Below the pieces are notes generated by a model. It was not told where the DNA came from, made no database searches, and saw nothing but the letters and a program-made list of their open reading frames with translations. Shown here one piece after another: positions 1-64,000 of a stretch of DNA of 64,000 bases (positions are counted from its first letter, which is position 1; each line of letters starts with the position of its first letter). Origin of the DNA: Amycolatopsis aidingensis (GTDB lineage: Bacteria; Actinomycetota; Actinomycetes; Mycobacteriales; Pseudonocardiaceae); contig NZ_CP076538.1 of assembly GCF_018885265.1 (NCBI RefSeq), positions 992,001 to 1,056,000 of the forward strand. The letters run 5' to 3'. A program made the position numbers and the translations under genes.

Positions 1-432
1 CGGTTCGCGGCGCTGGTCTGCGGTGCGCTGGCGATCGCGGTGGTGCTGTTCCTCGGCATGCTCGCCATCCGGGGCGCCGCCCAGCTGGACACCGTGAGCG
101 TCGAGGGGTTCGCCGCGCAGTGCCTCAACCTGGCCCTGTTCGGCAGCGTCTTCGGTGCGCTGGCCGGCGCGCTCGGCGGGGCCTTCGGGAACCGCTCGCT
201 GGCGCTCGGGGTCACCGCCGGGGTGGGGGTGCTGGCCTACGCGGCGAACACCTTCGCCGGGCAGCTCGGGGCGGACTGGCTGCGCAACCTCTCGCCGTTC
301 TACTACTACAGCGGCGGCGAACCGTTGCGCAACGGCATGCAGTGGGCGGACGCCGGAATCCTGGTGCTGATCGCCGCCGCACTGGTGGCCGCGGGCACCC
401 TGGCGTTCACCAAACGCGACCTGAACACGTGA
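1..432 (+). CDS. ABC-2 type transporter permease, C-terminal part (5' end outside window)
   Basis: The frame is open from the first base and ends with TGA at 430-432, so only about the last 143 residues of a membrane protein are present. It shows alternating hydrophobic segments rich in Ala, Gly, Leu and Val (about residues 1-25, 40-60, 65-85 and 118-138) and ends with a short charged tail, KRDLNT. The sequence NLSPFYYYSGGEP just before the last membrane segment resembles the end of ABC-2 family permeases, which pair with a separate ATPase to export drugs or lipids. That ATPase is not in the window. The family assignment rests on topology and this motif; substrate unknown. Confidence 0.65.
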   Translation, partial: RFAALVCGALAIAVVLFLGMLAIRGAAQLDTVSVEGFAAQCLNLALFGSVFGALAGALGGAFGNRSLALGVTAGVGVLAYAANTFAGQLGADWLRNLSPFYYYSGGEPLRNGMQWADAGILVLIAAALVAAGTLAFTKRDLNT

Positions 433-451
433 CATCCCCAGCTCACCCGGC

Positions 452-535
452 GTGTTTGCTCCCCACGCACCCGTGTTTGCCGCCCACGCGCACGAGTTTG
501 CCGCTCAGGTACGCGGGTTTGCCGCTCGCGTACCC
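452..535. repeat. 21-bp tandem repeat, four units
   Basis: Units start at 452, 473, 494 and 515, exactly 21 bp apart, each beginning GNGTTTGC followed by CGCY-rich sequence and ACGYAC-like ends. They fill the gap between the ends of the permease gene and the convergent methyltransferase gene, and no coding function is apparent. There are no unique spacers, so it is not a CRISPR. A role in transcription ending or as a variable-number repeat is possible. Confidence 0.8.
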
Positions 536-541
536 GAGCGG

Positions 542-1213
542 CTACCCGTCCAGCCGGAACTCGGCGCGCCAGCGGTACACCTCGGTGCCTGGCGAGTCCT
601 CGAGTCGTTCGATCCGCACCGGCGCGAGGCCGTCGGCGCCGAAGGCCTCGATGTCGGCCGGGGTGAGCGGCCACGGCGGCCCGTCCCGGCTCGGTTCGTC
701 CCGGCCGGCCGCGACGACCAGCAGCGTGCCACCGGGCGCGACCATCCCGCGGACCCCGCCGATAGCGGCAGCACGCGGCGGATCGGGCAGGGCCTGCACG
801 GTGTGGATCTCGAGCACCAGGTCGAAGGCGCCTGCCCACTCGGGCGGCGGGTCCAGCAGGTCCGCGACGCGGTAGCGCACGGCGGAGCCGGGATTGCGCT
901 CGCGGGCCAGCTGCACGGCGGTGGCGGAGACGTCGAACGCGGTGGTGTCGAAGCCGAGGCTCGCGAGGAACTCGGCGTCCGAGCCCAGCCCGCAGCCCAC
1001 CACCAGTGCCCGCCTGCCCGTGCCGACGATCTCGTGCTGCCGTGCCCACTGCGCGAGCAGGATGCTCGGTTCCCTCCGGTTCCACGGCATCGCCACCGAA
1101 CCGGCCCGTGCCTCGCGGTAGAGGCGGTCGAACCAGCCGGTGGCGTCCCCCTCGGCGAGCGACCGCGTGGCCAGCAGGTCCGCTCGCGCCTCCCAGCCCT
1201 CGGTGTCGTCCAT
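542..1213 (-). CDS. class I SAM-dependent methyltransferase
   Basis: The 223-residue protein has a Rossmann-type methyltransferase core. The SAM-binding glycine motif is VVGCGLGSDAEFLASLG (about residues 71-87), followed by an acidic strand end (TTAFDVS), an RVADLLDPP loop (motif II region) and a later VAPGGTLLVV strand. The N-terminal segment WFDRLYREA...PWNRREP resembles the small-molecule (thiopurine-type) methyltransferase group. The substrate cannot be told. It is the last gene of a minus-strand trio (DUF3224, winged-helix protein, methyltransferase) and starts 6 bp after the winged-helix gene ends, so it is probably cotranscribed. Confidence 0.85.
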   Translation of the reverse strand: MDDTEGWEARADLLATRSLAEGDATGWFDRLYREARAGSVAMPWNRREPSILLAQWARQHEIVGTGRRALVVGCGLGSDAEFLASLGFDTTAFDVSATAVQLARERNPGSAVRYRVADLLDPPPEWAGAFDLVLEIHTVQALPDPPRAAAIGGVRGMVAPGGTLLVVAAGRDEPSRDGPPWPLTPADIEAFGADGLAPVRIERLEDSPGTEVYRWRAEFRLDG

Positions 1214-1219
1214 CCCGGC

Positions 1220-2347
1220 CTACTCCTCCCAGCTCACCCGCGTGCCGGTGAACCCGCGCGCCGTGGCCACCCGCTCCGCCTCCGCCTCGACCTCGTCCCG
1301 CACCTCACGGGTCAGTGTCCATAGTGGATTAACCGTGACGTCGAGCCGCCTGCCTGCCGACTTCGTCCGCCAGGTCCCGGCGATCTCGCCGCAGGTAAGC
1401 AGCGCGCCCGGGTTCCCGATGATCTTCCAGATCTCCTTGTGCCGCGGCTTGTCCGGTACGAGCGTCAGCCGGTCGCGGGACTGTAGCAGCGGGTCCCATG
1501 GTGGCAGCAGCCGCACCAGGTCGGGCTCCGGCGGGTTCTCCAGTTCCGGGACCTGCCCGGCCGGCAGGTATGCGGGGCGGCCGTCCACCCGCACCTCGAC
1601 CAGGTCCGATGGCCACAGGCTCTCGGTCACCGTCCGTTTCGTGGTGCCGAGGAACCCGGCGACCTCGGCCGCGGTCGCCGGGCCGTGCAGCCGCAGGTAG
1701 GCCGTGGCGAGCCGGGTGGCGCCCGCCGGGTCCGGCTCGGTGGGCACCGGCGGCCGCCCGGCCACCGGCGCGAGGGTGGCCGGCGCGGCCCCGGCCACCA
1801 GCCGTACCCCGGCCAGCGGCGCGGCCAGCCGCAGCACCTGCTCGAAGACGTGCGTGGCCTGACAGCCCCGGCACCATCGGGAGAGTCCCGCAGGCACCAT
1901 GGCGGTCACCGCGGCGCTGGCGGCGCCCTTGGTCATCGGCTTGCCGACCACCTCGCGCAGTGCGCGGGCCGCGGTCAGCAGTGCCTCGGCCGCCGGCATC
2001 CCAGCCTCGGCCACCTCCTGGTCACGCCAGTTCATCCTGGCCCGCGCGTCCGCCTCGTGCAGCGGCAGCAGCGCGGGAATCAGGGCGGGGAACTCGGCCG
2101 CGCGGTGGTAGTGCGGTGCGCCCCGGACCGACCACGTAAGGGTGAACCGCGGATCGTCCACAAGCGAGGCCGCCGGAACCGGTTCCCTCGTCCTTGCCGT
2201 CAGCGCCACGGCGGCCGAGTCCCGCTGGCTGATGTCCTGCACGCCGAGATCGAACACGGCCAGCGCCGCCGGGTCGGCCCCGGTGCGGTGCAGCCCATGC
2301 GCCAGGATCCGGTAGGCGAGCACCTGCTCGCGGTCGATCGCCAGCAT
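1220..2347 (-). CDS. winged-helix DNA-binding domain protein (HTH_42/AlkZ-YcaQ-like)
   Basis: This 375-residue protein fits the HTH_42 family by length and by its motifs: an early LGVQDISQRDSAAVAL segment (family 'QD' motif region, about residues 34-50), a central winged-helix stretch (GPATAAEVAGFLGTTKRTV), and a C-terminal LPPWDPLLQSRDR...GNPGALL segment typical of the group. Characterised relatives (AlkZ, YcaQ) are DNA glycosylases that unhook interstrand crosslinks or alkylated bases; whether this member is one is not certain. The ATG at 2347 lies 2 nt past the stop of the upstream DUF3224 gene, so the two are translationally coupled. Confidence 0.8.
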   Translation of the reverse strand: MLAIDREQVLAYRILAHGLHRTGADPAALAVFDLGVQDISQRDSAAVALTARTREPVPAASLVDDPRFTLTWSVRGAPHYHRAAEFPALIPALLPLHEADARARMNWRDQEVAEAGMPAAEALLTAARALREVVGKPMTKGAASAAVTAMVPAGLSRWCRGCQATHVFEQVLRLAAPLAGVRLVAGAAPATLAPVAGRPPVPTEPDPAGATRLATAYLRLHGPATAAEVAGFLGTTKRTVTESLWPSDLVEVRVDGRPAYLPAGQVPELENPPEPDLVRLLPPWDPLLQSRDRLTLVPDKPRHKEIWKIIGNPGALLTCGEIAGTWRTKSAGRRLDVTVNPLWTLTREVRDEVEAEAERVATARGFTGTRVSWEE

Positions 2348-2349
2348 CC

Positions 2350-2754
2350 TTACTCCCGGCGCAGCGAGTAGTCGAAGGTGTACTCCATGGTCTCGCTCGC
2401 CCCCGCGATGGTGCCGCTGCCGCCGATGCCAGCCAGCTCCCCGGTTCCGGAGCCGGGCACCACGGTCCAGGTCCCCTCGACCCCGCCAGGGCCGTAGCTC
2501 ACCTCGTGCCGGATCACGAAGCTCCCCTTGCGACCGTCCACACTGCCCTCGATTCGTTCGAAGCCGGGCGCCGTCTGCCCGCCGCCCGCGTAGCCCTCGC
2601 CCGCGTAGTACATCAGGTAGTCGCATACCGAGCTGCCCTCGATGACACCGGTATACGCGAAGGTGGCATGCGCATGCGCGAACCGCGGCCCGTCCTCCTC
2701 GCCGCTCACGACCCGTTCGTCCCAGCTGCGCATGGTGAAGGTGTTTTCGCTCAT
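2350..2754 (-). CDS. DUF3224 domain-containing protein
   Basis: A 134-residue protein resembling DUF3224, a small beta-barrel-like family of unknown function found beside regulators. Landmarks are an N-terminal FTMRSWDE strand, a central GFERIEGSVDGRKGSFVIRH stretch and a Gly-rich end (GTGELAGIGGSG) before EYTFDYS. I chose the ATG at 2754 because the longer frame to 2784 would place its start inside the operator-like palindrome at 2776-2796. It heads a minus-strand trio and is divergent from the WYL regulator at 2817, which probably controls it. Confidence 0.75.
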   Translation of the reverse strand: MSENTFTMRSWDERVVSGEEDGPRFAHAHATFAYTGVIEGSSVCDYLMYYAGEGYAGGGQTAPGFERIEGSVDGRKGSFVIRHEVSYGPGGVEGTWTVVPGSGTGELAGIGGSGTIAGASETMEYTFDYSLRRE

Positions 2755-2775
2755 GGGAGGCAGCCTGCACCCTCT

Positions 2776-2796
2776 ACCTGACATCTTGTGTCAGGT
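2776..2796. promoter_or_regulatory. perfect inverted repeat, likely operator for the WYL regulator
   Basis: ACCTGACA-TCTTG-TGTCAGGT: 8-bp perfect arms with a 5-bp spacer, lying between divergent starts at 2754 and 2817. Divergent placement with a helix-turn-helix regulator is the classic layout of an autoregulated pair. Confidence 0.7.
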
Positions 2797-2803
2797 TTTT
2801 CTG

Positions 2804-2809
2804 GATAAT
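2804..2809 (+). promoter_or_regulatory. -10 element GATAAT of the WYL regulator gene
   Basis: GATAAT ends 7 bp before the ATG at 2817, so transcription would begin at or next to the start codon. No ribosome-binding site is visible, consistent with a leaderless mRNA, which is common in actinobacteria. The operator palindrome sits directly upstream, over the expected -35 region. Confidence 0.6.
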
Positions 2810-2816
2810 TCGAACC

Positions 2817-3785
2817 ATGCGGGCTAGCAGGTTGCTCTCGGTGCTGCTGTTGTTACAGAACCGGGGGCGGATGACGGCGGATGAGCTGGCCGCCGAGCTG
2901 GAGGTGTCGGTGCGCACGGTGTACCGGGACCTCGATGCCCTTTCCGGTGCGGGGGTGCCGGTCTACGCCGACCGCGGCCGCACCGGCGGCTACCAGCTCG
3001 CCGCGGGCTACCGGACCCGGCTGACCGGCCTGACCGAGCAGGAGGCGCAGTCGCTGTCCCTCGCCGGGCTGCCGGTGGCGGCCGCCGAACTGGGCCTTGG
3101 CACGGTGCTGACCACCGCACAGCTCAAGCTGCACGCCGCGCTGCCCGGTGAGCTGCACCCGCGGGCCGGCAAGATCGCCGAGCGGTTTCACCTGGACGTG
3201 CCCGGCTGGCACCGGGACATCGAGAGCCTGCCGCACCTGCCCGCGCTGGCCGAGGCGGTGTGGCAGTCCAGCCGGATCATGGTGCGCTACCGCAAATGGG
3301 GAAGTCGCGAGGTCAGCAGGACCCTGGATCCGCTCGGCCTCATCCTCAAGGGCGGCAGCTGGTACCTGGCCGCGCGGTGCGCCGGCACCGACCGCACCTA
3401 CCGGGTCTCCCGGATGCTGGAGCTCACCGACCTCGGCGAGCGGTTCGACCGGCCCGCGGATTTCGACCTCGCGCGGTACTGGCGGGAGTGGTCCGAGCAG
3501 TTCGAGCGGCGGCTGTACTCCCGGATCGCGGTGGTGCGCATGTCGCCGCTGGCCCAGGACCTCGTACCGTTCTACTGCGGGACCGTCGGGGTGCGGGCGC
3601 TGCACGCGGCAACCGGGCCACCGGACGAGCACGGGTGGCTGCGGGTGGACCTTCCGGTGGAGCCGACCCGCGCCGCGGTCGGGGAGCTACTGCGCTTCGG
3701 CCAGGAGCTGGAGGTGCTGGAGCCGGAGGACCTGCGGGAACAGGTCGCCGAGGCGGCGAGAAAGGTGGTGGGGCGCTATGGCTGA
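2817..3785 (+). CDS. YafY-type transcriptional regulator (HTH + WYL domain)
   Basis: The 322-residue protein begins with a DeoR-like winged helix (about residues 4-60; MTADELAAELEVSVRTVYRD is the recognition-helix region, followed by GAGVPVYADRGRTGGYQL). A WYL domain follows at about residues 140-220, with GGSWYLAARCAGTDRTYRVSR in the usual W-Y-L position, and then a C-terminal WCX-like extension. WYL domains sense ligands, often nucleic-acid-related. Its gene overlaps the uroporphyrinogen-synthase-like gene by 8 nt, so both are read together. The palindrome at 2776-2796 probably mediates autoregulation and control of the divergent DUF3224 operon. Confidence 0.9.
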   Translation: MRASRLLSVLLLLQNRGRMTADELAAELEVSVRTVYRDLDALSGAGVPVYADRGRTGGYQLAAGYRTRLTGLTEQEAQSLSLAGLPVAAAELGLGTVLTTAQLKLHAALPGELHPRAGKIAERFHLDVPGWHRDIESLPHLPALAEAVWQSSRIMVRYRKWGSREVSRTLDPLGLILKGGSWYLAARCAGTDRTYRVSRMLELTDLGERFDRPADFDLARYWREWSEQFERRLYSRIAVVRMSPLAQDLVPFYCGTVGVRALHAATGPPDEHGWLRVDLPVEPTRAAVGELLRFGQELEVLEPEDLREQVAEAARKVVGRYG

Positions 3786-4584
3786 GCTGGACGGGGTCAC
3801 GATCGGCGTCACCGCCGAGCGCAGGGCCGAGGAGTTCATCGGCGCGCTGCGCAGGTACGGGGCCACCGTGTGGCACGCGCCGACCATCCGGATCGTGCCG
3901 CTGCCGGGCGACGAGCGGCTGCGCGCGGCGACCGAGGACGTGCTGACCGGGTCGGTGGACCTGGCCGCGGTCACCACCGGTGCCGGGTTCCGCGGCTGGC
4001 TGGACGCCGCCGACGGCTGGGGACTGGGGCAGCGCCTGCGCGAGGTCCTCACCGGGGCGCGGATCTTCGTGCGCGGGCCCAAGGCGATGGGGGCGGTGCG
4101 TGGCAGCGGGCTCACCGAGGAGTGGTCCGCGCCGGGGGAGACCAACGCCGAGCTGTTCGAGGAGCTGCTGCGGCAACGGGTCGCAGGCGGGCGGGTGGCG
4201 GTGCAGCTGCACGGGACCCCGCTGCCCGAGCACACCGGCGCGCTCACCGCGGCGGGCGCCGAGGTGGTGGAGGTGCAGCCGTACCGCTGGCAGTGGCCTG
4301 CCGACCTCGCCCCGGCGCGGGAGCTGATCGACGGCGTGCTGGCCGGGCGAGTGCACGCGCTCGCCTTCACCAGCGCCCCGGCCACCGCGAACCTGCTGAC
4401 CCTGGCGGGGGAGAGTGGCAGGTACCCGGAGTTTGTCTCCGCGCTGCGGGAGAGAGTGCTGTGCGCCTGCGTGGGACCAGTCACCGCCGCGCCGTTGACC
4501 GAGCTCGACGTCCCGACGCTGCAGCCGCGGCGGCAGCGGCTCGGTGCCCTGGTCAAGCTGCTGGCAGCCGAGCTGGCGTCCTAG
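3778..4584 (+). CDS. uroporphyrinogen-III synthase-like protein (HemD family)
   Basis: This 268-residue protein has the two-lobed HemD pattern: IGVTAERRAEEFIGALRRYG at the start, DLAAVTTGAGF (about 60-70), RIFVRGPKAMGAVRG (about 95-110), VAVQLHGTP and VVEVQPYRWQWP near the hinge, then ALAFTSAPATANLL and CACVGPVTAAPL in the C-terminal lobe. HemD enzymes close hydroxymethylbilane to uroporphyrinogen III in haem, sirohaem and cobalamin synthesis. No other tetrapyrrole gene is adjacent, and pairing with a WYL regulator rather than hemC suggests an accessory copy or a related function. Its 3' end overlaps the convergent membrane-protein gene by 32 bp. Confidence 0.75.
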   Translation: MAELDGVTIGVTAERRAEEFIGALRRYGATVWHAPTIRIVPLPGDERLRAATEDVLTGSVDLAAVTTGAGFRGWLDAADGWGLGQRLREVLTGARIFVRGPKAMGAVRGSGLTEEWSAPGETNAELFEELLRQRVAGGRVAVQLHGTPLPEHTGALTAAGAEVVEVQPYRWQWPADLAPARELIDGVLAGRVHALAFTSAPATANLLTLAGESGRYPEFVSALRERVLCACVGPVTAAPLTELDVPTLQPRRQRLGALVKLLAAELAS

Positions 4585-5077
4585 TGCGGAGGTGGTACGC
4601 CCAGGTCAGCGCGGCCAGCATCGGCCCCCACAGCGCCAATGGCAGGTAACACAGCGCCATCAGCAGTTCCCACCCGTTGCCGTCCGGGGCTCCGGCCTGT
4701 GGCTCCTGGAAGAACATCAGCGGGGCGGGCGTCCACATCACGATGAGCGCCGCCGAACCGGCCCCGGCCGGAAGGAGTACGGCAAGCGGTGGGATCGGCC
4801 GCCCGCCGATGCCGGGAACCCACCGCGGCACCACCTCGCCCCAGGGCCGGACGAGCCCGAGTGACAGCAGCGCGGCGCCCTCCGCGAGCAGGCACAGCCC
4901 GATCAGGTACAGCTTCGCCGACCAGGTGGCGGTGTTGGCCTGGAACCGGTCTTCGGCCCAGCCGAGCGGGAATCCGAGCACCCAGCCGAGTCGCCACAGG
5001 GCGGTCGGGATCGTGAGCAGCGGGATGATCATGGCCACCCGCCTCGCCCACGGTGGAACATGCCGCCCGCCCGCCAT
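4553..5077 (-). CDS. hypothetical membrane protein, four predicted helices
   Basis: A 174-residue protein with four hydrophobic stretches: VAMIIPLLTIPTALWRLGWV, LYLIGLCLLAEGAALLSLGL, PLAVLLPAGAGSAALIVMW and LLMALCYLPLALWGPMLAAL. Topology is all that can be read; I do not recognise the family. The ATG at 5077 is supported by an AGGAGGG ribosome-binding site 4-5 nt upstream on this strand. The 3' end overlaps the convergent HemD-like gene by 32 bp. Confidence 0.75.
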   Translation of the reverse strand: MAGGRHVPPWARRVAMIIPLLTIPTALWRLGWVLGFPLGWAEDRFQANTATWSAKLYLIGLCLLAEGAALLSLGLVRPWGEVVPRWVPGIGGRPIPPLAVLLPAGAGSAALIVMWTPAPLMFFQEPQAGAPDGNGWELLMALCYLPLALWGPMLAALTWAYHLRTRTPARLPAA

Positions 5078-5195
5078 CGCGCGCCCTCCTGTGTTGCCTG
5101 CCGGTCCAGCGTGTCGGCTTCGAACCCGCCTGCACTTCCCGCTGGGGTGGGAACGGGTTGCCCGCCAGGGGGAGGTCGTGCGGCAAGCTGGCGGC

Positions 5196-5528
5196 ATGGA
5201 CGAGGAACTGCATGAGCGGGTCCGGGAGATGGTCGCCACGGTGCCGCCGGGCAAGGTCGCGACCTACGGCGATATCGCGGCGATGTCCGGTGCGCCCTCC
5301 CCGCGCCTGGTCGGCCGCATCCTGGCCGAGGACGGCAGCGACCTGCCCTGGCACCGGATCCTGCGGGCGGATGGCACCCCCGCCCCGCATCTGGCGCGGG
5401 AGCAGCTGGAGCGGCTGCGGGCCGAGGGGGTACTGGCCGAGGGGGATCGGGTGGATCTGCGCACCCATCGCTGGCAACCGGACGCGCGGCCCGATGCGGA
5501 GCAGCACCAGCCTGGCCTGTTCCCCTAG
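5196..5528 (+). CDS. alkyltransferase-like protein (ATL, MGMT family without the active cysteine)
   Basis: The 110-residue protein has the DNA-binding fold of O6-methylguanine methyltransferases: VPPGKVATYGDIAAMSG (helix-turn-helix entry), SPRLVGRIL (arginine finger region) and LPWHRILRADG. In the active enzymes that last motif reads PCHR; here Cys is replaced by Trp, so it cannot accept alkyl groups. ATL proteins flag O6-alkylguanine for nucleotide excision repair. The ATG at 5196 matches the usual N-terminus; a GTG at 5178 with a close GGGGGAGG is an alternative. From memory, mycobacteria also keep such a gene close to adnAB. Confidence 0.88.
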   Translation: MDEELHERVREMVATVPPGKVATYGDIAAMSGAPSPRLVGRILAEDGSDLPWHRILRADGTPAPHLAREQLERLRAEGVLAEGDRVDLRTHRWQPDARPDAEQHQPGLFP

Positions 5529-5530
5529 CT

Positions 5531-5549
5531 GAAGGTTAGCCTTGCCTAA
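5531..5549 (+). promoter_or_regulatory. iron box (DmdR/IdeR-type operator)
   Basis: GAAGGTTAGCCTTGCCTAA matches the actinobacterial iron-box consensus TTAGGTTAGSCTAACCTAA at 15 of 19 positions. It lies 25 bp upstream of the siderophore-interacting-protein start at 5575, so that gene is expected to be repressed when iron is plentiful. Confidence 0.75.
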
Positions 5550-5574
5550 ACAACTGATGTGGGGGTAGGGCAGT

Positions 5575-6453
5575 ATGACCTCGACCGCGCGGAACACCGG
5601 ATCGGCACTTGCCTATCGCGCCGTCCGGGTGACCGGGGTGCGCACGCTGACACCGCATATGGTCCGGATCAGCTTCACCGGCTGCGAACCGGATGGGCTG
5701 CGCGCGCTGCCGCCCGCCGCCCCGGACCAGTACGTCAAGGTGTTCTTCCCGCTGCCGAGCCAGCAGCGGCCGCAGCTGCCGCCGCCGGTGGTCGAGGACG
5801 CGATGTCCTGGTACCGCACCTACCTCGCGATGCCGGACGAGGTGCGCCCGCCGATGCGCACGTACACCATCCGCGCCTACCGGCAGGCCGAGCGGGAGAT
5901 CGACATCGACTTCGCGCTGCACCCCGACGGTGGTCCCGCGTCGACCTGGGCGGCATCCGCGCGGCCGGGGGATGAGGTGGCGATTCTCGGTCCACACGGT
6001 CTGTACCAGGTGCCCGAGGCCACCGAATGGCAACTGCTGGTCGGCGACGAGCCGGCCCTGCCCGCGATCGGCGCGATCCTGGAGGCCCTGCCAGAGGGGG
6101 CGCGGGCGCTGGCCTACGTTGAGGTCGAGGGTCCGGCGGAGGAGCAGCAGCTGTCCAGCCCTGGCAGCGTGGAGGTCAGCTGGATCCACCGGCGGGAGGC
6201 GGCGCACGGCCGGCGACTGCTGGCCGCCGTGCGCGCGGCCGAGTTCCCCGCGGGTGTCCCGTACGCCTGGATCGCCGGCGAGGCGGGCCTGGTCAAACTG
6301 GCCCGCAGGCATCTGGTGCGCGAGCGGGGGTTCGACAAGCGGGCGATCACCTTCACCGGTTACTGGCGGCTCGGCCGGACCGAAGAGGACACCGGCAGGG
6401 AGAACATGCGCAAACTGGACGCGGGTGAACCCCTCGACGACCCCACCGACTGA
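5575..6453 (+). CDS. siderophore-interacting protein (ferric-siderophore reductase, SIP/ViuB family)
   Basis: This 292-residue flavoprotein has an FAD-binding beta barrel with the family motif RTYTIRAY (about residues 98-105) and DIDFALH, then the NAD(P)H-binding half starting at LLVGDEPALPAIGAIL and ending YAWIAGEAGLVKLARRHLVRE...TGYWRLG. The family reduces ferric siderophores in the cytoplasm to release Fe2+. GGGGGTAGGG precedes the ATG as a ribosome-binding site, and an iron box lies directly upstream. No siderophore synthesis or uptake genes are nearby, so it acts as a solitary iron-regulated unit. Its stop is followed 7 bp later by repeat element copy 1. Confidence 0.92.
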   Translation: MTSTARNTGSALAYRAVRVTGVRTLTPHMVRISFTGCEPDGLRALPPAAPDQYVKVFFPLPSQQRPQLPPPVVEDAMSWYRTYLAMPDEVRPPMRTYTIRAYRQAEREIDIDFALHPDGGPASTWAASARPGDEVAILGPHGLYQVPEATEWQLLVGDEPALPAIGAILEALPEGARALAYVEVEGPAEEQQLSSPGSVEVSWIHRREAAHGRRLLAAVRAAEFPAGVPYAWIAGEAGLVKLARRHLVRERGFDKRAITFTGYWRLGRTEEDTGRENMRKLDAGEPLDDPTD

Positions 6454-6459
6454 TGTGTC

Positions 6460-6536
6460 CTGAACGTGGCTTTTCGGACGTTAGGTGTTGTGAACGGCAC
6501 TTCTGAGACATCTGACGTCGCGAAAGCCACGTTCAC
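6460..6536 (+). repeat. 77-bp intergenic element, copy 1
   Basis: The ends are inverted: CTGAACGTGGC at the left and GCCACGTTCA at the right (the last base here is C, so one terminal mismatch). The interior carries GAACGGCACTT and ACATCTGACGTCGCGAA blocks shared with copies at 26174-26250 (opposite orientation) and 54655-54731. It lies between the siderophore-interacting-protein and adnA genes. Confidence 0.85.
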
Positions 6537-6547
6537 TGCCTTGAGGC

Positions 6548-9500
6548 GTGGCGGGCGGGGGTGTGTCGGGGGAGCGTGGTTCCATCGCAGGCGTGGAAGA
6601 GCGCAGGGTCAACGCCAGGGCGCGGGCGCGCCTGGTCCGTCCCGCCGCGCCGCCGCCGGGCGGGCGCGAGTGGGCGGACGAGGGTGCCCGCTGGCTGCTC
6701 GGCGAACCCCGCGGCTTCGTGCGGGTACTCGGCGGTCCCGGCACCGGTAAGACCACCCTGCTCGCGCATACCGTGGCCGGCCGCGCGCTGGCCGGGGTCG
6801 AGGTGGAGCGCCAGCTGGTGCTCACCGGGTCCCGCCGTGCCGCCGACGCCCTGCGCGCGGATATCACCCACCTGCTGACCACCCAGGACGAGCACGCCTC
6901 CCGCACCATCCGCGAACCGATGGTGCGCACCGTGCACTCCTACGCCTTCGCCGTGTTGCGGTTGCAGGCGAGCATGCAGGGCCTGGCGCCACCCCGGCTG
7001 CTGAACGGGCCGGAACAGGACGTGGTGATCCGCGAGCTGCTGGAGGGCGACCTCGAGCTGGGCGCGCCGGACTGGCCGGAGCGGCTGCGCCCGGCCCTGC
7101 TGGTGCCCGGGTTCGCGGAGGAGCTGCGGGACCTGTTGCTGCGCGCGGCCGAACGCGGGCTGGGGCCGGAGGATCTGATCAAGGTCGGCCGCCGCAAGGG
7201 CCGGGAGGAATGGATCTCCGCAGGGATGTTCTGGCGGCAGTACGAGGAGGTCACCCTGCTGCAGGGGGCGGGAGGTGGCGCGCTCGGCACCCCCGGCTCT
7301 CCCGCGCTGGACGCGGCCGAACTGGTCTCGGCCGCGTTGCTGGCCCTGGACTCCGACCCGGAACTGCTGGCAAGGGAACAGGCCCGGATCCGGCACCTGT
7401 TCGTGGACGACGCGCAACATCTCGACCCGCTGCAGTTGCGGCTGCTGCGCAGGCTGGGTGGCGCGGCCGAGGACTTCGTGCTGGCGGGCGACCCCGACCA
7501 GGCGGTCTTCTCCTTCCGGGGTGCCGACCCGCGACTGCTCGTCGAGGCCGATCCCAGCGGGGACCGGACGGTGACCCTCACCCGTAGCTACCGCATGTCG
7601 CATGCGGTGCGGGCGGCGGTCGCCAGGCTCGCCGGGACCATGCCGGGCGCGGCACGGCACCGGGAGAGCGAGGCACGGCCAGCGGCCGAGGCGGGTGCCA
7701 CCCGGATGCGGCTGCTGCCCACCCCGGCCGCGGAGGCGGGCTGGGTCGCAGATCAGCTACGCCGCGCGCACCTGATCGAGGAGGTCCCCTGGTCGGACAT
7801 GGCGGTGCTGGTGCGCTCGCCCGCCCGGTCGTTCGCCGTGCTGCAACGGGCCCTGCGCGCGGCTGGGGTGCCGATCGCCTCGGCCGCGGAGGAGCTTCCG
7901 CTGGCCAAGCAGCCGGTGGTGCGGCCGATGCTGGCCCTGCTGCGGGCAGCCGCCGATCCCGCGCTGCTGGACGCCGAGCTGGCAGAGGTGCTGCTGTCCT
8001 CCCCGCTCGGCGGGGCGGATCCGCTGGCGTTGCGCAGGCTGCGCCGGGGGCTGCGCAGGCTGGAGGTGGCAGCGGGCGGGCAGCGCTCCAGCGATGAGCT
8101 GCTGGTGGAGGCGTTGCGGGACAACGACATCCTGGCCGGGCTGGCCGATGGCGAGGCGGCGCCGGTGCGGCGGGTCGCGGGGCTGCTGGCCGGGGCGGCC
8201 GAGGGGATCCGGCGGGAGGCCGGGATCGAGCAGGTGCTCTGGGAGCTGTGGCAGGGCAGCGGGCTGGAGCGGCGGCTGCTGCGTCAGGTCGCCCGCGGCG
8301 GCACGCTCGGCTCGCAGGCCGACCGGGACCTCGACGCCGTGGTCGCACTGTTCCACGCCGCGGGCAACTACGTCGACCGGCTGCCGAGGGCCAGTGTCGC
8401 GGGCTTCGCCGACTACCTGAGTTCGCAACGGATCGCAGGGGACAGCCTCGCGCCGGTCGCCACCAGGGGTGAGGGCGTCTCGCTGCTGACCGCGCACGGG
8501 GCGGCCGGCCGGGAGTGGGCCGTGGTCGCGGTCGTGGGCGTACAGGAGGGCAGCTGGCCGGACCTGCGGCTGCGCGGCTCGTTGCTCGGGGTCGAGCGGC
8601 TGGTCGACCTGCTCGCCGGGGTGGACGAGGACACCGTCTCCGCCACTGCACCGCTGCTGGCCGAGGAACGCAGGCTGTTCTACCTCGCCGCGAGCAGGGC
8701 GCGCGACACGTTGCTGGTCAGTGCCGTGCAGGGCGAGGACGAGCAGCCCTCCCGGTTCCTGGACGAGATCACCGAGACCGGGGCCGACTCCTCGGCCATG
8801 GAACAGCGGGCAGGCAGGCCGCAACGGTCCCTGGTGCTGGCCCAGCTGGTCGGTGAGCTGCGCGCGGCGGTATGCGACGAGAACACCGAACCGCAGCGCC
8901 GCCGGCTGGCCGCCCGCCAGCTGGCGAAACTGGCCGACGCCGGGGTGCCGGGGGCGCACCCGGATGCCTGGTACGGCCTGCCCACTGTGTCCACACAGGA
9001 CCCGTTGTATCCGCCGGGCAAGCCGATCCGGGTTTCTCCTTCCACTGTGGACACTCTGGCAAGGTGCCCGCTGCGCTGGCTGCTGGAGCGGCACGGCGGC
9101 ACCGACCCGGTGCAGCTGGCGGCCGTCACCGGGACACTGGTGCACGCGCTGGCCCAGGCCGCGGCCAGCGGTGCCGACGACGAGCAGCTGCGTGCCGCGC
9201 TGGACGAGGCGTGGACCAAGGTGGACGCGGGTGCGCCCTGGTTCTCCCGGCGGGAGCGGCGCCGGGTGCAGAAGATGGTGGAGAACTTCCTCGCCTGGCT
9301 GAAGGGCAGCAGGGCCGAGCTGACCCAGCTGGCGGTGGAACAGGACATCCAGATCGAGATCCCCCCGGAGCACACCGAGAACACAGCGAACACCGAAAAC
9401 GCCGAGCGCACCGGGGACGGTGGGGACGCCGACGGCCCGGTCGAGCCCGCGATCGTGCTGCGCGGCAGGGTGGACCGGCTGGAGGCCGACCGGCAGGGCA

Positions 9501-9868
9501 GGCCGGTGATCGTGGATATCAAGACCAGCAAGACGGCGGTGTCCGCGGCTGACGCCGAGCAGCATCCGCAGCTGGCCAGCTACCAGCTGGCCGCGCTGCT
9601 CGGCGCGTTCGCCGACGCGCCGAAGCAGGCGGGCGGCGCCAAGCTGGTCTACGTCGCCAAGGCGCACCACAAGACCGGCGCCACCCAGCGGGAACAGCCC
9701 GCGCTGGACGAGGACGGCCGCCGCCGGTGGCTGGAGCTGGTGCGCAACGCCGCGGCCGCCACGGTTGGCCCAGAGTATGCGGCGAACGAGAACCCGGACT
9801 GCGCTCGCTGCCCCGGCCGCACCGCCTGCCCGCTGCGCCCGGAGGGAAGGCAGGTGACCGACTCATGA
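6548..9868 (+). CDS. adnA: AdnA-like subunit of the AdnAB helicase-nuclease
   Basis: About 1106 residues with a UvrD-like N-terminal motor and a RecB-type nuclease at the C-terminus. Walker A is GGPGTGKTTLL (about residue 63). Motif II is DDAQHLD, not the usual DExQ form, as I recall for the weak motor of AdnA. The nuclease shows VDRL...VIVDIKTSK (catalytic D and K) and QLASYQLA. A cysteine at LARCPLRW plus C-x2-C-x5-C near the end (NPDCARCPGRTACPL) has the layout of an AddB-type Fe-S clamp. AdnAB resects double-strand breaks for recombination. The start is unresolved between GTGs at 6548, 6563 and 6593. Overlaps adnB by 4 nt (ATGA). Confidence 0.87.
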   Translation: MAGGGVSGERGSIAGVEERRVNARARARLVRPAAPPPGGREWADEGARWLLGEPRGFVRVLGGPGTGKTTLLAHTVAGRALAGVEVERQLVLTGSRRAADALRADITHLLTTQDEHASRTIREPMVRTVHSYAFAVLRLQASMQGLAPPRLLNGPEQDVVIRELLEGDLELGAPDWPERLRPALLVPGFAEELRDLLLRAAERGLGPEDLIKVGRRKGREEWISAGMFWRQYEEVTLLQGAGGGALGTPGSPALDAAELVSAALLALDSDPELLAREQARIRHLFVDDAQHLDPLQLRLLRRLGGAAEDFVLAGDPDQAVFSFRGADPRLLVEADPSGDRTVTLTRSYRMSHAVRAAVARLAGTMPGAARHRESEARPAAEAGATRMRLLPTPAAEAGWVADQLRRAHLIEEVPWSDMAVLVRSPARSFAVLQRALRAAGVPIASAAEELPLAKQPVVRPMLALLRAAADPALLDAELAEVLLSSPLGGADPLALRRLRRGLRRLEVAAGGQRSSDELLVEALRDNDILAGLADGEAAPVRRVAGLLAGAAEGIRREAGIEQVLWELWQGSGLERRLLRQVARGGTLGSQADRDLDAVVALFHAAGNYVDRLPRASVAGFADYLSSQRIAGDSLAPVATRGEGVSLLTAHGAAGREWAVVAVVGVQEGSWPDLRLRGSLLGVERLVDLLAGVDEDTVSATAPLLAEERRLFYLAASRARDTLLVSAVQGEDEQPSRFLDEITETGADSSAMEQRAGRPQRSLVLAQLVGELRAAVCDENTEPQRRRLAARQLAKLADAGVPGAHPDAWYGLPTVSTQDPLYPPGKPIRVSPSTVDTLARCPLRWLLERHGGTDPVQLAAVTGTLVHALAQAAASGADDEQLRAALDEAWTKVDAGAPWFSRRERRRVQKMVENFLAWLKGSRAELTQLAVEQDIQIEIPPEHTENTANTENAERTGDGGDADGPVEPAIVLRGRVDRLEADRQGRPVIVDIKTSKTAVSAADAEQHPQLASYQLAALLGAFADAPKQAGGAKLVYVAKAHHKTGATQREQPALDEDGRRRWLELVRNAAAATVGPEYAANENPDCARCPGRTACPLRPEGRQVTDS

Positions 9869-12800
9869 GCCGGTCGACGGCGACGGCGCTGGTTTCACCG
9901 GCCGAGGTGGCGCACGCGCTCGGCCTGCACCCGCCGACCGAGGAACAGGCCGCGGTGATCGCCGCCCCGCCCGAACCCGCGCTGGTGGTCGCCGGGGCCG
10001 GGGCGGGCAAGACCGAGACCATGGCGGCCAGGGTGGTCTGGCTGGTGGCCAACGGCCTGGTGCGACCGGAACGCGTGCTCGGCCTCACCTTCACCCGCAA
10101 GGCCGCGCGGCAGCTCGGCGAGCGGGTGCGGGCCAGGCTGCGCAGGCTCGCCGGGTCCGGCCTGCTGGACCGGATCGACCCCGGCGGAGAGCGCAAGGCC
10201 GCCCTGGCCGCAGGCGAGCCGACGGTGCTGACCTACCACGCCTACGCCGGGCGGCTGCTCGGTGAGCACGGGCTGCGCCTTCCGGTGCGGCCGGGGACCA
10301 GGATGCTGTCCGAAACAGCTTCCTGGCAGTTCGCCCACCGGGTGGTGTCCACATGGGACGGTGAGCTGGAGACCGAAAGGGTGCCGGCCTCGGTCACCGG
10401 GCAGGTGCTCGCACTGGCCGGTGAGCTCGGTGAGCACCTGTTGGACGAGCAGCGCCTGCGCGAGTACACGGCCTGGCTGTGCGGGCTGATCGAGCACGCG
10501 CCCCGCGCCAAGGGGCAGCGGGTGGCCATGCCGGTCGCGCTGAGCGAAGTCCTTGCCGCGCAACGATTCCGCCTGGAACTGCTGCCGCTGGTGGAAGGAT
10601 ACCGGCAGCGCAAGCGGGCCGAGGGGGCGCTGGACTTCGCCGACCAGATGTCGCTGGCCGCCCGGCTGGCGCACGGGCATCCCGAGGTGGTCGAGGGCGA
10701 GCGGGAACGGTACGGCGCGGTGCTGCTGGACGAGTACCAGGACACCGGGCACGCCCAGCGGGTGCTGCTGCGCTCGCTGTTCGGCGGTGCCGAGCGCCCG
10801 CTGCCGGTGACCGCCGTGGGGGACCCGGCGCAGGCGATCTACGGCTGGCGCGGCGCGAGCGCGGCGAACCTGCCCCGGTTCACCACCGACTTCCCGCGCC
10901 ACGACGGGGAGAAACCGGTACCTGCCCGCGAGTACGGCCTGCTCACCAGCTTCCGCAACCCACAGGAGGTGCTGGCGCTGGCCAACGCGATGGCCGAGCC
11001 ACTACGGGCCGGCGGGCTCGGCGTGCAGCGGCTGCGGGCGCGCGAGGACGCCGGCCCCGCCGATATCCGCTGCGCGCTGCTGCCGGATGTGCGCGCCGAG
11101 CGGGAATGGCTCGCCGACGCACTGGCCGCGGTCTGGTTCGGCGAACGGGAGGAGACCGGCACCCCGCCCACCGCGGCGGTGCTGGTGCGCAGGCGGGCCG
11201 ATATGGCGCCGGTCGCGGCCGAACTGCGCGCCCGCGGGCTGCCGGTCGAGGTGGTCGGGCTGGGTGGCCTGCTGGACGAGCCCGAGGTCGCCGACCTGGT
11301 CGCCACCCTGCGAGTGATCGCCGACCCGCTGGCGGGCAGTGCCGCGGCCCGGTTGCTCACCGGTGCCCGCTGGCGCCTCGGCGCCGCGGACCTCGCCGCG
11401 CTCTGGCGGCGGGCGAACGAACTGGCCGCACCGCCGGGGGTCGAGGTGCCTGCCGAGTCGCCGATGGCCATCGCGGACGATCCCTCCTTCCTCGCCGAAC
11501 GGGCCGAGCAGACCGGCCTGGTGGACGCGCTGGACGACCCCGGCGACCCCGAGCGGTACTCCGCCGAAGGCTTCCGGCGCATTCGCAGGCTGGGCGCGGA
11601 GCTTTCCGCCCTGCGCAGGCGGCTGGACCAGTCCCTGCCCGAACTGGTCGCCGACATCGAGCGCACGATGCTGCTGGACGTGGAGGCGCTGGCCCGGCCG
11701 GGAGGTGCGGGCCGGGCGCATCTGGACGCCTTCGCCGATGTGGTCACCGACTACGCGGAGAACGCGCCCACCGCCACCCTGCTGTCCTTTTTGGACTATC
11801 TAGAGACCGCGGAACACGCCGAGGACGGTTTCGAGCCCGGCGAGGTGGAGGTGGTCCCGGACCGGGTGCAGGTGCTCACCGTGCATTCGGCCAAGGGACT
11901 GGAATGGCGGGTGGTCGCGGTCCCGCACCTGGTGCAGGACACCTTCCCCGGCAAGCGGCGGTCCTCATCCTGGCTGCGCACGGTGGCCTCGCTGCCCGCG
12001 GCGCTGCGCGGGGACGCCGTTGACCTGCCGCGGCTGGGCCTGAGCGGTGGGGAGGACCGCAAGGAGGTGCTGGAAACCCTGCGCGCGCACGAGGAGAGCT
12101 TCGCCGAGCGGCAGGCCGAGGAGGAGCGACGGCTGTGCTACGTCGCGCTGACCCGCTCCGAGCGCTGTCTGCTGGCCTCAGGGCACTGGTGGAACGAGAC
12201 CAGCCTGCGCCCCAAGGGGCCGTCGGACTTCCTGACCGAGCTGTACGAGGTGATCAGCGAAGCGGCGCGGACGAACCCGGTGGGCACCGTGGAGTGGTGG
12301 ACCCCGCAGCCGGGCCCGGAAGAGGAGAACCCGCTGGTCGCCAACACCCGCTCGGCGGTGTGGCCCGCCGACCCGCTGGGTCAGCGGCGCTCCGCGGTGC
12401 TGGCAGGCGTGGACCTGGTCAAGGAGGCCATGACGGAGCTGAACGAGCTGCCGCTGGAGCTCCCGGTGCGGCCGGAAGAGGAGGAGGATCCGGACGGCTG
12501 GATCACCGACACCGAGGTACTGCTTGCCGAGCGGGCGGGCGCCACCGGCAACGGGGACCGGGTCGCGCTGCCCGGCAACCTCTCGGTGAGCCAGCTGGTC
12601 GAGCTCGCCGGTGACCCCGAGGGACTGGCCAGGAGGCTGCGCAGGCCGCTTCCGCTGCCGCCGAACACCTTCGCCCGCCGGGGCACCGCCTTCCACGGCT
12701 GGCTGGAGCGGCGCTTCGGCGGGGAGCGGTTGCTGGAGATCGACGACCTGCCGGGCGCCGCGGACACCGAGCCCGCCGCCGACGAGGAGCTGGTGGCGTT

Positions 12801-13164
12801 GCAGCAGGCCTTCGAGGCCAGCGAGTGGGCCCACCGCACTCCGCACGAGGTGGAGGTGCCGTTCAGCACCGATGTGGACGGGGTGACCGTGCGCGGCCGG
12901 ATGGACGCGGTGTTCGCCGATCCGGACGGTGGCTGGACCGTGGTGGACTGGAAGACCGGCGCGCTGCCGGACGAGGACAAACTGCCCGCGCTGTCGGTGC
13001 AGCTGGCCGCCTACCGGCTGGCCTGGGCAGGCCTGGCCGGAGTGCCGCTGGAGCGGGTGCGCGCCGCCTTCCACTATGTGCGCTCCGACCGCACGGTGCG
13101 CCCGGTGGACCTGCTGGACGCCGAAGGGCTGCGCGCGTTGCTGCGCACGGTCCCACAGGGATGA
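9865..13164 (+). CDS. adnB: AdnB-like subunit of the AdnAB helicase-nuclease
   Basis: A 1099-residue UvrD/RecB-family protein, close to the roughly 1095 residues I recall for mycobacterial AdnB. Walker A is VVAGAGAGKTETM (about 42-54), motif Ia GLTFTRKAA, motif II LLDEYQDT (about 287), motif III GDPAQAIYGWRGA, motif V LTVHSAKGLEWRVV and motif VI CYVALTRSER: a complete motor. The C-terminal nuclease has RGRMDAVF, VVDWKTG (about 1026) and QLAAYRLAW. The Asp, Lys and Gln/Tyr positions are intact, so both subunits appear able to cut DNA. ATG at 9865 overlaps the adnA stop, giving translational coupling in 1:1 ratio. Confidence 0.92.
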   Translation: MSRSTATALVSPAEVAHALGLHPPTEEQAAVIAAPPEPALVVAGAGAGKTETMAARVVWLVANGLVRPERVLGLTFTRKAARQLGERVRARLRRLAGSGLLDRIDPGGERKAALAAGEPTVLTYHAYAGRLLGEHGLRLPVRPGTRMLSETASWQFAHRVVSTWDGELETERVPASVTGQVLALAGELGEHLLDEQRLREYTAWLCGLIEHAPRAKGQRVAMPVALSEVLAAQRFRLELLPLVEGYRQRKRAEGALDFADQMSLAARLAHGHPEVVEGERERYGAVLLDEYQDTGHAQRVLLRSLFGGAERPLPVTAVGDPAQAIYGWRGASAANLPRFTTDFPRHDGEKPVPAREYGLLTSFRNPQEVLALANAMAEPLRAGGLGVQRLRAREDAGPADIRCALLPDVRAEREWLADALAAVWFGEREETGTPPTAAVLVRRRADMAPVAAELRARGLPVEVVGLGGLLDEPEVADLVATLRVIADPLAGSAAARLLTGARWRLGAADLAALWRRANELAAPPGVEVPAESPMAIADDPSFLAERAEQTGLVDALDDPGDPERYSAEGFRRIRRLGAELSALRRRLDQSLPELVADIERTMLLDVEALARPGGAGRAHLDAFADVVTDYAENAPTATLLSFLDYLETAEHAEDGFEPGEVEVVPDRVQVLTVHSAKGLEWRVVAVPHLVQDTFPGKRRSSSWLRTVASLPAALRGDAVDLPRLGLSGGEDRKEVLETLRAHEESFAERQAEEERRLCYVALTRSERCLLASGHWWNETSLRPKGPSDFLTELYEVISEAARTNPVGTVEWWTPQPGPEEENPLVANTRSAVWPADPLGQRRSAVLAGVDLVKEAMTELNELPLELPVRPEEEEDPDGWITDTEVLLAERAGATGNGDRVALPGNLSVSQLVELAGDPEGLARRLRRPLPLPPNTFARRGTAFHGWLERRFGGERLLEIDDLPGAADTEPAADEELVALQQAFEASEWAHRTPHEVEVPFSTDVDGVTVRGRMDAVFADPDGGWTVVDWKTGALPDEDKLPALSVQLAAYRLAWAGLAGVPLERVRAAFHYVRSDRTVRPVDLLDAEGLRALLRTVPQG

Positions 13165-13231
13165 CCATGCCCCCGCCCGCTACGATCCCGCCTGTGACCG
13201 ATGTCGACCGGCGGCGTGCCCGGAGCAGCCC

Positions 13232-14317
13232 GTGATCAGGGCACTCACCTACCTGATCCGCGGCGACCAGGAGGCCGTGCAGCAGGACAGGGCGTCGGCG
13301 GACGTCGTGACCATGCCGCGCAGCCTCGTCAGCCCGATCCGGGCGATCCTGCGCAGGCTCGCCTTCGCGTTGCTCGTCGTGGTGGTCGCGGCGATGGCGA
13401 TCTTTCTCGACCGGGACGGTTACGCGGACACCCAGGGCGACGGACTGTCCCTGCTCGACTGCTTCTACTACGCCACCGTTTCGCTTTCCACCACCGGCTA
13501 CGGGGACATCGCCCCGATCAGCCCCTCCGCGCGGCTGTTAACCACGGTGGTGATCACCCCGCTGCGGGTGCTGTTCCTGATCGTCCTGGTCGGCACCACA
13601 CTGGAGGTGCTCACCGACCGCTCCCGGCAGGCGTTCCGGGTCCAGAAGTGGAGGTCAAAGGTGCGTGACCACGTGGTCGTCATCGGCTTCGGCACGAAGG
13701 GCCGCGCGGCCGTGAAGACGTTGATGGGCGACGAGGACGTCGAGCCGAACCGCATCGTCGTGGTCGACACCGATCAGGACGCACTGGACGCGGCGAGCGC
13801 GCGTGGACTCGTCACCGTGCACGGCTCGGCCACCAGGGGCGATGTGCTGCGGGTCGCCGGGGTGCAGCGGGCGCGCGCGATCGTGGTGGCACCCAACCGG
13901 GACGACTCGGCGGTGCTGGTCACCCTCACCGCAAGGGAGCTGGCGCCCAAGGCGCATATCGTGGCCTCGGTGCGGGAGGCGGAGAACGTCCACCTGCTCA
14001 AGCAGTCCGGCGCGAACCAGGTGGTGATCTCCAGCGAGACGGCGGGCAGGCTGCTCGGTATCGCCACCTCCACCCCGCGCGTGGTGGACATGGTGGAGGA
14101 CCTGCTCACTCCGGAGACCGGCCTGGCCATTGCCGAGCGACCGGTCGAGCCCTCCGAACACGGAGGGTCACCGCGGCACCTCCCGGACACGGTGCTCGGC
14201 CTGGTCCGGGACGGCACCCTCTACCGGGTGGACTCGCCCCAGGCCGATGCCATCGAGCCGGGTGACCGGCTGCTCTACGTGCGCAAGGTCACTCCGGTCG
14301 AGGATTCCGGCGCCTGA
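13232..14317 (+). CDS. potassium channel with TrkA-N NAD-binding domain
   Basis: The 361-residue protein has a two-helix channel unit: AFALLVVVVAAMAIF, the pore loop with selectivity filter TTGYGD (about residues 87-92) and LFLIVLVGTTLEVL. It is followed by a RCK/TrkA-N Rossmann domain (DHVVVIGFGTKGRAAVKTL, then IVVVDTDQDALDAASARG) and a TrkA-C-like end (DTVLGLVRDGTLYRVDSP). GTG at 13232 has a GGAG six bases upstream. It follows adnB by 67 bp; I recall the same neighbour order (adnA, adnB, channel, nudC) in mycobacteria, which supports the assignment. It probably passes K+ under redox or nucleotide control. Confidence 0.9.
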   Translation: MIRALTYLIRGDQEAVQQDRASADVVTMPRSLVSPIRAILRRLAFALLVVVVAAMAIFLDRDGYADTQGDGLSLLDCFYYATVSLSTTGYGDIAPISPSARLLTTVVITPLRVLFLIVLVGTTLEVLTDRSRQAFRVQKWRSKVRDHVVVIGFGTKGRAAVKTLMGDEDVEPNRIVVVDTDQDALDAASARGLVTVHGSATRGDVLRVAGVQRARAIVVAPNRDDSAVLVTLTARELAPKAHIVASVREAENVHLLKQSGANQVVISSETAGRLLGIATSTPRVVDMVEDLLTPETGLAIAERPVEPSEHGGSPRHLPDTVLGLVRDGTLYRVDSPQADAIEPGDRLLYVRKVTPVEDSGA

Positions 14318-14362
14318 GGCCGCCACCTGGGCAGCACCCCGGTCATCTGGAACGATTGCCGT

Positions 14363-14833
14363 GTGCGGCGGAGATCGGATCAGCGTGGGCGGCACCTGCC
14401 GCTCGGATGGAACGTGCTGGCTGTCGCCGCCTTCGCCGGGGTGCTCGTGGTGTTCAGCGCCTGGTGGTTCGGCCCCGACCTGTTCGGCAGGCAGGAGCAG
14501 GAGAACGAGCGGGTCGTACCGGCCACGGTGACCATGGGGGCCTCCTGCTCGGAGCCGGACGCGGAGGAGACCGTGCGGTTCGAGCTGGACGGCGAGACCC
14601 GCAACGGCACGCTCGGCGCCTGCGGGCACGACCGGGAGGACCAGGTCGAGATCGCCGTGCCTGCCGGCGCGGGCTCCGGCCTGATCGACGTGCGGATCGC
14701 CGCGACCGCGCGGGGCAACAGTGACCTGCGGCGGCCGGTCGGCCTCGGCCTGCTCGCGCTGAGCTGCGCGGGCGGCGGGATGTACGCGTTCCTGGTGGTC
14801 CGCGGCCCCCGCCAGCGCGCCGTCCTGATCTAG
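14363..14833 (+). CDS. hypothetical membrane protein, 156 residues
   Basis: A basic N-terminus (MRRRSDQRGR) precedes a membrane helix (LAVAAFAGVLVVFSAWWF), then an extracytoplasmic-looking segment of about 75 residues with two cysteines (ASCSEPD and GACGHD) and a second helix (LGLLALSCAGGGMYAFLVV) near the end. The family is not recognised. It lies 45 bp after the potassium-channel gene on the same strand and may be cotranscribed. GTG at 14363 was chosen; 14361 is a second GTG out of frame. Confidence 0.7.
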   Translation: MRRRSDQRGRHLPLGWNVLAVAAFAGVLVVFSAWWFGPDLFGRQEQENERVVPATVTMGASCSEPDAEETVRFELDGETRNGTLGACGHDREDQVEIAVPAGAGSGLIDVRIAATARGNSDLRRPVGLGLLALSCAGGGMYAFLVVRGPRQRAVLI

Positions 14834-14846
14834 CCCGAAACGCAGG

Positions 14847-16031
14847 TCAGGAGACCTCGGAGCTGGGGGCGGCGAAGGTGTTGCAGTCCACGATCCGGTT
14901 GTCCTTCGCACCGGCCCGCCACCAGGCGGCGTAGTGCGCGTTGCTGCCGTGGTCGCGGGTGCCGGAGGTGTCGTCTCCCCTGGTCTCCTGGTCCACCCAG
15001 GCCTTGTTGTACATCTCCCTGCTGATGGTGCCGCCGCGATCCACATGCGCGCCGAGGAACATCCCGGAGAAGCACTGCGCCTGCAACTCCTTGCGCCGGG
15101 CCATCTCCAGGCCCGCCGGGCTGTTCTGTCCCGCCTCGTAGATCTGCTCCCAGGCGGCGTCCATCAGCCCGGCCACTTCCTGCACGTGATGCCCGTACTC
15201 GTGGGCGAACAGTGCGAGGTAGACGCCGGGGCTGTTGCCGTACTGCTCGGTCTGTAGCCCGTCGAAGGGGACGTACAGGTTGTTCTCGCAGTAGTACGCG
15301 GCGGTCGCGATGCCCACCTGGATGTTGCCGCATTCGGTCTGGAAGCTGGCGCCGGTCGGAAAGTGCAGGTCCGGCGAGGTGAACGGCAGGTCGTAGGCCT
15401 CGAGGAACGGCCCCCAGGCCGCGTCGAGGCAGCGTCCCGCCGCGGTGAAGAACGCCTTCGCCGCGGCCCGGTTGCTCTGCCAGGCAGGCAGGTTGCAGGC
15501 ACGGTTGCGCAGGCCCGCGTCCGGGTCCTGGAGGATCGGGTGGTCGGCCAGCTTCAGGATCTTCTGCGGCCCGCTGCGGGTCGGTGGGCCCGAGGACGGC
15601 GGCTGTACGGTCGTGCTGCGTTCCGTGGTGGTGCCGGTGGTGCTGCTCGATGGCGGGGTGATGGTGGGTGGCGGGCCGACGGTCGCGGTGGGTATCCCGC
15701 CGTACCCGGCGTCGGCGACCCGGTCGCCGTTCCCGTCGAGCAACGAGATGGCCACCACCAGGCCGGTCACCAGCAGGCCAACCACCCCGACGCAGGCGGC
15801 GATCACCGGCCCCTTCCCGCGCCGGGGCGGTTGGTGCTGGGGGTACTGGTATCCGAATCCGGCCTGCTGAGCCTGCTGCTGCCAGCCGGGCGGCGGCTGC
15901 GCGGCCGGCGGTGGGAGCGGGCCGGAGGGCGGCCCGTGCCGTGCCGGAGGGACCTGCCCTCCCGTGGGCCCTCGGCCCCGCGGGTCCGGCGAGCCGTGGG
16001 GTGGCCACGGCCCCTGCGGCGGTTGCGTCAT
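14847..16031 (-). CDS. membrane-anchored neutral zinc metallopeptidase (YpfJ/Zn_peptidase family)
   Basis: A 394-residue protein with a cytoplasmic Pro/Gln/Gly-rich N-terminus (about residues 1-80), a single membrane helix (PVIAACVGVVGLLVTGLVVA) and a Thr/Ser/Pro-rich linker. The extracellular domain contains the zinc-binding motif LFAHEYGHHVQEV (HExxH, about residue 275), preceded by YYCENNLYVPFD and followed by SGMFLGAHVDRGGT...DHGSNAHYAAWW, typical of the family. Four cysteines could form disulfides. GGAAGGA lies 2-7 bases before the ATG. Substrate unknown. Its 281-bp upstream gap is a divergent promoter region shared with the operon starting at 16313. Confidence 0.88.
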   Translation of the reverse strand: MTQPPQGPWPPHGSPDPRGRGPTGGQVPPARHGPPSGPLPPPAAQPPPGWQQQAQQAGFGYQYPQHQPPRRGKGPVIAACVGVVGLLVTGLVVAISLLDGNGDRVADAGYGGIPTATVGPPPTITPPSSSTTGTTTERSTTVQPPSSGPPTRSGPQKILKLADHPILQDPDAGLRNRACNLPAWQSNRAAAKAFFTAAGRCLDAAWGPFLEAYDLPFTSPDLHFPTGASFQTECGNIQVGIATAAYYCENNLYVPFDGLQTEQYGNSPGVYLALFAHEYGHHVQEVAGLMDAAWEQIYEAGQNSPAGLEMARRKELQAQCFSGMFLGAHVDRGGTISREMYNKAWVDQETRGDDTSGTRDHGSNAHYAAWWRAGAKDNRIVDCNTFAAPSSEVS

Positions 16032-16312
16032 GTCCTTCCGTTCCCACGTCGCCTGCCGGCCGTGCTCGCCCGAATGGTCCACGGCCCGGCCTCCTGCGCA
16101 GCATAACGAGCCTGCCGCCGCCCGTGGTCCACTCGGCGAGATTCCGTACAGGTCACGGCTTGGCGCGCGCGGGGTGTTTCGCACTGGCCGATCCGGGGTA
16201 GCTCTGCCACGCTTAGCTCCGCTATTTCGGAGAGCCTGTTCCGGACTGGACTTTCGCTGCCCGAGGCGAGTTGAGGAACGGGTACAGAGACCACATAGGG
16301 GCGAGATTCTCG

Positions 16313-17350
16313 ATGACAGACTCCGGCGGTTGGTCCCGCCCGGACCCGGACAAGGACCCGAACCAGGACATGCCGTCCGAGCAAGGGTTGCCGCACGCCC
16401 CGCCACCATCGCAGGGCGGCTGGGGCCAGGGGCCAGGGCACGGCAAGCCAGGTGTGATTCCGCTCCGGCCGCTCGGCCTCGGCGAGATCCTGGACGGCTC
16501 GATCTCCACCATGCGCAGGCATCCGGCGCTGATGCTCGGCGCGGCGGCCGCCGTTGGCGCCGTCGTGCAGCTGATCAGCGTCCTGATCAGCTGGTCCCTG
16601 CTGCGCGACGTGCTGCAGTCCGATATGTTGCTGGACCCCAACAACCTCACCGAGGAGCAGGCGCTCGACCTGCTCGGGCGCAGCGCCGCCAGCGCGGGCC
16701 TTGCCATCGCGGTGGCCCTGATCGCGCAGACCTTCCTCACCGGTTTCCTCACCGTGGTGGTGGGCAGGGCGGTGCTCGGCCGCGCGGCCGGGTTCCGCGA
16801 CACCCTCACCGAGGTGGGGCCGCGGCTGCTGCCGCTGCTCGGGCTGACGATCCTGTTCGGCCTGATCTCCTTCTCCGGGGTGCTCGTCGGCGCCGTGCTG
16901 TTCGCGCTGGCCGGCGGGCCAGGGGTGCTGTTCCTGCTGGCGGGGATCCTGGCCAGCGTGTGGCTGTACGTGCGGTTCAGCCTGGCCACCCCCGCGCTGG
17001 TGCTGGAGCGCGGCAGGGTCATCCAGTCGCTTGGCCGGTCCGCGCTGCTGGTGCGCGGCTCCTGGTGGCGGGTCTTCGGCATCCTGTTGCTGGCCTACCT
17101 GATCGGCATGCTGATCTCGCTGGTCGTGGGGATCCCCTTCGGCGTGGCCTCGGGCACCTCGCTCGGGTTCGGTGACCTGCTGCTGTCGGCACTCGGCTCG
17201 ACCATCGCAGGCGCGATCACCTACCCGTTCACCGCCGGGGTGAACGCGCTGCTCTACATCGACCGCCGGATGCGGATCGAGGGCATGGACATCGAGCTGG
17301 CGCGGGCGGCGAGCGAACCGCCGCCGGAAGGACCCGCACCGCAGTCGTGA
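16313..17350 (+). CDS. multi-pass membrane protein (glycerophosphoryl diester phosphodiesterase membrane-domain-like)
   Basis: The 345-residue protein has a Pro/Gly-rich cytoplasmic start (about 1-45), the motif IPLRPLGLGEILDGSISTMRR just before the first helix, and six or so hydrophobic helices. RFSLATPALVLERGRVIQSLGRSALLVRGSWWRVFGI is a family-typical cytoplasmic loop. It carries only the membrane domain, no phosphodiesterase. Head gene of a five-gene operon (membrane protein, DUF4129, DUF4350, MoxR, DUF58) whose members overlap or nearly touch. A TTG at 16271 is an alternative start, but the ATG fits the family better. Confidence 0.78.
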   Translation: MTDSGGWSRPDPDKDPNQDMPSEQGLPHAPPPSQGGWGQGPGHGKPGVIPLRPLGLGEILDGSISTMRRHPALMLGAAAAVGAVVQLISVLISWSLLRDVLQSDMLLDPNNLTEEQALDLLGRSAASAGLAIAVALIAQTFLTGFLTVVVGRAVLGRAAGFRDTLTEVGPRLLPLLGLTILFGLISFSGVLVGAVLFALAGGPGVLFLLAGILASVWLYVRFSLATPALVLERGRVIQSLGRSALLVRGSWWRVFGILLLAYLIGMLISLVVGIPFGVASGTSLGFGDLLLSALGSTIAGAITYPFTAGVNALLYIDRRMRIEGMDIELARAASEPPPEGPAPQS

Positions 17351-17967
17351 CCGTTCCCGTCGACATCGGCCGGGACGAAGCCAGGGAGGCCGCCAGGGCC
17401 GAACTGGCCGACCCGGCCTACGCCGCGGCACAACCAGGCCCGCTGGAGGAGGCGTTCCGCTGGCTCGGCAGGCAGGTGACCGGGCTGTTCCAGGCACTCA
17501 GCGATATCGCACCGGGCGGGATCGCCGGGCTGGTCGTGCTGGCCCTGCTGATCCTGGTGCTGGTCATCGCCATCCGGCTGCGGGTGGGCCCGATACGCCG
17601 CGGCGCCCGCGCCCCGGGGCCGGTCTTCGCCGCCGGGCCGCGCCCGGCGGCCGAGTACCGCGCCGCGGCCGAGCGGGCCTTCGCCGCCGGCAGGCTGGAT
17701 GAGGCGGTCCGTGCGCGGTTCCGGGCCCTGGTCCGCGGCTTCGAGGAGCGGGGCGTGCTGGACGAGCGTTCCGGGCGCACGGCCGACGAGGCCGCATCGG
17801 CCGCGGGTGCCCGGCTGCCCGAGCTCGCCGAACAGCTGCGCGCGGCGGCGGTCGGTTTCGACGATGTGCACTACGGCGGGCGCAGCGCGACCGAGCAGGC
17901 CTACCGGACGCTCACCGCGCTGGAGGAACGGGCCAGGGCGAGCAGGCCGGTGGTGTCCGCGCGATGA
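17347..17967 (+). CDS. DUF4129 domain-containing protein
   Basis: A 206-residue protein with one membrane helix (IAGLVVLALLILVLVIAIRL, about 58-77) preceded by an amphipathic segment (FRWLGRQVTGLFQALSDIAPG) and followed by the cytoplasmic DUF4129 domain: YRAAAERAFAAGRLDEAVRARFRALVRGFEERGVLD, GRTADEAA and DDVHYGGRSATEQAY. In this family the domain often accompanies MoxR/DUF58 or transglutaminase-like proteins; its biochemical role is unknown. GTGA overlap with the upstream stop and ATGA overlap with the downstream DUF4350 gene indicate tight translational coupling. Confidence 0.88.
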   Translation: MTVPVDIGRDEAREAARAELADPAYAAAQPGPLEEAFRWLGRQVTGLFQALSDIAPGGIAGLVVLALLILVLVIAIRLRVGPIRRGARAPGPVFAAGPRPAAEYRAAAERAFAAGRLDEAVRARFRALVRGFEERGVLDERSGRTADEAASAAGARLPELAEQLRAAAVGFDDVHYGGRSATEQAYRTLTALEERARASRPVVSAR

Positions 17968-19080
17968 GCGGCCCGGTATCGCCGGACGCGCGCACGGTCT
18001 GGCAGGCCGTGCGCGCGCCGTTGGCCACCGTCGGGATCATCCTGGCCGCTTCCCTGCTGCTGGTGCTGCTGCGCGGCGGCGAGTCGGGCGCGCTCGACCC
18101 GCGCTCCGCGGAGGAGGGCGGCAGCCGGGCGCTGGCGACCCTGCTGGAGCGGCAGGGAGTGCGGATCCAGCGGGTCACCACCGCGGCACACGCGGGCGAA
18201 CTGCTGACCGGCGAGGCCTCCCTGCTGGTCACCGATCCCGACCTGCTGCGCCCGGAGCGGCTGCGCTCGCTCGGTGCCAAGGCCGGGCGGATCATCCTGG
18301 TCGGCGCGCACACCGAGGCCGTCAGCGCGGTGGCGCCGGGGCTGAGCGTGTCCGGGGAGGTCGGCACCGGGACCCGGCAGCCGGGCTGCGCCCACCCGGA
18401 CGCGCTGGCGGCCGGAGCGGTCACCCTCGGCGGGGTCAGCTACCACGGCTCCGGCGCCGCCGAGCTGTGTTACGGCGAGGACGAGTCCGGCCCACTGGCC
18501 GAACGCGAGCGGGTCACCCTGCTCGGCGGGCCCGCCCCGCTGACCAACGCCGCACTGGACGAGGAGGGCAACGCCGCACTGGCCATGCGGCTGCTCGGGC
18601 AGCGGGAGCGACTGGTCTGGTACCTGCCCGAACCCGGCGACCCGGCGCTGCGGGCAGGCGAGGAGTCGGTGTACGACCTCGCCCCGCCCGGGGTGCTGTT
18701 CGGCCTCGGCCAGGTGGCGGTGGCGGTGGTGCTGCTGGCGCTGTGGCGGGCGCGCAGGCTCGGCCCGGTGGTGACCGAACCGCTGCCGGTCGTGGTGCGC
18801 GGCGCCGAGACCGTGGAGGGAACCGCCCGGCTCTACCGCAAGGCCGGGGCGGCCGGACACGCAGCGCAGGCCCTGCGTACCGCGGCGCTGCGCAGGTTGC
18901 GGCCCGCGCTCGGCCTTGCCGTGGACGCCGAGCCGCAGGCGGTGATCGCCGCGGTCGCAGGCCGCAGCGGGCGGGCCGATGCCGAGGTGGCCGCGCTGCT
19001 GTACGGTCCGCCACCGTCCGGTGATGCCGAGCTGGTGCGGCTCGCCGACGCACTGGACACAGTGGAGAGTGAGGTTTTGC

Positions 19081-19088
<8 letters not shown>
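17964..19088 (+). CDS. DUF4350 domain-containing membrane protein
   Basis: A 374-residue protein: N-terminal helix (LATVGIILAASLLLVLL), a DUF4350 domain resembling a GATase-like/ThuA-like fold (SAEEGGSRALATLLERQGVRIQRVTT, then LLVTDPDLLRPERL...GRIILVGA), a second helix (PPGVLFGLGQVAVAVVLLALW, about 240-260) and a C-terminal cytoplasmic tail with TARLYRKAGAAGHAAQALRTAALRRLRP. The family is found in MoxR/DUF58 operons and may help assemble or check extracytoplasmic complexes; function is not proved. The start overlaps the DUF4129 stop by 4 nt, and the end overlaps the moxR-like start by 8 nt. Confidence 0.88.
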
Positions 19089-20043
<955 letters not shown>

Positions 20044-20047
20044 ACCG

Positions 20048-21343
20048 ATGGCACTGACCGCACGCACCGGACTGCTCGCCCTGCTCGGCGCGCTGGTGGT
20101 GGCCCTGCTGCTGCCGTCGTGGACCGGGCTGCTGCTGGTGACCGGTGCCGTGCTGGCGCTGGCCGGGGTGGATCTGGCGCTGGCGGGCCGGGTCCGCGAT
20201 CTCGTGTTCAGCCGGTCCGGAGCGAGCTCGGTACGGCTGGGCGAGCGGGTGGAGGTGTCGCTGCGGGTGGCCAACGGTGGCCGCCGGACCGTGCGCGGGC
20301 CGCTGCGCGACGCCTGGCCGCCCAGCGCCGGGGCCGAGGCCGACCGGCACCAGGTCATGGTGCCGCCGGGGGAGGCGCGCACGGTGGTGACCGCGCTGCG
20401 CCCGAGCAGGCGCGGCGACCGCGCGGCGGCGCTGGTCACCGTGCGCTCGCTCGGGCCGCTCGGGCTGGCCGCGCGGCAGGGCGCACATGCCGTGCCGTGG
20501 ACGGTCCGCGCGCTGCCGCCGTTCCACAGCAGGCGGCACCTGCCGGGGCGGCTGAGCAGGCTGCGCGAGCTGGACGGCCGCAACGCGGTGCTCACCCGCG
20601 GCCAGGGCACCGAGTTCGACTCCCTGCGCGAGTACGTGATCGGCGACGACGTGCGCTCGATCGACTGGCGCGCCACGGCAAGGGCGGCCGATGTGATGGT
20701 GCGTACCTGGCGGCCGGAGCGGGACCGGCACGTGCTGCTGGTACTGGACACCGGGCGCACCGCTGCGGGCCGGATCGGCGACGGTACCCGGCTGGATGCC
20801 GCAATGGACGCGGCGCTGCTGCTGGCCGCGCTGGCCTCCAGGGCGGGGGACCGGGTGGACCTGCTCGCCTACGACCGGCGGGTGCGGGCCAGCGTGCAGG
20901 GGATGGCGGCGCCGGAGCTGCTGCCCGCGCTGGTGAACGCGATGGCCCCGCTGGAACCGGAGCTGGTGGAGCCGGACGCGCGCGGGATGGTGGCCGAGGT
21001 GCTGCGCAGGGCACGGCGGCGTTCCCTTGTCGTGCTGCTTACTGGCCTCGACCCGGCGCCGCTGGAGGAGGGGCTGCTGCCGGTACTGCCCACCCTGACC
21101 GCCCGGCACCGGCTGCTGCTTGCCGCCGCGGCCGATCCCAGGGTGACCGAGCTGGCAAGGACTCGTGGGGATGCCGAGGCGGTCTACGACGCGGCCGCAG
21201 CCGAACGGGCACTGGCGCACCGCGAGCAGGTGAGCGCGCTGCTGCGGCGCCGGGGCACCGAGGTGGTGGACGCGCTGCCCGAGGATCTGCCGCCCGCGCT
21301 GGCCGACCGCTATCTGGCGCTGAAAGCCGCCGGGCGCCTCTGA
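20048..21343 (+). CDS. DUF58 domain-containing protein
   Basis: The 431-residue protein begins with two adjacent membrane helices (TGLLALLGALVVALLLPSW and LLLVTGAVLALAGVDLAL) and has the DUF58 hallmark RGQGTEFDSLREYVIGDDVRSIDWRATARAADVMVRTWRPERDRHVLLVLDTG (about 180-230, shown here in part by its ends RGQGTEF and LLVLDTG). A von Willebrand A-like segment follows. DUF58 proteins are the standard partners of MoxR ATPases. It is the last gene of the operon; its stop is 4 bp from the end of the convergent DUF397 gene, leaving almost no terminator space. Confidence 0.93.
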   Translation: MALTARTGLLALLGALVVALLLPSWTGLLLVTGAVLALAGVDLALAGRVRDLVFSRSGASSVRLGERVEVSLRVANGGRRTVRGPLRDAWPPSAGAEADRHQVMVPPGEARTVVTALRPSRRGDRAAALVTVRSLGPLGLAARQGAHAVPWTVRALPPFHSRRHLPGRLSRLRELDGRNAVLTRGQGTEFDSLREYVIGDDVRSIDWRATARAADVMVRTWRPERDRHVLLVLDTGRTAAGRIGDGTRLDAAMDAALLLAALASRAGDRVDLLAYDRRVRASVQGMAAPELLPALVNAMAPLEPELVEPDARGMVAEVLRRARRRSLVVLLTGLDPAPLEEGLLPVLPTLTARHRLLLAAAADPRVTELARTRGDAEAVYDAAAAERALAHREQVSALLRRRGTEVVDALPEDLPPALADRYLALKAAGRL

Positions 21344-21347
21344 CGGG

Positions 21348-21536
21348 TCAGTGTTCGCGGCGGATGGTGTCGGTGAACGCCCGCCATCCGGCCAGCGGCA
21401 GGTGGAGCGCCCCGGCCGAGCGGTCCTTGGTATCCCGCACGCCGACGGCCGATCCCACCGAGACCTCGACACAACTGTTGGTGTTGGCGCTACGGCTGGA
21501 CTTGCGCCAGATTCGGGGGACCTGCGGGGATGTCAT
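21348..21536 (-). CDS. DUF397 domain-containing small protein
   Basis: This 62-residue protein has the DUF397 pattern: WRKSSRSANTNSCVEV near the start, VGVRDTKDR in the middle and LAGWRAFTDTIR at the end. DUF397 proteins are encoded after Scr1-type HTH regulators in many streptomycetes and pseudonocardiae (the WhiJ/AbaA-orfA type cluster); the pair behaves like a regulator with a small antagonist or toxin-like partner. Its ATG overlaps the stop of the HTH gene by 4 nt, so the two are coupled. Confidence 0.92.
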   Translation of the reverse strand: MTSPQVPRIWRKSSRSANTNSCVEVSVGSAVGVRDTKDRSAGALHLPLAGWRAFTDTIRREH

Positions 21537-22378
21537 GGTGCCGTCTCCAGTTCCTCGATGGCCTCGGCGATGCGTTCACGCGCATCGGCCGGGCTCAACG
21601 CTACCTCCAGCAGTCTATCGACGGCGTGCTGGTAGGTAACCACGTCCAGGGGCTCATGGAAGAACAGCGCGGAGCGCCGGTTCTCGACGTGCACGACCGG
21701 CGCTCGGTCGGCGAACTCCAGCAGTACGAACGGCCCATCCAACGCGGGATGCCAGCCTGCCGAGGCGGGCACGACTCGGATGTCGACGTTGGGCCAGTGC
21801 GAGGCCTCGTTCAGGGCGCGCAACTGGTCGGCCATGACAGCCGGGCCGCCGATATCGCGTCGGAGCACACCCTCCTCGATGAATGTGAGCAGAGTGGCGG
21901 GCTCGCGCCGCATGATCACATCTCGGCGGCCCAGCCGGATCGCGACCCTGGTGTCGATCTCATCCTTCGGCACCTCGGCCGCGATCATGATTGCCCGTGC
22001 ATAGCCTGAGGTCTGCAAGAGTCCAGGCATCAGCAGGGATGCGACGTCCACGATCTGGCTCGCATCGCGTTCGAAGTCGAGCAGGGCGGTGAGCTGCCTG
22101 CGTTGTTCGGGGATGCCGCCCTCGACCCAGTGCCGTCCCTCGCTCTCCTGGGAGAGCTCGATCAGTTCCTCGCGGAGCTGACTGGAGGCGCCGAGGGCGG
22201 CGAGTACGGTGGCCACATCGGTCGGCCGTGGTCCCCGGTCGCCCGCCTCCCACCGGTTGATCGTGGTGTGCGCGACGCCGATGGTGGCCGCGAGCTGGCG
22301 GGCGCTGAGCCCGGCCTCGTCCCGCGCCCGGCGCAGGGCGGCGCCCAGGGCGCGTGACTTCGGTGTGGAACCAACCAT
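21533..22378 (-). CDS. Scr1-family helix-turn-helix regulator (HTH + DUF5753)
   Basis: A 281-residue protein. An N-terminal XRE-type HTH (about 8-65) contains AGLSARQLAATIGVAHTTINRWEAGDRGP, and a DUF5753 domain follows from about residue 85, recognisable by LLDFERDASQIVDVASLLMPGLLQTSGYARAI and by ALDGPFVLLEFADRAPVVHVENRRSALFFHEP. Such proteins pair with DUF397 partners and control development or antibiotic genes. ATG at 22378 was preferred to ATGs nine codons upstream because the SRALGAALRRAR helix begins just after it. It is divergent from the type VII-associated genes at 22528. Confidence 0.9.
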   Translation of the reverse strand: MVGSTPKSRALGAALRRARDEAGLSARQLAATIGVAHTTINRWEAGDRGPRPTDVATVLAALGASSQLREELIELSQESEGRHWVEGGIPEQRRQLTALLDFERDASQIVDVASLLMPGLLQTSGYARAIMIAAEVPKDEIDTRVAIRLGRRDVIMRREPATLLTFIEEGVLRRDIGGPAVMADQLRALNEASHWPNVDIRVVPASAGWHPALDGPFVLLEFADRAPVVHVENRRSALFFHEPLDVVTYQHAVDRLLEVALSPADARERIAEAIEELETAP

Positions 22379-22527
22379 GTGCCGCAGCATAGGCCGCGAT
22401 ATCACCGGAAAGTAATTCCCCGAAAAGGTGTATCAAGGGCGTTGCGCGTGTTTCCGATGATCGGATGCTTCCCGGGACCAGGAATGGAACCAGGGGTGCA
22501 CCAATCGAGGATCGGAGGGCGAGGTTC

Positions 22528-22740
22528 GTGCTGGAACGAGACCGTCAACTGCTCGCGCAGGTCGCCACGGTGAACCGGAACCTCGGGCTCGTCGTGTGTG
22601 AGGTGATGTCAAGACAGGATGGCGGCGTGCTGCGCGCCGCGGATGTCCGCACCCTCGGCGAGTACCTGTGCGGGCTCGGATGCGACCTGCTCACCAGGGC
22701 CGAGGAAATCGACGGCACGCAAGGCGGTGCGGCGCGGTGA
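22528..22740 (+). CDS. small hypothetical protein, 70 residues
   Basis: A short acidic/amphipathic protein starting with GTG at 22528, preceded by GGAGGG at 22514-22519. It has helical stretches (LERDRQLLAQVATVNRN and RTLGEYLCGLGCDLLTRAEEI), two closely spaced cysteines (CGLGC) and no membrane segment. The family is not recognised. Its TGA overlaps the GTG of the next gene by 4 nt, which supports both being real and places it at the head of the type VII-associated block. Confidence 0.65.
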   Translation: MLERDRQLLAQVATVNRNLGLVVCEVMSRQDGGVLRAADVRTLGEYLCGLGCDLLTRAEEIDGTQGGAAR

Positions 22741-22922
22741 CCCTGGTGACCATTGGTGCCTGCCTGACCTCGGTGGCAGCCGGATTCTGGCTCGGGCTGA
22801 GTTTCACCGGCTGGGCGGGCCGGGCCAAACACCGGTTCCATGATCCGGAGGTGTCCGTGCAGGCGACGATCGAACGGGCGCTGGCCGGGCGGGACGAGCG
22901 CGAACGGTGGCCTGCGCGTTGA
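22737..22922 (+). CDS. small single-helix membrane protein, 61 residues
   Basis: It begins GTGA, overlapping the upstream stop. An N-terminal membrane helix (LVTIGACLTSVAAGFWLGLSF) is followed by a charged cytoplasmic tail (RAKHRFHDPEVSVQATIERALAGRDERERWP). The family is not recognised; coupling to the upstream small protein suggests they act together. Confidence 0.65.
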   Translation: MTLVTIGACLTSVAAGFWLGLSFTGWAGRAKHRFHDPEVSVQATIERALAGRDERERWPAR

Positions 22923-22931
22923 TGTTTTCTC

Positions 22932-22947
22932 TGTTCGCGTGCGAACA
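22932..22947. promoter_or_regulatory. palindrome, possible operator before the type VII-associated genes
   Basis: TGTTCGC-GT-GCGAACA has 7-bp perfect arms around a 2-bp centre, in an AT-richer 120-bp gap between the small membrane protein and the helical protein at 23045. It resembles a dimeric HTH binding site. It is not the mycobacterial SOS box, which has the arms in the other order. Confidence 0.45.
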
Positions 22948-23044
22948 ATTGATGTGACGTTGGCATGAAGAATTCCGGAAAACGGGTCCCGCGGTCCAAA
23001 ATCATACGCTACTCTCGCACACCGGATGATTACGCGAAGTGATC

Positions 23045-23479
23045 ATGGGGGTGGCTACCGTGGCTGGGCGAGACCCAGATACGCAGCACACACTGAACTG
23101 GCTGGCGTCCGGAGTCGCTGTCGGCGCCGTCGCGGGCGGCATCGAAGGCAGCGCGGCGAACGGACCGGGTTTCCGGTTCACCCTGGAACAGCTCCAGTCC
23201 ATCGCGGCCAAGTGGGAACGTCTCGCCGAGCGGTTCCGGAAGGCGCAACAATACGCCACCACCATCGTGGGTACCAAAGGGCCGGGAGCGGAGTACGCCA
23301 GCCAGGACAACGCAGCGATGATCCGTGAATCCGGCGAGGCGCTGCTGGAGACGCTGAAGGCCAGGGAGGCGTACTGCCTCGCCCAGTGGGAAAAAACACG
23401 GGCGGCGATGGGTGCCTATGCGGCGGCCGAGGACGAGGCCGCCGCCGAGGTGAACAAGCCCGCAGGGGGCCGATTCTGA
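23045..23479 (+). CDS. helical type VII-associated protein (ESX-like context)
   Basis: A 144-residue protein: a hydrophobic or Gly-rich start (LASGVAVGAVAGGIEG) followed by long amphipathic helices (FTLEQLQSIAAKWERLAERFRKAQQYATTI and ALLETLKAREAYCLAQWEKTRAAMGAYAAAEDEAAAEV). Helical-hairpin character and position before DUF3558, PPE-like and EspG genes suggest a WXG-like substrate or chaperone, but there is no clear WxG turn. Possible starts are GTG 23039, ATG 23045 and GTG 23051. The stop overlaps the next ATG by one base. Confidence 0.65.
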   Translation: MGVATVAGRDPDTQHTLNWLASGVAVGAVAGGIEGSAANGPGFRFTLEQLQSIAAKWERLAERFRKAQQYATTIVGTKGPGAEYASQDNAAMIRESGEALLETLKAREAYCLAQWEKTRAAMGAYAAAEDEAAAEVNKPAGGRF

Positions 23480-24108
23480 TGCGACGTCGGCTCGCGCTCC
23501 TCCCTGCCCTCGTTCTCTCGGCAGCCCTGGTTGCCTGCTCCGATCAGGCAACCGGTATTCCGGAGCAGGCGGCGTCGTTGACCTCGGCTCCCGCGCCTGA
23601 ATCCGCCAGTGGTGCGCCTACCGAGCCGCGGAATGGCGCCCCTGCCGTCGAGACGCCGCTGGACCTCAGTCACTTCCTGCGTTCGCCGTGTGATGCCCTC
23701 ACCAACGCGCAGATCACCGACTACTTCGGCGCTGGTATCGCTCCGGAACCGGATCTCGACACACCGGTGGGTCCGGAGTGCTTCTGGTCGACCGGCGGCA
23801 CGCGCCAGGGCAGTGTGCAGGTGCTCTTCCCGCATCTCGACCAGAGTCTGCCTGTGCTCTACGGCAAAAAGACGCACTTCGCGTACTTCGAGGAACTGTC
23901 GCCCGCAGATGGCTACCCGGCCATCGCGAGGGCTGTTCTGGACGATCGCCCGGAGGGCAAGTGCTCGATTGTCGTCGGGGTTGGTGGGGAAAAAACGGTG
24001 GATCTTACTTTGAAACTGACCAAGGAGCGGGTGGGGGAACTCGATCCGTGCGAGGCCGGTCATGAGGTGGCCTCGGCGGTGATCGGGAACATCAAGGAGC
24101 GGAACTGA
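23479..24108 (+). CDS. DUF3558-type lipoprotein
   Basis: A 209-residue protein with a lipoprotein signal (RRRLALLPALVLSAALVACS; lipobox LVAC, cysteine about residue 20), a Ser/Pro/Glu-rich spacer and a DUF3558 domain beginning LDLSHFLRSPCDALTNAQITDYFG and including GPECFWSTGG and KCSIVVGVGGEK. Four domain cysteines are placed as in the family (two disulfides likely). It would be anchored to the outer face of the membrane. The family is frequent near type VII-secretion-associated genes in Pseudonocardiaceae. Start and stop overlap both neighbours (TGATG type). Confidence 0.85.
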   Translation: MRRRLALLPALVLSAALVACSDQATGIPEQAASLTSAPAPESASGAPTEPRNGAPAVETPLDLSHFLRSPCDALTNAQITDYFGAGIAPEPDLDTPVGPECFWSTGGTRQGSVQVLFPHLDQSLPVLYGKKTHFAYFEELSPADGYPAIARAVLDDRPEGKCSIVVGVGGEKTVDLTLKLTKERVGELDPCEAGHEVASAVIGNIKERN

Positions 24109-25382
24109 TGACCGGAATCGGTGCGGGTATCGGTCCGGGGCCGTTGTCCGCCGCGGAGATCTACGACCAGGTGCACGGCGGCCCCGGTCCGGACCGGCTG
24201 AGCGCGGCGCAGCAGGCGGCGACGGCGCTGAACCGGGAGCTGACGGACTGCGCGGAGGAGGTGGCCGCGCTGGGTGGCGAGATCCAGGAAGGTTGGCAGG
24301 GCGAGGCCGGTTCGGCTGCGGCGAACGCGGCCGCCCCGCTGGCGGATGCGGCCCGGCTCGATGCCGACCACCTGCGGGTGGCGGATCGGGCGGTTGCCGA
24401 CCAGATCGGCGCGTTCGACCGGGTGCGGGCCAGCGTGGTCCCGGTGGCTTCCGATCCGCCACCGTTCACTGTGGACGATCTGGTCAGCAGCATCGAGTCC
24501 GGCCGGGACGTGTACGGGCCGAAGCTCGCCCAGTGGCAGGCCGCCAGTGATGCCAACGTGCAGGCGTTCTCCACCTATCACGGCAGCAGCCTGGACAACG
24601 GGCACACCATGCCGTCCGCCTACGCGCCGCTGGCCGATTCCGGCGCGCCGGTGGCACTGGCCGGTGCCACCGGCGCGGGGGACGGCGGCGGCCCGATGCC
24701 GAGCCCGCCGGCGCCAGTGCAGCGTCCCGAAGGAGGCGGCGAGGTGCACCGGCCACCGCGGGTCGAGCCCGGTGGTCCCCCGACGCAGGTCCCGCCGCCG
24801 GTGCACGCGACCGGGCCGGACCCGGCGCCCGCACCCGCCGCTGACCGGCAGGCGACCGCATCGCCCGGTGACGACGGCACCGGTGCGGCGGCCGCGACCG
24901 CTCCCGTTGGCACACCGGGTGGTGGGGGCTACCAGTTCGGGCCTACCGGCACCCCGGTGAGCAATCTCGGCACCGACACCGGAACGGGCGGGCCCGCTCG
25001 GGGCGGTGGCGCGGTCGGCCCTGATGCCGTGGCGGGTCGGCCCGGCAACGGAGCCGGTGCCGGAACGGGTCGCCCTGGCGTGGGTGCGGCACCAGGGCCG
25101 GGCCGGATGAGTCGCGGTGTGCCGCCAGGGAACGACCGGGTCGGCCGCACCGTCGGCACCGGCGCGGCAGGCAGCGGCGCGGCCGGAACCGGTGGCCGTG
25201 GCGGCCCTAGCGGTGTGCCGGTGGGTGCGGCCGGGGCGGGCCGGGCCAAGGACTCGGACCAGGACCACCAGCGGCCGGAGTACCTGAAGGAACCGGACCC
25301 GGAAGGCACCTATGGCGGTCCGGAAGGAAACACGGTGCCGCCGGTGATCGGGCGGGAACACGAACCCGGACCACCGCGGTAG
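24108..25382 (+). CDS. PPE-like protein with Pro/Gly-rich tail
   Basis: A 424-residue protein. The first 170 residues are helical and PPE/WXG-like: SAAEIYDQVHGGPGPDRLSAAQQAATALNRELT, then a turn EIQEGWQGEAGSAAANAAAPLA holding the W-x-G, then further helices to about residue 165. The rest is low-complexity, rich in Gly, Pro, Ala and Thr, and probably disordered. PPE-type proteins are secreted by ESX (type VII) systems with an EspG chaperone, and an espG-like gene follows after 27 bp. No ESX core gene (EccB-E, MycP) is in the window, so export would depend on a machine elsewhere. Confidence 0.8.
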   Translation: MTGIGAGIGPGPLSAAEIYDQVHGGPGPDRLSAAQQAATALNRELTDCAEEVAALGGEIQEGWQGEAGSAAANAAAPLADAARLDADHLRVADRAVADQIGAFDRVRASVVPVASDPPPFTVDDLVSSIESGRDVYGPKLAQWQAASDANVQAFSTYHGSSLDNGHTMPSAYAPLADSGAPVALAGATGAGDGGGPMPSPPAPVQRPEGGGEVHRPPRVEPGGPPTQVPPPVHATGPDPAPAPAADRQATASPGDDGTGAAAATAPVGTPGGGGYQFGPTGTPVSNLGTDTGTGGPARGGGAVGPDAVAGRPGNGAGAGTGRPGVGAAPGPGRMSRGVPPGNDRVGRTVGTGAAGSGAAGTGGRGGPSGVPVGAAGAGRAKDSDQDHQRPEYLKEPDPEGTYGGPEGNTVPPVIGREHEPGPPR

Positions 25383-25409
25383 CAACGCAACGGGGGAGGG
25401 ACGGCAGGG

Positions 25410-26177
25410 GTGCTGCGGCGCACGATCGAACTGAGCCTGCCCGCGTTCCTGACCGCCGGGGCGGGCGCGGGTTTCGCCCGGCCACATCCGATCTTCTCCG
25501 GCGGCGCGCACTACCTGCCGCCGCGGTCAAGGGAACGCGCCGAGCGGCAGGCATGGGAGGAACTGGCCGGTCTCGGCCTGGCGTTCGGGCGGGAGCTGGC
25601 AGGGAATCTGGACGACGCGATACACGTGCTGTACCGGCCCGAGGCCGAGTACTGGGCGCATGTGCACACCCAGGGCGAGCAGTATCACCTGCTGGTCGCC
25701 GTGCGCGGGCGGGATGCGGTGGCCGCCTTCCACCAGGACGGCACGGTACGGCTCAAACCGGCGCGGGAGCACGACCGCGCCAGGACCCTCGCCCGCAACC
25801 TCCCGCGCCATCCGGCCGCCGACTTCGTCGGATTCTCGGTACACCGGGACGAACTCGCCCGGCGGGGTGGCGAGCCGTACCGGCCACCCCCGGCGCGTAG
25901 TCACGAGGCCCGCATCCTGGACGACGTGCTGCGCCAGCCGAACCACGGGTTCGGCCAGCTCCACGTCGCCGTGGTCGAGGGCGCCGGCCGGATGCAGTCG
26001 GCCACCCAGCTCACGTACCTGGACCTCGAAGCGGGCCGGGTGGGACTGGAATCCGGCCCGCCGGAGGCGGATCAGCACGTGACGACCTTCCCTGGCACGC
26101 CGGCGGAAATCGCGAACCGGCTGGGCCGCATCCGCGCCGGCCTCGCCGACCCCCTGCCGGACCACCAGATGCCCTGA
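25410..26177 (+). CDS. ESX secretion-associated protein EspG
   Basis: A 255-residue cytoplasmic protein with the EspG pattern: N-terminal LRRTIELSLPAFLTA, then PHPIFSGG, a mid-segment RPEAEYWAHVHTQGEQYHLLVAVRGRDAVAAFHQDG, and a C-terminal GFGQLHVAVVEGAGRMQSATQLTYLDLEAGR. EspG chaperones bind the tips of PE-PPE-type pairs and keep them soluble until export. Being directly downstream of the PPE-like gene supports a dedicated pair. The GTG start is preceded by GGGGGAGGG. The TGA stop (26175-26177) lies within repeat element copy 2. Confidence 0.88.
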   Translation: MLRRTIELSLPAFLTAGAGAGFARPHPIFSGGAHYLPPRSRERAERQAWEELAGLGLAFGRELAGNLDDAIHVLYRPEAEYWAHVHTQGEQYHLLVAVRGRDAVAAFHQDGTVRLKPAREHDRARTLARNLPRHPAADFVGFSVHRDELARRGGEPYRPPPARSHEARILDDVLRQPNHGFGQLHVAVVEGAGRMQSATQLTYLDLEAGRVGLESGPPEADQHVTTFPGTPAEIANRLGRIRAGLADPLPDHQMP

Positions 26178-26250
26178 ACGTGGCGTTCACGACGTCAGAT
26201 GTCTCAAAAGTGCCGTTCGCGACGTTGAACGTCCGGAAAGCCACGTTCAG
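26174..26250 (-). repeat. 77-bp intergenic element, copy 2 (reverse orientation)
   Basis: CTGAACGTGGC at 26174-26184 and GCCACGTTCAG at 26240-26250 are perfect 11-bp inverted ends. Its reverse complement aligns with copies 1 and 3 throughout the interior (GAACGGCACTT and ACATCTGACGTCG blocks). It contains the espG stop codon and lies between two convergent genes. Confidence 0.88.
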
Positions 26251-26257
26251 GCCGCTT

Positions 26258-27265
26258 TCAGCCGGTGGCGGGGGCGGTGTCGCCGGTGAAGCGGGGGTCG
26301 AGGTCGCCGGTCTCCCCGGCCATGGCGGCGCGCCTGCCCAGTACGAACACATACGCCAGGAATGCCGCCTCGGCCACTACGCCGATGCCGATCCGGGCCC
26401 AGCCCGGCAAACCGGAGGGCGTCACGAACGCCTCGATCACCCCGGAGATCAGCAGCACGCAGGTCAGCCCGAGGGCGATGGCCACCACCGCGCGGCCCTC
26501 CTGGGCCAGTGCGGCGGCCCGCCCGCGGCGGCCGGGGTCGATCACCGTCCAGCCCAGCCGCATCCCGGCCCCCGCGGCCACGAACACCGCGGTCAGCTCG
26601 AGCAGGCCGTGCGGGGTGATCAGGCCGAAGAACACGTCCAGCCTGCCCGCCTCGGCCATCAGCCCGGCCGAGACCCCGAGGTTGAGCGCGTTCAGCCAGA
26701 GGATCACCAGCACCGGCACGCACAGCAGCACCCCCAGCAGCAGGCAGCCCGCCGCCACCCAGGCGTTGTTCGTCCACACCTGCGCCGCGAACGCCGTCGC
26801 CGGGCCGCTGGAGTAGTAGGACTCGAAATCCCCGCCGGGCGCGGTCAGCCGCCGGATCTCCTCCGGGGCCGCAATGCCGGCGCGGACCCGGGAGTCCTCG
26901 GCGATCCACACCGCGAGCACGCCCGCCACCAGCGCGAAGGCAGCCATCGTCGCCAGCCACCAGCGCCTGCCCCGGTACACCGCGGCCGGGAAGCGGCGGG
27001 AGAAGAACAGCCCGATCTCGCGCCAGGCCGGGTTGTGCGTCCCGGTCAGCGCCGAGCGTGCCCGCGCCACCAGCGTGGACAGCCTGGCCAGCAGCGCCGG
27101 ATCCGGCGCGACCGAGCGCACGATCGAAAGGTGCGTCGCGGCGCGCTGGTACAGCAGCACCAGCTCGTCGGCCTCCTCGCCGCGCAACCGGCCGCCACGC
27201 CGCACCAGCTCGGCCAGCCGGTCCCATTCGGCCCCGTGCTCGGCGACGAACACATCCACGTCCAC
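26258..27265 (-). CDS. SpoIIM-family (stage II sporulation protein M) membrane protein
   Basis: A 335-residue protein. A soluble N-terminal part (WDRLAELVRRGGRLRGEEADELVLLYQRAATHLSIVRS) is followed by about five membrane helices, with the family stretch NNAWVAAGCLLLGVLLCVPVLVILWLNALNLG and ITPHGLLELTAVFVAAGAG near the centre. Outside Bacillus, SpoIIM homologues are conserved next to RDD and MoxR/DUF58 genes and have no proven role in sporulation. The start is one of the clustered GTGs (27265, 27259 or 27253). It is divergent from the RDD gene, with a 52-bp shared promoter gap. Confidence 0.87.
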   Translation of the reverse strand: MDVDVFVAEHGAEWDRLAELVRRGGRLRGEEADELVLLYQRAATHLSIVRSVAPDPALLARLSTLVARARSALTGTHNPAWREIGLFFSRRFPAAVYRGRRWWLATMAAFALVAGVLAVWIAEDSRVRAGIAAPEEIRRLTAPGGDFESYYSSGPATAFAAQVWTNNAWVAAGCLLLGVLLCVPVLVILWLNALNLGVSAGLMAEAGRLDVFFGLITPHGLLELTAVFVAAGAGMRLGWTVIDPGRRGRAAALAQEGRAVVAIALGLTCVLLISGVIEAFVTPSGLPGWARIGIGVVAEAAFLAYVFVLGRRAAMAGETGDLDPRFTGDTAPATG

Positions 27266-27317
27266 CAGACACCACCCGCGCGGTCCGATACGTCCCCCCG
27301 AACCATACAGTTGACGG

Positions 27318-28172
27318 GTGCCCCGAGAGTCCGAGCTGATCACCGGCGACGCGGTAGTACTCGAACTGCGGGTGGCGCGGCTGGCCAGCCGGTGTGTCGC
27401 CTTCGTACTCGACGTCCTGCTCCAGGCTGCGCTGCTGCTCGGCGTGCTGTTGCTGCTCAACCTCGTCGGCGGGGTGGACGGCACCCTGCTCACGGTGATC
27501 ATGCTCGTGCTGCTGGTGCTCGTGGTGGTCGGCTACCCGACCATCGCCGAAACCCTCAGCCGGGGCCGCACCCTTGGCAAGCTGGCGCTCGGCCTGCGGG
27601 TGGTGCGGGACGACGGCGGCCCGATCCGGCTGCGGCACGCCCTCACCCGCGCCCTTGCCGCCTTCTTCGTCGACTTCTGGGCGCTCGGCCTGCTCGGCGT
27701 GGTCGCCTTCGTGGTGTCCTTCTGCTCGAAGAACGGCAAACGGGTCGGCGACTTCCTCGCGGGCACCCTGGTGGTGCGGGAACGGGTGCCCGCGACCGCG
27801 GCGCCGGCCATCACCATGCCGCAGCCGCTGGCCGAATGGGCCGCCCAGCTGGACCTCTCCGGGCTGCCGGACGAGCTTGCGCTGGCCGCGCGGCAGTACC
27901 TCGGCCGCTACTACAAGCTCACCGAACAGGCCCGCCAGCACCTCGGCGGCAGGCTGGCCGAGGACGTCGCCCGCGCCATCGGCGCCCCGGTCCCGATGGA
28001 CGCGCCCCCGTGGGCCTACCTCTCCGCGGTACTCGCCGAGCGCCGGGCGCGGGAGTACGCCCGCCGCTCCGGCCACCGGCAGCCATCCCATGACCCCGGC
28101 GACCAGCCACCCGGCCGGGACACGGGGAACCCGCCGCCCGAACAGCCGGGCCCGTTCGCCCCGCCGGGGTGA
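27318..28172 (+). CDS. RDD-family membrane protein
   Basis: A 284-residue protein with the RDD motif early (ARLASRCVAFVLDVLLQ, Arg and Asp positions about 23-33), three helices in the first 150 residues, and the family signature RGRTLGKLALGLRVVRDDGGPIRLRHALTRA followed by SKNGKRVGDFLAGTLVVR. The C-terminal 100 residues are soluble and charged, and the tail is Pro/Gly-rich. The RDD family may include ion exchangers, but this is unproved. The GTG start lies 52 bp from the divergent SpoIIM gene; the two commonly travel together. Confidence 0.9.
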   Translation: MPRESELITGDAVVLELRVARLASRCVAFVLDVLLQAALLLGVLLLLNLVGGVDGTLLTVIMLVLLVLVVVGYPTIAETLSRGRTLGKLALGLRVVRDDGGPIRLRHALTRALAAFFVDFWALGLLGVVAFVVSFCSKNGKRVGDFLAGTLVVRERVPATAAPAITMPQPLAEWAAQLDLSGLPDELALAARQYLGRYYKLTEQARQHLGGRLAEDVARAIGAPVPMDAPPWAYLSAVLAERRAREYARRSGHRQPSHDPGDQPPGRDTGNPPPEQPGPFAPPG

Positions 28173-28182
28173 GCCGCAGGCC

Positions 28183-29796
28183 ATGACAGCCTTCGCGGGG
28201 ACAGTGGCGGGGGCGGTCGGCATAGCGCTGCTGCTGACCGGCCAGGGGATCACCCAGCAACAGCCGGGGCCGTCGGTGGACGTCTCCCTCACGGTGGAAC
28301 GGGACGGCGCCCTGATGGTCACCGAGCGGGTGCGGGTGCCCCGCGGCGAGGTGCGCCGGTCGGTTCCGCTCCGGACACCCGGTGCGGCGGGCGAGCGGGT
28401 GCTCACCGTCGAGCGGCCGCGGGTGGCCGGGACCGGGAACGCCGAGGCGAGCGAGGACACCCTCACCATCCGCCTCGGCCCCGGCGAGTCCACGGTCAGC
28501 TACGTGGTGCGGGGTGCGGTGATCGACGCGGCCGGCGGGCAGCGGGTCCGCTGGCGGATCGCGGGCGGCTGGAACACCGGACTCGCCGGGCTGACGGCCG
28601 CGCTCGCCGCGCCGGCCAAGGACCTTTCGGTCACCGACTGCTTCGCCGGACCATCCGGCTCGGCCCGCGCCTGCACCTTCGCCGGGGTGGACCACACCGG
28701 CGTGCTGCGGGTCGAGCAGGACGGCCTGGCCGCCGGTGACCGGCTCGACCTCGTCGCCGGGCTGCCACCGGGCACCGTCGCGGCCAATGCCCGCTTCGAG
28801 CCCGCGCCCACCCTCGCCGGGGCGTTCGCGATCACCTGGGTCGGCGGTATCGCCCTCGGGGTGCTCGCCCTGCTGCTGGCCGCGGGCGCGCTCGCGGTGC
28901 GCACGCTGCGCGGGCGGGACGCCGCCGCACTCGCCGCCGAACCCGGCCCGGTGCGGGTGCTGCTGGGCGAGGGCGAGCGGAGGGTGTTCGCCTCCCCGGA
29001 CGGGGTGCTGCCCGGCCAGGTCGGCATGGTGCTCGGCGAGCGGGCCGACCCGGCGGACATCGGCGCGATGGTGCTCGACCTCGCGGTACGCAACTACCTG
29101 TGCATTGCCGAGGTCCCCGGCCCGGACGGCCCGGTGGACTGGCGGATCGGCAGGCGCAGCCCGGCCGACGCGAACCTGTGCGCCTCCGAGCGGGCGGTGC
29201 TGGCGGCCCTGTTGCCGGAAGGCACCGAGCACACCACCCTCAGCGAACTGGTGGCGGCCGGCAGCCTGGACCCGCTGCCGATCCGCGCCGCGCTGCGGCG
29301 GGAGGTGGTGCGGCAGGGCTGGCTCGGTGCGCGCGCGGGGACCGGGCGCGCACCGCTGACCCGGCTCGGTACCGGGCTCGCGGTGGCGGGCGGCGGCCTC
29401 GCCCTGACGCTCGCGTTCACGGTGGGGCACGCGCTCACCGGGGTCGCGCTGCTGCTGGCCGGGCTCGCACTGATTGCCGGGTCGCGGCTGCTGCCGCGGC
29501 GTACCGCACGCGGCCGCGCCCTGGCCGGGCAGCTGGGCGGCCTGCGGCGCTACCTGCACGAGGTTGACCCGCACGACCTCCCGGCGGGCGAGCGGGAACT
29601 GGTGTTCGCCCGTGCGCTGCCCTACGCGGTGGCGCTCGGCGAAACCGAGCGCTGGCTGCGGGCCTTCGGCGAACCCGCCCCGGTGCCGGACCAGCTGCCC
29701 GCCGACCTTCCGCTGTTGCGGACCGCGCTGTTCGGGCTGCTTGCCGAGGCCGGGCACCCGCGTTCCCCACGCGGGACCATCCGGGCGGAGGGCTGA
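28183..29796 (+). CDS. DUF2207 domain-containing membrane protein
   Basis: The 537-residue protein has an N-terminal signal or anchor helix, an extracytoplasmic beta-rich DUF2207 domain (VDVSLTVERDGALMVTERVRVPRGE through RFEPAPTLAGAF, about 30-215), a helix (TWVGGIALGVLALLLAAGAL), a cytoplasmic part with ASPDGVLPGQVGMVLGERADPADIGAMVLDLAVRNYL, and two close helices near 385-430. DUF2207 proteins are widespread cell-envelope proteins of unknown role. The downstream gene is a shorter paralogue with the same order of parts, starting 4 bp after this stop. Confidence 0.88.
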   Translation: MTAFAGTVAGAVGIALLLTGQGITQQQPGPSVDVSLTVERDGALMVTERVRVPRGEVRRSVPLRTPGAAGERVLTVERPRVAGTGNAEASEDTLTIRLGPGESTVSYVVRGAVIDAAGGQRVRWRIAGGWNTGLAGLTAALAAPAKDLSVTDCFAGPSGSARACTFAGVDHTGVLRVEQDGLAAGDRLDLVAGLPPGTVAANARFEPAPTLAGAFAITWVGGIALGVLALLLAAGALAVRTLRGRDAAALAAEPGPVRVLLGEGERRVFASPDGVLPGQVGMVLGERADPADIGAMVLDLAVRNYLCIAEVPGPDGPVDWRIGRRSPADANLCASERAVLAALLPEGTEHTTLSELVAAGSLDPLPIRAALRREVVRQGWLGARAGTGRAPLTRLGTGLAVAGGGLALTLAFTVGHALTGVALLLAGLALIAGSRLLPRRTARGRALAGQLGGLRRYLHEVDPHDLPAGERELVFARALPYAVALGETERWLRAFGEPAPVPDQLPADLPLLRTALFGLLAEAGHPRSPRGTIRAEG

Positions 29797-29799
29797 GCC

Positions 29800-31134
29800 A
29801 TGCCGTTCACCGGGGTACTGCTCACCGCGGGCCTGCTGCTCGGTCTTGCTCCCGCGCCGCCGCTGCCGACCCTGCCACGCAGCGTCGAGGTGGAACTGAA
29901 GGTGCACCGGGACGGCTCGCTCGCGGTCACCGAGGCGGTTTCGGTACCCGCGGGGGAGCGGATGCGGCGGCAGGTTTCCCTGCGGATCCCGTACGGCGAC
30001 GCGCGGCAGCGGGTGCTCGGGGTGCGGGACATCAGCATCGAGGGCAGCGGTTCGGCCGAACTGACCGAGCGGCGGCTGCGGATCGAGCTCGGTGGCGGCA
30101 CCTCCGTCGTCCGCTACACCGTGGACGGCGCGGTCAGCGGCGGCGGGTTTCCCAGGGTGCACTGGCGCCCGGCGAGCGGCTGGGACACCGATCTCGAGCT
30201 GGTCCGCGGTTCCTTCGCCGCGCCACGCATCCCGGATGCGCTGGACTGCACCGCGGGAGCGCCGGACGCGCCGCGGCCCTGCCTCGCCGCGCAGATCGAC
30301 CACGCCGGCCTGACCCGGTTCAGCCAGCGGCGGCTGCCGGCGGGGGAGCGGATGGAGCTCACCGTGGACCTGCCGCCGCGGACCGTGCCGCCGAACGCCC
30401 GGATCGAGCCCGCGCCGACCCTGGCCGGTGCCTTCCTGCTCACCCCGGCGGTCGGCTGGGCCTGGGCCCTGTTCGGGGTGTTCCTGCTGGGGCTCGCGGT
30501 GGCGCTCGGCCTGCTCCGGCGTGCCGACACGGTCGCCCGCACCGGTCCGGTTGCCGCCACCTCGTCGCCGGACCCGCCGCCGGACCTGCGGCCGGGGCAG
30601 GCGGGGGTACTCACCGCGGGCAGTGCGGCGGCCGCGGATGCCGTTGACCTTGCGGTCACCCTGCTCGACCTGCGCGAACGCCGGCCCGCACGGCCGAGGG
30701 AGTTCGAACGGCTGGCCGGGGCGGAGGCCGGGCTGCCCGCGTTCGGCGCCGCCGTGCGGGCGGATCTGGTGCGACACCGTTTCCTGCACGGCTCCCGGCC
30801 GGTGCGGGCCGGGACGCGGATCATCGGCTACGGGGCGTTCCTGACCCTTGTGCTCGCGTTCACCGTGGGTTATGCCCAGCTCGGGGTGGTGCTCGCGGCG
30901 GCGGGTGCCGCCGTGGCCTGCTGGGGCCTGTTGCTGCCGGCACGCACCCGGCGGGGCCGGGCGGCGGTGCGCGCGTTGCGGGGCAGCGACCCGCGGCGGG
31001 TCCCGCTGCCCTGGGCCGTCGCGCTCGGCGCGCCGGGTTCCGAGCCCGGCAGGGTCGGCGAGGTCACCATGCTGATCGGGCGGCTCGCGGGTTCCGCCGG
31101 TAGGCGTGGGCGTCGATCGCCACCGGCGTCGTAG
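29800..31134 (+). CDS. DUF2207-like membrane protein, shorter paralogue of the upstream gene
   Basis: A 444-residue protein with the same plan: signal helix, beta-rich domain (VEVELKVHRDGSLAVTEAVSVPAGE through RIEPAPTLAGAF), a helix (GWAWALFGVFLLGLAVALGLL), then a cytoplasmic part with a final helical pair (YGAFLTLVLAFTVGYAQLGVVLAAAGAAVACWGLLLP). Matching landmarks (ERDGALMVTE/HRDGSLAVTE, EPAPTLAGAF in both) show a tandem duplication. The cytoplasmic half is about 90 residues shorter and the C-terminal conserved segment is reduced, so it may have diverged in function. Confidence 0.82.
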   Translation: MPFTGVLLTAGLLLGLAPAPPLPTLPRSVEVELKVHRDGSLAVTEAVSVPAGERMRRQVSLRIPYGDARQRVLGVRDISIEGSGSAELTERRLRIELGGGTSVVRYTVDGAVSGGGFPRVHWRPASGWDTDLELVRGSFAAPRIPDALDCTAGAPDAPRPCLAAQIDHAGLTRFSQRRLPAGERMELTVDLPPRTVPPNARIEPAPTLAGAFLLTPAVGWAWALFGVFLLGLAVALGLLRRADTVARTGPVAATSSPDPPPDLRPGQAGVLTAGSAAAADAVDLAVTLLDLRERRPARPREFERLAGAEAGLPAFGAAVRADLVRHRFLHGSRPVRAGTRIIGYGAFLTLVLAFTVGYAQLGVVLAAAGAAVACWGLLLPARTRRGRAAVRALRGSDPRRVPLPWAVALGAPGSEPGRVGEVTMLIGRLAGSAGRRGRRSPPAS

Positions 31135-31143
31135 GGTGGTCGC

Positions 31144-32430
31144 ATGGCCGTACCCGAGTTAACGCGACTCACCCTCGACAACGGCCTGCGGGTCGTGCTC
31201 GCTCCGGACCGGACCGCGCCGGTGGTCGGCGTGAGCGTGCACTACGACGTGGGCTTCCGCTCCGAACCGGAAGGACGCACCGGATTCGCGCACCTCTTCG
31301 AGCATCTGATGTTCCAGGGGAGCGAGAGCCTGGAGAAGCTCGCCCACTTCCGGCATGTTCAGGGCAGCGGCGGGATATTCAACGGCTCGACCCACCCGGA
31401 CTACACCGACTACTTCGAGGTGCTGCCCTCCGCCGGGCTGGAGCGGGCCCTTTTCCTCGAGGCCGACCGGATGCGGGCGCCCAAGCTGACCAAGGAGAAC
31501 CTGGTCAACCAGATCGACGTGGTCAAGGAGGAGATCCGGCTCAACGTGCTGAACCGGCCGTACGGCGGGTTCCCGTGGATCCTGCTGCCGCCGGTGCTGT
31601 ACTCCACCTTTCCCAACGCGCACAACGGTTACGGCGACTTCACCGACCTGGAGCAGGCCTCCATCGACGACTGCGCCGCGTTCTTCGACACCTACTACGC
31701 GCCTGCGAACGCGGTGCTCACCGTGGCCGGTGACTTCGAGGTGGACCGCGCCACGGAGCTGATCGAGAAGCACTTCGGGGACGTGCCGTACCGGCCGGTG
31801 CCGCCGCGGCCCTCGTTCGCCGAGCCGCGCCCGACCGGGGAACTGCGGGGCAGCCACAGCGATCCGCACGCCCCGCTGCCCGCGCTGGCCGTGGGGTACC
31901 GGATGCCGGATCCGGTCAACGAGCTGGACGGCTACCTGGGCAACCTGGTGCTGTCCGGACTGCTCGCCGACGGCGACGGCTCCCGGCTACAGCAGCGGCT
32001 GGTGCACCGCGAGCCGCTGGTCACCGACATCAACGCGGGTGCGGGGCTGTTCGGCCCGTTCGAGGCCCGCGACCCGGACACCTTCTCGGTCACCGCGGTG
32101 CACCCGCACGAGGTGTCGCCTGAGCAGGTGCTCGGCGCGCTGGATGAGGAGCTGGAGGCGCTGGCCGCCACCCCGCCCGACGAGCAGGAACTGGCCAAGA
32201 TCACCGCCAGGTGGAGCGCGAGCCTGCACTCCGAGCACGACCGGCTGATCAGCAGGACTCTCGCGCTCGGTTCCTTCGAGTTGCTTTACGGCGATCCGGC
32301 GCTGGTGTACGGCCTCGCCGACCGGATCGCTGCCGTGACCCCGTCCGATGTGTCCGCGGCCGCCAAGGCGCTGCGCCCGGACGCCAGGGCCGTGCTCGTG
32401 GTCGAGCCGGCGCAGGGAGGTACCCAGTGA
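31144..32430 (+). CDS. M16-family metallopeptidase, catalytic subunit
   Basis: A 428-residue protein with the inverted zinc motif of the insulinase/processing-peptidase family: FAHLFEHLMFQGSE (HxxEH, about residues 47-51) and the downstream glutamate region ENLVNQIDVVKEEIRLNVLNRPYGG. It has both lobes of a half-enzyme (GDFEVDRATELIEKHFGD...RLQQRLVHREPLVTDI). It is expected to degrade short peptides with the next gene product as the non-catalytic half, as in other bacterial M16 heterodimers. GTGA overlap with the next gene implies equal production. Confidence 0.92.
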   Translation: MAVPELTRLTLDNGLRVVLAPDRTAPVVGVSVHYDVGFRSEPEGRTGFAHLFEHLMFQGSESLEKLAHFRHVQGSGGIFNGSTHPDYTDYFEVLPSAGLERALFLEADRMRAPKLTKENLVNQIDVVKEEIRLNVLNRPYGGFPWILLPPVLYSTFPNAHNGYGDFTDLEQASIDDCAAFFDTYYAPANAVLTVAGDFEVDRATELIEKHFGDVPYRPVPPRPSFAEPRPTGELRGSHSDPHAPLPALAVGYRMPDPVNELDGYLGNLVLSGLLADGDGSRLQQRLVHREPLVTDINAGAGLFGPFEARDPDTFSVTAVHPHEVSPEQVLGALDEELEALAATPPDEQELAKITARWSASLHSEHDRLISRTLALGSFELLYGDPALVYGLADRIAAVTPSDVSAAAKALRPDARAVLVVEPAQGGTQ

Positions 32431-33806
32431 CGAGTGCGACGCATCGCAGCGCCGAGGAGATCGGCCGCACTGCGACCGGGCCGCGCGAGGTGCCGCCGCT
32501 TGGCGAGCAGCGTGCCGCGGCCGACCTGGCCCATGTGGACACCGTGCTCGGCAACGGGCTGCGGCTGCTCGCCGTGCGCAAGGCCAATGTCCCGCTGGTG
32601 GAGTTCCGCCTTTCCATCCCGTTCGCAGGGGACGATCCGATGCACCCGGCGACCGCCGAGGTGCTCGCGGAGAGCCTGCCGACCGGAACCCGCAGGCGGG
32701 ACCGGGTAGCGATCGACACCGAACTGGCCCTGATCGGCGGCGAGCTGGCCACCATGGTGGACCCCGAACGGCTCGCGGTGAACGGCAGCTCGCTGGCCAG
32801 TGAGCTGCCGACCCTGCTCGACGTGCTGGCCGATGTGCTCACCGAGGCGTCCTATGTGGACAACGAGGTGCACAGGGAGTCGGCAAGGATCGGGGAACGG
32901 CTCGCGGTGGCTCGCACCCAGCCACGGGTGATCGCCAGGGAGGCGTTGCAGCGGCGGCGGTACGGCGACCACCCCTACACCCGCGAGGTGCCGCAGGCCG
33001 CCGATGTCGCCGAGGTGACCCCGGAGCGGGTGCGGGCGCTGCACGCGGCGGCGGTGCTGCCGCGGGGCTCGACCCTGGTGCTGGTGGGAGACATCGATCC
33101 GGACACCGTGGCCGCCGACATCGAGCGGGCGCTGGCGGACTGGCACTCGCCGTCCTCGGCCTCGGTGCTGCCCGCCCTGCCGGAGCTGTCCGGCGGGGAC
33201 GCGCTGCTGGTGCCGAGGCCGGGTGCGGTGCAGTCGCAGATCCGGCTGTCCGCGCAGGCGCTGCCACGCACCGACTCCCGCTACGCCGCGCTGCAACTGG
33301 CGAACCTCGCCTTCGGCGGGTACTTCTCCTCCCGGCTGGTGGAGAACATCCGGGAGGAGAAGGGCTACACCTACAGCGCGCACTCCGGGTTCGAGTTCAC
33401 CGGGAGCAACGCCACCGTGCAGGTGGACGCCGACACCGCGAGCGAGGTGACCGCCGCCGCCCTGCTGGAGACCCGCTACGAGCTGGGCAGGCTGGGCCTG
33501 GTGCCGCCGACCGCGGAGGAGGTGGAGACCGTGCGGCAGTACGCCATCGGCTCGCTGCTGATCGCCACCTCCTCGCAGTCCGGGCTTGCCAGCCAGCTGT
33601 CCGCGCTGGCCTCGGTCGGCCTTGGCGTGGACTGGCTGGCCGGGCACCCGGAGCGGCTGGCCGCGGTCACCGCCGACGAGGTCGCCGAGGCGGCGCTGGA
33701 GTTCTTCGCCCCCAAGCGGTTCACCGGTGTGGTGGTCGGCGATCCGGACACCCTCGAACCGAAGCTGTCCGCGCTCGGGAACATTGCGGTGGAGCGCGGA
33801 GCGTGA
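32427..33806 (+). CDS. M16-family protein, non-catalytic subunit
   Basis: A 459-residue M16 homologue lacking HxxEH: the equivalent region reads DDPMHPATAEVLAESLPTG. It keeps the C-terminal R/Y-loop region (FGGYFSSRLVENIREEKGYTYSAHSGF) that contributes to substrate binding in the partner's active site. This is the usual division of labour in heterodimeric M16B peptidases. It starts at GTG 32427, overlapping the catalytic-subunit stop, and its own stop overlaps the nudC GTG by 4 nt. Confidence 0.9.
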   Translation: MTSATHRSAEEIGRTATGPREVPPLGEQRAAADLAHVDTVLGNGLRLLAVRKANVPLVEFRLSIPFAGDDPMHPATAEVLAESLPTGTRRRDRVAIDTELALIGGELATMVDPERLAVNGSSLASELPTLLDVLADVLTEASYVDNEVHRESARIGERLAVARTQPRVIAREALQRRRYGDHPYTREVPQAADVAEVTPERVRALHAAAVLPRGSTLVLVGDIDPDTVAADIERALADWHSPSSASVLPALPELSGGDALLVPRPGAVQSQIRLSAQALPRTDSRYAALQLANLAFGGYFSSRLVENIREEKGYTYSAHSGFEFTGSNATVQVDADTASEVTAAALLETRYELGRLGLVPPTAEEVETVRQYAIGSLLIATSSQSGLASQLSALASVGLGVDWLAGHPERLAAVTADEVAEAALEFFAPKRFTGVVVGDPDTLEPKLSALGNIAVERGA

Positions 33807-34825
33807 CCACTCAGCCGTTCCAGCTCGGTACCCTGCCGACGCTGTCGCGGTCCACTGTGGACCGGCAGGAGTCGTTGCGGGCCGATCCGGAGCGGCTGCT
33901 GACGCGCTGGCCGAGTGCCAGGGTGGTGCTGCTGGACGACACCGGGCGCACCCCGGTGCCGTTCGGCGAAACCGCCCTGGCCACCCGCAAGGCCGCGGCA
34001 TACGGCGACCGGCCACCGGCGGAGGCGACGTTCCTCGGCGAGTGGCAGGGCGTGGACTACTGGGGCCTGCCCGGCGCGCCCGATGGCGAGGTCGAGCCGG
34101 TGCCCATGCGGGGCAGCTGGGGCGTCACGGACAGCGCACCCGGCGCGGACGGCGAGGTGTGGCTGGACCTGCGCGGGCACGGCGACCTGCTGGACGACAC
34201 CTCGGCCGGGTTGTTCACCACCGCCCTCGCGCTGCGCAACTGGCACCGCAGGGCGCGGTTCTGCGCCCGCTGCGGCGGGCAGACCCGCCGGATCCAGCAC
34301 GGCTGGGCCGCGGTGTGCGACGCCTGCGGCCGGGAGGAGTACCCGCGTACCGACCCGGCGGTGATCTGCCTGGTGCACGACGACTCCGGGGTGAACGGGG
34401 AGCGGGTGCTGCTGGCGCGGCAGCCGAACTGGCCACCGCATCGCTACTCGGTGCTCGCCGGGTTCGTGGAGGCCGGGGAGTCCCTGGAGAGCTGCGTCAC
34501 CAGGGAGATCCGCGAGGAGGTCGGAGTCGAGGTCTCCGATGTCCGCTACCTCGGCAGCCAGCCCTGGCCCTTCCCGCGCTCGATCATGCTGGGCTTCGCG
34601 GCCAGGGCGGACCCCGCCGCCCCGCTGCGGCCCGCGGACGGCGAGATCGAGAGCGCCCTCTGGGCCACCCGCGCGGAGTTACGGGAGACCTTCGCCAACA
34701 GCCAGACCCGCAACGGGGACGCCGTGCCCACCCCGATCGGCGGCGGCGCGGGCCGGATGCTGCTGCCCGGCAACTCCTCCATCGCCAGGATCATGCTCGA
34801 ATCCTGGACCCACGCCCACCCCTGA
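33803..34825 (+). CDS. nudC: NAD(+) diphosphatase / mRNA-decapping Nudix hydrolase NudC
   Basis: A 340-residue protein with an N-terminal NudC-like domain, a four-cysteine zinc ribbon (CARC...CDAC within FCARCGGQTRRIQHGWAAVC, about 154-174), the Nudix box GFVEAGESLESCVTREIREEVGVEV (about 219-243) and the NudC-specific SQPWPFPRSIMLGF just after it. NudC splits NAD(H) to NMN(H) and AMP and removes NAD caps from RNA. GTGA overlap couples it to the M16 pair. The TGA lies inside the inverted repeat at 34821-34863. Confidence 0.95.
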   Translation: MTTQPFQLGTLPTLSRSTVDRQESLRADPERLLTRWPSARVVLLDDTGRTPVPFGETALATRKAAAYGDRPPAEATFLGEWQGVDYWGLPGAPDGEVEPVPMRGSWGVTDSAPGADGEVWLDLRGHGDLLDDTSAGLFTTALALRNWHRRARFCARCGGQTRRIQHGWAAVCDACGREEYPRTDPAVICLVHDDSGVNGERVLLARQPNWPPHRYSVLAGFVEAGESLESCVTREIREEVGVEVSDVRYLGSQPWPFPRSIMLGFAARADPAAPLRPADGEIESALWATRAELRETFANSQTRNGDAVPTPIGGGAGRMLLPGNSSIARIMLESWTHAHP

Positions 34826-34863
34826 CCGGTGCTGTGAGTGGCCCGTTCACTGCGCCGGTCAGG
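34821..34863. terminator. inverted repeat, likely bidirectional terminator after nudC
   Basis: CCTGACCGG (34821-34829) and CCGGTCAGG (34855-34863) are perfect 9-bp arms around a 25-bp centre that can pair further (GTGAGTGG with CCGTTCAC, imperfect). It contains the nudC stop codon and lies between convergent transcripts. Confidence 0.65.
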
Positions 34864-35062
34864 TGAGGTGGAGGGAGCGGGCCATGCTGCGGAAGGCGGG
34901 AAGCTGGTCCGGATGCGCCTGCGGGCCGAAGTCTCCAGCGACAAGGACGTAGCCACTCTCGTCGAACACGACCGCGGCGTAGGTGGTCCTCGCGCTGCTC
35001 CACCGGGACGGCGGCCTCGCCAGGGGAAGGCGTCGCGACCAGTTTCGGCACCGCGGGATCAC
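34859..35062 (-). pseudogene. 67-residue frame, probable C-terminal remnant of a lipoprotein-like domain
   Basis: The last 42 residues (YAAVVFDESGYVLVAGDFG, then PQAHPDQLPAFRSMARSLHLT) look like genuine protein and echo the end of the neighbouring lipoprotein (TIVVFAAEDALVMLSGTLEPDD...LREVLTDVRW), while the first 25 residues are Arg/Pro/Ser-rich out-of-frame-like sequence. A GTG at 35062 overlaps the lipoprotein TGA by 4 nt, so it could still be translated by coupling. I read it as the tail of a decayed second copy or of a frameshifted longer gene; a real small coupled gene cannot be excluded. Confidence 0.4.
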
Positions 35063-35643
35063 CGGGGGCCGCCTGCTCCCCAGCGGACGTCGGTCAGCAC
35101 CTCGCGCAGGTCGGCGGGGGACAGTGGATCGTCCGGCTCCAGGGTGCCGCTCAGCATGACGAGTGCGTCCTCGGCCGCGAACACCACGATCGTCTTGCCG
35201 AAGGTGCCCTGCGCGGCCCGCTGGATGCCGATTGCCGTAACGCCGGGGAACCCCGCAATCGATACATCCCGCTGGACCTCGTCGAACCGGAAGCCTTTCG
35301 CCTCGGCCTGCGGTTCGGCAAAACCCGCGGTGACCTCGGCCAGGCCCTGCTCCGGGGTCTTGTCCGGTAACGGCAGCTCGTTGACCACGACGGTCGTCCT
35401 GGTCCCCTTCCTGCTGATTCCCGGAAGGCTCTCGTCGAGCTGCATTCCTTCGGGGACGCGCAGGGACGCCTTGGTGCGCGGGATCGGGGTGTGCTCGGCG
35501 GCGGTCACCTCCGAACTGGGCGTCGCGCGGGTGGTGTTCGTCGCCGGAACCGGCCCGTCCGGCTCGTCGCCGGTGGCGCAGCCGGTGAGGGTGAGCAGGA
35601 TGGTGAGCAGGCCGATCGCTGGTGCGGTTCTCCGGGTTCGCAT
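35059..35643 (-). CDS. lipoprotein, LpqN-like
   Basis: The 194-residue protein has a clear lipoprotein signal (RRTAPAIGLLTILLTLTGC; cysteine about residue 22), a Thr/Pro/Glu-rich spacer and a single compact domain: SLRVPEGMQLDESLPGISRK, VVVNELPLPDKTPEQGLAEVTAGF, then DEVQRDVSIAGFPGVTAIGI. The plan resembles mycobacterial LpqN/LpqT surface lipoproteins, but the match is from memory and weak. Convergent to nudC. Its stop overlaps the start of the remnant frame at 34859-35062. Confidence 0.72.
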   Translation of the reverse strand: MRTRRTAPAIGLLTILLTLTGCATGDEPDGPVPATNTTRATPSSEVTAAEHTPIPRTKASLRVPEGMQLDESLPGISRKGTRTTVVVNELPLPDKTPEQGLAEVTAGFAEPQAEAKGFRFDEVQRDVSIAGFPGVTAIGIQRAAQGTFGKTIVVFAAEDALVMLSGTLEPDDPLSPADLREVLTDVRWGAGGPR

Positions 35644-35672
35644 CCCAGCAGGTTAGCCACGGCGGTCAGAGG

Positions 35673-37052
35673 TCAGAGCAGGGCGCCGAGGGGGAGGATC
35701 AGGGCGATCGCCACCACGGAGATCACCGTCTCCATCAGCGACCAGCTCTTGATGGTCTGCCCGACCGACAGCCCGAAGTACTCCTTCACCAGCCAGAAAC
35801 CGGCGTCGTTGAGGTGCGAGAAGAACAGCGAGCCAGCGCCGATGGCCAGCACCAGCAACGCGCTGTGCGTGGGGTCCAGGGTGGCCGCCAGCGGGGCCAC
35901 GATTCCGGCCGCGGACACCGTCGCCACGGTGGCCGAACCGGTGGCCAGCCGGATGGCCACCGCGACCAGCCAGCCGAGCAGCAGCGGGGAGAAGTCCGCC
36001 CCGGTGGCCAGCCGGGTGATCACGTCCCCGACCCCGGCGTCCACCAGGGTCTGCTTGAACCCGCCGCCCGCGCCGACGATCAGCAGGATGCCCGCGATCG
36101 GTGGCAGCGCGTCGGCCAGGGTGGCGGAGAGCTTGCCGCGGGTGAACCCGGCCGCGCGGCCGAGGGTGACCATGCCGAGCAGCACCGCGGCCAGCAGGGC
36201 CACCAGCGGGTTCCCGACGAAGTCCAGCACCCTGCGCACATGGTCGCCCTCGGCAAGCAGGATGTCGGCCAGGGCCTTGCCCATCATCAGCACCACCGGC
36301 AGCAGCACCGTGCTCACGGTGGCAAGGAAGCTCGGCGCCCGGTCCCGGCCGGTGCCGGATGCCCCCGGTGCGGCCTCGGGAACCAGGTGCGCGGGTGCGG
36401 TCGCGTCCGGCACCAGCCGGGCGGCCAGCCGGCCGAACAGCGGACCGGCGACGATCACCGTGGGGATGGCCACCAGCACACCGAGCGCGAGGGTGATGCC
36501 AACGTTGGCGTTCAGCGCCCCCGCCGCGGCCAGTGGGCCCGGATGCGGCGGCACCAGGCCGTGCAGCACCGAAAGGCCCGCCAGCGCGGGAATCCCGAGC
36601 AGCATCAGCGGCTTCCCGGTCCGCCGGGACACCAGCAACACCACCGGAATGAGCATTACCAGGCCGATCTCGAAGAACATCGGCAGCCCGATCAGCGCGG
36701 CCACCAGCGCCATCGACCAGGGCAGCAGCCGTCGCCCGGAGCGGGAGATGATGGTGTCCACGATCTGCTCGGCACCGCCGGAGTCGGCGAGCAGCCTGCC
36801 CAGCATGGCGCCGAGCGCGATCAGCACCCCCACCGAGGCCACGGTGGAACCGACCCCGTCGGTGAAACTGTCGATCAGGCTGTCCACCGGCATCCCGGCC
36901 ACCAGCCCGAGCAGCCCGGAGCTGAGGATCAGCGCCAGGAACGGGTGCAGCTTCAGCTTGGTGATCAGGACGACGATCAGCGCGATGGCCAGCAGGGTGG
37001 CCGCGATCAGCCGGGTGTCCTGCCCGGTCCACGCGGCGGCGAGTGTGTTCAC
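35673..37052 (-). CDS. gluconate permease, GntP family
   Basis: A 459-residue polytopic protein with about 12 hydrophobic helices and GntP-family landmarks: LKLHPFLALILSSGLLGLVAGMP, RSGRRLLPWSMALVAALIGLPMFFEIG, the highly conserved GLVPPHPGPLAAAGALNANVG, and SLFFSHLNDAGFWLVKEYFG near the end. It is predicted to import D-gluconate with protons. GTG at 37052 overlaps the gluconokinase TGA by 4 nt, so transport and phosphorylation are coupled. Control by the divergent FCD regulator is likely. Confidence 0.93.
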   Translation of the reverse strand: MNTLAAAWTGQDTRLIAATLLAIALIVVLITKLKLHPFLALILSSGLLGLVAGMPVDSLIDSFTDGVGSTVASVGVLIALGAMLGRLLADSGGAEQIVDTIISRSGRRLLPWSMALVAALIGLPMFFEIGLVMLIPVVLLVSRRTGKPLMLLGIPALAGLSVLHGLVPPHPGPLAAAGALNANVGITLALGVLVAIPTVIVAGPLFGRLAARLVPDATAPAHLVPEAAPGASGTGRDRAPSFLATVSTVLLPVVLMMGKALADILLAEGDHVRRVLDFVGNPLVALLAAVLLGMVTLGRAAGFTRGKLSATLADALPPIAGILLIVGAGGGFKQTLVDAGVGDVITRLATGADFSPLLLGWLVAVAIRLATGSATVATVSAAGIVAPLAATLDPTHSALLVLAIGAGSLFFSHLNDAGFWLVKEYFGLSVGQTIKSWSLMETVISVVAIALILPLGALL

Positions 37053-37546
37053 GGACTGCCCTCGCTTTCCTTCCGGAGTGCGATACGCACGATGTCCTCC
37101 GGAGGCGTCGCGATATCCGCGGTCAGCCCGCGCTCGTCCGGCTGCAGCGGTTCGAGGTCGGCGAGCTGGGAGTCCAGCAGGGACACCGGCATGAAATGGC
37201 TGGAGCGCCCCGTCATCCGGCCGGCCAGCAGCTCCCGGTCCCCGTGCAGGTGCAGGAACCAGACCCGCTCGTCCACTCGCAGCACGTCCCGGTAGGACCG
37301 TTTGAGTGCCGAGCAGCTGACCACCCCACCGGTCGCGGTACGCGCGGCGATCCACTCCGCGATGGCCGCAAGCCACGGGGCCCGGTCGGCGTCGGTGAGC
37401 GGGGTGCCCGCGGACATCTTGGCGATGTTGGCTGCGGGGTGGAAGGAGTCGGCCTCGGCGTACTCGACGCCGAGTGCGGCGGCGAGTTCGGTGCCGACGG
37501 TGGTCTTGCCGGAGCCGGCCACGCCCATGACGACGATGACGCTCAT
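37049..37546 (-). CDS. gntK: gluconokinase
   Basis: A 165-residue P-loop kinase with Walker A VMGVAGSGKTTVG (about 6-18), the gluconate-binding stretch EADSFHPAANIAKMSAGTPLTDADRAPWL (about 34-62), SCSALKRSYRDVLR, and FLHLHGDRELLAGRMTGRSSHFMPVSLLDSQ. It phosphorylates gluconate to 6-phosphogluconate for the pentose phosphate or Entner-Doudoroff route. ATG 37546 fits the family N-terminus; a TTG at 37564 is a weaker alternative. Divergent from the regulator at 37646 with operator-like repeats between. Confidence 0.95.
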   Translation of the reverse strand: MSVIVVMGVAGSGKTTVGTELAAALGVEYAEADSFHPAANIAKMSAGTPLTDADRAPWLAAIAEWIAARTATGGVVSCSALKRSYRDVLRVDERVWFLHLHGDRELLAGRMTGRSSHFMPVSLLDSQLADLEPLQPDERGLTADIATPPEDIVRIALRKESEGSP

Positions 37547-37564
37547 GGAGGGAGTGAACCTCAA

Positions 37565-37596
37565 AAGTAGTACTTATTCAAGAGAAAGTAGTACTT
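37565..37596. promoter_or_regulatory. paired palindromic operators of the gluconate regulator
   Basis: AAGTAGTACTT occurs at 37565-37575 and again at 37586-37596, start-to-start 21 bp (two helical turns). Each is a palindrome (AAGTA-G-TACTT). They lie 18 bp before the gluconokinase ATG and 49 bp before the regulator GTG, in an AT-rich island, as expected for cooperative binding by a dimeric GntR/FadR-type repressor controlling both directions. Confidence 0.75.
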
Positions 37597-37645
37597 AATC
37601 GAAACAGGCGGGTAACCTGGGGGAAACGGCGAAACTGGAGGTGGG

Positions 37646-38350
37646 GTGGCCGACAGCAGGCACACGCTGATGCTGGACGCGCTGGGTGCGGCGATCGTGA
37701 GCGGTTCCCTGGAACCGGGGGCCGTGCTGCGGGTCGAGGAGCTACAACAGCGGTTCGAGGTGTCCCGCACGGTCGCCCGCGAGGTCGTCAGGGCGCTGGA
37801 GGGAATCGGCCTGACGACCAGCAAGCGCAGGGTGGGGGTCACCGTGCGGGAGCCCGCGGGCTGGAACCACTACGACCCCCGGCTGATCCGCTGGCAGCTG
37901 GACGGTCCGGGGCGCGCGGAGGCCCTGCGCACGCTGACCGAGCTGCGCAGCGCAGTGGAACCGAGCGCGGCCAGGTTCGCCGCCCTGCGTGCCTCGCCCG
38001 AGCAGCGGGGCCGGTTGCGCGCGCTGGCCACCCGGCTGGCGGGCACCGCCAAGGCCAAAGACCTGGACACTTTCCTCGGGCACGACATCGAGTTCCACCA
38101 TCTGGTACTGACCGCCTCCGGTAACCCGATGTTCGGTCAACTGTCCGAAGTGGTCGCCGAGGTGCTCACCGGCAGGACCGGGCACGGGCTGATGCCTGCC
38201 GAACCGCGGCCCGAGGCGGTGGCCTGGCATGCCGAGGTCGCCGCCGCGATCGAGGCGGGGGACGCGAGCCGGGCCGAACGGGCCATGGGTGACATCGTCG
38301 TGCAGGCCCGGGACGAGATGCTCGAGCTGCTCACACCGCCAGACCCCTAG
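37646..38350 (+). CDS. FadR-subfamily GntR regulator (FCD domain), gluconate-linked
   Basis: A 234-residue protein: N-terminal winged helix (about 5-70; AAIVSGSLEPGAVLRVEELQQRFEVSRTVAREVVRALEGIGL) and a C-terminal all-helical FCD domain with metal-binding positions in LGHDIEFHHLVLTASGNPMF and WHAEVAAAIEAGD. The divergent gluconate kinase/permease pair suggests gluconate or 6-phosphogluconate as effector. GTG start preceded by GGAGGTG. It probably binds the AAGTAGTACTT pair. Confidence 0.9.
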   Translation: MADSRHTLMLDALGAAIVSGSLEPGAVLRVEELQQRFEVSRTVAREVVRALEGIGLTTSKRRVGVTVREPAGWNHYDPRLIRWQLDGPGRAEALRTLTELRSAVEPSAARFAALRASPEQRGRLRALATRLAGTAKAKDLDTFLGHDIEFHHLVLTASGNPMFGQLSEVVAEVLTGRTGHGLMPAEPRPEAVAWHAEVAAAIEAGDASRAERAMGDIVVQARDEMLELLTPPDP

Positions 38351-38354
38351 GTGG

Positions 38355-38376
38355 GGTACCGGCGTCGTTCGGTACC
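38355..38376. terminator. inverted repeat between the regulator gene and cobD
   Basis: GGTACCG (38355-38361) and CGGTACC (38370-38376) are perfect 7-bp arms with an 8-bp loop. It begins 4 bp after the regulator stop and ends 9 bp before the cobD GTG. A terminator or a protein-binding site for cobD are both possible. Confidence 0.45.
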
Positions 38377-38385
38377 GTCAGGCGG

Positions 38386-39354
38386 GTGAGTGGGGCGAGG
38401 GCGATCGGACTGTTGCTGGGGGTGCTCGCCGACGGTGCCATCGGCGGCCGGAAGCGAGTGGGACCCGCCACCGGCTTCGCGCGGCTGGCCCGCGGGGCCG
38501 AGCGAAAACTGTATGCCGACCGGCCGGTCCCCGGCGTGCTCTACGCCGGTGGGCTGACCGCGGGGGTCGTGCTGGTCGGGCTGGCCGCGGAACGCCTCGG
38601 GCGGCGCGGCCCGGTGCTGCGTGCCCTTGGCACGGCGACCGCCACCTGGGCCGCACTGGGCGGTGCCGCGCTGGCGGCCGATGGCACCGAGCTTGCCCGC
38701 GACCTGGAGACCGGCAGCCTGGAGGCGGCACGGGCCCGGCTGTCCGAGCTCGACCTGCGGGAGACCGCGGGGCTGGACATGATCGGGCTGTCCCGCGCCT
38801 CGGTGGAGGCGGTCGCGGAGAACACCTCGGACGTGGTGGTCGTGCCGCTGCTGTGGGGCGCGCTGGCCGGGATACCGGGGGTACTCGGCGCCCGCGCGGT
38901 CACCGTGCTGGTCCGCACGGTCGGCCCGCCGAACCGGGTCGCGCTGCCGCCGCGCTACCGCCGCTTCGGATGGTGCACCGCCCGGCTGGACGAGGTGGTC
39001 AGCCTGCTGCCGACCAGGGCAGCCGCCGCGCTGACCGTGGCCGCCGCCCCGGTCGTCGGCGGCTCCGGCGCGGGCTCATGGCGGGCATGGCGCCGGGACA
39101 CCGCGGCGCACCCCGGCCCCAACGCGGGCCGGGTAGAAGCCGCCTTCGCCGGTGCGCTGGAGATCCGGCTCGGCGGGCGCACCGCGTACCCGCACGGCAC
39201 GGAGGAGCTGCCGGTGCTCGGCGACGGCCGCAACCCGGACGCGGGCCACGTGACCCGCGCCGTGGAACTGTCCAGGGTGGTCGGCTGGCTGGCCGGGCTC
39301 AGCTCGGCCGTGCTCGCGCTCCTGCTCGGTCTGCGGCGCCGGCATCGCCGGTAG
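38386..39354 (+). CDS. cobD: adenosylcobinamide-phosphate synthase (CobD/CbiB)
   Basis: A 322-residue membrane enzyme with family signatures: LLGVLADGAIGG...HP-region replaced here by RKRVGPATGFARLARGAE, then LDLRETAGLDMIGLSRASVEAVAENTSDVVVVPLLW (the strongest block, about 117-152), PPNRVALPPRYRRFGWCTARLDEVVSLLPTR, and AAHPGPNAGRVEAAFAGALEIRLGG. It attaches the aminopropanol arm to adenosylcobyric acid in cobalamin synthesis. No other cobalamin gene or riboswitch is adjacent. The cobD-SURF1-phosphatase order matches, from memory, mycobacteria. The 3' end overlaps the convergent SURF1 gene by 56 bp. Confidence 0.93.
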   Translation: MSGARAIGLLLGVLADGAIGGRKRVGPATGFARLARGAERKLYADRPVPGVLYAGGLTAGVVLVGLAAERLGRRGPVLRALGTATATWAALGGAALAADGTELARDLETGSLEAARARLSELDLRETAGLDMIGLSRASVEAVAENTSDVVVVPLLWGALAGIPGVLGARAVTVLVRTVGPPNRVALPPRYRRFGWCTARLDEVVSLLPTRAAAALTVAAAPVVGGSGAGSWRAWRRDTAAHPGPNAGRVEAAFAGALEIRLGGRTAYPHGTEELPVLGDGRNPDAGHVTRAVELSRVVGWLAGLSSAVLALLLGLRRRHRR

Positions 39355-40183
39355 TTCCCAGCCGTTCGGCCTCCTCGTCCTCGGCGAGGATCTGCGCCAC
39401 GGACTTGCGCCGGGCCGGCTTGTCCCGCGGCCGCTCGTCCAGCGCGCCCCCGGGTTTCAGCTCGCGGATGGTGAAGTACAGCCAGCCGAGCAGGGCCATG
39501 GTGCCGAATGCGATCCACTGCAGGGCGTAGGCGAAGAACGGACCCGCCTCCAGCTGGGGCAGCGGCAACGCGCCAAGCACGCCCGGCTGATCCGGCTCCA
39601 GCTGCAGGTAGCCGGGGCGGATGTCCAGTCCGGTGGCCCTGGCCACCACCTTGGAGTCCACGCTGTAGCTGTGCAGCCGCCCCGCGGTGGAGTCATTGGC
39701 GAAGGCGTCCCGCCGCTGCGGGTCGGTCTCGTCGATCCGGACCCTGCCGACCAGGTCCACCCGGCCCTGCGGTGGCGGCTGGTACGCGGGCACCCGGCTG
39801 CGCTCGTCGGGGCGCACGTACCCCCGGTCGACCAGCACCACCCGGCCCTCGGTGGTGCGCAGCGGGGTGAGGATCTCGAAGGCGGGTTCGCCCTGCACCG
39901 TGCGCAGTCGCGCGATCACCTCCTCGCCCGGCAGGTAGCTGCCGGTTACGGTGACCCGTTTCCACTGCGTGCCCTCGTCCGGGGCGGTACCGCCGGGCAG
40001 CACCTCGGCCAGCGGCCGGGGCCGCGCGTCGAAGGAGGCCTGCAGCGCGGCGTTGCGGGTCTCCCGCTCGGTGTCGCGGCTGAACTGCCATGGCGCGAGC
40101 AGGGTGTAACAGGCGGTGGCGAAGGCGAACACCACCACCGTCAGGGCCAGCCAGCTCGGCCGCAGCAGGAACTTCAACCGCAC
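39299..40183 (-). CDS. SURF1 family protein (cytochrome oxidase assembly)
   Basis: The 294-residue protein has the SURF1 layout: N-terminal helix (LALTVVVFAFATACYTLLAPWQF) with the conserved region WQFSRDTERETRN, a large extracytoplasmic domain with VTVTGSYLPGEEVIARLRTVQG, FEILTPLRTTEGRVVLVDRGYV and a second helix (FAYALQWIAFGTMALLGWLYF), then a charged cytoplasmic tail of 60 residues. SURF1 assists haem a insertion into cytochrome c oxidase. The tail overlaps the end of cobD on the opposite strand. Confidence 0.93.
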   Translation of the reverse strand: MRLKFLLRPSWLALTVVVFAFATACYTLLAPWQFSRDTERETRNAALQASFDARPRPLAEVLPGGTAPDEGTQWKRVTVTGSYLPGEEVIARLRTVQGEPAFEILTPLRTTEGRVVLVDRGYVRPDERSRVPAYQPPPQGRVDLVGRVRIDETDPQRRDAFANDSTAGRLHSYSVDSKVVARATGLDIRPGYLQLEPDQPGVLGALPLPQLEAGPFFAYALQWIAFGTMALLGWLYFTIRELKPGGALDERPRDKPARRKSVAQILAEDEEAERLGTTGDAGAADRAGARARPS

Positions 40184-40228
40184 CCCTCAACGGTAAGCGG
40201 TGTGCTGCGCAGCGGGCACGGCGCGGGG

Positions 40229-41099
40229 TCAACCGAGCTGTAGCGCGTCCCCCGCGGCGGCAAGCGACTGCCGGGCGTACCCGCCGCCGAACACCGCGGC
40301 GTGCATCAGCAGCGGGAACAGCTGGTGCAGCGGGATCCGGTCCCGCCAGTCCTGCGGCAACGGGGCGCCCGCGTCCGCGGCGGCCTCCAGGTACCCGCCG
40401 AGCACGTACTGCAAGGAGGTGAGCCCGAACAGGTGCAGCATCGCCAGGTCGGTCTCCCGGTGCCCGCCGTGCGCGGCCGGGTCGATCAGCCAGGCCTCGC
40501 CGTCGGACGCCCACAGCACGTTGCCGCTCCAGGCGTCCCCGTGCAGCCGGGCAGGCGGCTCCGGCGGGCCCGCCAGCTCGGGCAGCCGCGCGCAGACCCG
40601 GTCGAACACCCCGGCCTGCTCCCGGTCGAACAGCCCCTGATCCACGCACGAACGCACGTACGGCTCGATCCGGTGTGCGGCGAAGAAGGACGGCCAGTCC
40701 TGGTGTGGCTCGTTGCGCATCGGGGCGAGCCCCATCCAGGCGTCGGTGGGCCCACCGGGTGGGGCGGAGCCGAACGCGGGCGCCCCGCGCCGGTGCAGCG
40801 CACAGCCCGCGGCCGAACCGCTCGGCGGCCGGTTTGCTCGGCACCCCGGTGGAGATGTGCTGGAGCACCAGCCACTCCTCGTCGTAGCCGTGCACCTCGG
40901 GGATCGGGACGTCCCTGTACTCGGCCAGCCAGCGCAGGCCGGCGCCCTCGGCGGTGGCCGCGCCCTCGCCCTGGCCACGTTTGGCGACCACCTTGCGCCC
41001 GTCGGCGAGGGTTACCGCGAAGGCCGCGCCACCGATGGGCTGGGCCATGGTGGCCCGCTGCCCGGTGAACCGCTCCGCGGCAGCACGCTCGGTGCTCAT
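40229..41099 (-). pseudogene. fructosamine kinase family gene with a frameshift
   Basis: Two frames together give one fructosamine-kinase-like protein of about 289 residues. The first (from ATG 41099) reads MAQPIGGAAFAVTLADGRKVVAKRG...GYDEEWLVLQHI...PAAERFGRGL and then leaves frame; the other picks up at ALHRRGAPAFGSAPPGGPTDAW and continues through ARLHGDAWSGNVLW (catalytic HGDAWSGN), EAWLIDPAAHGGHRETDLAML to the stop at 40229. The change of frame lies at about 40800-40806 and fits one extra base. Family members phosphorylate glycated amines for deglycation. Either a true frameshift mutation or a sequencing error. ATGA overlap with the phosphatase gene upstream. Confidence 0.85.
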
Positions 41100-41587
41100 T
41101 TCCCGGCTCCTGGGTGCTGGTCCCGCACCCAGTCGAGCAGGCCGGGCACCGACCGCTCGATCATCCCGAGCACCTCCGCGAAGCCGCCGTCGGCGCCGTA
41201 GTACGGGTCGGGCACCTCGGCACCCTCCGGCGCGGTGGGGTCGAACTCCCGCAGCATCCGCACCCGCTCCGGGTCCGGCGCGAGCCTGCGCAGGTCCCGC
41301 AGGTGCGAGGCGTCCGCGGCCAGCAGCAGGTCGGCGTCCAGGTGCCGCTTGTCCACCTGCGCTGCGATGTGCTCACCGTGGTAGCCGTGCGCGTCCAGGG
41401 TGGCCCGCGCCCGCGGGTCGGCGGGCTCACCGGCATGCCACGGCCCGATCCCGGCGCTGCTCACCCGCACCTGCTCGGCGAGCCCGGCGCGGCGCAGGTG
41501 CTCGGCGAACACCAGCGCGGCCATCGGCGAGCGGCAGATGTTGCCTGAGCAGACGAAACAGATGTGCAGTACGGGAGAGTCGGTCAC
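41096..41587 (-). CDS. low-molecular-weight protein-tyrosine phosphatase
   Basis: A 163-residue enzyme with the P-loop CSGNICRSP (Cys13, Arg19; consensus C-x5-R-S) and the general-acid motif DPYYG (about 126-130). HICFVCSGNICRSPMAALVFAEHL is the usual start and SVPGLLDWVRD the usual end. It dephosphorylates phosphotyrosine (PtpA type). In mycobacteria, as I recall, ptpA lies next to a SURF1 gene and near Nif3, the same neighbourhood. Its stop overlaps the start of the fructosamine-kinase gene. Confidence 0.95.
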   Translation of the reverse strand: MTDSPVLHICFVCSGNICRSPMAALVFAEHLRRAGLAEQVRVSSAGIGPWHAGEPADPRARATLDAHGYHGEHIAAQVDKRHLDADLLLAADASHLRDLRRLAPDPERVRMLREFDPTAPEGAEVPDPYYGADGGFAEVLGMIERSVPGLLDWVRDQHPGAGK

Positions 41588-41729
41588 GAGCGCGGTCTCC
41601 GCATCAGGTGTCGTCGGGATGGCATACCGAGCGCACCGCCCGCTCCAGCGCGGAGCGGTGCAAGGGGTCCAGCGAGCGTGCCTCGCCGACCGTGCACAGC
41701 CAGGCAGCGTACATGCGAGGATCGTCGCT

Positions 41730-42545
41730 ATGTCAGTGCCAGTCTCCGACGTGATCGCCGCGCTCGAAACGGCCTACCCGCCCGCGCTCGCCGAGTCCTG
41801 GGACGCGGTCGGCCTGGTCTGCGGAGACCCGGCCGAGCCCGCGGACCGGGTGCTGGTCTGCGTGGACCCGGTCGAGGAAACCGTGGCCGAGGCCGAGGAA
41901 GTCGGCGCCCGGCTGATCGTCGCGCACCACCCGCTGCTGCTGCGCGGGGTACACGGGGTGGCCGCGGACACCGCCAAGGGGCGGCTGGTGCACCGGATGA
42001 TCCGCGCCGGGATCGCGCTGTACTGCGCGCACACCAATGCCGACTCCGCCAGCCCCGGGGTTTCCGACGCACTGGCCGAGACCATCGGCGGGCTGCGGGT
42101 GCTGCGTCCGCTCGCGCCGCACGCGGACGGCGTCACCGGGATCGGCCGGATCTGCGAGTTGACCGAGCCGGAGCCCTTCGGTGTCTTCGTGCGGCGGGTG
42201 GCGGAAGCTCTGCCGGACACCCGGCCTGGGGTGACCGGGGCAGGCGATCCGGAGCGGGTGCTGCGCACCGTCGCCGTCTCCGGTGGCGCGGGGGACAGCT
42301 ATCTCGGCCAGGCGACGGCGGCCGGGGTGGACGCCTATGTCACCGCCGATCTCCGGCACCATCCGGCCGGGGAGCACCTCGGCGCGCCCGGCCCGGTGCC
42401 TGCGCTGGTCGGGCTCACCCACTGGGCCAGCGAGTGGCCGTGGTGCGGGCAGGCAGCGAACGTCATCGAGTCCGCCGGTGCGGGTACCGTCGACATCCGC
42501 GTCTCCACGCGGTGTACCGATCCGTGGAACCTGCGAGCGAGCTGA
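41730..42545 (+). CDS. Nif3-like dinuclear metal-centre protein
   Basis: A 271-residue protein with the family metal ligands: AESWDAVGLVCGDP near the start, LIVAHHPLLLRG (His-His, about 66-77), YCAHTNADSASPGVSDALAE (His, Asp), and C-terminal AYVTADLRHH and LVGLTHWASEWP. Nif3 homologues (GTP cyclohydrolase I type 2 fold) form hexamers with two metals per subunit; function is uncertain. First gene of a tight operon with the zinc-ribbon protein (14 bp) and the RNase H/phosphatase fusion (4-nt overlap). Confidence 0.93.
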   Translation: MSVPVSDVIAALETAYPPALAESWDAVGLVCGDPAEPADRVLVCVDPVEETVAEAEEVGARLIVAHHPLLLRGVHGVAADTAKGRLVHRMIRAGIALYCAHTNADSASPGVSDALAETIGGLRVLRPLAPHADGVTGIGRICELTEPEPFGVFVRRVAEALPDTRPGVTGAGDPERVLRTVAVSGGAGDSYLGQATAAGVDAYVTADLRHHPAGEHLGAPGPVPALVGLTHWASEWPWCGQAANVIESAGAGTVDIRVSTRCTDPWNLRAS

Positions 42546-42559
42546 GGGAGAAACATACA

Positions 42560-43297
42560 GTGAAGGCGGAATCTGCCGTCCAGCGCCAGCTACTCGACCT
42601 GGCCAAAGCCGATGCCGACCTGGACAGGGTTGAGCACCGTCGGCGTACCCTCCCCGAGCTGGCCGAGATCGCCGAGGCGGAGAAGACCCTGCGGGAGCGC
42701 AAGGACGCGCTGGTGGCCGTGCAGACCTCGGTTTCCGACCTGGACCGCGAGGTGGCCCGGCAGGAGAGGGAGGTCGATTCGGTCCGGGCGCGCGGGGAGA
42801 AGGACCGCAAGCTGATGGAGTCCGGCTCGGTCGGCGCCAAGCAGCTGACCGACCTCGAGCACGAGGTGGCCACCCTGCAACGCCGCCAGTCGGCGCTGGA
42901 GGACGACCTGCTGGAGCTGATGGAGCGCAAGGAGGCGCTGGAGCAGGACGCCCAGCGCACCGCCGCCGAGGTGGACAAGGCCGAACGGGACCTGGCCGAG
43001 GCGGCCAAGCGCAGGGACGAGGCGCTGGCCGACCTGGAATCGACCGAGGCCAAGCGCAAGGCCGACCGGGAGGCGCTGCTGCCCCGGTTCCCCGAGGACC
43101 TGCTGGCGCTGTACCACCGGGTGCGTGAGCAGAAGGGGATCGGCGCCGCGCTGCTGCGATCCCGGCGGTGCGGGGCCTGCCAGCTGGAACTGGACCGCAA
43201 CGCCGTCTCCGAGATCAAGGCCGCGGCCGAGGACGAGGTCGTCCGCTGCGAGAACTGCGGGGCCATCCTGGTGCGCACGATGGAGTCCGGGCTGTGA
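42560..43297 (+). CDS. zinc-ribbon coiled-coil protein (C4-type, DUF164-like)
   Basis: A 245-residue protein: residues 1-170 are almost continuous charged heptads (for example RERKDALVAVQTSVSDLDREVARQEREVDSVR and LEDDLLELMERKEALEQDAQR), a long antiparallel coiled coil. A C-terminal zinc ribbon follows, with CGAC and CENC pairs (RRCGACQLELDR...VRCENCGAILV). It is conserved beside Nif3 and the RNase H/phosphatase gene in actinobacteria and may bind nucleic acid. GTG start, with GAGGGAGAA upstream. Confidence 0.92.
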   Translation: MKAESAVQRQLLDLAKADADLDRVEHRRRTLPELAEIAEAEKTLRERKDALVAVQTSVSDLDREVARQEREVDSVRARGEKDRKLMESGSVGAKQLTDLEHEVATLQRRQSALEDDLLELMERKEALEQDAQRTAAEVDKAERDLAEAAKRRDEALADLESTEAKRKADREALLPRFPEDLLALYHRVREQKGIGAALLRSRRCGACQLELDRNAVSEIKAAAEDEVVRCENCGAILVRTMESGL

Positions 43298-44445
43298 CGA
43301 CACCTCAGGTCATCGTCGAGGCCGACGGCGGTTCCCGGGGCAACCCCGGGCCCGCGGGCTACGGCGCGGTGGTGAAGGACGCGGCCACCGGGAAGGTACT
43401 CGCCGAACGTTCCGTCGGCATCGGCGTGGCCACCAACAACGTGGCGGAATACCAGGGGCTGATCGCCGGGCTGGAGGCAGCCGCCGAGCTCGGGGCGTCC
43501 ACTGTGGACGCACGGCTGGACTCGAAACTGGTCGTGGAGCAGCTGTCCGGCCGGTGGAAAATCAAGAACGCCGCCCTGCAGCCGCTCGCGGAGCGGGCCC
43601 GCGAGCTGGTGCGGCGGTTCGAGCGGGTGCGGTTCGAATGGATTCCGCGCGCGCAGAACGCGCACGCGGACCGGCTGGCCAACGAGGCCATGGACACCCA
43701 GGCCGGGATCGAGACCGGGCCCGCGCCGGAACCCGAGCCCGCGCGGGCGGAACAGACCGAGCTCTGGCCGAGCGCGGACCGATCCTCCCCGGCGGGGTGG
43801 ACGGGTGCGGTGGGCGAGCCGACCAAACTGTTGCTGCTGCGGCACGGGCAGACCGCACTGTCGGTGGAGCGGCGCTACTCCGGGCGGGGCGATGTGCCGC
43901 TCACCGAGCTGGGCGCGCAACAGGCCGCGGCCGCGGCCAAGCGGTTGTCCACCATGGACGGCCTGCTGGTGGAAGGCGAACCGGTCCCGATCGTCACCTC
44001 GCCGCTGGGCAGGGCCCGGCAGACCGCGCAGGCCGTCGCCGACGCGCTCGGCGGCGCCGTCACCGAGCATGAGGGGCTGACCGAGACCGACTTCGGCGCC
44101 TGGGAAGGGCTGACCTTCACCGAGGCCGCGCAGCGGGACCCTGAGCTGCACCGGGCCTGGCTGGGCGACGCCTCGGTGCCGCCGCCGGGCGGGGAGAGCT
44201 TCGACGCGGTGCAGCGCAGGGTGCGCCGGATGCTGACCGAGCTGACCGAGACCTACGCCGGGCGCACCGTGGTGCTGGTCAGCCATGTCACCCCGATCAA
44301 GACCGTGCTGCGCATCGCGCTGGACGTCGGCCAGTCACTGCTGTTCCGGCTGCACCTGGACCTGGCCTCACTGTCGATCGCCGAGTTCTACCCGGACGGC
44401 AACGCCTCCGTGCGCCTGGTGAACGACATCTCGCACCTGTCCTGA
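43294..44445 (+). CDS. bifunctional RNase HI / acid phosphatase (histidine phosphatase domain)
   Basis: A 383-residue fusion. Residues 1-135 are RNase HI: VEADGGSRGNPGPAGYGAV (first Asp), NNVAEYQGLIAGLEAA (Glu), ARLDSKLVVEQLSG (Asp) and NAHADRLANEAMD (final Asp), so the DEDD set is complete. After a Glu/Pro-rich linker, residues 170-383 form a histidine phosphatase: LLLLRHGQTA (RHG), SPLGRARQTA, ETDFGAWEGLTF and VLVSHVTPIK (second His). The same fusion exists in mycobacteria (Rv2228c, from memory), where it acts on RNA/DNA hybrids and has CobC-like phosphatase activity. GTGA overlap with the zinc-ribbon gene. Confidence 0.95.
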   Translation: MTTPQVIVEADGGSRGNPGPAGYGAVVKDAATGKVLAERSVGIGVATNNVAEYQGLIAGLEAAAELGASTVDARLDSKLVVEQLSGRWKIKNAALQPLAERARELVRRFERVRFEWIPRAQNAHADRLANEAMDTQAGIETGPAPEPEPARAEQTELWPSADRSSPAGWTGAVGEPTKLLLLRHGQTALSVERRYSGRGDVPLTELGAQQAAAAAKRLSTMDGLLVEGEPVPIVTSPLGRARQTAQAVADALGGAVTEHEGLTETDFGAWEGLTFTEAAQRDPELHRAWLGDASVPPPGGESFDAVQRRVRRMLTELTETYAGRTVVLVSHVTPIKTVLRIALDVGQSLLFRLHLDLASLSIAEFYPDGNASVRLVNDISHLS

Positions 44446-44502
44446 ACGGCCGAACCGGTGGGGCTGCCGGGCCGGTCCGGGCACGGCGATATCCTGGTGA
44501 GC

Positions 44503-44898
44503 GCGGGCGAGTTGGCAGGGCGGCCGCGGTAGCGCGCTACGGCGCGGTATCGAGGAAAGTCCGGACTCCGCAGGGCAGGGTGGTTGCTAACGGCAACCCG
44601 GGGTGACCCGCGGGAAAGTGCCACAGAAAACAGACCGCCTCGCCGACGCGCGGGGTAAGGGTGAAACGGTGGTGTAAGAGACCACCAGCGTCCCGGGTGA
44701 CCGGGACGGCTTGGTAAACCCCACCCGGAGCAAGGCCAAGAGGGAGCGTGAGCTCCTGCGCAGGCGTTCGAGGGCGGCCCGTCCGATGCCTGCGGGTAGG
44801 CCGCTTGAGCCTGTCGGCAACGGCAGGCCCAGATGGATGGTCGCCCATCGCGGCAACGCCGCGTGGACAGAATCCGGCTTACATGCCAACTCGCCCGC
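44503..44898 (+). ncRNA. rnpB: RNase P RNA, bacterial type A
   Basis: Universally conserved blocks are present: GAGGAAAGTCCGGACTCC (from 44552, P4 5' strand region), GGGTAAGGGTGAAACGGTG, and ACAGAATCCGGCTTACA near the end (from about 44868, P4 3' strand). A perfect 15-bp P1 helix sets the limits: GCGGGCGAGTTGGCA at 44503-44517 pairs with TGCCAACTCGCCCGC at 44884-44898. About 396 nt, the usual size. It is the catalytic RNA for tRNA 5' maturation. It lies directly downstream of the RNase H/phosphatase gene, which suits their joint conservation. Confidence 0.96.
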
Positions 44899-44936
44899 CC
44901 CACCTTTCCCGGCCCCGGGACCGGTGCGGCGGGCGA

Positions 44937-45743
44937 CTACGTCTTCATCCGCTTGAGGGCGTCCTTGGCGTCGAGGCGGACCAGTTCGTCCTCGTGGTCC
45001 AGCAGTTTCTCGATGTGGGGTCGTGCCGGGGTGTGCCGCAGCTTGCGCAGCGCATCCGTCGCCGCACGGACTACCGGAACATCCGAGCTGCCGAGCAGGC
45101 TCACCAGGATCTCCGGAACACGTTCGTCCTTGGTCTTGGGAAGGCTGCCGACGATGGCCGACCGGCCGCGGCCGAGCGAGGAGTCCAGCGCGAGCTGGAT
45201 GTACTCCTCGGCGACCGCGGGCTCGGCGAACCTCGCCAACCCGGACCCGAGCGACGACCTGAGGAGCTCGCGACATCTTTCGGGCTCGTCCGCGAACTTC
45301 GGGTCCTGGACCGGAGGCGGGTTCTTGAACAGTTCGAGGAACACCGGACGTGCCTGTTTCTTGGCAAAGCCGTACGAAAGGACGCGCACGATGTCCTCGG
45401 CCAGTGGAAAATATGTCACTCGGGGTAGCCAGTCCAGCAGGACCGGGACAGCGGCCCGGTAGTCGACCTTGCGGGTCTTCTGCTCGCCGGTCTCCTCGTC
45501 CGGTCGGGTGAAGGTGAGCTTGTCCAGCTCCCCGATGTCGGTGAGCGTGAAACCCGTCTGCTCGAAGTCCGGGATGAGCCCCCGCAGTTCCGCGAGCAGC
45601 CCCTCGGCCGCCTCCGCGTAGCGCCGTCGGCGTTCCTGGACGACCGGGTCGTCCTCCGCCTCCCGCCGGCGGTGCTCCGCGACGAACTCGAGGACCTCCT
45701 GGTGTGTCAGCGGTCGTTCGGCCGGCGTTTCCGGCTCTACCAT
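44937..45743 (-). CDS. HEAT-repeat-like protein, probable immunity protein of the adjacent toxin
   Basis: A 268-residue all-helical protein with HEAT/PBS-lyase-like repeats: RAAVPVLLDWLPRVTYFPLAEDIVRVLSYG, SAIVGSLPKTKDERVPEILVSLLGSSDVPVVRAATDALRKLRH, and LLDHEDELVRLDAKDALKRM. The first 60 residues are charged and helical. There is no signal peptide, so it is cytoplasmic. It directly follows the polymorphic toxin gene with a 7-nt overlap, the usual place for the cognate immunity protein. That role is inference from position; HEAT-like immunity proteins are known in such systems. Confidence 0.75.
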   Translation of the reverse strand: MVEPETPAERPLTHQEVLEFVAEHRRREAEDDPVVQERRRRYAEAAEGLLAELRGLIPDFEQTGFTLTDIGELDKLTFTRPDEETGEQKTRKVDYRAAVPVLLDWLPRVTYFPLAEDIVRVLSYGFAKKQARPVFLELFKNPPPVQDPKFADEPERCRELLRSSLGSGLARFAEPAVAEEYIQLALDSSLGRGRSAIVGSLPKTKDERVPEILVSLLGSSDVPVVRAATDALRKLRHTPARPHIEKLLDHEDELVRLDAKDALKRMKT

Positions 45744-48700
45744 GGAATGACCTTCTTCACGACAACGCCGTTCTGCCTGATCCACTCCTGTAGCGGCCCG
45801 GACAGCTTGGTGCCCAACTGGCCCTTGTCGACCCGAACGTACAGGATGAACCCGACCCCGCGCTGTCGTGCGATCTTGAGGTAGTCCCTGAACTGGCTGG
45901 ACAGATACAGGTACTTGGCGTTCTTCGCCTCGCCGAGGGTGGCGCCGTCCAGGAAGTCGGGCTTGCGATCCCTCCGGAGGCCGTAGTCGTTCTTCGCGAA
46001 GATCGGGCCGTCGTACTTGGTCCGGCCGATGGCGGCTTCACCTGCCTGGCCGAGGCGGCAGATCTCGGCGCCACCGGAGTTGTGCACCAGGATGGCGGCC
46101 GCACCGGCGAGCACATAGTAGGTGTGCAGGTCCGCGACGGTGAGGTTGTAGACCTCCAGCCGCTCGGTCCAGTGGTGCGTGCCGGTGACGGTGACGTAGT
46201 GCCCGTCCGGCAGCCGCAGCCGGTCGTTCGGTTCGAGGTCCCTGGCGTCCTTCCACTGACCAGGGTCCGCCACCCAGAAGGGGTGCTCGGCCGTGGCCTC
46301 AACCGAGCCCCGCTCGCCCCGGTCCGCGACGGTGACGGTGACCAGTTGTTTGGCACCCGCACCGGTGATCAGGTCGGTGACCGGTTTTGGCGCCGTGTGG
46401 TCCCTGCTCGGGTCGGTGGCCAGTACCTGGTCGCCGAGCTCGACCTCCTCGATCGGCTTGCTCGACCCGTCGGCGAGCAGCACCGGTGTGCCCGCAGTGA
46501 AACTGTTGGGGCTGCAGGGGTTCCGGATTCGGCCGAAGACGTCCTGCACCAAATTGCGCAGGCGCTGCACCGTCTGGTGCGCGGCCGCGACCGTGTTGCG
46601 GAACCGGCCCATCCCGCTGACGATGCGGTAGATGGAGCTGCCGAGCTCGGGCAGCTTCAGCGCCGCGCCGAGCAACTTGATCGGGCCGAGCGCGTTGATC
46701 AGCGTCCACAGGCAGGCGCCGATGTCGCCCTCGGTGAAGCACTTCTTGGCGTCGGTCCAGCCGATCAGATCCAGCACGACCTGCCCGCCGTTGGCCAGCA
46801 CGAAGTCGAGCAGCGTCCGGCCCGCGTTGGACTGCGCGCCGCGGTACTCATCGACCATGGCCTGGCCGCCCTGGACGCGCAGGATGTCCTCGTCGGTGCG
46901 CAGCTCGCTGTAGTCGACGTCGGGGTCCACGACGCCGTCCGGCGGCGGATCACCGGCGCCGTCGCCGAGGTCGTCCTGGCGCTCCTGGTCCTCCCTGCGT
47001 TGCCGCTCGCGTTCCTCGCGTTGCTTCTCCGCCGCGATCCGCGCGGCCTCGTTGGCCGCCCTCGCGGCCGCGGCGGCGTCCTCGCCGGCCTGGATGGCGT
47101 CCGCGCGGGCCTGGGCCGCGGCGGCATAGGCCTGGTCGGCGTAGCCACGGGCGCGTTCGGCGGCCGCGGTTGCCTTGGCAGCGGCCTGGGCCGCCGCCCG
47201 GGCCGCTTCCTGCGCGGCCGCGGCCGCCTGGCGGGCGATCCGGGCGGACTCCGCCGCGTTGTTCGCCGACTGCTCGGCGGAGGCGGCGGACTGCCGCGCG
47301 TTCTCGGCATGCTGGGCGGCCTGCGCCGCGCTGGTCCTTGCCCGCTCGGCATGCGCGGCGGCCTCCTGCGCCGCGCCGCGGGCGATCGCCGCCGCCTCCT
47401 TCGCCCTGGCCGCGTCGGCGCGTGCCGTGGCCGCGGCCCTGGCCGCGCCGGCCAGATACGAGTTGACCTGCGCGACATGCGAAGCAGTGTCGGCATCGCG
47501 CTGGCGTGCCTTGTGCAGCTCGGTGTCCAGGAAGGTGCGCAGGTAGGACGGCGGGCCGGACAGCGCGGCCTGCGCGGCCGCCTGCACCTCGGGGCCGCCG
47601 TCGTGCAGGATCTGCGCGACCTGGAGCCGGTCGTCCTTCTCCCGCGCCTCGTGCTGACCGACCCGCAGGAAGTGCAGTAACGCCGCCACGCTGCCGTCGT
47701 CGAGCGCGGCCTGCGCGGCCGCCTCCACCTCGCGCCCGCCCCGATGCATGATCTGGGCGATCTCCAGCCGGTAGTCGTTGGCCTGCACGGCGTGCTGCCC
47801 GGTGATCAGGAATTCCCGGACCTGCGCGTGCGTGCCTGCCATCGCGTCGATCGCGGCGTCGTGCAGTTCGGGCTTCTCGGTGTGCTCGGCGAGATACTCC
47901 GCGCTGGCCCGGTCGTCGGCCTCGGTGGCCATCGCGAGTCCGTTGTGCACGAACTCCCTGACGTCCTCCGGAGTGCCTGCCAGTGCGTCCTCCGCGGCGG
48001 CCTGTACCCAGGCGCCGCCGGTCCGCATCAACCGCGCGGCGACCTGGCGCCCGTTGTCCACCACCAGCGCGGGATCGGCACCCGGCTCCCTGGCCTCGGC
48101 GAGCAGCCGTTCCGCCTCGGCATCCAGCCGCTCGACCTCACCCGCCTGCCATTCCTGCCGGGCCTCGCGTTCGGCCGCCACCCGTGCGGCCTGCTCGGCA
48201 TCGGCGACCCACTTGTTCTCCTGCGCCTGCAGGCGCTCGGCATCAGCCTGGCGAGCCACCTCGCTGATCTGCTGGGCCTGCTGGACGGCCCGGGTCGCCT
48301 GACCGGCCGCGGTCTCGGCGCGGGCGGCATGTTGTTCGGCGATATCCGCGTTGTCCGCGGCCTCCCCGGCGTGGTCGGCGGCGTCCTCGGCAGCCGCGGC
48401 TGCGTTGTCCGCGTGCCGGGCCGCGTCGTTCGCGGCCTGGCGGGCCTCCTGCGCCGCCGCGGCGGCCTCCCGCGCGATGGTCTCCACCCTGCGGGCGGCG
48501 CGGATGGCCTCGTCGGCACGCTGCTTGGCGTAGGCGGCTGCGCGGCGGGCATGCTCGGCGCTGGCCCCGGCCTGCTCGGCGTAGTGCCCGGCCTCGTTCG
48601 CCGCGTTGGATGCCTCGGTGGCATGCGCCCCGGCGCTGGCCGCGGCCTTGGCCGCTTCGGCGGCCGCGATGGCGGCCTGCCCGGCGGCATCGGCAGCCTG

Positions 48701-49843
48701 GGCCGCCTTGCGGGCGCCCGCGGCGACGTTGCGCGCCTGCTCCGCGGCCTGGCGGGCCGCGGCGGCGTGCTGCGCATCGGCATGCGCGGCCTGTGCCGCC
48801 TGGTTGGCCCGCGCGGCCGCCTGCCCTGCCAACCCGGCCGCGGTGGCTGCCTGGCTGGCCGCGTTGGCCGCGATCCGCGCGGCCTGGTTCGCCGCCGCGG
48901 CCGCGGTGATCGCCGTCTGCGCGGCCTGCGCGGCGCGGTTGGCCGCGTCGGCAGCCCTGCCCGCGGCGTCGGCAGCGCGTACCGAGGAGTCCTGCGCGGC
49001 GGCGGTCTCGGCCGCGGCACGGTCGGCCGCCTGCTCGGCCAGTTCGGTCGCGTGCACCGCCCGCGCCGAGGCATCCTCGGCCAGCGTGGTCTGCTCGGCG
49101 GCCCGTGCCCCTGCGGCCTTGGCGACATCGGCCAGCTGCGCGACAGAGGCCGCTTCCTGATCATGTGCGGCCGCGACCTGGTAGCCGCTGCGCAGGAACT
49201 CGCGGACGTCCTCGATCGTGCCGTCCAGCGCGCGCTGGGCCGCTTCCTGCACGCGCGGCCCACCGTTGTGCATCAGCTGCGCGACCTTGAGCAGGTCGTC
49301 CTGGTCCTGAGCCTCCTGGTGGCCGCTGGAGACGAAGGCGAGCAGGTCCTCGGTGCTGCCGTCCAGCGCGCGCTGTGCGGCGGCCTGCACCTTCGGTCCG
49401 CCGGTGTGCAGCAGGTTCGCCACCTTCAGCAGGAGGTCCTGCTCCCACGGTCCCTTCCATCCACCTTGGACGAAGGTGCGCATGTCCGTTGTGGAACCGT
49501 CGAGTGCGCGCTGGGCCGCTTCGCGCATCAGCCGCCCGCCCGCGGCGAGCACCTGCTCCACCTGCGCGCGCAGGTCCTGCGCGGTGGCGGCCTGCTGCCC
49601 GTTCTCGAGGAACTCCCGCAGGTCCGCGTCCGTGCCGAGCAGCGCGCGTTCCGCGGCCTTGGCCAGGTTCGGCCCGCCGGTCTTCATCAGCTGCACGGCT
49701 TGCGCGCGTTCGCCCTGCGGCTCCGACGTGGGCGCCTGTTGCGCGCCTGGCGCGGCGGCGACCGACGGCGGTGATGTCAGCCCGGCAAGCAATGCCACCG
49801 ACAACAGAATGGTCAAGGCAGCACGAAATCCACCCCTGGACAT
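45737..49843 (-). CDS. secreted polymorphic toxin: ALF repeats, coiled coils, Hint domain, REase-like toxin tip
   Basis: 1368 residues. A Sec signal peptide (ALTILLSVALLAGLTSPPSVAA) is followed by four ALF-type repeats (about 45-230; e.g. AAQRALDGTIEDVREFLRSG), an Ala-rich coiled coil (about 235-590), four more ALF repeats (about 595-790), a second Ala-rich coil (about 790-950), a linker, and a Hint autoprocessing domain (about 1110-1255) starting at CSPNSFTAGTPVLLADG and ending AAAILVHN. The last 110 residues are a nuclease-like toxin, RKPDFLDGATLGEAKNAKYL (D, E-x-K pattern, Tox-REase-7-like), with QFRDYLKIARQRGVGFILYVR. The Hint domain probably releases the tip. The predicted target is nucleic acid of rival cells. 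Confidence 0.9.
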   Translation of the reverse strand: MSRGGFRAALTILLSVALLAGLTSPPSVAAAPGAQQAPTSEPQGERAQAVQLMKTGGPNLAKAAERALLGTDADLREFLENGQQAATAQDLRAQVEQVLAAGGRLMREAAQRALDGSTTDMRTFVQGGWKGPWEQDLLLKVANLLHTGGPKVQAAAQRALDGSTEDLLAFVSSGHQEAQDQDDLLKVAQLMHNGGPRVQEAAQRALDGTIEDVREFLRSGYQVAAAHDQEAASVAQLADVAKAAGARAAEQTTLAEDASARAVHATELAEQAADRAAAETAAAQDSSVRAADAAGRAADAANRAAQAAQTAITAAAAANQAARIAANAASQAATAAGLAGQAAARANQAAQAAHADAQHAAAARQAAEQARNVAAGARKAAQAADAAGQAAIAAAEAAKAAASAGAHATEASNAANEAGHYAEQAGASAEHARRAAAYAKQRADEAIRAARRVETIAREAAAAAQEARQAANDAARHADNAAAAAEDAADHAGEAADNADIAEQHAARAETAAGQATRAVQQAQQISEVARQADAERLQAQENKWVADAEQAARVAAEREARQEWQAGEVERLDAEAERLLAEAREPGADPALVVDNGRQVAARLMRTGGAWVQAAAEDALAGTPEDVREFVHNGLAMATEADDRASAEYLAEHTEKPELHDAAIDAMAGTHAQVREFLITGQHAVQANDYRLEIAQIMHRGGREVEAAAQAALDDGSVAALLHFLRVGQHEAREKDDRLQVAQILHDGGPEVQAAAQAALSGPPSYLRTFLDTELHKARQRDADTASHVAQVNSYLAGAARAAATARADAARAKEAAAIARGAAQEAAAHAERARTSAAQAAQHAENARQSAASAEQSANNAAESARIARQAAAAAQEAARAAAQAAAKATAAAERARGYADQAYAAAAQARADAIQAGEDAAAAARAANEAARIAAEKQREERERQRREDQERQDDLGDGAGDPPPDGVVDPDVDYSELRTDEDILRVQGGQAMVDEYRGAQSNAGRTLLDFVLANGGQVVLDLIGWTDAKKCFTEGDIGACLWTLINALGPIKLLGAALKLPELGSSIYRIVSGMGRFRNTVAAAHQTVQRLRNLVQDVFGRIRNPCSPNSFTAGTPVLLADGSSKPIEEVELGDQVLATDPSRDHTAPKPVTDLITGAGAKQLVTVTVADRGERGSVEATAEHPFWVADPGQWKDARDLEPNDRLRLPDGHYVTVTGTHHWTERLEVYNLTVADLHTYYVLAGAAAILVHNSGGAEICRLGQAGEAAIGRTKYDGPIFAKNDYGLRRDRKPDFLDGATLGEAKNAKYLYLSSQFRDYLKIARQRGVGFILYVRVDKGQLGTKLSGPLQEWIRQNGVVVKKVIPW

Positions 49844-50061
49844 TAAAGTCCCCCATCGTCAGCCGCGCCACCCCCAGCGGCCGCGCGTGTCGATACTTCG
49901 ACGGTAGCTCACGATGATCCGCGATCAATAGGCCGATCGGCGGCTGACGTCCGCGCAGATGGTCGGGTTAACTCGAGCCGGAACTGGGGGAGGACTGCCA
50001 TCTCGGCACCGGATTTTCTCCAGCACCACAAAGTTGATCAAGAATGGAAAGTGGACGCATC

Positions 50062-50619
50062 ATGCGCTTCTACCATCGACCACTGGTCAGGGTGGGGGCA
50101 GCCGCGGTAGGTGTCGCGGCCGCCCTTGTGCTGGTCATGCATGGAACCGGACCGTCGAATTCGCAGGCGGAGGCCGAGGTCGCACCGCTGGCCCGGCAGG
50201 CGGCCGCGGCCGAGAGCCCGCCGCACATTGTGGAGGACTTCGGCTACCCCGGCGCCGACGCGATTTTCGCCGAACGAGGTGTCCGGCTGCTGAAAGGCAA
50301 CGGAAACCTGCTTCTCACCGATTGTGGCCGTAGCGGCCTCATCGAGGTTCTCAGCAACGATCTGGACCGGATCTGCTTCGAGGTTCCCGTTTCCGGGGAA
50401 GCGGAAACACGGGGCGGAGGTGGGCCGCGGGCGTGGCTAACGATGGAAATTCCCAGTGTATTTCTGATCAAGGGCGACAGCAACGAGTCGGAAGCGACCC
50501 TCACCACGGAAGAAGGAACGAAGGTCTACGACATCGAGCCGAACAAATACAACTCGGTCGGCGAGGGGGCCGATCCGGACGGTGGCCCGCAAGACCTGCT
50601 CAAGATTACCGTCTACTGA
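50062..50619 (+). CDS. secreted or anchored hypothetical protein
   Basis: About 185 residues: an N-terminal membrane/signal helix (LVRVGAAAVGVAAALVLVMHG), a short Ala/Glu-rich spacer and a compact domain (HIVEDFGYPGADAIFAERGVRLLKGNGNLLLTDC, LIEVLSNDLDRICFEVPVSG, then VFLIKGDSNESEATLTTEEG and VYDIEPNKYNSVGEG). Two cysteines could pair. I do not recognise the family. An ATG at 50044 is a longer alternative. It lies 15 bp before the trypsin-fold/LGFP gene and is probably its operon partner, so the two may form a secreted pair. Confidence 0.7.
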   Translation: MRFYHRPLVRVGAAAVGVAAALVLVMHGTGPSNSQAEAEVAPLARQAAAAESPPHIVEDFGYPGADAIFAERGVRLLKGNGNLLLTDCGRSGLIEVLSNDLDRICFEVPVSGEAETRGGGGPRAWLTMEIPSVFLIKGDSNESEATLTTEEGTKVYDIEPNKYNSVGEGADPDGGPQDLLKITVY

Positions 50620-50634
50620 CCGGAGAACCGAACG

Positions 50635-52302
50635 ATGCACACCAAACGAACACGTGTCGCCCTGTTTTCCTGTCTGCTGGCAACCAGTGTCGTCGGCGGC
50701 CTGTTGAGCAGCGCCTCGGCGCACGCCATCGGTGGCGGTGGCCCCGCGCCCGCGGACTCGTACCGGTTCATCGCGCAGATCTACACCGGTGAGCGGGAGT
50801 GCACCGCCGCACTGATCGATGTCGAATGGCTGCTCACGGCGAGCAGTTGCTTTGCGCAGGACCCGGACAACGGCTTTCCGGTCGAGCCGGGCGAGCCTGC
50901 CCAGCACACGACCGCATTGATCGGGAGCCCGGACCTGGTATACGGGGATGGGCAGGTCCGGTCGATTACCACGCTCGTACCGCGCGAGGACCGCGATCTC
51001 GTACTGGCCCGGCTGCACGAGCCCGTCCTCGACATCACCCCGATACCGATCAGCACCACGCCGCCCGAGCAAGGGGAGGTGCTGACCGTCGCGGGCTACG
51101 GGCGGACGACCGAGGACTGGTATCCGGACAAGCTGCACACCAGCACCTTTTCCGTCGCCGCCCGGAACCAGTCCACAATCGACCTCGCGCCGGCTGCCGA
51201 GGACGCGGCGATCTGCAAGGGTGACGCCGGTGGCCCCGCGGTTCGCGCGGTGGACGGCGGGCTGGAGCTGGTCGGGATCCACAGCAAGTCCTGGCAACAC
51301 GGGTGCCTCGGGGTCACCGAGACCCGCACCGGCGCGGTGGACACCAGGCTGGACGATATCGCCGGCTGGCTGGAGCGCTCGCCCGTCCAGCGGCGGATCG
51401 CCAGTGATCCGACGCTGCCCGCCGAGATCGGCACGCCGGTCGGCCCGGAGGTGATCGACTGGCCGTACCGTTACCGGGAGTTCGAACGCGGGCAGCAGCG
51501 CGCGCGGCTGTACTGGTCCGCGGATACCGGGGACACCCAGTTCATCCGCGGTGCGATCCTCGCCAAGTACCTCGCCCTCGGCGGGCACCGGGAACTGGGC
51601 TCGCCCACCACCGACGAGACCTTCACCGCGGATGGGGTCGGCGCGTACAACAACATCAGCCGCAACGTGTGCCGGTCGTCCGGTACGCAGGCGCAGCAGT
51701 CCGAGCGGTCCCGGCCGGATGCCGGGACGCTCAGCTGCACGAAGTTCGGCAGCATCTCGCATTCGCCGGACACCGGCGCGCATTACCTGAACGGGTCCTT
51801 CTACTTCGAGTGGGAGAAGCGGGGCAGGGAGGCCGGGCTCGGCTACCCGACCACGGAGGAGACGGCCACCACCGACTCCGAGGGCAAACCCGGCCGCTAC
51901 GCGCGTTTCCGCAAGGACGGTTCCCCCGGCACGCTGTACTGGCGCTACGACATCGGCACTCGTGCGGTGTACGGGGCGATCGACGAGCGGTGGACCTCCT
52001 ACGGGCGGGAGAAGGGCGGTCTCGGCGTGCCGAGGATCGACGTCACCGCGACCCCGGACGGGATCGGCCGGTACGTGCACTTCACCAGGAACGCCTCGAT
52101 CTACTGGACGCCCGACACCGGGGCCTGGGAGGTACACGGCGCCATCCGGCAGAAGTGGGCCTCGATGGGCTGGGAACGGTCGTATCTCGGGTACCCGATC
52201 AGCAACGAGCAACGGTGGGAGCGCGGCGCCCGCAGCTACTTCCAGGGCGGCCGGATCGACTACATCTCCGCCACCGGGGAGGTGATCGCCTACCGCAACT
52301 GA
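50635..52302 (+). CDS. secreted trypsin-fold pseudo-protease with LGFP repeats
   Basis: The 555-residue protein has a signal peptide (RVALFSCLLATSVVGGLLSSASA), an S1/chymotrypsin-like domain (about 32-250) and LGFP-type repeats (about 265-550; e.g. AKYLALGGHRELGSPTTDE, REAGLGYPTTEE, EKGGLGVPRID, ERSYLGYPISNE). The catalytic His motif TAAHC reads TASSC (Ser71) and the nucleophile motif GDSGGP reads GDAGGP (Ala198), while the Asp region EDRDLVLARL and the disulfide Cys57/Cys72 remain. It should fold but not cleave. LGFP repeats are thought to bind the cell wall, so a wall-bound binding or scaffold role is likely. Confidence 0.88.
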   Translation: MHTKRTRVALFSCLLATSVVGGLLSSASAHAIGGGGPAPADSYRFIAQIYTGERECTAALIDVEWLLTASSCFAQDPDNGFPVEPGEPAQHTTALIGSPDLVYGDGQVRSITTLVPREDRDLVLARLHEPVLDITPIPISTTPPEQGEVLTVAGYGRTTEDWYPDKLHTSTFSVAARNQSTIDLAPAAEDAAICKGDAGGPAVRAVDGGLELVGIHSKSWQHGCLGVTETRTGAVDTRLDDIAGWLERSPVQRRIASDPTLPAEIGTPVGPEVIDWPYRYREFERGQQRARLYWSADTGDTQFIRGAILAKYLALGGHRELGSPTTDETFTADGVGAYNNISRNVCRSSGTQAQQSERSRPDAGTLSCTKFGSISHSPDTGAHYLNGSFYFEWEKRGREAGLGYPTTEETATTDSEGKPGRYARFRKDGSPGTLYWRYDIGTRAVYGAIDERWTSYGREKGGLGVPRIDVTATPDGIGRYVHFTRNASIYWTPDTGAWEVHGAIRQKWASMGWERSYLGYPISNEQRWERGARSYFQGGRIDYISATGEVIAYRN

Positions 52303-52406
52303 ACCACCGGCAACCGGGGCCGATGGTGGGTAAGGACCCGGCATCCGGGACCAGTAGATATATAGCCACATTGGCATGTGTCACCCGACAGGCGGTACGG
52401 GGAGAC

Positions 52407-52431
52407 GGTAAGGCTTACCTACTTTGGTAGG
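52407..52431. promoter_or_regulatory. overlapping palindromes upstream of the Cys-rich peptide
   Basis: GGTAAG-G-CTTACC (52407-52419) is a perfect palindrome resembling the core of an iron box (13 of 19 matches when extended to 52404-52422). CCTAC-TTTG-GTAGG (52418-52431) overlaps its right end. The site lies 38-62 bp before the peptide ATG, in the expected promoter position. A metal-responsive repressor site is plausible; binding is not shown. Confidence 0.5.
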
Positions 52432-52468
52432 GCCAGGTCGTCCGCCGACGAAAGGGTGGTGGTCCGAG

Positions 52469-52534
52469 ATGGGTGGGTGTAGCTGCTGCGCCTCGTGCAG
52501 TGGTCCCGGTTGCGGCTGCTGCGGTAGCTGCTGA
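52469..52534 (+). CDS. 21-residue cysteine-rich peptide (eight Cys)
   Basis: ATG at 52469 to TGA at 52532-52534 encodes a peptide starting MGGCSCCASC and ending GCGCCGSC. Cys are at positions 3, 5, 6, 9, 14, 16, 17 and 20, and the other residues are almost all Gly and Ser. GGGTGGTGG upstream may serve as a ribosome-binding site. A palindromic control region precedes it and a perfect 18-bp stem follows 11 nt after the stop, so it appears to be a complete single-gene transcription unit. Possible roles are metal binding (metallothionein-like), a Cys-responsive leader, or a precursor of a modified peptide. I know no matching family. Confidence 0.6.
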   Translation: MGGCSCCASCSGPGCGCCGSC

Positions 52535-52545
52535 CCAACGGAGTG

Positions 52546-52586
52546 CGGCCCCGTGCCGTCGCCCGAGCGGCGACGGCACGGGGCCG
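52546..52586 (+). terminator. strong hairpin terminator after the Cys-rich peptide
   Basis: CGGCCCCGTGCCGTCGCC (52546-52563) pairs perfectly with GGCGACGGCACGGGGCCG (52569-52586) around a CGAGC loop: an 18-bp GC stem without a T-run, the common actinobacterial form. It ends 48 bp before the next ATG. Confidence 0.85.
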
Positions 52587-52634
52587 GTTCGCGTCAGCAC
52601 ACTCCCGGCCTGGTGGGCCGATAGGGTCGGGGTC

Positions 52635-53507
52635 ATGGATCACGAAGAAGCCGGGCAGCTGGCCTACCGCTGCCACCGGGTGCTCGAGCCCCTGCACGCG
52701 ATGATCTACTTCGCCCCGGAGGCCGAGGACCGGCTCACCGCGGCGGGCCTGCGGCCCGGCCGGATGTGCTACTTCGCCAGCCGGTCCGCGCCGATGGGCG
52801 CGGTCGGCCCGGGCACGGTGACCGCCACCTTCTTCAACTTCAACCCGGTACTGGTCGCGGAGCACATCCCCGAGGCGTGGAAGCTGGCCGCGCCGGAGCG
52901 GGTGCTAGAGGCCAGGCTGGCCGCCGCGGACGCCGCGCTGCGCAGGCTGCTGGGTGCGGACACGGTGGCCTCCGAGGAGGTGGCCGAGGCGGCCGACCTC
53001 GCGCGGCAGGCCGCCGAGCTGTGCGTCCCCGAGGGGCGCCCGCTGTATGCCGCGCATGCCGACCTGGACTGGCCGGACGAGCCGCACCTCGTGCTCTGGC
53101 ACGCCGCCTCGCTGCTGCGCGAGTTCCGCGGTGACGGGCATATCGCCGCGCTGGTGGGTGCCGGGCTGAACGGGCTCACCGCGCTGGTGACGCACACCGC
53201 CACCGGCAAGGGCTTCCTCGAGTCGGTCGCCAAGCGCCTGCGCGGCTGGTCCGACGACCAGTGGGCCGCCACCGTCGACTACCTGCGCGGCGAGGGCCTG
53301 CTCGACGCGGACGGGAACCTCACCGAGCAGGGCAACCAGTTGCGCGAGCGGATGGAGGCGGACACCAACGCCGCGGCCGCCGCCCCCTTCGCCACGCTCG
53401 GCGCGCAGAAGGCGGAACGGTTGCGCGAGCTCGGCCGCTCGCTGAGCAGGCAGATCATCGCCGAGGGCGCCTTCCCGCAGGAAGGCATCTTCGCCAGCTC
53501 CCGCTAG
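52635..53507 (+). CDS. SCO6745-family protein
   Basis: A 290-residue soluble protein of a conserved actinobacterial family (SCO6745 type, unknown function, HTH-like segments). Landmarks are CHRVLEPLHAMIYFAPEAEDRLTAAGL near the start, MCYFASRSAPMGAVGPGTVTATFFNFNP, DEPHLVLWHAASLLREFRGDGHIAALV and GWSDDQWAATVDYLRGEGLLDADGNLTEQG at the end. An IS630 element has inserted exactly in its stop codon: TA (target) plus the G of the element now form TAG, and the right-hand flank shows the original codon was also TAG. The protein is therefore unchanged. Confidence 0.85.
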   Translation: MDHEEAGQLAYRCHRVLEPLHAMIYFAPEAEDRLTAAGLRPGRMCYFASRSAPMGAVGPGTVTATFFNFNPVLVAEHIPEAWKLAAPERVLEARLAAADAALRRLLGADTVASEEVAEAADLARQAAELCVPEGRPLYAAHADLDWPDEPHLVLWHAASLLREFRGDGHIAALVGAGLNGLTALVTHTATGKGFLESVAKRLRGWSDDQWAATVDYLRGEGLLDADGNLTEQGNQLRERMEADTNAAAAAPFATLGAQKAERLRELGRSLSRQIIAEGAFPQEGIFASSR

Positions 53508-54645
53508 TGTCCTGCGCCTGAATTGGCTTGTGTAAATGTATGGTTCGGGGATGGCGCGGATCGGTCGGCCGAAGAAGGCTGAGTTGACGGTGAGCGAGGC
53601 TGATCGTCGGGAGTTGGTGCGTGGGGCGCGGGCGGCGACGTCGACGCAGGCGTATGCGTTGCGGTGTCGGATTGTGCTGGCGTGTGCGGAGCCGGGTGCG
53701 TTCAATAAGGATGTGGCTGCCGCTGTGGGGGTGTCGGTGCCGACGGTGGCCAAGTGGCGGGGTCGGTTCATCGAGCATGGCTTGGCCGGGTTGGCTGACG
53801 AGCCGCGGCCGGGGCGTCCGCCGTCGATCCTGCTGGACCAGGTCGAGGAAGTGGTTGCCTTGACTCTGGAACAGACGCCGCGCAACGCCACGCATTGGTC
53901 GCGGGCTTCGATGGCCGAGCGCACCGGGCTGTCGCGCTCGACTGTGGGCAGGATCTGGCGGCGTTTCGACCTCAAGCCCCATGTGGTGGACGGGTTCAAG
54001 CTCTCGACGGATCCGCTGTTCGTGCGCAAAGTCGTGGATGTTGTCGGGCTGTATCACAATCCGCCCGAGCGGGCGGTGGTGCTGTGTGTCGACGAGAAGT
54101 CCCAGATGCAGGCGTTGGATCGGTCCCAGCCGGTCCTGCCGATGATGCCGGGCATGCCGGAGCGACGCACCCACGACTACGCTCGCCATGGCACGACCAG
54201 CCTGTTCGCGGCGTTCAACATCGCCGATGGCACGGTCATCACCGAGTTGCATCGCCGCCACCGCGCCACCGAGTTCAAGAAGTTCCTCACCAGCATCGAC
54301 AAGGCGGTGCCCGCCGACCTCGACGTGCACCTGGTCTGCGACAACCTGGCCACCCACAAAACACCGATCGTCAACGAGTGGCTGGCACGGCATCCGCGCT
54401 TCCATGTGCATTTCACCCCGACCGGGTCGTCGTGGGTCAACCAAGTGGAGCGCTGGTTCGGCTACCTCACCGACCAGCTCACCCGCCGCGGAGCCCACAC
54501 CAGTGTGGCGGGATTGGAGAAGGACGTCCGCGACTGGATCCAGCGGTGGAACGCCGACCCCAAACCCTTCGTCTGGCGCAAGACCGCCGAAGAGATCCTC
54601 GACTCCCTCGCCCGATATCTACAACGCATTTCAGGCGCAGGACAC
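53507..54645 (+). mobile_element. IS630-family insertion sequence, complete
   Basis: 1139 bp bounded by perfect 16-bp inverted ends, GTGTCCTGCGCCTGAA (53507-53522) and its complement (54630-54645), flanked on both sides by the TA dinucleotide (53505-53506, 54646-54647) that IS630/Tc1 elements duplicate. It contains one intact transposase gene. The transposase stop codon uses the flanking TA and the first chromosomal base. Confidence 0.93.
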
Positions 54646-54648
54646 TAG
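53536..54648 (+). CDS. IS630 family transposase
   Basis: A 370-residue intact transposase. The N-terminal HTH region contains FNKDVAAAVGVSVPTVAKWRGRFIEHGLAGLADEPRPGRPP, a second HTH RASMAERTGLSRSTVGRIWRRF, and the DDE domain VVLCVDEKSQMQAL (first Asp), VHLVCDNLATHKTPIV (second Asp) and SSWVNQVERWFGYLT (Glu). The frame runs through the right inverted end; its last codons are GGA CAC, and its stop TAG consists of target TA plus flanking G, so termination depends on the insertion site. A second in-frame ATG lies at 53551. GC at third positions is lower than in its neighbours near the start, fitting recent arrival. Confidence 0.95.
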   Translation: MYGSGMARIGRPKKAELTVSEADRRELVRGARAATSTQAYALRCRIVLACAEPGAFNKDVAAAVGVSVPTVAKWRGRFIEHGLAGLADEPRPGRPPSILLDQVEEVVALTLEQTPRNATHWSRASMAERTGLSRSTVGRIWRRFDLKPHVVDGFKLSTDPLFVRKVVDVVGLYHNPPERAVVLCVDEKSQMQALDRSQPVLPMMPGMPERRTHDYARHGTTSLFAAFNIADGTVITELHRRHRATEFKKFLTSIDKAVPADLDVHLVCDNLATHKTPIVNEWLARHPRFHVHFTPTGSSWVNQVERWFGYLTDQLTRRGAHTSVAGLEKDVRDWIQRWNADPKPFVWRKTAEEILDSLARYLQRISGAGH

Positions 54649-54654
54649 CGGCCC

Positions 54655-54731
54655 CTGAACGTGGCTTTCCGGACATTCAACGTCGCGAACGGCACTATTG
54701 GGACGTCTGACGTCGCGAACGCCACGTTCAG
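54655..54731 (+). repeat. 77-bp intergenic element, copy 3
   Basis: CTGAACGTGGC (54655-54665) and GCCACGTTCAG (54721-54731) are perfect inverted ends. The interior (GAACGGCACTA, GGACGTCTGACGTCGCGAA) aligns with copies 1 and 2. It follows the IS630 right flank by 7 bp, and before that insertion it lay 7-8 bp after the SCO6745-family stop, between convergent genes. Confidence 0.88.
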
Positions 54732-54750
54732 GGCATTTGCGGGTCAGGGG

Positions 54751-55959
54751 TTACCAGTGGACGGGGAGGCGGTGCACGCCGTAGATCGCCATCTGCTCGC
54801 GCATCGGTACCTCCTCCGCGGGGACCGCGAGCCGTAGCTCGGGGAACTCCTCGAGCAGGGCGGCGAATCCGGCACGCATCTCGATCCGGGCCAGTTGCTG
54901 GCCGAGGCACTGGTGCACCCCGTGCCCGAAGGCGAGATGCCCGGCGCTGTGCCTGGTCAGATCGAGCCGGTCCGGCTCGGCGAAGCGGTCCGGGTCCCGG
55001 TTGGCCGCGGGCAGGTGCAGCAGCACCGTCTCACCGCGGCGCAGCAGCACGCCGTCCAGCTCGACGTCCTCCAGCGGGGTGCGCTGGGTGCCGAGGTGGA
55101 CGATCGTCAGGTAACGCAGCAGTTCCTCGACCGCGGTGTCCAGCAGGCCGGGGTCGGCGCGCAGGGCTGCCAGCTGCTCCGGCTCGCGGAGCAGGGTGTA
55201 CGTCCCGAGCGCCAGCATGTTCGCGGTGGTCTCATGCCCGGCGATGAGCAGCACGAGCCCCACCCCGGCCAGCTCGGCGTCGTCCAGCTCGCCCCCGGCC
55301 ACCAGGCCGCTGAGCAGGTCGTCGCCCGGCTCGGACCGCTTGTGCCGGACCAGCTCGCCGAGGAACCCGAGCACCCTGCCGAAGGCGGCCATCGCGTCCT
55401 CGTACTCGGTGTCCAGGTTCAGCATGGTGGCCGCGTCCTGCTGGAACCGGCCCCGGTCGGCATAGCGGACGCCGAGCAGCTCGCAGATCACCAGGGATGG
55501 GATGGGCAGCGCGAACTCCCGCACCAGGTCCGCAGGCGGCCCGGCCCGGCGCATCGCGGCGGCGTGCTCCCTCGCGACCCCTTCGATCCACCGCGCGAGC
55601 CGGTTCATCCTGCGCACGGTGAACTGGCCGGTGAGCAGGCGGCGGTAGCGGGTGTGCTCCGGCGGGTCCTGGTGCACGAACATGCCCGGTGGCAGGTCGC
55701 TCGGCTTGGCCTGGGCCGGCAGCCGCCTGCTGACCACCGGCGGGTGCTTCAGCTCCGCCTTCGCGCTGAACCGCGGGTCGGCAAGGATGGCCCTGGCATG
55801 GGCGTAGTCGGTCACCAGCCAGCCATGGTGCCCGTCCGGGTAGGTCATCCGGGAGATCGGCTGCTCGGTGCGTAACCGGCTGATCTCCTCGGGTGGGTCC
55901 AGTGGCCGCGGGCGGGTCGTGGGCAGACCATTCGCGGTGGGTGGGGCGGTCTCGGTCAT
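54751..55959 (-). CDS. cytochrome P450
   Basis: A 402-residue soluble bacterial P450 (CYP105/107-like). The I-helix is LLIAGHETTANMLALG (about 240-255), the ExxR motif is EELLRYL, there is a PERF-like stretch RDPDRFAEPDRLDL, and the haem ligand loop is LAFGHGVHQCLGQQLAR (Cys about 351). The early FVHQDPPEHTRYRRLLTGQFT block is also typical. It is expected to hydroxylate a small lipophilic molecule using separate ferredoxin partners, none of which are adjacent. The promoter region carries a 19-bp palindrome, so expression is probably repressor-controlled. Confidence 0.95.
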   Translation of the reverse strand: MTETAPPTANGLPTTRPRPLDPPEEISRLRTEQPISRMTYPDGHHGWLVTDYAHARAILADPRFSAKAELKHPPVVSRRLPAQAKPSDLPPGMFVHQDPPEHTRYRRLLTGQFTVRRMNRLARWIEGVAREHAAAMRRAGPPADLVREFALPIPSLVICELLGVRYADRGRFQQDAATMLNLDTEYEDAMAAFGRVLGFLGELVRHKRSEPGDDLLSGLVAGGELDDAELAGVGLVLLIAGHETTANMLALGTYTLLREPEQLAALRADPGLLDTAVEELLRYLTIVHLGTQRTPLEDVELDGVLLRRGETVLLHLPAANRDPDRFAEPDRLDLTRHSAGHLAFGHGVHQCLGQQLARIEMRAGFAALLEEFPELRLAVPAEEVPMREQMAIYGVHRLPVHW

Positions 55960-56041
55960 CGTTGTCCTCCCCTGGTGAGACGCCGGGTGGCGCCGTCCGG
56001 CGCCGGTGGGCGTGACGGTTCCTCGAAGCTACACCCTATTC

Positions 56042-56060
56042 ACAACTTTGTGAAAGTTGT
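56042..56060. promoter_or_regulatory. perfect palindrome, likely operator of the P450 gene
   Basis: ACAACTTTGTGAAAGTTGT: 8-bp perfect arms with a 3-bp centre, about 83 bp before the P450 ATG on its upstream side. The size and symmetry suit a TetR- or MarR-type dimer. No regulator gene of those families is present in the window. Confidence 0.7.
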
Positions 56061-56320
56061 CATACGAGTGAACCATGCTCGACGAAGATGAGAAACGTTC
56101 GCGTTTCTGGCTGGATTGTGACCTCGCCGGAGTGAAGATTGCCGAAATTCCACCGGTCCGAGGATGTGATTACCGACAGTCGCGAAAAATGCGCGGAACC
56201 TGCGTGCTCGGTAACCGTGATCGCCTCTTCGGATGATCTCTGTCCGAGGGCTTCGGTCTCACCCGACTCACACGACGGCACCCGGTCCACCACCCGGACG
56301 GGGCATGGTGCACTATGCAC
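56060..56320 (-). CDS. weak candidate: small protein with atypical codon use
   Basis: The C-terminal 50 residues (ending SDRWNFGNLHSGEVTIQP, then ETRTFLIFVEHGSLV) read like a real folded protein rather than GC-rich noise. The codons include many ending in A or T (roughly a third), unlike neighbours. No convincing start or ribosome-binding site: ATG 56320 and several internal GTGs are possible. Its stop lies at the edge of the P450 operator palindrome, upstream of and codirectional with the P450 gene. I do not recognise it. Confidence 0.3.
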   Translation of the reverse strand: MHSAPCPVRVVDRVPSCESGETEALGQRSSEEAITVTEHAGSAHFSRLSVITSSDRWNFGNLHSGEVTIQPETRTFLIFVEHGSLV

Positions 56321-56633
56321 AGCGTCATCAAAGGGGCGGCCGCTTGCACCCAGAGTGAGTTCGATCCGCGCTGGCGGGTGAGTTCAGCCGCACACTACGA
56401 AATCCGGGTGGACAGGGTTAATACTTGACGGTCGGACAGCCATGATGGAGGGCGACGAGTTTCTGTGAGACTGGCCGTTATTCGCGTCGGACGAGCACGC
56501 CCTGTTCACCGGAACGCCCTTTGACCACTACCCCTCGTAACGCCATGATGTTGTGTGACAACCGCAAGTGCTGCGTCAGGCCCAAGCGCAGCGACAACTT
56601 GACGACCACACTCCGCGCACCCGGGAGTATGCG

Positions 56634-56903
56634 ATGACGACCATGACGAGCCTCATGGAACTGGTCCAGGAGCAGCCACTGGACACCGGCGGTGTCCGCA
56701 CGTGGATCCTGGACAACATCATCCCGCTGGTGCTGCTGGCCGTCGCACTGCTGCTGCTGTGGCTGGGCGGGGGCAAGGGCGACAACGCGGGCGTGATGCG
56801 CCGCCTCGCCGGTGTGGTGATCGCGCTGGCCATCGTGGGGCTCGCGGTCAGCGGCCTCGGCGTGAACGTCGGCGAATGGCTCGCCAGTCTGTTCACCGGC
56901 TGA
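56634..56903 (+). CDS. small two-helix membrane protein, possible pilin/VirB2-like
   Basis: An 89-residue protein with a polar N-terminus (MTTMTSLMELVQEQPLDTGG), two hydrophobic helices (LDNIIPLVLLAVALLLLWLGG and LAGVVIALAIVGLAVSGLG) joined by a short basic loop (KGDNAGVMRR), and a short amphipathic end. Small size, two helices and position as first gene before PrgI/VirB3-like and VirB4-like genes suggest a TrbC/VirB2-type subunit, but sequence alone does not prove this. The next gene starts 12 bp later. Confidence 0.7.
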   Translation: MTTMTSLMELVQEQPLDTGGVRTWILDNIIPLVLLAVALLLLWLGGGKGDNAGVMRRLAGVVIALAIVGLAVSGLGVNVGEWLASLFTG

Positions 56904-56915
56904 GCTGGACTCGCC

Positions 56916-57404
56916 TTGCGGATTCGAACCGATGACGAGGTTTACCGGGTCGATGCGGTGTGGCTCGGCCCGCCGAAGGCTACTTTTCCCTGGCGGGCCC
57001 GCTATGTGGCGTGGGGCGTCGGGATCCCGGTGTTCCTGGTGGTGCTGACGGTCGAGCGGCAGCTCGGCTTCGAGTTCGGGTTCTTCTCGACAGCGTGGGC
57101 CTTCGTCGCCACCATCGCGATCACGAGGTTGATCACCGCCAAGATCAGTCACGAGCGGCCGCTCGGCGCCGTGCTGGCGATGTGGGCACGCGAACTGAAC
57201 ACGCCGCGGGAACGCTCCAGCGGTGCCGGCGGCGCGGTCAGCGCCAGCAAGGTACGGGTGCGCACCGAGCGGCCGCGGCCGAGACCCGCGGGAGGCAGAG
57301 GGAACAGAGGGAGCAGAGGGAGAGGCCAACCATCCCGCGAGGGGGCCGGTAGTAACACAGCACGAGCGCACCGGGGCCGTACGCGGCCCGCGGTCGGGAG
57401 GTAG
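56916..57404 (+). CDS. PrgI/VirB3-like membrane protein
   Basis: A 162-residue protein starting at TTG 56916: a short beta-like N-terminus (RIRTDDEVYRVDAVWLGPPKATFPW), two adjacent helices (YVAWGVGIPVFLVVLTV and FFSTAWAFVATIAITRLI), a charged segment (ISHERPLGAVLAMWARELNTPRE) and a basic, Gly/Arg-rich, probably disordered tail encoded partly by a short purine-rich repeat (about 57290-57335). The layout and position directly before a VirB4-like ATPase match PrgI/VirB3-type proteins of type IV secretion systems. The ATPase gene begins 3 bp after the stop. Confidence 0.72.
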   Translation: MRIRTDDEVYRVDAVWLGPPKATFPWRARYVAWGVGIPVFLVVLTVERQLGFEFGFFSTAWAFVATIAITRLITAKISHERPLGAVLAMWARELNTPRERSSGAGGAVSASKVRVRTERPRPRPAGGRGNRGSRGRGQPSREGAGSNTARAHRGRTRPAVGR

Positions 57405-57407
57405 TCG

Positions 57408-60380
57408 TTGTTCGGTCGCGGCGGAAAGCGGCAACAGAACCGGGAACAGGACCTGTCCCCGGGCTCCGGCGCTTGGCAGGCCGGGACACCGCAGCTCCAG
57501 GCGAAGCAGGTGCGCCAGCCCAAGCAGGTCAAGCCGGCCAAGCAGGGCAAGCAGACCCGGCAGCGTCGGCTCCCTGGGGAGCAGGCCGTGCCCACCTACA
57601 CCCCATCGATCGCCGCGCGCAGCATCGACGGGCACCTGCTGCGCACCGGCAACGAGGTATACGCCTGGTACCGCCTCGCGCCGCAGCGCTGGTCCTTCCG
57701 GTCGGACTCCCAGCGCCGGGACCTGGTCGCCGCCATCGCGGGCCAGTACGCCGAGCTGCAGGGCCGCTGGATGCACCTGCGGGTGACCACCCGGCCGTAC
57801 CCGATCCGGATGTGGGCCGAGGCGCACGTGCACAACGCCGTTGGCCGCCCGCAGGACACCCCGGGCACCCTCTCCTTCGACGACTACCTGATCGGCGAGC
57901 AGCAGCAGCTGATGGGCCGCTCCATGGCGGAGAAGGAGGTCTACCTCGGGGTGCAGGTGCAGACCCGCGGGGTGATGGACCGCGCGGTTGAGCGCGCCGC
58001 CCCGCTGCTGCGCAAGATCCTGCCCGAGGCGGTGGACGCCGAGCTGACCGCGCTGGACTCCGAGGTCGAGCACCTGGACCAGGTGATCGGCTCGGCGGGG
58101 CTGGAGGGCAGGCCCGCGCTGGCCGAGGAGATGTCCTGGCTGATGCACCGGTCCTGCTCGCTCGGCCTGCCCGCGCCGCGCAACCTGCCCGCCGTGCCGG
58201 GTGCGGCCTGGGAGCCGGAGGACCTCGCCAGCTTCACCGACGCCGCCGACCTGCACTGCGACCCCTACGCCCCGACCGTCACCGTGCGCGGCCGCACCGG
58301 CTCCAACGCCGGGCTGTCCCGGCAGGTCGCCGTGCTCACCGTCGGGCAGATGCACGGGCTGCAGATCCCGGAGGTGGACGACCCCTGGGTGCAGCACGCC
58401 GACCGGCTGCCTGCCGCGGTGGAGTGGTCGGCCCGGATCTACGTGCGTAAGCCGGAGGAGGTCGCTGGCGAGCTGCAACGGCAGATGAACAAGGTGCGCT
58501 CGCAGGTCAAGCACTACACCGACGAGCACGAGCTGGAACCGCCGCAGTCGCTGGCCCGGCAGGCCTCCAGGGTGCTGGAGATCGACGACGAGATGACCTC
58601 CGGGTTCACCGCCCTGGCCACCAGGGTGCGCTCCTGGTGGCGGCTGGCGGTGTCCGGGCCGACCGAGCGGGACGCGCTGCGGCTGGCCCAGCAGCTGCTC
58701 GACCTGTACAAGCCGAAGATCGCCATCGAGCACCCCGAGGCGCAGTACGCGATGGCCAGGGAGTTCATCCCCGGCGAGCCGCTGGCCTCTGGCGCCTACA
58801 TGCGGCGTGGTTCGGTGGTCTGGGCGGCCTCCTCGGTGCCGACGGCCACGGCCGAGGTGGGCGACCGGCGCGGCATCCTGCTCGGCGAGACCTGCACCGC
58901 GACCCGGCGCCCGGTGGCCTGGGATCCGTGGATGGCGCAGGAGATCCGGGACGGTTCCGGCCTCACCGCGATGGTGGCGGGCCTTGGTGGTGGCAAGTCC
59001 TTCCTCGGTGGCGGGGTGGTCTACAAGACGCTGCGTGCCGGGGCGCACTGGACGATCCTGGACCCCTCCGGCCCGCTGGCCAGGCTGTGCGACCTGCCGG
59101 AGGTGCGGCCGTACGCCCGGCCGATCAACCTGCTGAACGCCCAGCCGGGCATCCTCAACCCCTACCGGGTGGTGGCCGAGCCGCAGCTGGAGCACTTCCT
59201 GGACGAGGACGACCCGGAGCGGGCCTGGCGCAGGGAACGGGCGCTGGCTGGGGCCACCCGGCGCCGCCTCGTGCTGGATGTGCTGACCGGCATCCTGCCC
59301 TACGAGGTGGCCAGGATGCCGCAGAGCCGGATCGTGCTGCTGCGCGCGGTCCGCGCGGTCGGCGGCCGCTACGACGCCGATCCCGGGCAGGTGATCGACG
59401 CGCTGCGCCGCGACTCCAGTGAGCACCACGAGCACGCGGTGGTCGTCGCCGACTTCCTGGACGAGATGCGCGAGCGGATGTCGCTGCTCATCCCGGAGGC
59501 GGACGCCGACCCCTACTCCGAGACCCGGGACGACCGGATGACCGTGCTCACCATGGCCGGCCTGACCCTGCCCAAGGACGGGGTGAGCAGGGAGCACTGG
59601 ACCGACGCCGAGGCGCTCGGGGTGGAGATGCTGAACCTCGCCGCCTGGCTCACCCAGCGCTCGGTCTACGAGAAGCCGAAGGACCTGCGCAAGGGCGTGT
59701 GGATCGACGAGGCGTTCTTCCTCTCCGAGGTGCCGACCGGGCGGGTGCTGATGAACCGCTTCGCCCGTGACTCGCGGAAGTGGAACGTCCGGGTGCTGCT
59801 TTCCTCGCAGATCCCCGCGGACTTCCTGCGCATCCAGGGCTTCGTCTCGCTGCTGGACTCGGTGTTCGTCGGCAGGCTGGACGACGAGGACGCGCAGGCC
59901 GACGCGCTGCGGCTGCTCAAGGTGCCGGTCGGGGTCGGCTACGAGCAGGTGGTCTCCGCGCTGGGCAGGCGGCCCGGCGCACAGCGGGGTGTGCTGGAGC
60001 GCGACCGGGAACCGCGGCAGTTCATCTTCGGTGACGGCGCGGGCGGCGTGGAGCGGATCCGGGTCGACTTCTCCGGTCCGCACCTGGAACACCTGCGCGC
60101 GGCCATGGACACCACCCCCGGTTCGATCGACCCGCGGGTCACCGCCAAGGCCCCGGATGTGCCCGAGCCACCCGAGCCGGGCGGGGCGCAGGAGCCGCCG
60201 ACGGGTACCCCGGCACCGTCCGCCGAGGACGACCTGGAACCGGACCTGGAACGGGCGGCCGAACTCGAGGTCGGGCTCACCGAGGAGCAGGTGCTCGAGG
60301 AGACCGCGGCCGAGCCGCGCGCCGGGTCCGAGCGGCACGCGCGGGCCGGTAAGGGTGGCACGGGCCGGGACGCCGCATGA
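57408..60380 (+). CDS. VirB4-like ATPase (SCO6880 family)
   Basis: A 990-residue protein starting at TTG 57408. The N-terminal half (about 60-500) has the beta/alpha layout of VirB4/TraE N-terminal domains (YTPSIAARSIDGHLLRTGNEVYAWYRL). The motor has Walker A VAGLGGGKSFLGGG (about 522-535), HWTILDPSGPLARL, and Walker B KGVWIDEAFFL (about 762-772), followed by VRVLLSSQIPADFL as a RecA/HerA-like glutamine-sensor motif (SSQ). The last 80 residues are Pro/Glu-rich. It powers substrate transfer or pilus assembly at the membrane. The stop TGA overlaps the ATG of the duplicated mini-ORF. Confidence 0.88.
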   Translation: MFGRGGKRQQNREQDLSPGSGAWQAGTPQLQAKQVRQPKQVKPAKQGKQTRQRRLPGEQAVPTYTPSIAARSIDGHLLRTGNEVYAWYRLAPQRWSFRSDSQRRDLVAAIAGQYAELQGRWMHLRVTTRPYPIRMWAEAHVHNAVGRPQDTPGTLSFDDYLIGEQQQLMGRSMAEKEVYLGVQVQTRGVMDRAVERAAPLLRKILPEAVDAELTALDSEVEHLDQVIGSAGLEGRPALAEEMSWLMHRSCSLGLPAPRNLPAVPGAAWEPEDLASFTDAADLHCDPYAPTVTVRGRTGSNAGLSRQVAVLTVGQMHGLQIPEVDDPWVQHADRLPAAVEWSARIYVRKPEEVAGELQRQMNKVRSQVKHYTDEHELEPPQSLARQASRVLEIDDEMTSGFTALATRVRSWWRLAVSGPTERDALRLAQQLLDLYKPKIAIEHPEAQYAMAREFIPGEPLASGAYMRRGSVVWAASSVPTATAEVGDRRGILLGETCTATRRPVAWDPWMAQEIRDGSGLTAMVAGLGGGKSFLGGGVVYKTLRAGAHWTILDPSGPLARLCDLPEVRPYARPINLLNAQPGILNPYRVVAEPQLEHFLDEDDPERAWRRERALAGATRRRLVLDVLTGILPYEVARMPQSRIVLLRAVRAVGGRYDADPGQVIDALRRDSSEHHEHAVVVADFLDEMRERMSLLIPEADADPYSETRDDRMTVLTMAGLTLPKDGVSREHWTDAEALGVEMLNLAAWLTQRSVYEKPKDLRKGVWIDEAFFLSEVPTGRVLMNRFARDSRKWNVRVLLSSQIPADFLRIQGFVSLLDSVFVGRLDDEDAQADALRLLKVPVGVGYEQVVSALGRRPGAQRGVLERDREPRQFIFGDGAGGVERIRVDFSGPHLEHLRAAMDTTPGSIDPRVTAKAPDVPEPPEPGGAQEPPTGTPAPSAEDDLEPDLERAAELEVGLTEEQVLEETAAEPRAGSERHARAGKGGTGRDAA

Positions 60381-60500
60381 ACCCGCTGGTAGCCGAGTCG
60401 CGGTTGGCGAGGCGGCCCGTGCGAGGCCGCGGAGAAGTCAGCATGAACCCGCTGGTAGCCGAGTCGCGGTTGGCGAGGCGGCCCGTGCGAGGCCGCGGAG
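60375..60500 (+). repeat. 60-bp perfect direct repeat, two copies
   Basis: Copy A 60375-60434 and copy B 60441-60500 are identical over 60 bp and separated by AAGTCA, giving a 66-bp period (22 codons). It lies exactly between the VirB4-like and VirB6-like genes; each copy begins GCATGA. Confidence 0.95.
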
Positions 60501-60511
60501 GATCGGCATGA
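60377..60511 (+). CDS. 44-residue mini-ORF made of a tandem 22-codon duplication
   Basis: ATG at 60377 overlaps the VirB4-like stop (ATGA) and the TGA at 60509-60511 overlaps the next gene's ATG at 60508 (ATGA). Inside, a 66-bp unit of 22 codons occurs twice in frame; each starts MNPLVAESRLARRPVRGRG, differing only in the last three codons (EVS, then GSA). The peptide is strongly basic. It could be a translated linker gene, a coupling device, or an accidental frame in duplicated DNA; the preserved frame and both overlaps favour translation. Confidence 0.55.
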   Translation: MNPLVAESRLARRPVRGRGEVSMNPLVAESRLARRPVRGRGGSA

Positions 60512-62610
60512 CCACCCTGCTGGTGCTGCTGCTGATCGTGGCGTTCGCCGGGGCGCTGCGCCGGTTCGGCCGATCCCGCCGACGATGCGCGGCCACCCCG
60601 GCCCGGCGCAGGGGCCGGGCGCTGCTGCTGGTGATCGCGATCATCGGGTTGCAGGCCGTGCTCACCGGCCCGCCCGCGGCGGCGCAGAACTGCGGTGAGG
60701 CGCCCAACCCGGAACGGCCCGGCTCCGGCATGGTCGGCGCGCTGGACCCGGCCGAGGGCCAGGGCGAGGCAGGCAGCGCCTATGTGGACTACAGCTACGC
60801 CGGGCTGGTGTGGCACACCTACCAGTCCGACTGCGGGGCGCTGTCCGGCATCTCCGACCCGAACACCACGATCGACACCTGGGCGGGCAACCAGCTGTTC
60901 AACATCGGCAAGAACATTGTCGGCGCCACCAACTCGCTGCACTACACGGTGATGGAGGGCGGGCTGCTCAGCCCGCTCTACGACGCGGTGAAGTCCGGTG
61001 CGGAGAAGGTCTACAACAACATCTACGCCCAGCTGTTCGGGCTGGCCGCGCTGATCCTCGCGGTCATGCTGTTCCGCAGCATCTGGCGGGGCGACCTGCC
61101 CACGGTGGGCAAGCGGGCGCTGTTCGCGCTGGCCGGTGCCTGGCTGGCGGCGTCCTCCTTCGCGATGCTGCGCTACTACGACGAGATCGACCACGCGATC
61201 GTGCAGACCACGACCAACATCCAGGCCGGTTTCGTGGACGCCTCCCAGGACAGGGTGATCCGGCATGTGCTGCCGACCAACCTGCACGACGAGGTCGTCT
61301 ACAAGAACTGGCTGCGCGGGGAGTTCGGCTCCCCGGAGGCGCCGCAGGCCGAGCAGTTCGGCAGGCCGCTGCTGGATGCCCAGGCCTTCACCTGGGGGGA
61401 GATCCGCAACGGCGATGACGCGAAGCAGGAGGTCGTGGACGCCAAGAAGGCCGAGTACAAGAACATCGCCACCCAGCTGGGCCCGGCGACCGGCTACTTC
61501 ACCGGCGAGGACGGCAGCCGTACCGGCGCCGGTTTCCTCGGCTTCGCGCAGAGCCTGGTGTACTCGCTGTTCCAGTTGTTCGCCAAGGCAGCGGTGTTGC
61601 TGGCGCAGGTGGTGGTCCGGCTGCTCACCCTGACCGCGCCGCTGATCGGGCTGGTGGCCCTGCTGCACCACGACATCCTGCGCAGGGTGGCGAAGGTGGT
61701 CGGCGCGGTGGCCTTCAACCTGGTGATCCTCTCCGTGCTCGCCGGGGTGCACGCGCTGCTGCTGCAGGCGATCTTCAACGCGGGCGACTCGCTGTCCATG
61801 CTCACCCAGATGGTGATGGCCGGGCTGCTGACCGTCCTGCTGTTCCTGGTGGGCAGGCCGGTGCGGCGGCTGTGGCAGATGGTGGAGATGTCGGTCAGCA
61901 TGGTCGGCTCCGCGGTGCCCTCGCCCCGTGGCGGGCTGTTCGGGCGGTTCCGCAAGGGCCAGCAGGGGCCCACCCCGCAGGACGAGTTCTGGCAGAACGT
62001 CAAGGACTCCGACGATGTGGAGGGCAACGCCGAGCAGCGCGGGCCGATCGGGGCAACGGCGGGTGGCAGGCGGGTCCGGCCGGAGGCAGGCACGGTGTTC
62101 GCCACCGCACAACGGGTGGCTGGCGACGGGCAGCGGGCCGGTGGCTGGGCCGGGCCCGGTGCGGTGTTCGAGGGCGGCACCGGCGCGCCAGGGCTGCCCG
62201 CGGCAGGGTCCGCGGGTGCGGGCGTGGCGCCGGGGCACGGCCCGGGGCGCGCGCAGGGCGGGCACACCCTGCCGGAGGCGAAGCAGTTCGTCGCGGCGGG
62301 TTTCACCGGACCGGCCAGCAGGCGGGTGGACACCGCCCCGGTGACCGACCGGCGCTGGGATCGCGGGGACGAAGCGGAGTCGGTCGTGGTGCCCTCCCGG
62401 ATGGACGGGGCACACGCACCGGCCGCGGACTACGGCACGGTGCCAAGGCAGGCCCCGCAGCCGGAGCAGCCGATCCCGGGCCAGCGCGGCACGCCGCGCC
62501 GCGCGGACTCCGAGATGGTGGCAGGCAAGCCGGTGTTCGTGCTGTATCGCCCTTCCCGCGGCCTCGAGGTCCGGGAGGACCTGCGTGACACCGACTCAGT
62601 CGTGAGGTAG
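60508..62610 (+). CDS. polytopic conjugation-type membrane protein (SCO6881/TrbL-VirB6-like)
   Basis: A 700-residue protein: an N-terminal helix, basic loop and second signal-like helix (ALLLVIAIIGLQAVLTGPPAAAQ), an extracytoplasmic segment (CGEAPNPERPG to about 165), then five or so helices (AALILAVMLFRSIW, ALFALAGAWLAASSFAML, QSLVYSLFQLFAKAAVLLAQVVVRLL, APLIGLVALLHH and VAFNLVILSVLAGVHALLLQAIF). The cytoplasmic tail of about 230 residues is Gly/Pro/Ala-rich. The pattern fits SCO6881-type/VirB6-like channel proteins that accompany SCO6880-type ATPases. ATG overlaps the mini-ORF stop. Confidence 0.83.
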   Translation: MTTLLVLLLIVAFAGALRRFGRSRRRCAATPARRRGRALLLVIAIIGLQAVLTGPPAAAQNCGEAPNPERPGSGMVGALDPAEGQGEAGSAYVDYSYAGLVWHTYQSDCGALSGISDPNTTIDTWAGNQLFNIGKNIVGATNSLHYTVMEGGLLSPLYDAVKSGAEKVYNNIYAQLFGLAALILAVMLFRSIWRGDLPTVGKRALFALAGAWLAASSFAMLRYYDEIDHAIVQTTTNIQAGFVDASQDRVIRHVLPTNLHDEVVYKNWLRGEFGSPEAPQAEQFGRPLLDAQAFTWGEIRNGDDAKQEVVDAKKAEYKNIATQLGPATGYFTGEDGSRTGAGFLGFAQSLVYSLFQLFAKAAVLLAQVVVRLLTLTAPLIGLVALLHHDILRRVAKVVGAVAFNLVILSVLAGVHALLLQAIFNAGDSLSMLTQMVMAGLLTVLLFLVGRPVRRLWQMVEMSVSMVGSAVPSPRGGLFGRFRKGQQGPTPQDEFWQNVKDSDDVEGNAEQRGPIGATAGGRRVRPEAGTVFATAQRVAGDGQRAGGWAGPGAVFEGGTGAPGLPAAGSAGAGVAPGHGPGRAQGGHTLPEAKQFVAAGFTGPASRRVDTAPVTDRRWDRGDEAESVVVPSRMDGAHAPAADYGTVPRQAPQPEQPIPGQRGTPRRADSEMVAGKPVFVLYRPSRGLEVREDLRDTDSVVR

Positions 62611-62620
62611 GTGCCCGAAC

Positions 62621-63232
62621 ATGCCGATTCGTACTCATCGCGGCCGCGCCGCGGTCTACCGGCGGCTGTGGGGGTGGCCGCTGCGCTCACCCCGGCATCT
62701 GGTCGGCACCCTGGTCGTGTTCGTCGCGCTGGTGGTGGGCACCGGGATCGCCGCCCCGCACCTGTTCGGCGACCAGGACGGCAACGGCGCCGGGGCGGCC
62801 CCGGCCGGTAAGTCGGCCTCGGTCACCCGGAGCTCCACCGGCCTGCCCGAGCAGAGCAGGCCGGAGTCGAGCACCCTGCCGACCCGGCTGACCGAACCGC
62901 AGGAATCGCCAACCCCGGCTGCCCCGGACCCGGCCGCGTTGCAGGTGGCGCGGCAGTGGGCGGCGGCCTGGGTGAACCACCCGGACGGGATGACCAACCA
63001 GCAGTGGCTGGACGGCCTGCGGCCGTACACCACCGAGGAGTATCTGCCGGTGATGGCCACGGTGGAGCTGGCCAACATCCCGGCCAGCGAGGTCACCGGC
63101 GAGCCGTCCGCGGGCAAGTCCTACACCAGCTCGGTGGAGGCCATCGTGCCGACCAACGGGCCCAAGCTGAAACTCACCGTGGTCAAGACCGACGCGGGCT
63201 GGCGGGTCGGGCACTACGAACGGGCGTCCTAG
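62621..63232 (+). CDS. bitopic conjugation protein, VirB8/TcpC-like
   Basis: A 203-residue protein with a basic cytoplasmic start (RTHRGRAAVYRRLWGWPLRSP), one helix (LVGTLVVFVALVVGTGIAA), a Ser/Thr/Pro-rich linker and a C-terminal NTF2-like domain: ALQVARQWAAAWVNHPDGMTNQQWLDGLRPYTTEEYL and KLKLTVVKTDAGWRVGHYE. VirB8 and TcpC proteins share this layout (one helix plus NTF2-like periplasmic or extracellular domain). It starts 10 bp after the VirB6-like gene. Confidence 0.75.
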   Translation: MPIRTHRGRAAVYRRLWGWPLRSPRHLVGTLVVFVALVVGTGIAAPHLFGDQDGNGAGAAPAGKSASVTRSSTGLPEQSRPESSTLPTRLTEPQESPTPAAPDPAALQVARQWAAAWVNHPDGMTNQQWLDGLRPYTTEEYLPVMATVELANIPASEVTGEPSAGKSYTSSVEAIVPTNGPKLKLTVVKTDAGWRVGHYERAS

Positions 63233-63235
63233 CTG

Positions 63236-64000
63236 ATGCGCGCCGGGATGCTGGTCGGGGCGGTGGTGGCGACGATGTTCGCCGTGCTGGTCACCACCGG
63301 CACGGTCGCGGTGGTGGTCGACCGGCAGGACCGGGAGTCGCGCCGGGTCACCAACCTGAGCTGCGAGGCCGCGATCGGCCCTTCCCAGCCGGGCCAGCCC
63401 GCGCGCGGGGCGGACGACGCGGCCAACCTCACCGAGGAGCAGCTCGGCACGGTCGCGCTGATCATTTCGATCGGCAAGGAGCGCGAGCTGTCGCCGCGGG
63501 CGTGGCAGGTGGCGATCCAGGCCGGGATGACCGAGTCCGGCCTGCGCAACCTGAACTACGGGGACCGGGACTCGCTCGGCATCTTCCAGATGCGGCCGTC
63601 CATGGGCTGGGGCACCCCCGCCCAGGTCACCAACCCGCCCTACCAGGTGAACAAGTTCTACGACGTGCTGGAGGACATCCCGGACTGGGAGAGCCTGCGC
63701 CCCGGCGCGGCCGCCCAGGCCGTGGAGCGCTCCGCCTTCCCGGACCGCTACCACCGCTGGGAAGCCATGGCGGTGCACCTGGTGGAGAACCTGGGCCAGG
63801 TGGCGGACGCCGCGGGCTGCGGCGAGGGGATGGGCGCGGCCCTGCCGCCGAGCGAGGCGGCCGGAACCGCCATCGAGTTCGCGCTGGCCCAGCAGGGCAA
63901 ACCCTATGTGTGGGGTGGAACCGGGCCGGACACCTTCGACTGCTCCGGCCTGATGCTGCGGGCCTACGAGGCGGCCGGGGTGATCCTGCCCAGGGTGTCC
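63236..64000 (+). CDS. transglycosylase plus NlpC/P60 cell-wall hydrolase (3' end outside window)
   Basis: 255 codons are present. An N-terminal helix (LVGAVVATMFAVLVTTGTVAVVV) leads to a lysozyme-like domain with the catalytic-glutamate region IQAGMTESGLRNLNYGDRDSLGIFQMRPSMGWG (about 97-130), then an NlpC/P60 domain beginning AIEFALAQQGKPYVWGGTGPDTFDCSGLML with the catalytic Cys in DCSGL. The same two-domain plan exists in CwlT-type enzymes of Gram-positive conjugative elements, which open peptidoglycan for the transfer channel. The frame is open at the window edge. Confidence 0.88.
   Translation, partial: MRAGMLVGAVVATMFAVLVTTGTVAVVVDRQDRESRRVTNLSCEAAIGPSQPGQPARGADDAANLTEEQLGTVALIISIGKERELSPRAWQVAIQAGMTESGLRNLNYGDRDSLGIFQMRPSMGWGTPAQVTNPPYQVNKFYDVLEDIPDWESLRPGAAAQAVERSAFPDRYHRWEAMAVHLVENLGQVADAAGCGEGMGAALPPSEAAGTAIEFALAQQGKPYVWGGTGPDTFDCSGLMLRAYEAAGVILPRVS

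Follow-up and report, generated by a model that had tools for sequence, protein, structure and literature searches.

Can a reading frame of 66 nucleotides be a gene in its own right, and if so, what would its product do for the cell? The question is raised by an open reading frame in the window, as we call the whole 64,000-nt stretch of the Amycolatopsis aidingensis genome that was analysed. By direct reading, the frame runs on the plus strand from the ATG at 52469 to the TGA at 52534 (52469..52534) and encodes MGGCSCCASCSGPGCGCCGSC, a peptide of 21 residues and about 2 kDa. Eight of the residues are cysteines and none are aromatic; the layout is CxCCxxC, an SGPG linker, and CxCCxxC again. A first-pass annotation of the same DNA had described this frame with eight cysteines set between glycines and serines. 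The frame and the cysteine count held, but the position numbers given were each one too low, as the cysteines stand at 4, 6, 7, 10, 15, 17, 18, and 21 (Met = 1). A likely ribosome binding site, GAAAGGG, was read at 52450..52456 on the same strand.

We searched 60 relatives with the window peptide as the query and then built profiles from the matches. The first of these searches yielded clear relatives, among them a second copy carried by the window's own genome (L183, MGGCGCGCSNCTGPGCGCCGGCS, minus strand, C1:7269870-7269938). In a sample of the genus, 78 of 80 genomes had profile matches at an E value of ≤1, 75 of them at ≤0.001. We then turned to the Pseudonocardiaceae as a whole, a family known for its antibiotic producers, where matches at ≤0.05 were found in 216 of 297 genomes. 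With a longer profile and a threshold of ≤0.001, 209 of the 297 genomes matched, from 42 of the 46 genera, leaving 88 genomes without a match, whereas the same profile rows read backwards matched only 2 of the 297. The loci retrieved within the family by profile, namely the best-scoring matches, all contained the core CxxCxGxxCGCCxxC.

Outside the family, the signal faded. In a sample of the order (298 genomes), 53 genomes matched at ≤0.01, 43 of them in the family and 10 outside it. The 10 outside matches were all weak (E ≥ 0.001), some 2.4 being expected at ≤0.01 over about 244 genomes, and the core expression was absent from all of them. In a sample of the phylum (346 genomes), the peptide's own genome alone scored well, and the seven matches in other genomes lacked the core. 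Among named genomes, 504 stretches fitted a pattern and 2 passed confirmation (Amycolatopsis arida and Lentzea indica, both Pseudonocardiaceae). No plasmid was matched by one 34-residue relative, which was used there as the query in place of the window peptide.

A second line of evidence came from a subgroup with the peptide MHGCCSKCTGQGCGCCGNCN. Pairwise comparison of twelve distinct DNA versions, picked by their 5' leader alone from loci that had entered through the profile searches (best matches first), gave 156 differences; every one fell at a third codon position, and 0 changed the peptide. To judge from this pattern, selection acts on the protein in this subgroup and keeps the whole peptide, not the cysteine codons alone. 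A chance reading frame is ruled out by these third-position-only differences together with the excess of matches for the true over the reversed profile. On sequence grounds, then, the 21-residue frame is a real gene that recurs across the Pseudonocardiaceae. The first-pass annotation had judged it to be compact, free-standing, and unlikely by chance, and all three descriptions stand.

Such a gene has left little trace in the resources that we searched. At E ≤ 10, neither Pfam nor NCBIfam had a family that matched the window peptide, and by sequence it belongs to none of their metallothionein families; 0 chains were matched among PDB sequences. Its missing entry in the searched domain libraries, despite the number of genomes involved, is presumably explained by a length too short to be called. 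No description of the peptide family was found in the literature searched, which was screened mostly at the level of titles.

To compare the loci, we collected 97 that fitted the cysteine-core expression and had at least 260 nt of upstream DNA, dropping identical 80-nt repeats. The core was the selection criterion, and the invariance of its cysteines among these loci is therefore true by construction. Within the core plus the three residues preceding it, 61 loci had eight cysteines and 36 had seven. The front of the core read CxCC in 59 loci, which therefore have two CxCCxxC units, and HGCC in 34. The N-terminal extension ranged from absent to about 15 residues and was unrelated between subgroups while the core stayed the same. 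Leaderless forms are the window peptide, L005, L006, and the MHGCC subgroup.

The upstream DNA is shared as well. In an alignment of 40 thinned promoters from the family, a two-part element was found, which in the window (plus strand) consists of TCACCC at 52381..52386 (family form TCNCYC) and GCGGTA at 52392..52397 (family form [AG][CT]GGT[AG]), the latter 22 nt before a predicted -10 hexamer, TACTTT, at 52420..52425 (TANNNT; spacing as in the family loci). The expression [AG][CT]GGT[AG]-N21/22-[TC]A[CGT]NNT was present upstream in 80 of the 97 loci and absent from 17, compared with 23 of 1,940 shuffles; its strictest form, with TCNCNC, was present in 33 of the 97 versus 3 of 1,940. Both expressions were derived from the same loci on which they were counted. 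In the 40 rows, the first G of [AG][CT]GGT[AG] was invariant. The invariance there of the GGT and of the -10's A and T follows from the use of this expression in choosing the rows. The three C columns of TCNCYC, at least 90% conserved, were not imposed by the choice of rows.

When a model of this promoter was run against the own genome, the promoters of the two peptide genes ranked first (E = 4.9e-4 and 5.5e-4), a ranking that is partly built in because the 40 training rows included the promoter of the paralogue and a near relative of the window's promoter. A site that resembled coding DNA followed (E = 0.0037); 150 of 15,257 candidates were scored. The second copy, L183, carries a GTGGTG variant of the shared element. 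In a limited search, no other convincing user of the element was found. The peptide family supplies a recurring promoter signature to which no regulator has been assigned.

In the window, a second control element lies over the spacer and the -10 of this promoter. The sequence GACGGTAAGGCTTACCTAC (52404..52422, plus strand) differs at 3 positions from TWAGGTWAGSCTWACCTWA, the 19-bp iron-box consensus for which the available part of PMC9505556 uses a limit of 5 mismatches (compared also with an excerpt of PMC1382209). We read it as a predicted operator of the DtxR/IdeR/DmdR type, in agreement with the iron-box-like palindrome noted at first pass. The box reaches into the predicted -10 and contains the palindrome GGTAAGGCTTACC (52407-52419). 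A second palindrome, CCTACTTTGGTAGG (52418..52431), overlaps the first, and the pair lies 38 to 62 bp upstream of the gene, where it had been placed before. Of the four other box-bearing loci, L182 alone retains the second palindrome, which is probably incidental.

The box stands out against the background of the genome. The shuffled expectation for sites with at most 3 mismatches in the window was 0.00, and the 7.66-Mb genome had 17 such sites, compared with 1 for the backward pattern. Fifteen of the 17 were inspected, including the peptide's own. Nine of the 14 others adjoin genes with a clear link to iron: SIP has three sites, a pair of which is flanked by the same genes and spaced 59 bp apart; Peripla_BP_2 and FecCD have two each, and FhuF_C and ferritin one each. 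An isochorismatase gene and a PALP gene, with one site each, fit siderophore synthesis. Less telling were a site at a DUF2470 gene, one at a gene that reads as ferredoxin reductase-like, and one with no called gene nearby. The PALP-domain gene (L237, box at C1:783498-783516) resembles what we take to be a diaminopropionate-type siderophore enzyme. The window itself has another box, with 2 mismatches, at 5531-5549, just upstream of a siderophore-interacting-protein gene (5575-6453), and this serves as an internal positive control. Members of the IdeR/DmdR/DtxR regulon and the peptide gene are alike in having a box within the mismatch limit taken from PMC9505556 (available part), here over a predicted promoter, but the genes seen at the other inspected boxes of this genome encode enzymes, transporters, and a ferritin. 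A 21-residue cysteine peptide as a member of this regulon was not found in the literature searched.

Is iron the signal for the whole family? A box within 5 mismatches was found in 5 of the 97 loci (shuffles, 13 of 1,940 within 5 and 0 within 4) and in none of the other 92; the second copy in the own genome, L183, was among those without. Iron is therefore not a family-wide signal, and we rejected family-wide iron control. The five box-bearing promoters are closely alike, which is the sense in which we speak of a group (one of the loci, L167, has a different genus label), and the box persists where the bases around it vary. From its rarity, the likeness of these promoters, and its persistence against the flanks, iron control seems to have been added locally to a promoter that already existed.

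Downstream, a perfect 18-bp stem with a 5-nt loop (52546..52586, plus strand; arms 52546-52563 and 52569-52586) starts 11 nt past the stop codon, as described at first pass, and is a predicted terminator. The segment 52440-52600 folds better than all of 200 shuffles (z = -3.98). A 3' stem scoring at least 12 was present in 41 of the 97 loci, compared with 5 of 970 shuffles, and was not found in the other 56. The stem had been expected to be conserved in relatives; it does recur, but its sequence differs from locus to locus. Thus, in most loci the typical unit appears to be the peptide gene with its own promoter and, often, a terminator. We infer that the unit is transcribed and translated.

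A strong 3' stem at the end of a predicted transcript of roughly 160 nt could also belong to a small regulatory RNA in which the reading frame is incidental or has a second function. The Rfam F6 sRNA model does match the stem, but at 35.6 bits it stays below the cut-off of 46 bits, and it matches the minus strand as well (28.5 bits). We rejected F6 for these two reasons. With stem sequences that differ between relatives and a frame that varies at third codon positions only in the MHGCCSKCTGQGCGCCGNCN subgroup, a regulatory RNA seems a very improbable description of the locus.

The position of the hairpin led to another proposal, that the peptide is a cysteine-responsive leader whose translation controls the hairpin and the SCO6745-family gene beyond it. 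That gene does start 48 bp past the stem, at 52635 (Pfam HTH_67, E = 9.1e-105; NCBIfam SCO6745_fam_HTH, E = 7e-106), and the cysteine clusters are near the hairpin. In the available part of PMC4633059, cysteine-rich upstream frames are proposed as attenuators in mycobacteria; like the peptide gene, these are tiny actinobacterial frames missed by annotation. An SCO6745-family gene with a P450 gene downstream is common to the window, L167, and L182 (SCO6745 in the window by reading), so that L167 and L182 keep the frame together with its surrounding genes. Directly after the SCO6745-family gene, the window has a DDE_3-type transposase gene (53536-54648).

We examined the neighbours of 41 loci with 32 genus labels, using a simple home-made gene caller that missed the window's own SCO6745-family gene. 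The next called gene was convergent in 31 of the 41 loci, although it is codirectional in the window, and mostly there is therefore no adjoining codirectional gene to control. The mycobacterial upstream frames, by comparison, precede cysteine-metabolic or hypothetical genes, as far as the available part of PMC4633059 describes them. The leader proposal was rejected on the convergent neighbours and the differing stems, and it also sits poorly with the conservation of the whole peptide, not the cysteine codons alone, in the MHGCCSKCTGQGCGCCGNCN subgroup. A sensing role of this kind is now scarcely tenable. The most frequent neighbour cluster, an alpha/beta-hydrolase, occurred in 17 of the 41 loci (directly downstream and convergent in 16 of them), and no cluster exceeded that count. 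No single neighbourhood goes with the peptide gene, which in most loci does not head an operon. In L145, L149, L152, L157, and others, the peptide gene is often near msrB (SelR domain, 9 of 41 loci), with genes that read as DNA-ligase type and a convergent alpha/beta-hydrolase gene; this neighbourhood is possibly the ancestral locus.

The neighbourhoods also bear on the idea that the frame encodes a precursor from which a ribosomally synthesized and modified peptide is made, such as a secreted metallophore, with its cysteine core cross-linked by enzymes encoded elsewhere and its production switched on by iron starvation. A C-terminal cysteine core conserved over many genera behind a variable N-terminal extension would suit a precursor, as would an iron box common to siderophore-related genes in the window's genome. 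Against it stand the lack of any neighbour cluster beyond 17 of 41 loci (domain scans covered a few neighbours) and the lack of a conserved leader, as the window and several subgroups are leaderless and the extensions differ from one subgroup to the next. We consider such a precursor unlikely.

We instead favor a stand-alone micro-gene for a cytosolic metal-thiolate peptide, induced by iron starvation in the window's group, and give this reading a probability of roughly 0.6. The peptide resembles metallothioneins, which are short and cysteine-dense, with CxC, CC, and CxxC spacings and few or no aromatics; two CxCCxxC units without aromatics suggest a metal-thiolate cluster. The composition fits metal binding, as first proposed from the frame alone, and the case rests on composition and spacing because there is no Pfam, NCBIfam, or PDB-sequence match. 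The two units could wrap Cu(I), Zn(II), or Fe(II), in the manner of a minimal metallothionein. In most loci, the gene would be expressed from its own promoter, with the 3' stem, where present, acting as terminator. In the window and the four loci with like promoters, the DtxR/IdeR-type box over the spacer and the -10 has the layout of a repressor site, and the peptide should therefore appear in iron starvation: iron-loaded repressor would silence the gene, and starvation would release it together with the siderophore genes. The peptide might then buffer other thiophilic metals entering via the opened uptake systems or hold what little iron is left. Metal binding, the metals named, and the iron response are what we infer.

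The same cysteine pattern fits free-thiol, Fe-S, or modified-peptide roles. The cysteine units could hold an iron-sulfur cluster or act as a disulfide switch, and the conserved core and the iron box in the window's promoter are both compatible with this. There is, however, no Pfam match of any kind, and to our knowledge CxCCxxC is not a usual spacing for Fe-S ligands. An Fe-S or thiol-redox peptide is in our view an improbable product of this gene.

More tentatively, and with somewhat less than even confidence, we propose a new family of metal-thiolate micropeptides (20 to 34 residues with 7 or 8 cysteines) in most of the sampled Pseudonocardiaceae, within which the window's group was captured by the iron regulon to give a 21-residue metallothionein induced by iron starvation. 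If metal buffering is its role, the peptide would rank with the smallest genetically encoded metallothioneins known, and in the box-bearing strains one could ask directly why cells short of iron should produce such a thiolate peptide. The Neurospora-type copper metallothionein, a eukaryotic protein, is of similar size (about 25 residues, Gly/Ser/Cys-rich, 7 cysteines); it has CxC repeats, whereas the window peptide has CxCCxxC, and we claim no homology.

The nearest described analogue in function would be MymT, the mycobacterial copper metallothionein of 4.9 kDa, with a predicted capacity of up to six Cu(I) (PMC7558416, available part). Compared by description, both are small, cysteine-rich actinobacterial frames that had gone unannotated, and metal-thiolate candidates, but the window peptide has less than half the mass and no copper-type operator was identified. 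The SmtA-type bacterial metallothioneins are likewise small cysteine-rich metal binders, with a zinc-finger fold in SmtA homologues according to the same part of PMC7558416; the window 21-mer would be too short for that fold and has no Pfam match.

One subgroup of the family (L179, L178, L018, and relatives) departs from the leaderless form of the window peptide. By eye, its cysteine core is preceded by a basic, amphipathic-looking N terminus, M[ILF][KE]RL....LRH, which might bind membranes.
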